Part shown: positions 1 to 9,409 of the stretch, piece by piece
Layout of the letters: each line of letters starts with the position of its first letter
How positions within the stretch are numbered: the stretch's first letter is position 1
DNA from: Nitrospinae bacterium RIFCSPLOWO2_12_FULL_45_22
GTDB lineage: Bacteria > 2-12-FULL-45-22
Direction: 5' to 3'
DNA length: 9,409 nt
Assembly: GCA_001803565.1 (NCBI GenBank)
Contig: MHDQ01000015.1
Span: 1 to 9,409 of the forward strand
The notes under the pieces: model-generated
Database searches by the model: none
Seen by the model: only the letters and a program-made list of their open reading frames with translations
Told to the model about the DNA's origin: nothing
Program-made: the position numbers and the translations under genes

Positions 1-808
1 TCCTAACTAAAGGGCCGGCTTCTACCCCTTTAAACCCCATCTCTATTGCTAACTGCCTTAATTCCTGGAATTCTTCCGGTGGTAGATAACGGGACACGGG
101 CAATTTATCTGGCCGGGGCTGTAAGTATTGCCCCAGGGTTAGGAAATCACAACCTGCTTTTTGGAGAACCTTAATGGTTTCCAGGACTTCTAATCTGGTT
201 TCTCCCATGCCCAATATTAGGCCGGACTTGGTCAGGATGTTTTTGTCCTCTCTCTTTACTCCCGCTAGCAAGCCCAGAGAGCGATAATAGTCGGCTTGGG
301 GCCTTACTAAGGAATATAGGCGGGGGACGGTCTCCAAATTATGGTTTATTACCTCAGGTTTTTCAGCAATAACTTTTGCCAATGCCTCTTCTGAACCGCC
401 AAAATCAGGGATCAGCACCTCTATAAGGCAGTGGGGATAATACCGCCGGATTTCTTTAATTACCATACTAAAGACCGCTGCTCCACCATCTTCTAAATCA
501 TCTCTGGTTACCGAAGTTATTACTGCATAGCGGAGCCCGAGGGCCTTAATCGCCTGTGCTACTCTCTGCGGTTCTTTAGGGTCCAGGGGCTTTGGAGAGT
601 CATGCTTCACCGCACAGAAGCCACAGTTACGGGTACATATATCCCCCAGAATCATGATAGTAGCAGTACCCCGGCCAAAGCACTCACCTATATTAGGGCA
701 GCTGGCACTCTGGCATACTGTGGGCAGCCCTGCCAGATGCTTCAGTATGTGCTGATATTTATGCGGGTTAGGTAGCTTGACCCGCAGCCACTCTGGCTTG
801 CCAGCCAT
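1..808 (-). CDS. lipA: Lipoyl synthase LipA (3' end cut by window edge)
   Basis: Radical-SAM enzyme that inserts two sulfur atoms into protein-bound octanoyl groups to make lipoyl cofactor. About 269 residues are visible. The auxiliary cluster motif C32-x4-C37-x5-C43 (CQSASC...GEC) and the radical-SAM motif C58-x3-C62-x2-C65 (CTRNCGFC) are both present, followed by typical LipA blocks such as VITSVTRDDLEDGGA and NHNLETVPRLY. The readable part ends at AGPLVR, where the family normally continues into RSSYHA, so only the last 15-25 residues are probably missing. The start at 808 is well fixed, because an in-frame TAA lies three codons upstream (815-817). The start lies inside lipB, so the two genes overlap by 41 bp and are probably translationally coupled. 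It is the last visible gene of the ferredoxin-lipB-lipA unit. Confidence 0.96.
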   Translation of the reverse strand, partial: MAGKPEWLRVKLPNPHKYQHILKHLAGLPTVCQSASCPNIGECFGRGTATIMILGDICTRNCGFCAVKHDSPKPLDPKEPQRVAQAIKALGLRYAVITSVTRDDLEDGGAAVFSMVIKEIRRYYPHCLIEVLIPDFGGSEEALAKVIAEKPEVINHNLETVPRLYSLVRPQADYYRSLGLLAGVKREDKNILTKSGLILGMGETRLEVLETIKVLQKAGCDFLTLGQYLQPRPDKLPVSRYLPPEEFQELRQLAIEMGFKGVEAGPLVR

Positions 809-1496
809 AGGCCATTAATTCCCTCAGATATTCTAATTCTATCCCCTGGCAATCCAGCTCAAAGAGTTGACTAAATACCTGGATCAAGGTCTGACTGATT
901 CGTCCTGGTATCTCTCGCTGCGTAAGCTGGCTCATTGAAGTTATCTGCTCACCATTTAAACCACAGGGGTTGATCCAGCGGAAATAATTTAGATCAATGG
1001 TAATATTCAGGGCAAAGCCATGAAAGGAGACCCATCTCTTTATTCCAACACCAATAGAGGCAATCTTTTTCCCTTCTGCCCATACCCCGGTTAAGCCTGG
1101 GACTTGATAAGCTATTATACCCCATTCTCTTAGCGTATCTATCAATAGCCTTTCTAGGTGCCGCAAATAGTAAAAGACATCCTGACCATGATCCTTCAAA
1201 TTGAGGATAGGATAGCCAACCAACTGACCAGGCCCATGAAAAGTTATGTCGCCGCCCCGATTGATCCGGAATAGCCTTATCCCTTTCTGCTCTAATTCCT
1301 CTTCCGATACTAATAGGTTTTCTTTATAACCCAGTCGGCCAGTAGTATAGGTAGGGGGGTGCTCCAGGAGCAACAGTACGTCAGGGATCAACCCTTTTAT
1401 CCTGGCCTCTACTATCTCCTCCTGGAGCCCTAAAGCGGTGGCATAATCCACCATTCCCAATTCTAATACTAAACAGGGTAGAACCCTACTCCTCAT
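768..1496 (-). CDS. lipB: Octanoyl-[acyl carrier protein]:protein octanoyltransferase LipB
   Basis: Transfers octanoate from acyl carrier protein to the lipoyl domains of target enzymes (glycine cleavage H protein, 2-oxoacid dehydrogenase E2), giving LipA its substrate. The 242-residue protein is of normal length. It carries the LipB signature RGGDITFHGPGQ (80-91), the catalytic lysine in G-K-K-I-A-S-I-G (Lys144) and the catalytic cysteine Cys178 in INPCG. The early LELGMVDYATA segment aligns well with bacterial LipB N-termini. The ATG at 1496 overlaps the 3' end of the upstream ferredoxin gene by 11 bp and has no clear ribosome site, so translation may be coupled to the ferredoxin. Met15 (1454) is a less likely alternative because it would cut into the conserved start. 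The 3' end overlaps lipA by 41 bp. Confidence 0.96.
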   Translation of the reverse strand: MRSRVLPCLVLELGMVDYATALGLQEEIVEARIKGLIPDVLLLLEHPPTYTTGRLGYKENLLVSEEELEQKGIRLFRINRGGDITFHGPGQLVGYPILNLKDHGQDVFYYLRHLERLLIDTLREWGIIAYQVPGLTGVWAEGKKIASIGVGIKRWVSFHGFALNITIDLNYFRWINPCGLNGEQITSMSQLTQREIPGRISQTLIQVFSQLFELDCQGIELEYLRELMAYGWQARVAAGQAT

Positions 1497-1659
1497 ATAT
1501 AGCTTCTACTGGACAGGTATTAATACATTCCTTGGCCTGCTTACAGAGATTCTGATCAATAACTGCTTTATCCTCCTGCATAGAGATTGCCCCATGAGGA
1601 CAAACCTCAACACATGTCTGACATCCTATACAGGTATCAGGGTCCACTACTACTGGCAT
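1486..1659 (-). CDS. Small bacterial-type ferredoxin (57 aa) with incomplete second cluster motif
   Basis: This short gene encodes a two-cluster ferredoxin starting MPVVVDPDTCIGCQTC. Motif I is complete: C10-x2-C13-x2-C16-x3-C20-P. Motif II has C39, C45 and C49-P, but the position of the expected second cysteine is Ala42 (C-K-Q-A-K-E-C). In proteins of this fold the cluster that lacks this ligand is often [3Fe-4S] or labile, so this is likely a 7Fe-type or degenerate ferredoxin rather than a plain 2[4Fe-4S] one. A strong ribosome site (AAAGGAGGGAATAA before ATG) supports the start. The gene is first in a ferredoxin-lipB-lipA unit, with its stop inside the lipB start region. LipA needs a reductant for radical-SAM chemistry and must rebuild its auxiliary cluster, so a role in supplying LipA is a reasonable inference but unproven. 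Confidence 0.93.
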   Translation of the reverse strand: MPVVVDPDTCIGCQTCVEVCPHGAISMQEDKAVIDQNLCKQAKECINTCPVEAIYEE

Positions 1660-1737
1660 TTATTCCCTCCTTTCTAAATTAATCCAGAAACTTCTTCGAT
1701 GAGTTAAGTTAAACCCTTCGTAAACAATTGATGGCAT

Positions 1738-1766
1738 AAAATATCATATAGAAAGGCTTATGTAAA
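1738..1766 (-). promoter_or_regulatory. Putative sigma-70 promoter of ferredoxin-lipB-lipA
   Basis: Read on the minus strand, a -35 box TTTACA (1761-1766) is followed after exactly 17 bases by TATTTT (1738-1743), leaving an untranslated leader of about 70 bases before the ferredoxin ATG. The -35 matches consensus at five of six positions and the -10 at four of six. It lies between the hairpin behind hsp20 and the ferredoxin, where a new promoter is expected. No riboswitch-like structure was recognised in the leader. Confidence 0.5.
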
Positions 1767-1827
1767 GGGGTTACTGGGAACCGGCTATTTTTAGATAGAC
1801 TCATCCAGAGAAAACATTAGACAGAAC

Positions 1828-1869
1828 AATGCCCAGGGAAGGGAGGAAGGACTCCCTCCCCTGGGCATT
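1828..1869 (-). terminator. Terminator-like hairpin behind hsp20
   Basis: A strong inverted repeat: an 11-bp arm AATGCCCAGGG pairs with CCCTGGGCATT, extended after one mismatch by a further 6 bp around a loop of about 7 bases. It starts 9 bp beyond the hsp20 stop codon. In the direction of hsp20 transcription it is followed by TTGTTCTGTCT, which is T-rich but not a clean T run, so this is a plausible but not textbook intrinsic terminator. Confidence 0.65.
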
Positions 1870-1877
1870 AACAGGTC

Positions 1878-2333
1878 TTATTCCATAACTTCTACCTTTA
1901 TAGCCTTGCGCTTGGCCTGTTCCTTCTTGGGCACTTGAATCTCTAGCACCCCTTGGTAATACCGGGCCTTGAGACCTTCCGAATTAGCGCTTGCAGGGAG
2001 GTGGAGGATACGATGGAATTTCCCATAAAACCTCTCCCGGCTGTAATAGCCATTATTAACTCTAATATCTCCCTCTCCTCTCTCACCCTTTATGCTCAAG
2101 AGATGCCCATCAAAAGTTACCTCGATATCCTTCTCCTCTAAACCGGGCAGGTCTAACTTAACCAGCACATATTCATCGTTCTCCCAAACATCTGCTGATG
2201 GGTGCCAATACTCGTCGGCACTAAACTGCCTTTCCGGCCTGAAAAAGGGATCAGAAAAATCAAAAAACCGTTCAAATTCTGAAAAGGGACTAACGAGTCC
2301 CGTCCGCCGGGGTTCCCATTTAATGATACTCAT
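1878..2333 (-). CDS. Small heat-shock protein, Hsp20/alpha-crystallin family
   Basis: ATP-independent holdase chaperone that forms oligomers and binds unfolding proteins in the cytoplasm. The N-terminal arm is rich in Phe and Pro (SPFSEFERFFDFSDPFF). The alpha-crystallin domain runs roughly from HPSADVWE to EIQVPKK and contains the family pattern of A-x-x-x-x-G-V-L (ARYYQGVLEIQVPK). A short tail carries an I-K-V motif, the usual I-x-I/V oligomer contact. An ATG two codons further upstream (2339) is open, but it lies only about 2 bases from the AGGAGG site. The ATG at 2333 has a spacing of 8 and gives the common MSIIKWEP-type N-terminus, so I prefer it (151 aa). The gene has its own promoter and terminator and appears to be monocistronic. 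Confidence 0.95.
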   Translation of the reverse strand: MSIIKWEPRRTGLVSPFSEFERFFDFSDPFFRPERQFSADEYWHPSADVWENDEYVLVKLDLPGLEEKDIEVTFDGHLLSIKGERGEGDIRVNNGYYSRERFYGKFHRILHLPASANSEGLKARYYQGVLEIQVPKKEQAKRKAIKVEVME

Positions 2334-2383
2334 TCTCATTTCCTCCTTCTTTGTCTAACATGAATAAAACAGAGATTAACCAA

Positions 2384-2408
2384 ATTATTGAGATAAAATC
2401 TCATTAAT
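2384..2408 (-). promoter_or_regulatory. Palindrome in the hsp20 leader, possible operator
   Basis: An 11-bp inverted repeat with one mismatch around a 3-base centre (ATTATTGAGAT, AAA, ATCTCATTAAT). It lies just downstream of the -10 box, covering about +6 to +30 of the predicted transcript. This position suits a repressor operator or a 5' stem-loop. It is not the CIRCE element, whose TTAGCACTC arms are absent. It does not cover the ribosome site, so it is not an obvious RNA thermometer. Confidence 0.4.
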
Positions 2409-2420
2409 CTTTTGATCTGT

Positions 2421-2449
2421 TATATAATAGCCTCCCACATAATTGTCAA
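2421..2449 (-). promoter_or_regulatory. Sigma-70 promoter of hsp20
   Basis: On the minus strand a perfect -35 TTGACA (2444-2449) is followed after 17 bases by TATATA (2421-2426), about 80 bases ahead of the hsp20 start. This is the best promoter match in the window. It shows that hsp20 can be transcribed independently of the upstream glycyl-radical operon. Confidence 0.7.
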
Positions 2450-2470
2450 GCGCAAACCTAAATTTCTAAA

Positions 2471-2638
2471 TTTTGGTTAAACTGTTCAGTTATAGCCACA
2501 AAAAGGCGCAAAAGGCATCATTATCAGAATTCAGAAGTCAGCATGAAAAAACAACTAGCACCCAACTTCTATTCTGGATTCTGAATTCTGACTTATAAAT
2601 GGTATACCTTTTCGTGGTTGAATAGCTACTTTTGGTTA
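2471..2638. repeat. Imperfect inverted repeat flanked by a 9-bp direct repeat
   Basis: Within the 395-bp gene-free stretch 2340-2734, TTTTGGTTA occurs at 2471-2479 and again in the same orientation at 2630-2638. Between the copies lie two imperfect inverted arms, about 2487-2536 and 2579-2629. They share TCAGAATTCAGAA exactly (2524-2536 against the complement of 2579-2591) and a second block of the type CCAC[AG]AAAAGG nearer the outer ends. No coding potential was found. The layout resembles a small decayed, non-autonomous mobile element with a target duplication, or a member of a dispersed intergenic palindrome family. Neither is proven. Confidence 0.4.
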
Positions 2639-2690
2639 TTACTGGAGGTCTGATGCAACGGGGGTAGTTTTGAAGTTTAGTAGGCAAGCA

Positions 2691-2724
2691 GGGGGCAGGG
2701 TTCATGTCTTTAAACCCTGTCCCC
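2691..2724 (-). terminator. Terminator-like hairpin behind the glycyl radical enzyme gene
   Basis: GGGGGCAGGGTT (2691-2702) pairs with AACCCTGTCCCC (2713-2724) as a 12-bp stem with one G-T pair and a 10-base loop. It begins 10 bp past the stop codon at 2735. It is followed on the transcribed strand by TGCTTGCCTACT rather than a T run, so a factor-dependent or weak terminator, or merely a stabilising 3' hairpin, is possible. Confidence 0.5.
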
Positions 2725-2734
2725 GAAGGTTCCT

Positions 2735-5155
2735 TTAGCAGAATCTCTGCTCGGTCCGCTCGATAATTTGGTCCTGCACCCCTTTAGGCAGATCAACAAA
2801 ATATGCGCTGTAGCCCGCTACCCGTACTACTAAGTCGGCATACCGCTCCGGGTTTTTTTTGGCCTCCAGCAGGGTAGCACGGTCTATGACATTGAATTGG
2901 ATATGGTGGTGTCCCAGATCCGCCCAGGTTCTTAGATAAGTAGCAAATAGCTCTTTGTTCTCTCCTTCCAGGTATTGGGGCAAGAATTTCTGGTTCAGGA
3001 GGTGATTGTGACTCCTCAAGGGATCAACCTTCGAAGTAGACTTTAGAACCGCGGTAGGGCCCTTCTTGTCCCGGCCAATTACAGGCGACAAAGTACCATC
3101 GTTAAACATATCGTGGTCTTTCCGGCCATCAGGTGTCGCCCCAGTCAGGCCACTATAGGCATAGTAGGCCGCACCACCGCTACCATCTTCCAGGAAGTGA
3201 TAGCCATAGAGATTCTTAAAGCGCTGGATCGCTTTAGCGGTTCTTTCCTGTACCTCCCGGGCTATTAGGTCCACATAGTCGTCATCATTACCGAATTTAG
3301 GGGCCTTATTGAGGAAGATTTGGCGTAAGTCCTCTCTCCCTTCCCAATTGCTCTTAAGGGCCTCTAGAAGCTCGGCCATAGTTACCTGTTTCTCTTCGAA
3401 GACCAGTTTTTTCATAGCAGCCAGAGAATCAGCCACAGTAATCTGGCCTATAGGCTGGACAATAGTCTTGGCAAAATAGCGCCATTTACGGCAATCCTGA
3501 CCCTTCTCTATACAACCATCCAGCAGGGCCGAGAGGAGGGGCCTGGGCAGGTGTTCTTCATACAAGGCATCGGCAATATTATATATAACCGCCAGTTTTC
3601 CCATGAAGAAGCGTACCTGGGCCAGATATGCCTCTAGCACATCTTCTATAGAAGAGAAACCGAGAGGGTCCGGGGTAGCAGGGCCGAGTTGCTCACCCGT
3701 AAACTTATCAATACCCTCATTTAGAGCCAGCTCTAAACACTTGGGCAGGACAAATATCCCCCCTACGGCCCGATAGGTAATGTTCTTTCCCGGTATGGTC
3801 CAGCGCATACATACCTCGATAGCATAATCCCGGACATCCTCAATGGGCAAACCTAGAGCGAGAAACATAGGTATCATATAGGCATCGTTATAGAAAGCCG
3901 GATAGCCCACACCAGTCCGGAGCAAATCTATTGCGCTGTATACCAGTTCTTTGGGTATCTTGCTATGGTACCGCATAGCCACCATAGGCACCTGCAAGCG
4001 GATATTTTTGGAGGCATCCAGGGCAATATAGGTCATCTCATTGGTAGCATCATCCCCTTCCCGGGTGACCCCGCCCAGGGTAATGGTTTGGGCCGCCGGT
4101 ATACCGCCAGCCTGGAAGGAGCCGGCTAAAGGTGGCCTGAGCTGACCCGACTCATTCATCTTGAGCCATAAGAATTCTACCAGCTCCTGGGCCTCTTCGC
4201 GGGTGATCCGGCCAGCATCCTGATCCATTTTATAAAAGGGATACATAATCTGGTCAAATCTTGCGCCTAAGCCATTATTCTGCAGTTCGATCTCGCGTGT
4301 TATCGAGGTAATGAACCAGAAGAATTGCAGGGCTTCATATAAGCCCCGGGGAGGGTTCTCTGGTACCCAGTCACATACATCCGCCACCCTTTGCAGCTCT
4401 TGTTTTCGCTCAAAGCTGATCTCCGTTTGGGCCAGTTCCCGGGCCTTTTGGGCATAGCGGTTGGCAAAGTTGGTGGCGGCCCTAAGGGAAATCAGGCAAG
4501 CCTCGAGAAAGTTCTTTTGTTCCAGGTATTCGCGGGCTGAGGTACCATTTACATTCAAGGTCTTCAAGCGATTTTCCGCCTCTTTTATTACCCCTTTCAG
4601 GCCGACCTGGAAGAGTTTCTCAAAATTGGCAGCGCCAGAATCAGCACCATGGAGCCACATAAAATGTCCTTTATATGACCAGTAAGGTTTTACATCCTCG
4701 GGCAAGAGATTATATTCCATCCCCTGGACGGATTTACCTTGCCAGTATTTATGTATCTGATGCAGTTCTTTCCTCTCTTCCTCGTTCAGCAGCTCCTTAT
4801 ATTCTTTATCAATAGCCTTATCCAGCCAGCGCCAGTAGAGCTCCGGATAGGTAGTCAGCGAGTCGGGTGTACTGGCAAAGTTGCCTACTATACGCTCTTC
4901 ATCGCCTATATAGATAGTCATATTCTCCAGGATACTGGCTAGGGCCTTTGCCCGCCGTAAGACCATAGGTTCCCCTTCAGTCTCTTTATAGACCTGGGTT
5001 ACCAGGCGGGCCCGTTCCAGGCAGATCTTTACCCCGGGCCGATATGGTGACCGGCCGGCTTCTTTCTCATAACCCCGGCCCAATGCCCGGAAGCTCTTTA
5101 CCTGATAATGCATCTTGTCCCTGAGTTTTTCTACTACCGTACTCACTATCCCCAC
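2735..5155 (-). CDS. Glycyl radical enzyme, pyruvate formate-lyase-like, unknown substrate
   Basis: An 806-residue GRE. The C-terminal radical motif is R778-V-A-G781-Y-S-A-Y-F, and the active-site thiyl cysteine is Cys449 in D-Y-A-I-E-V-C-M-R-W. The N-terminal PFL domain is clear (ERARLVTQVYKETEGEPM, about 47-64), as are the later GRE blocks FGNDDDYVD (621-629) and GPTAVLKSTSKV (699-710). Glycerol/diol dehydratases, choline lyase and hydroxyphenylacetate decarboxylase have C-V-E at the active site. Here Arg replaces the Glu, and PFL's double cysteine is also absent, so the gene is none of these. The C-M...P-G pattern recalls fumarate-adding enzymes (benzyl- and alkylsuccinate synthases), but at 806 residues it is shorter than BssA as I remember it, and small Bss subunits are not seen. 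The start is uncertain: GTG 5155, GTG 5146 and ATG 5113 are all possible. It follows the second BcrB-like gene by 32 bp. No activase gene is adjacent. Confidence 0.92.
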   Translation of the reverse strand: MGIVSTVVEKLRDKMHYQVKSFRALGRGYEKEAGRSPYRPGVKICLERARLVTQVYKETEGEPMVLRRAKALASILENMTIYIGDEERIVGNFASTPDSLTTYPELYWRWLDKAIDKEYKELLNEEERKELHQIHKYWQGKSVQGMEYNLLPEDVKPYWSYKGHFMWLHGADSGAANFEKLFQVGLKGVIKEAENRLKTLNVNGTSAREYLEQKNFLEACLISLRAATNFANRYAQKARELAQTEISFERKQELQRVADVCDWVPENPPRGLYEALQFFWFITSITREIELQNNGLGARFDQIMYPFYKMDQDAGRITREEAQELVEFLWLKMNESGQLRPPLAGSFQAGGIPAAQTITLGGVTREGDDATNEMTYIALDASKNIRLQVPMVAMRYHSKIPKELVYSAIDLLRTGVGYPAFYNDAYMIPMFLALGLPIEDVRDYAIEVCMRWTIPGKNITYRAVGGIFVLPKCLELALNEGIDKFTGEQLGPATPDPLGFSSIEDVLEAYLAQVRFFMGKLAVIYNIADALYEEHLPRPLLSALLDGCIEKGQDCRKWRYFAKTIVQPIGQITVADSLAAMKKLVFEEKQVTMAELLEALKSNWEGREDLRQIFLNKAPKFGNDDDYVDLIAREVQERTAKAIQRFKNLYGYHFLEDGSGGAAYYAYSGLTGATPDGRKDHDMFNDGTLSPVIGRDKKGPTAVLKSTSKVDPLRSHNHLLNQKFLPQYLEGENKELFATYLRTWADLGHHHIQFNVIDRATLLEAKKNPERYADLVVRVAGYSAYFVDLPKGVQDQIIERTEQRFC

Positions 5156-5187
5156 CCCCTTTAATCTTCTTAAGATTTCCTGCTACC

Positions 5188-6465
5188 TTATCTTTTGCGC
5201 TTGCGGCGTGCTTCTATCATCTCGAATAGGGCCTGGAGCCTAATATCTATCTGGGCCTCAGAGAAGAATTTCGGGTCAATCATATCCGCTTCTATCACTA
5301 TCCCGGGGATACCGTACTTGCGCTCGATATCATCAATTATATCCAGCTCGCCCAGGTTCCAGACCCGGCAGGTACGGGAGGCATACATGATCAGGCCATC
5401 CAGAGAGTATTGTTCGATCCATTCTGCTAAGGAATGCTGGAAGAACTCCGGGGAGCTGCCCGTAGCCATCCGATAAGAGTACCACTGTTCGATCAGGGTA
5501 TCTACCGGCCTTTCCGGGTCAATATGTTCCGGGTGAGGGAAGAATTCCCAGGGGTATCTTCCGACAATGGGATTAGCGCCGAAAGAGACCAGCTTGCGCA
5601 TAATAGTACCCAGGAAGGTCCAGGGTATCCAACCATCCCAGTATACCCGGAAGCGCTCCTCGGGTGCGATAGCCGAGATCCCCTGCCCTGCCCTCTGTTT
5701 TAATTCATCTAGCAATTGCTGATAATAGTCAATAGACCTCTGTTGACCCATCAGATAAAAAACCGGGGCAATGCTAACCGCATAATCCCATAGCGTCCAC
5801 GGTGAGGGGATCCTTTCAAAGAATTTCCAGCATTCATTCCGGATCATAGCGGCCTTTTTGAGCACGGCCAGGATCTCACTCAAGCGGTCATAATTAAACT
5901 TACGCCCGCAGAACTCTTCTAGCTGCGGGATGACTACTTCGTAGCACTGCCGTTTAGCATAGTTTTCCAGGGGCTTAAGGTCTTCTTCCTTTTGAGGTGG
6001 GGGCAGGTCCAAGGTGATAGCCGGCACTTTTAAACGCCGGAAGAGAGAATCACCGATCTGGGAATGTTCCGGACAAAGGCGTCCACAAAGAATCAAGTCC
6101 GGTATGGGCTGCAATACATCCTCTTTTATAGGGATATTCTTCTCTATGGCATCGATCATACCTAGATGGAGGCGATGATAGGAACAAGTATCAATAATTT
6201 GCCCGCCGGCTTCGGCTGCCTCAAGGATGGGTGGTACGCCTTTACGGCCACCGCAATAAGCTGCATAGCCAGCATAGAAATGGCAGGTTATCCCCATAGC
6301 ATAGGCAAACGGGAATAGGGGACCTATGCTCCAGGCAATCTTTTTTCCTTGGGCCTTGGCTACCCGGATGCTTGCCCAATGTTCATCTACCCACGGGCCC
6401 ATAAGTTTGGTGGTCTCTAACCGATTCAATTTAAACTTTCGTTCTTCAGATTTTTTCTCTTCCAT
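5188..6465 (-). CDS. 2-hydroxyacyl-CoA dehydratase / benzoyl-CoA reductase subunit B-like, copy 2
   Basis: A 425-residue member of the HgdB/BcrB family, the iron-sulfur component that receives one electron at very low potential from the ATP-driven activator. Three cysteines stand at the expected [4Fe-4S] ligand positions: Cys94 in DTCSYHR, Cys131 in GRLCPEH and Cys366 in SRTCRVWN. Length and layout match BcrB/BadE-type subunits. By ungapped reading it is about 75% identical to the copy at 7801-9081, with the first ten residues (MEEKKSEERK) the same, so the two arose by duplication. The most diverged segments are around 101-170 and 326-352. A strong GAGGAGG ribosome site precedes the ATG. It is followed directly by the glycyl radical enzyme gene. 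Whether it reduces an aromatic ring, dehydrates a hydroxyacyl-CoA or does something else cannot be told from sequence. Confidence 0.9.
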   Translation of the reverse strand: MEEKKSEERKFKLNRLETTKLMGPWVDEHWASIRVAKAQGKKIAWSIGPLFPFAYAMGITCHFYAGYAAYCGGRKGVPPILEAAEAGGQIIDTCSYHRLHLGMIDAIEKNIPIKEDVLQPIPDLILCGRLCPEHSQIGDSLFRRLKVPAITLDLPPPQKEEDLKPLENYAKRQCYEVVIPQLEEFCGRKFNYDRLSEILAVLKKAAMIRNECWKFFERIPSPWTLWDYAVSIAPVFYLMGQQRSIDYYQQLLDELKQRAGQGISAIAPEERFRVYWDGWIPWTFLGTIMRKLVSFGANPIVGRYPWEFFPHPEHIDPERPVDTLIEQWYSYRMATGSSPEFFQHSLAEWIEQYSLDGLIMYASRTCRVWNLGELDIIDDIERKYGIPGIVIEADMIDPKFFSEAQIDIRLQALFEMIEARRKRKR

Positions 6466-6510
6466 CGGAGCTCCCTCCTCTTATTCGCTTCGAAAATAGA
6501 AATAAAGAGA

Positions 6511-6942
6511 TCATAACAAATTAAATCGTTTTAGGGCCTCAGCTAATCTACTATCCTGCCGGGAAAGCTCCTTCAAGGCATCCAATAGCCTTCTTAACAT
6601 ACCTTCCTTTTCCATAAACTCAATGGCCTCTCTTCTGGCTTCCCTGATTATGGTCCTTCTGTCCCAATAGGCAAATCCTATAACTGTTACTACTAAGGAA
6701 GTAAATATCCCGGACAAGATATAAAGGAAATGGGTCATCTGGTCGAACCTCTTGTTCATATCTTGACGTAGTTCTGAAATTCTTGTATCCACCTGCTCAA
6801 ATCTCTTGTCTATCTCTCCCACTTTTACCCTTAGTTCAATAAGAAGTTCTCGGTCTTTCTGGGTGAAACCGTCTTCCGCAAATGTGGAGGCACCTGAGAG
6901 GAAAATCAAAAATAATACAGATAGCACCATTAAATGTCTCAT
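6511..6942 (-). CDS. Small signal-peptide, coiled-coil, single-membrane-span protein
   Basis: A 143-residue protein of unknown function. Residues 1-22 look like a signal peptide (MRHLMVLSVLFLIFLSGAS, then TFA before Glu23). Residues 26-70 are charged and heptad-like with repeats of the type KRFEQVDTR/NKRFDQM, a likely coiled coil. Residues 71-92 form a hydrophobic span (FLYILSGIFTSLVVTVIGFAYW) followed by DRR, and the rest is a charged helical tail. The frame is open upstream to 7059, but the ATG at 6942 has a good GGGGAGG site 6-7 bases ahead and gives the signal peptide, while the upstream extension would overlap the ATPase gene and looks non-coding. The protein resembles small membrane proteins with RFEQVDKRFEE-type repeats seen in various thermophiles (from memory). 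Its place inside an enzyme operon is odd. It may be unrelated or may tether the complex to the membrane. Confidence 0.75.
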   Translation of the reverse strand: MRHLMVLSVLFLIFLSGASTFAEDGFTQKDRELLIELRVKVGEIDKRFEQVDTRISELRQDMNKRFDQMTHFLYILSGIFTSLVVTVIGFAYWDRRTIIREARREAIEFMEKEGMLRRLLDALKELSRQDSRLAEALKRFNLL

Positions 6943-7021
6943 AATTTCCTCCCCATCTGAATGACAATCATTGCACCGCAAAGCATGCTGAGGTATAAAG
7001 GGCAGCTCAGCAGGTTTATTT

Positions 7022-7798
7022 CTATTGTTCGGTAGCAATAATAGCAGCACCGAGGGCACCGATGATTTGAGGTTCTGGCGGGATCAAAAGAGTTATACCA
7101 AGTTTTTTCTCCAATGCCCGAACCATTCCCTTACCCTTAGCTACCCCACCGGTCATCACTACCGGTTCTTTCGTGCCTAATTGACCAATCATACCTGTGA
7201 TACGCCGGGCAATAGCTTCATATATCCCGGCCGCTATATCTGCCTTGTCAGAACCCTGGGCCAATAGAGATATTACCTCGGTCTCGGCAAACACGGTACA
7301 CATATTACTTACCTTGGCCTCTGTGTGGGCACGGAAAGATAATTCCCCCATTTCATCGAGGTCAACTTCTAAAGCCCCGGCCATTACCTCCAGGAAGCGT
7401 CCAGTTCCAGCCGCACATTTATCGTTCATAATAAAGTTTACTGGCCGGCCATCTTCATTAACATAGATTACTTTGCTATCCTGACCGCCTATATCAATCA
7501 CCATCCGTACCTGGGGGAAGATGGATTTTGCCCCCCGGCCATGGCAAGTAATTTCTGTAACATGGTTATGAGCAAAACTTACCCGTGCCCGTCCATAGCC
7601 TGTAGAGACAATATAATTAATATCGGCGAGGCCGAGATTAGCAGTTGCTAATACTTCATTAAAAGAGGCTTCGGCCGCCCCTTGATAAGAAGCACCACTC
7701 CTGATTATTTTATAAGCCAGGATATTTCTGTTGCCATTTAATAATACCACTTTGGTACATAAAGAACCTACATCTATGCCCCCTACAATACCCGCCAT
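7022..7798 (-). CDS. ATP-dependent activator of 2-hydroxyacyl-CoA dehydratase / benzoyl-CoA reductase (HgdC/BcrA/BadF-type ATPase)
   Basis: A 258-residue ASKHA-fold ATPase. As a homodimer bridged by one [4Fe-4S] cluster, family members hydrolyse ATP to push an electron into the dehydratase/reductase subunits. Visible motifs are the phosphate loop G-I-D-V-G-S (7-12), ITCHGRGA (83-90), D-I-G-G-Q-D-S-K (102-109), N-D-K-C128-A-A-G-T-G, C167-T-V-F-A-E and TGGVAKG (216-222). Cys128 and Cys167 match the cluster cysteines of HgdC (about 127 and 166). The length fits the compact HgdC/FldI/BcrD type, not the longer BcrA type, and only one such ATPase is present. The start lies 2 bp after the stop of the upstream BcrB-like gene, so the two are surely co-transcribed. 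It is the expected partner of the dehydratase/reductase-like subunits around it. Confidence 0.95.
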   Translation of the reverse strand: MAGIVGGIDVGSLCTKVVLLNGNRNILAYKIIRSGASYQGAAEASFNEVLATANLGLADINYIVSTGYGRARVSFAHNHVTEITCHGRGAKSIFPQVRMVIDIGGQDSKVIYVNEDGRPVNFIMNDKCAAGTGRFLEVMAGALEVDLDEMGELSFRAHTEAKVSNMCTVFAETEVISLLAQGSDKADIAAGIYEAIARRITGMIGQLGTKEPVVMTGGVAKGKGMVRALEKKLGITLLIPPEPQIIGALGAAIIATEQ

Positions 7799-7800
7799 AA

Positions 7801-9081
7801 TTACCTGCGCCTCATCTTCCTCCGGGCTTCTATCATCTCGAATAATGCCTGGAGCCGCATATCTATCTGTGCTTCCGAGAAGAATTTCGGGTCAAGCATA
7901 TCCGCTTCCAGAACTACCCCCGGTATGCCGTGCCTGCGCTCTATCTCATCAATGATGTCTTGCTCTCCCAGGTTCCAGAGCCTACAAGTGCGGGCGGCAT
8001 ACATGATTAAACCATCCAGCGAATATTTATCTACACACTCAGAGATAAACTCCAGGCCAAACTCGGGTGAGCTCCGGGTAGACATCATATGGGTATACCA
8101 TTGTTCGCACAGGGTATCTACTGGCCTTTCTGGGTCAATATATTCCGGGTGAGGAAAGAACTCCCAGGGATATTTACCTACGATGGGATTAGCGCCGAAA
8201 GAGAGGAGCTTCCGGCTGATAGTCCCCAGAAAAGACCAGGGGAGCCACCCATCCCAATAGACCCGGAATTTTTCCTCGGGCGATATAGCAGAGATACCTT
8301 GATCGGCCCGCTGTTGCAGCTCGGCCTTGAGCTTCTCATAATACTCTACCGTGCCGGGCTGCCCCATGAGATAGAATACCGGGGCGATACTGACTCCCCA
8401 GTCCCATAATGTCCAGGGCGAAGGGATCCTCTCAAAGAATTTCCAGCATTCATTCCGTACCAGGGCCGCTTCTTTCAAGGTAGCCAACATCTCACTCAAC
8501 CGGTCATAATTGAACTTACGGCCACAGAATTCTTCTATTTGCGGGATGACTATTTCGTAACATTGGCGTTTGACGTAGTTTTCCAGTATCTTTAAGTCCT
8601 CAGGCTTATGGGGCGGGATCATATCCATCGCAATGACCGGTACCTTTATATGCCGATAGATGGAGTCACTCTGGTGGGAATGTTCCGTACAGAGCCGGGC
8701 AGAGAGGACCAGGTCTGGTTTGGGCAGCATGACCTCTTCCTTGATCGGCAACTGCTTCTCAATAGCGAGAATCACCCCCATATGGAGCCGGTGATAAGAA
8801 CAGGTGTCAACGATTTGACCATCGGCCTCCGCAGCCTCTAACAGGGGAGGCACACCCTTGCGGCCCCCACAATAAGAGGCATAACCTGCGTGGAAATGGC
8901 AAGGCATATCCATGGCATAGGCAAACGGGAACAGGGGGCCCATACTCCAGGCCACTTTCTTACCCTGCTTTTTGGCCTCCCGTAAGCCATCCCAATGGGC
9001 ATCCACTAAAGGTCCTATTGCCTTGGTCGTCTCTAAGCGATTAAGTTTATATTTCCTCTCTTCAGATTTCTTTTCTTCCAT
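7801..9081 (-). CDS. 2-hydroxyacyl-CoA dehydratase / benzoyl-CoA reductase subunit B-like, copy 1
   Basis: A 426-residue HgdB/BcrB-family iron-sulfur subunit with the three expected cluster cysteines: Cys94 (DTCSYHR), Cys131 (ARLCTEH) and Cys366 (ARTCRLWN). Other conserved stretches, identical in the second copy, are FCGRKFNYDRLSE (186-198) and RNECWKFFERIPSPWTLWD (209-227). The ATG has a GGGGAGG site about 9 bases upstream. It sits 20 bp after the stop of a further family member and 2 bp before the activator ATPase, so partial subunit, this gene and the ATPase together look like a minimal two-subunit enzyme plus activator. The basic tail (EARRKMRRR) is a shared oddity of both copies. The substrate is unknown, and BcrB-like and hydroxyacyl-CoA dehydratase roles are both open. 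Confidence 0.92.
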   Translation of the reverse strand: MEEKKSEERKYKLNRLETTKAIGPLVDAHWDGLREAKKQGKKVAWSMGPLFPFAYAMDMPCHFHAGYASYCGGRKGVPPLLEAAEADGQIVDTCSYHRLHMGVILAIEKQLPIKEEVMLPKPDLVLSARLCTEHSHQSDSIYRHIKVPVIAMDMIPPHKPEDLKILENYVKRQCYEIVIPQIEEFCGRKFNYDRLSEMLATLKEAALVRNECWKFFERIPSPWTLWDWGVSIAPVFYLMGQPGTVEYYEKLKAELQQRADQGISAISPEEKFRVYWDGWLPWSFLGTISRKLLSFGANPIVGKYPWEFFPHPEYIDPERPVDTLCEQWYTHMMSTRSSPEFGLEFISECVDKYSLDGLIMYAARTCRLWNLGEQDIIDEIERRHGIPGVVLEADMLDPKFFSEAQIDMRLQALFEMIEARRKMRRR

Positions 9082-9101
9082 GAGACCTATCCTCCCCTTA
9101 A

Positions 9102-9409
9102 CTAGCGCATCTCTTCAATAAAGGCCTGGAGCCGCGTCCTGACCTGCTCTAGCGATACTATTTCGTGCTCTACTTCTACCAATATCTCCGGTATATTATT
9201 TTGGGCCAATTTCCTCTTCACATCAGGATAGTAGCAAAGGTGCGGGGGGCAGAACTTAACCAATAAGGTAATAACCCCCTGACCCTTGGCTTGCTTTACC
9301 CGGTCTATAACATAATCAGACCAATCAGTTACCCAATCCACCTTGGTAGGGCAGGGTGGTATCCGCCGCAGGTAGCGTTTAGCCAGGGCCTCTATCGGGT
9401 TACCATCTA
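9102..9409 (-). CDS. C-terminal part of a further 2-hydroxyacyl-CoA dehydratase / benzoyl-CoA reductase subunit (5' end outside window)
   Basis: The frame is open to the window edge, giving about 102 residues that begin DGNPIEALAKRYLRRIPPCP. The ending has the family layout: D-P-I/N-P-I-E-A-L-A-x-R-Y near the start, then LLVKFCPPHLCYYPDVKRKL, where the first cysteine fits the third cluster ligand, and the closing pattern S-L-E-Q-V-R-T-R-L-Q-A-F-I-E. A GTG at 9341 could be misread as a start, but similarity continues upstream of it, so this is a truncated view of a longer gene. It is not a close copy of the two BcrB-like proteins, so it is probably the other subunit type (BcrC/HgdA-like partner). 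Its stop is 20 bp ahead of the next gene, in the same operon. Confidence 0.85.
   Translation of the reverse strand, partial: DGNPIEALAKRYLRRIPPCPTKVDWVTDWSDYVIDRVKQAKGQGVITLLVKFCPPHLCYYPDVKRKLAQNNIPEILVEVEHEIVSLEQVRTRLQAFIEEMR

Follow-up and report, generated by a model that had tools for sequence, protein, structure and literature searches.

The genes for two radical enzymes, an ATP-dependent reductase of the BCR/HAD family and a glycyl radical enzyme (GRE) that appears to be a sister of the X-succinate synthases (XSS), seem to be joined in one transcription unit, and we tentatively propose, at somewhat less than an even chance, that the unit serves a single catabolic route. The DNA analyzed, hereafter called the window, corresponds to one entire contig (C15; 9,409 bp) from the draft genome G000 (321 contigs, 3.67 Mb, completeness 85%), which belongs to an uncultured anaerobic bacterium. 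Comparison within the phylum was made with one other genome (G001).

Gene content and extent of the probable transcription unit

All of the genes named in a preliminary description of this DNA were found on one (minus) strand at the coordinates given there, and their homology is far beyond chance (PF02901, 8e-182; PF06050, 3e-44; PF01869, 2e-64). The genes listed there are real, but the list overlooked a 143-aa ORF between the activase gene and alpha2, and it did not contain the ferredoxin gene. The order on the minus strand is partial beta, alpha1, activase, 143-aa membrane protein, alpha2, GRE, HSP20, terminator, ferredoxin, LipB, and LipA, with the following features:

9102..9409, minus strand: 3' end of a beta subunit of the HgdB/BcrC/HadC type (PF06050), the remainder of which lies at C86:7536-8442 (376 aa when joined)
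7801..9081, minus strand: alpha1, BCR/HAD family, 426 aa (PF06050; residue alignment)
7022..7798, minus strand: HgdC/BcrA-type ATP-dependent activase, 258 aa (TIGR00241, PF01869)
6511..6942, minus strand: 143-aa protein without a family match; signal peptide, coiled coil, and one membrane span recognized by eye
5188..6465, minus strand: alpha2, 425 aa, 75% identity to alpha1, with the same cluster residues
2735..5146, minus strand: GRE, 803 aa (PF02901 and PF01228); the ORF is open to 5155
1878..2339, minus strand: HSP20 small heat-shock protein (PF00011, 5e-19)
1827..1870, minus strand: strong hairpin of 19 pairs resembling an intrinsic terminator, directly 3' of HSP20
1486..1659, minus strand: ferredoxin, 57 aa, with two 4Fe-4S motifs, between HSP20 and LipB; weak match to the ferredoxin part of TIGR02494

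The gaps were 20 bp between beta and alpha1, 2 bp between alpha1 and the activase gene, and 41 bp between alpha2 and the GRE start, and the 143-aa ORF is flanked by 79 bp on the activase side and 45 bp on the alpha2 side, so that the gaps range from 2 to 79 bp. The GRE most likely starts at the GTG at 5146, which is preceded by a Shine-Dalgarno-like AGGGGGTG. The terminator scan detected no terminator-like site in the alpha2/GRE gap (5147–5187) and only small sites, all within genes, in the stretch from beta to the GRE, and the earlier statement that no terminator separates the reductase genes from the GRE was thus confirmed. HSP20, which follows a 395-bp gap, is possibly the last gene of the unit. 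The ferredoxin gene lies beyond the terminator as a separate unit, and its product is a possible candidate electron donor to the activase.

The upstream end of the window falls inside the beta gene, and the missing piece was identified on contig C86: a beta gene there breaks off before its 3' end, and an 84-bp sequence at the contig end is identical to the end of the window. When 41 whole contigs were compared, just one further pair besides this one had contig ends in common of at least 25 bp. Once joined, the 376-aa beta is colinear over its full length with the beta of G001, with identities of 69% (189/275) before the join and 72% (72/100) after it. No further contig joining the free end of C86 was found. 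Upstream on C86, in the same direction, are the end of a radical SAM protein gene, two OYE-type genes, of which the first lacks its start, and genes for a NifH-like protein and a nitroreductase; nearer to beta are genes for a 670-aa OYE/FadH-type enzyme and an alpha/beta hydrolase, followed by a gap of 352 bp. This gap holds the promoter-like site that scored highest on C86 (C86:7398-7426; TTGACA-17-TATTAT, 11/12), 110 bp before beta, and we therefore placed the start of the unit there. This site, predicted by its match to consensus, and the terminator-like hairpin after HSP20 favor a single transcription unit with the GRE in it. The unit probably consists of beta, alpha1, the activase gene, the gene of the 143-aa membrane protein, alpha2, the GRE, and perhaps HSP20, and shared transcription of the reductase genes and the GRE is likely on the evidence of the sequence signals.

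The NifH-like ATPase of C86 (L154, 1-7183; PF00142, 1.6e-103), encoded between the OYE-type flavoenzymes and the nitroreductase with the radical SAM end upstream, has no NifD or NifK in view, and it would represent a second ATP-driven electron donor adjoining the activase operon.

The reductase and its family in the genome

The activase scored 296 bits against TIGR00241, above the curated cut-off of 125, which places it in the HgdC/BcrA family and upholds its earlier description as an HgdC-type ATP-driven activator. The two genes described earlier as BcrB-like subunits are indeed members of the family; however, alpha1 and alpha2 are near-duplicates (75% identical), and their match to the BcrB profile is weak (110–120 bits; cut-off, 487). 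By their authors' account, “bcrBCD” annotations in Atribacteria had their best matches to hgdABC (PMC6776118), and caution is therefore needed in naming the alpha subunits BcrB.

The diagnostic residues of BzdNO are Cys95/128/380, Glu65, and His131 in alpha, and, in beta, a set of six Cys serving the [8Fe-9S] double-cubane cluster (PMC11971306). In alpha1 and alpha2, the three cluster Cys align with those of HadB and BzdO and the His131 equivalent is retained, and the catalytic Glu is lost, the Glu65 column being Ala in both and in the alpha of G001, so that these proteins differ from Bzd-type alpha subunits. The beta subunit has a HadC-like four-Cys pattern, with Cys at BzdN columns 73, 100, 293, and 327; columns 36 and 263 are P and Y, and the beta of G001 also has four of the six Cys, so that neither is of the Bzd type. 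An assignment of all six double-cubane Cys to the window beta was rejected, because two were off-column relative to BzdN, MbdN, HadC, and DCCP. The scores were 138/140 bits for the alphas against HadB (cut-off, 750) and 149 against HadC (700) for the incomplete beta, both below the HadBC equivalog level; no Bcr/Bzd profile was matched above its cut-off. The reductase therefore qualifies neither as the Bzd type nor, by score, as HadBC.

Like (R)-2-hydroxyisocaproyl-CoA dehydratase (HadBC), the window system has an activase and two HGD-D subunits, the three alpha cluster Cys, and the beta Cys pattern; unlike HadBC, it has Ala in place of the HadB Glu, His at C+3, two alpha genes, and a HadB score of 138–140 bits (cut-off, 750). 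With the class I enzymes BzdNO/MbdNO it shares the activase-driven two-subunit scheme, the window alpha having equivalents of His131 and Trp46 of BzdO, and MbdN is the nearest solved chain to the window beta, whereas the Glu65 equivalent and beta Cys 36 and 263 are missing and there is one activase gene instead of two (BzdPQ). By these sequence comparisons, the reductase is a BCR/HAD-family enzyme that fits no known subtype cleanly.

The lineage of G000 and G001 has undergone a massive expansion of BCR/HAD enzymes, of which we found no published report. PF06050 (HGD-D) had 67 matches at approximately 40 loci in G000 (a 3.67-Mb draft), at least 28 in G001 (1.5 Mb), and at most 20 in 58 other genomes; activase-domain matches numbered only approximately 10. 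Most of the G000 beta subunits on L043, L107, L109-L124, L126, L144, L145, and L162 keep the six Cys of the [8Fe-9S] double-cubane cluster, and in five alpha subunits (L109, L125, L145, L152, and L157) the Glu65 and His131 of BzdO are both retained, suggesting that many of these loci probably encode aryl-CoA-reductase-like or double-cubane reductases.

The glycyl radical enzyme and its relatives

In a profile search, both GRE domains (PF02901 and PF01228) were present. The Cys loop (CMRWTIPGKN) and the C-terminal glycyl loop (RVAGYS) are intact, C446 and G778 are invariant, and the model has the full PFL/GRE fold (pLDDT, 86; TM, 0.87–0.92 to solved GREs), as expected of a glycyl radical enzyme; the sequence has no sign of decay. 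No curated subfamily was above its cut-off, the best being TIGR01774 (622 bits; cut-off, 678). The best PDB match by sequence was glycerol dehydratase (530 bits), and the highest structural Z of the model was to a diol dehydratase. The structural ranking was dropped as a means of subfamily placement, because it did not separate XSS from eliminases.

The CXE motif on the Cys loop marks GRE eliminases (dehydratases and C-N/C-S lyases), and the E470Q variant of IslA has no activity (PMC8473560). In the window GRE and its paralogues on C8 and C176, the motif reads CMR, with Arg replacing the Glu, and the GRE is therefore not a standard eliminase. Absence of CXE is not limited to the XSS side of the family: a HypD equivalog in another genome (L008, G059, 1450-3813) reads CVT. 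This GRE scored 1257 bits, over the trans-4-hydroxyproline dehydratase cut-off, and may be altered or inactive.

The reference-tree placement suggested in the preliminary description put the GRE on the BssA/MasD branch, apart from the eliminases. In the maximum-likelihood tree, the GREs of the window, C8, C176, G025, C318, G001, and G318 joined BssA and MasD with 100/100 support, and this grouping was obtained in two trees (99–100% support). The trees included solved enzymes and GREs from many lineages; the larger one had nine rows on the BssA/MasD side and 24 other GREs; CXE was missing in all nine members of the former. The window group formed a separate subgroup, within or beside the XSS. 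The length from the Cys to the conserved Glu was 26 residues in the window trio, compared with 24–25 in eliminases and decarboxylases and 28–29 in XSS. Residue equivalences were counted from motif anchors. Arg492 of MASS (Arg508 of BSS) holds the distal carboxylate of fumarate (PMC12358834), and counting from the conserved Glu, Arg occupied this position in four of four window-subgroup GREs and in none of 24 others. Whether it is equivalent to the fumarate-holding Arg is uncertain because it lies at C+13, not C+15, and the nearest sister group (the GREs of C318, G001, and G318) is without it. The position of BSS Gln707/MASS Glu690 is the Ser of a DGS motif, and DGS-like motifs occur across the non-XSS part of the branch.

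No BssB homologue was found in G000 (85% complete; searched with PF18512 only), and no small [4Fe-4S] subunit genes were seen beside any of its four GREs. The window GRE resembles BssA and MasD in its branch, missing CXE, lengthened Cys loop, and, tentatively, an Arg near the fumarate-binding position, and differs from them in its separate subgroup, a Cys loop shorter by 2–3 residues, the lack of a Gln707/Glu690 equivalent, and the absence of detected accessory beta/gamma subunits and of a GRE activase in its operon. With the B12-independent glycerol/diol dehydratases (1r8w, 5i2a) it shares the whole fold, ∼35% identity, and the top sequence bit score, but these have CVE where it has CMR and lie on the other half of the tree. 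Taken from the tree and motifs, the GRE would represent a non-eliminase subgroup sister to XSS, and its reaction is most probably C-C chemistry.

The three paralogues in G000 have 62, 57 (C176), and 42% identity to the window GRE and occupy three different neighborhoods; the C8 and C176 copies do not adjoin reductase genes. In a domain-wide sample of 386 genomes, no GRE outside G000 was closer than 47%, and a contig scan with the GRE as query returned distant GREs only (30–33%). On C176 (L042, 444-5243), the paralogue is followed on the same strand by genes for a PIG-L deacetylase and an acyl-CoA dehydrogenase. On G025:C101 (L106, 8725-14445), a same-branch GRE with a CVY loop forms one run with SDR and acyl-CoA dehydrogenase genes, reminiscent of bbs-type beta-oxidation genes; a phylum search centered on G025 turned up no second member. 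Acyl-CoA dehydrogenase genes adjoin the C176 and G025 GREs as well as the G001 reductase. A second locus, C318 (L043, 2-14604), combines an HGD-D pair whose beta has six Cys with ferredoxin-domain proteins, a methylmalonyl-CoA-mutase-like pair, a CMAP-loop GRE, and the only GRE activase over the cut-off in G000.

One route or neighboring genes

We propose the following scheme. The activase would couple ATP hydrolysis to one-at-a-time transfer of low-potential electrons, first to the [4Fe-4S]-type cluster of beta and from there to the [4Fe-4S](OH2) cluster in either alpha1 or alpha2, where a CoA thioester would be reduced or dehydrated via a ketyl-like radical; alpha1 and alpha2 would provide two related substrate specificities. 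In the GRE, the glycyl radical at Gly778 would generate a thiyl radical at Cys446 that abstracts H from the substrate, and a C-C bond would be made or broken without elimination of a leaving group, given the missing CXE Glu. Arg459 would possibly bind an acid to which the substrate is added, in the way that BSS and MASS hold fumarate. The GRE would be activated in trans, because its operon has no GRE activase, and both enzymes would act in one catabolic route. The more specific proposal, that this subunit-free branch performs C-C chemistry and that the co-encoded BCR/HAD enzyme then reduces or dehydrates that same substrate, is rather doubtful, and any named substrate for the pair is unsupported.

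The preliminary description took its reading to be refuted if comparisons showed the GRE beside these genes in a single genome; so far, the pairing has indeed been found in G000 only, although just one comparable genome (G001) exists. In G001, the orthologues of alpha and beta (79 and 69% identical to the window copies) lie in the order acyl-CoA dehydrogenase, beta, alpha, activase, and an unrelated PHP-type gene, with neither an alpha2 nor a GRE found beside them; the single GRE of G001 is of the C318 type and adjoins its own activase. The reductase alpha was found only in these two of the 386 sampled genomes. With approximately 40 HGD-D loci, four GREs, and approximately 3,600 genes, the chance of a GRE directly behind such a locus on the same strand is roughly 40/3,600 per GRE, or ∼4% of such genomes for the four GREs, and adjacency alone is therefore weak evidence. 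It is quite conceivable, if well short of probable, that duplication and rearrangement placed the GRE, together with alpha2, behind an existing beta-alpha-activase operon, so that a transcript is shared and a substrate is not. The simpler operon of G001, the 67 HGD-D genes, which make adjacency not rare, and the different neighborhoods of the three paralogues all favor such a history; against it, the undecayed GRE is closely packed into the unit, has a Shine-Dalgarno sequence of its own and no terminator ahead of it, and a strong terminator closes the unit after HSP20. Weighing the spacing, signals, and intact genes against the G001 order and the ∼4% chance, we consider shared transcription likely and a shared pathway about even.

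Two further explanations concern the GRE reaction. In toluene degraders, Bss acts first and Bcr later. A true X-succinate synthase, coupling fumarate to a hydrocarbon or another compound, with the reductase acting on the aromatic CoA ester formed later in that route, would match the grouping with BssA and MasD, the missing CXE, the Cys loop of 26 rather than 24–25 residues, the Arg at the MASS Arg492 position (PMC12358834), and the acyl-CoA dehydrogenase and SDR genes adjoining related GREs; it is unlikely in view of the missing BssB-type and small [4Fe-4S] subunits, the Ser of the DGS motif at the Gln707/Glu690 position, and the sister group without the Arg. Alternatively, a glycerol/diol-type dehydratase with a different base and a 2-hydroxyacyl-CoA dehydratase might carry out two dehydrations in one fermentation route, as the best PDB sequence match, the highest structural Z, and the HadC-like beta would suggest. 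We regard this as improbable, since the CXE Glu is Arg in the window, C8, and C176 GREs, its replacement inactivated IslA (PMC8473560), and the GRE falls outside all eliminases in the tree.

No published operon with this gene content was found in the literature searched, and none is described in the available portions of papers that treat GREs, hydroxyglutaryl-CoA dehydratase, and benzoyl-CoA reductase together. On sequence grounds, both catalytic parts belong to known superfamilies and to subtypes outside curated assignments. If the proposal of a common route is correct, the unit would encode a ready-made route in which two radical enzymes attack a recalcitrant compound. Should the GRE group prove to be related to XSS but free of their subunits, it would offer simpler C-C bond formation at an unactivated carbon and a new entry to anaerobic degradation; the co-encoded reductase narrows the GRE product to a future CoA thioester, and the operon therefore offers a direct test. 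The host lineage, in view of its 67 BCR/HAD-family matches, is possibly an unrecognized specialist in the reductive attack on aromatic or recalcitrant carbon.
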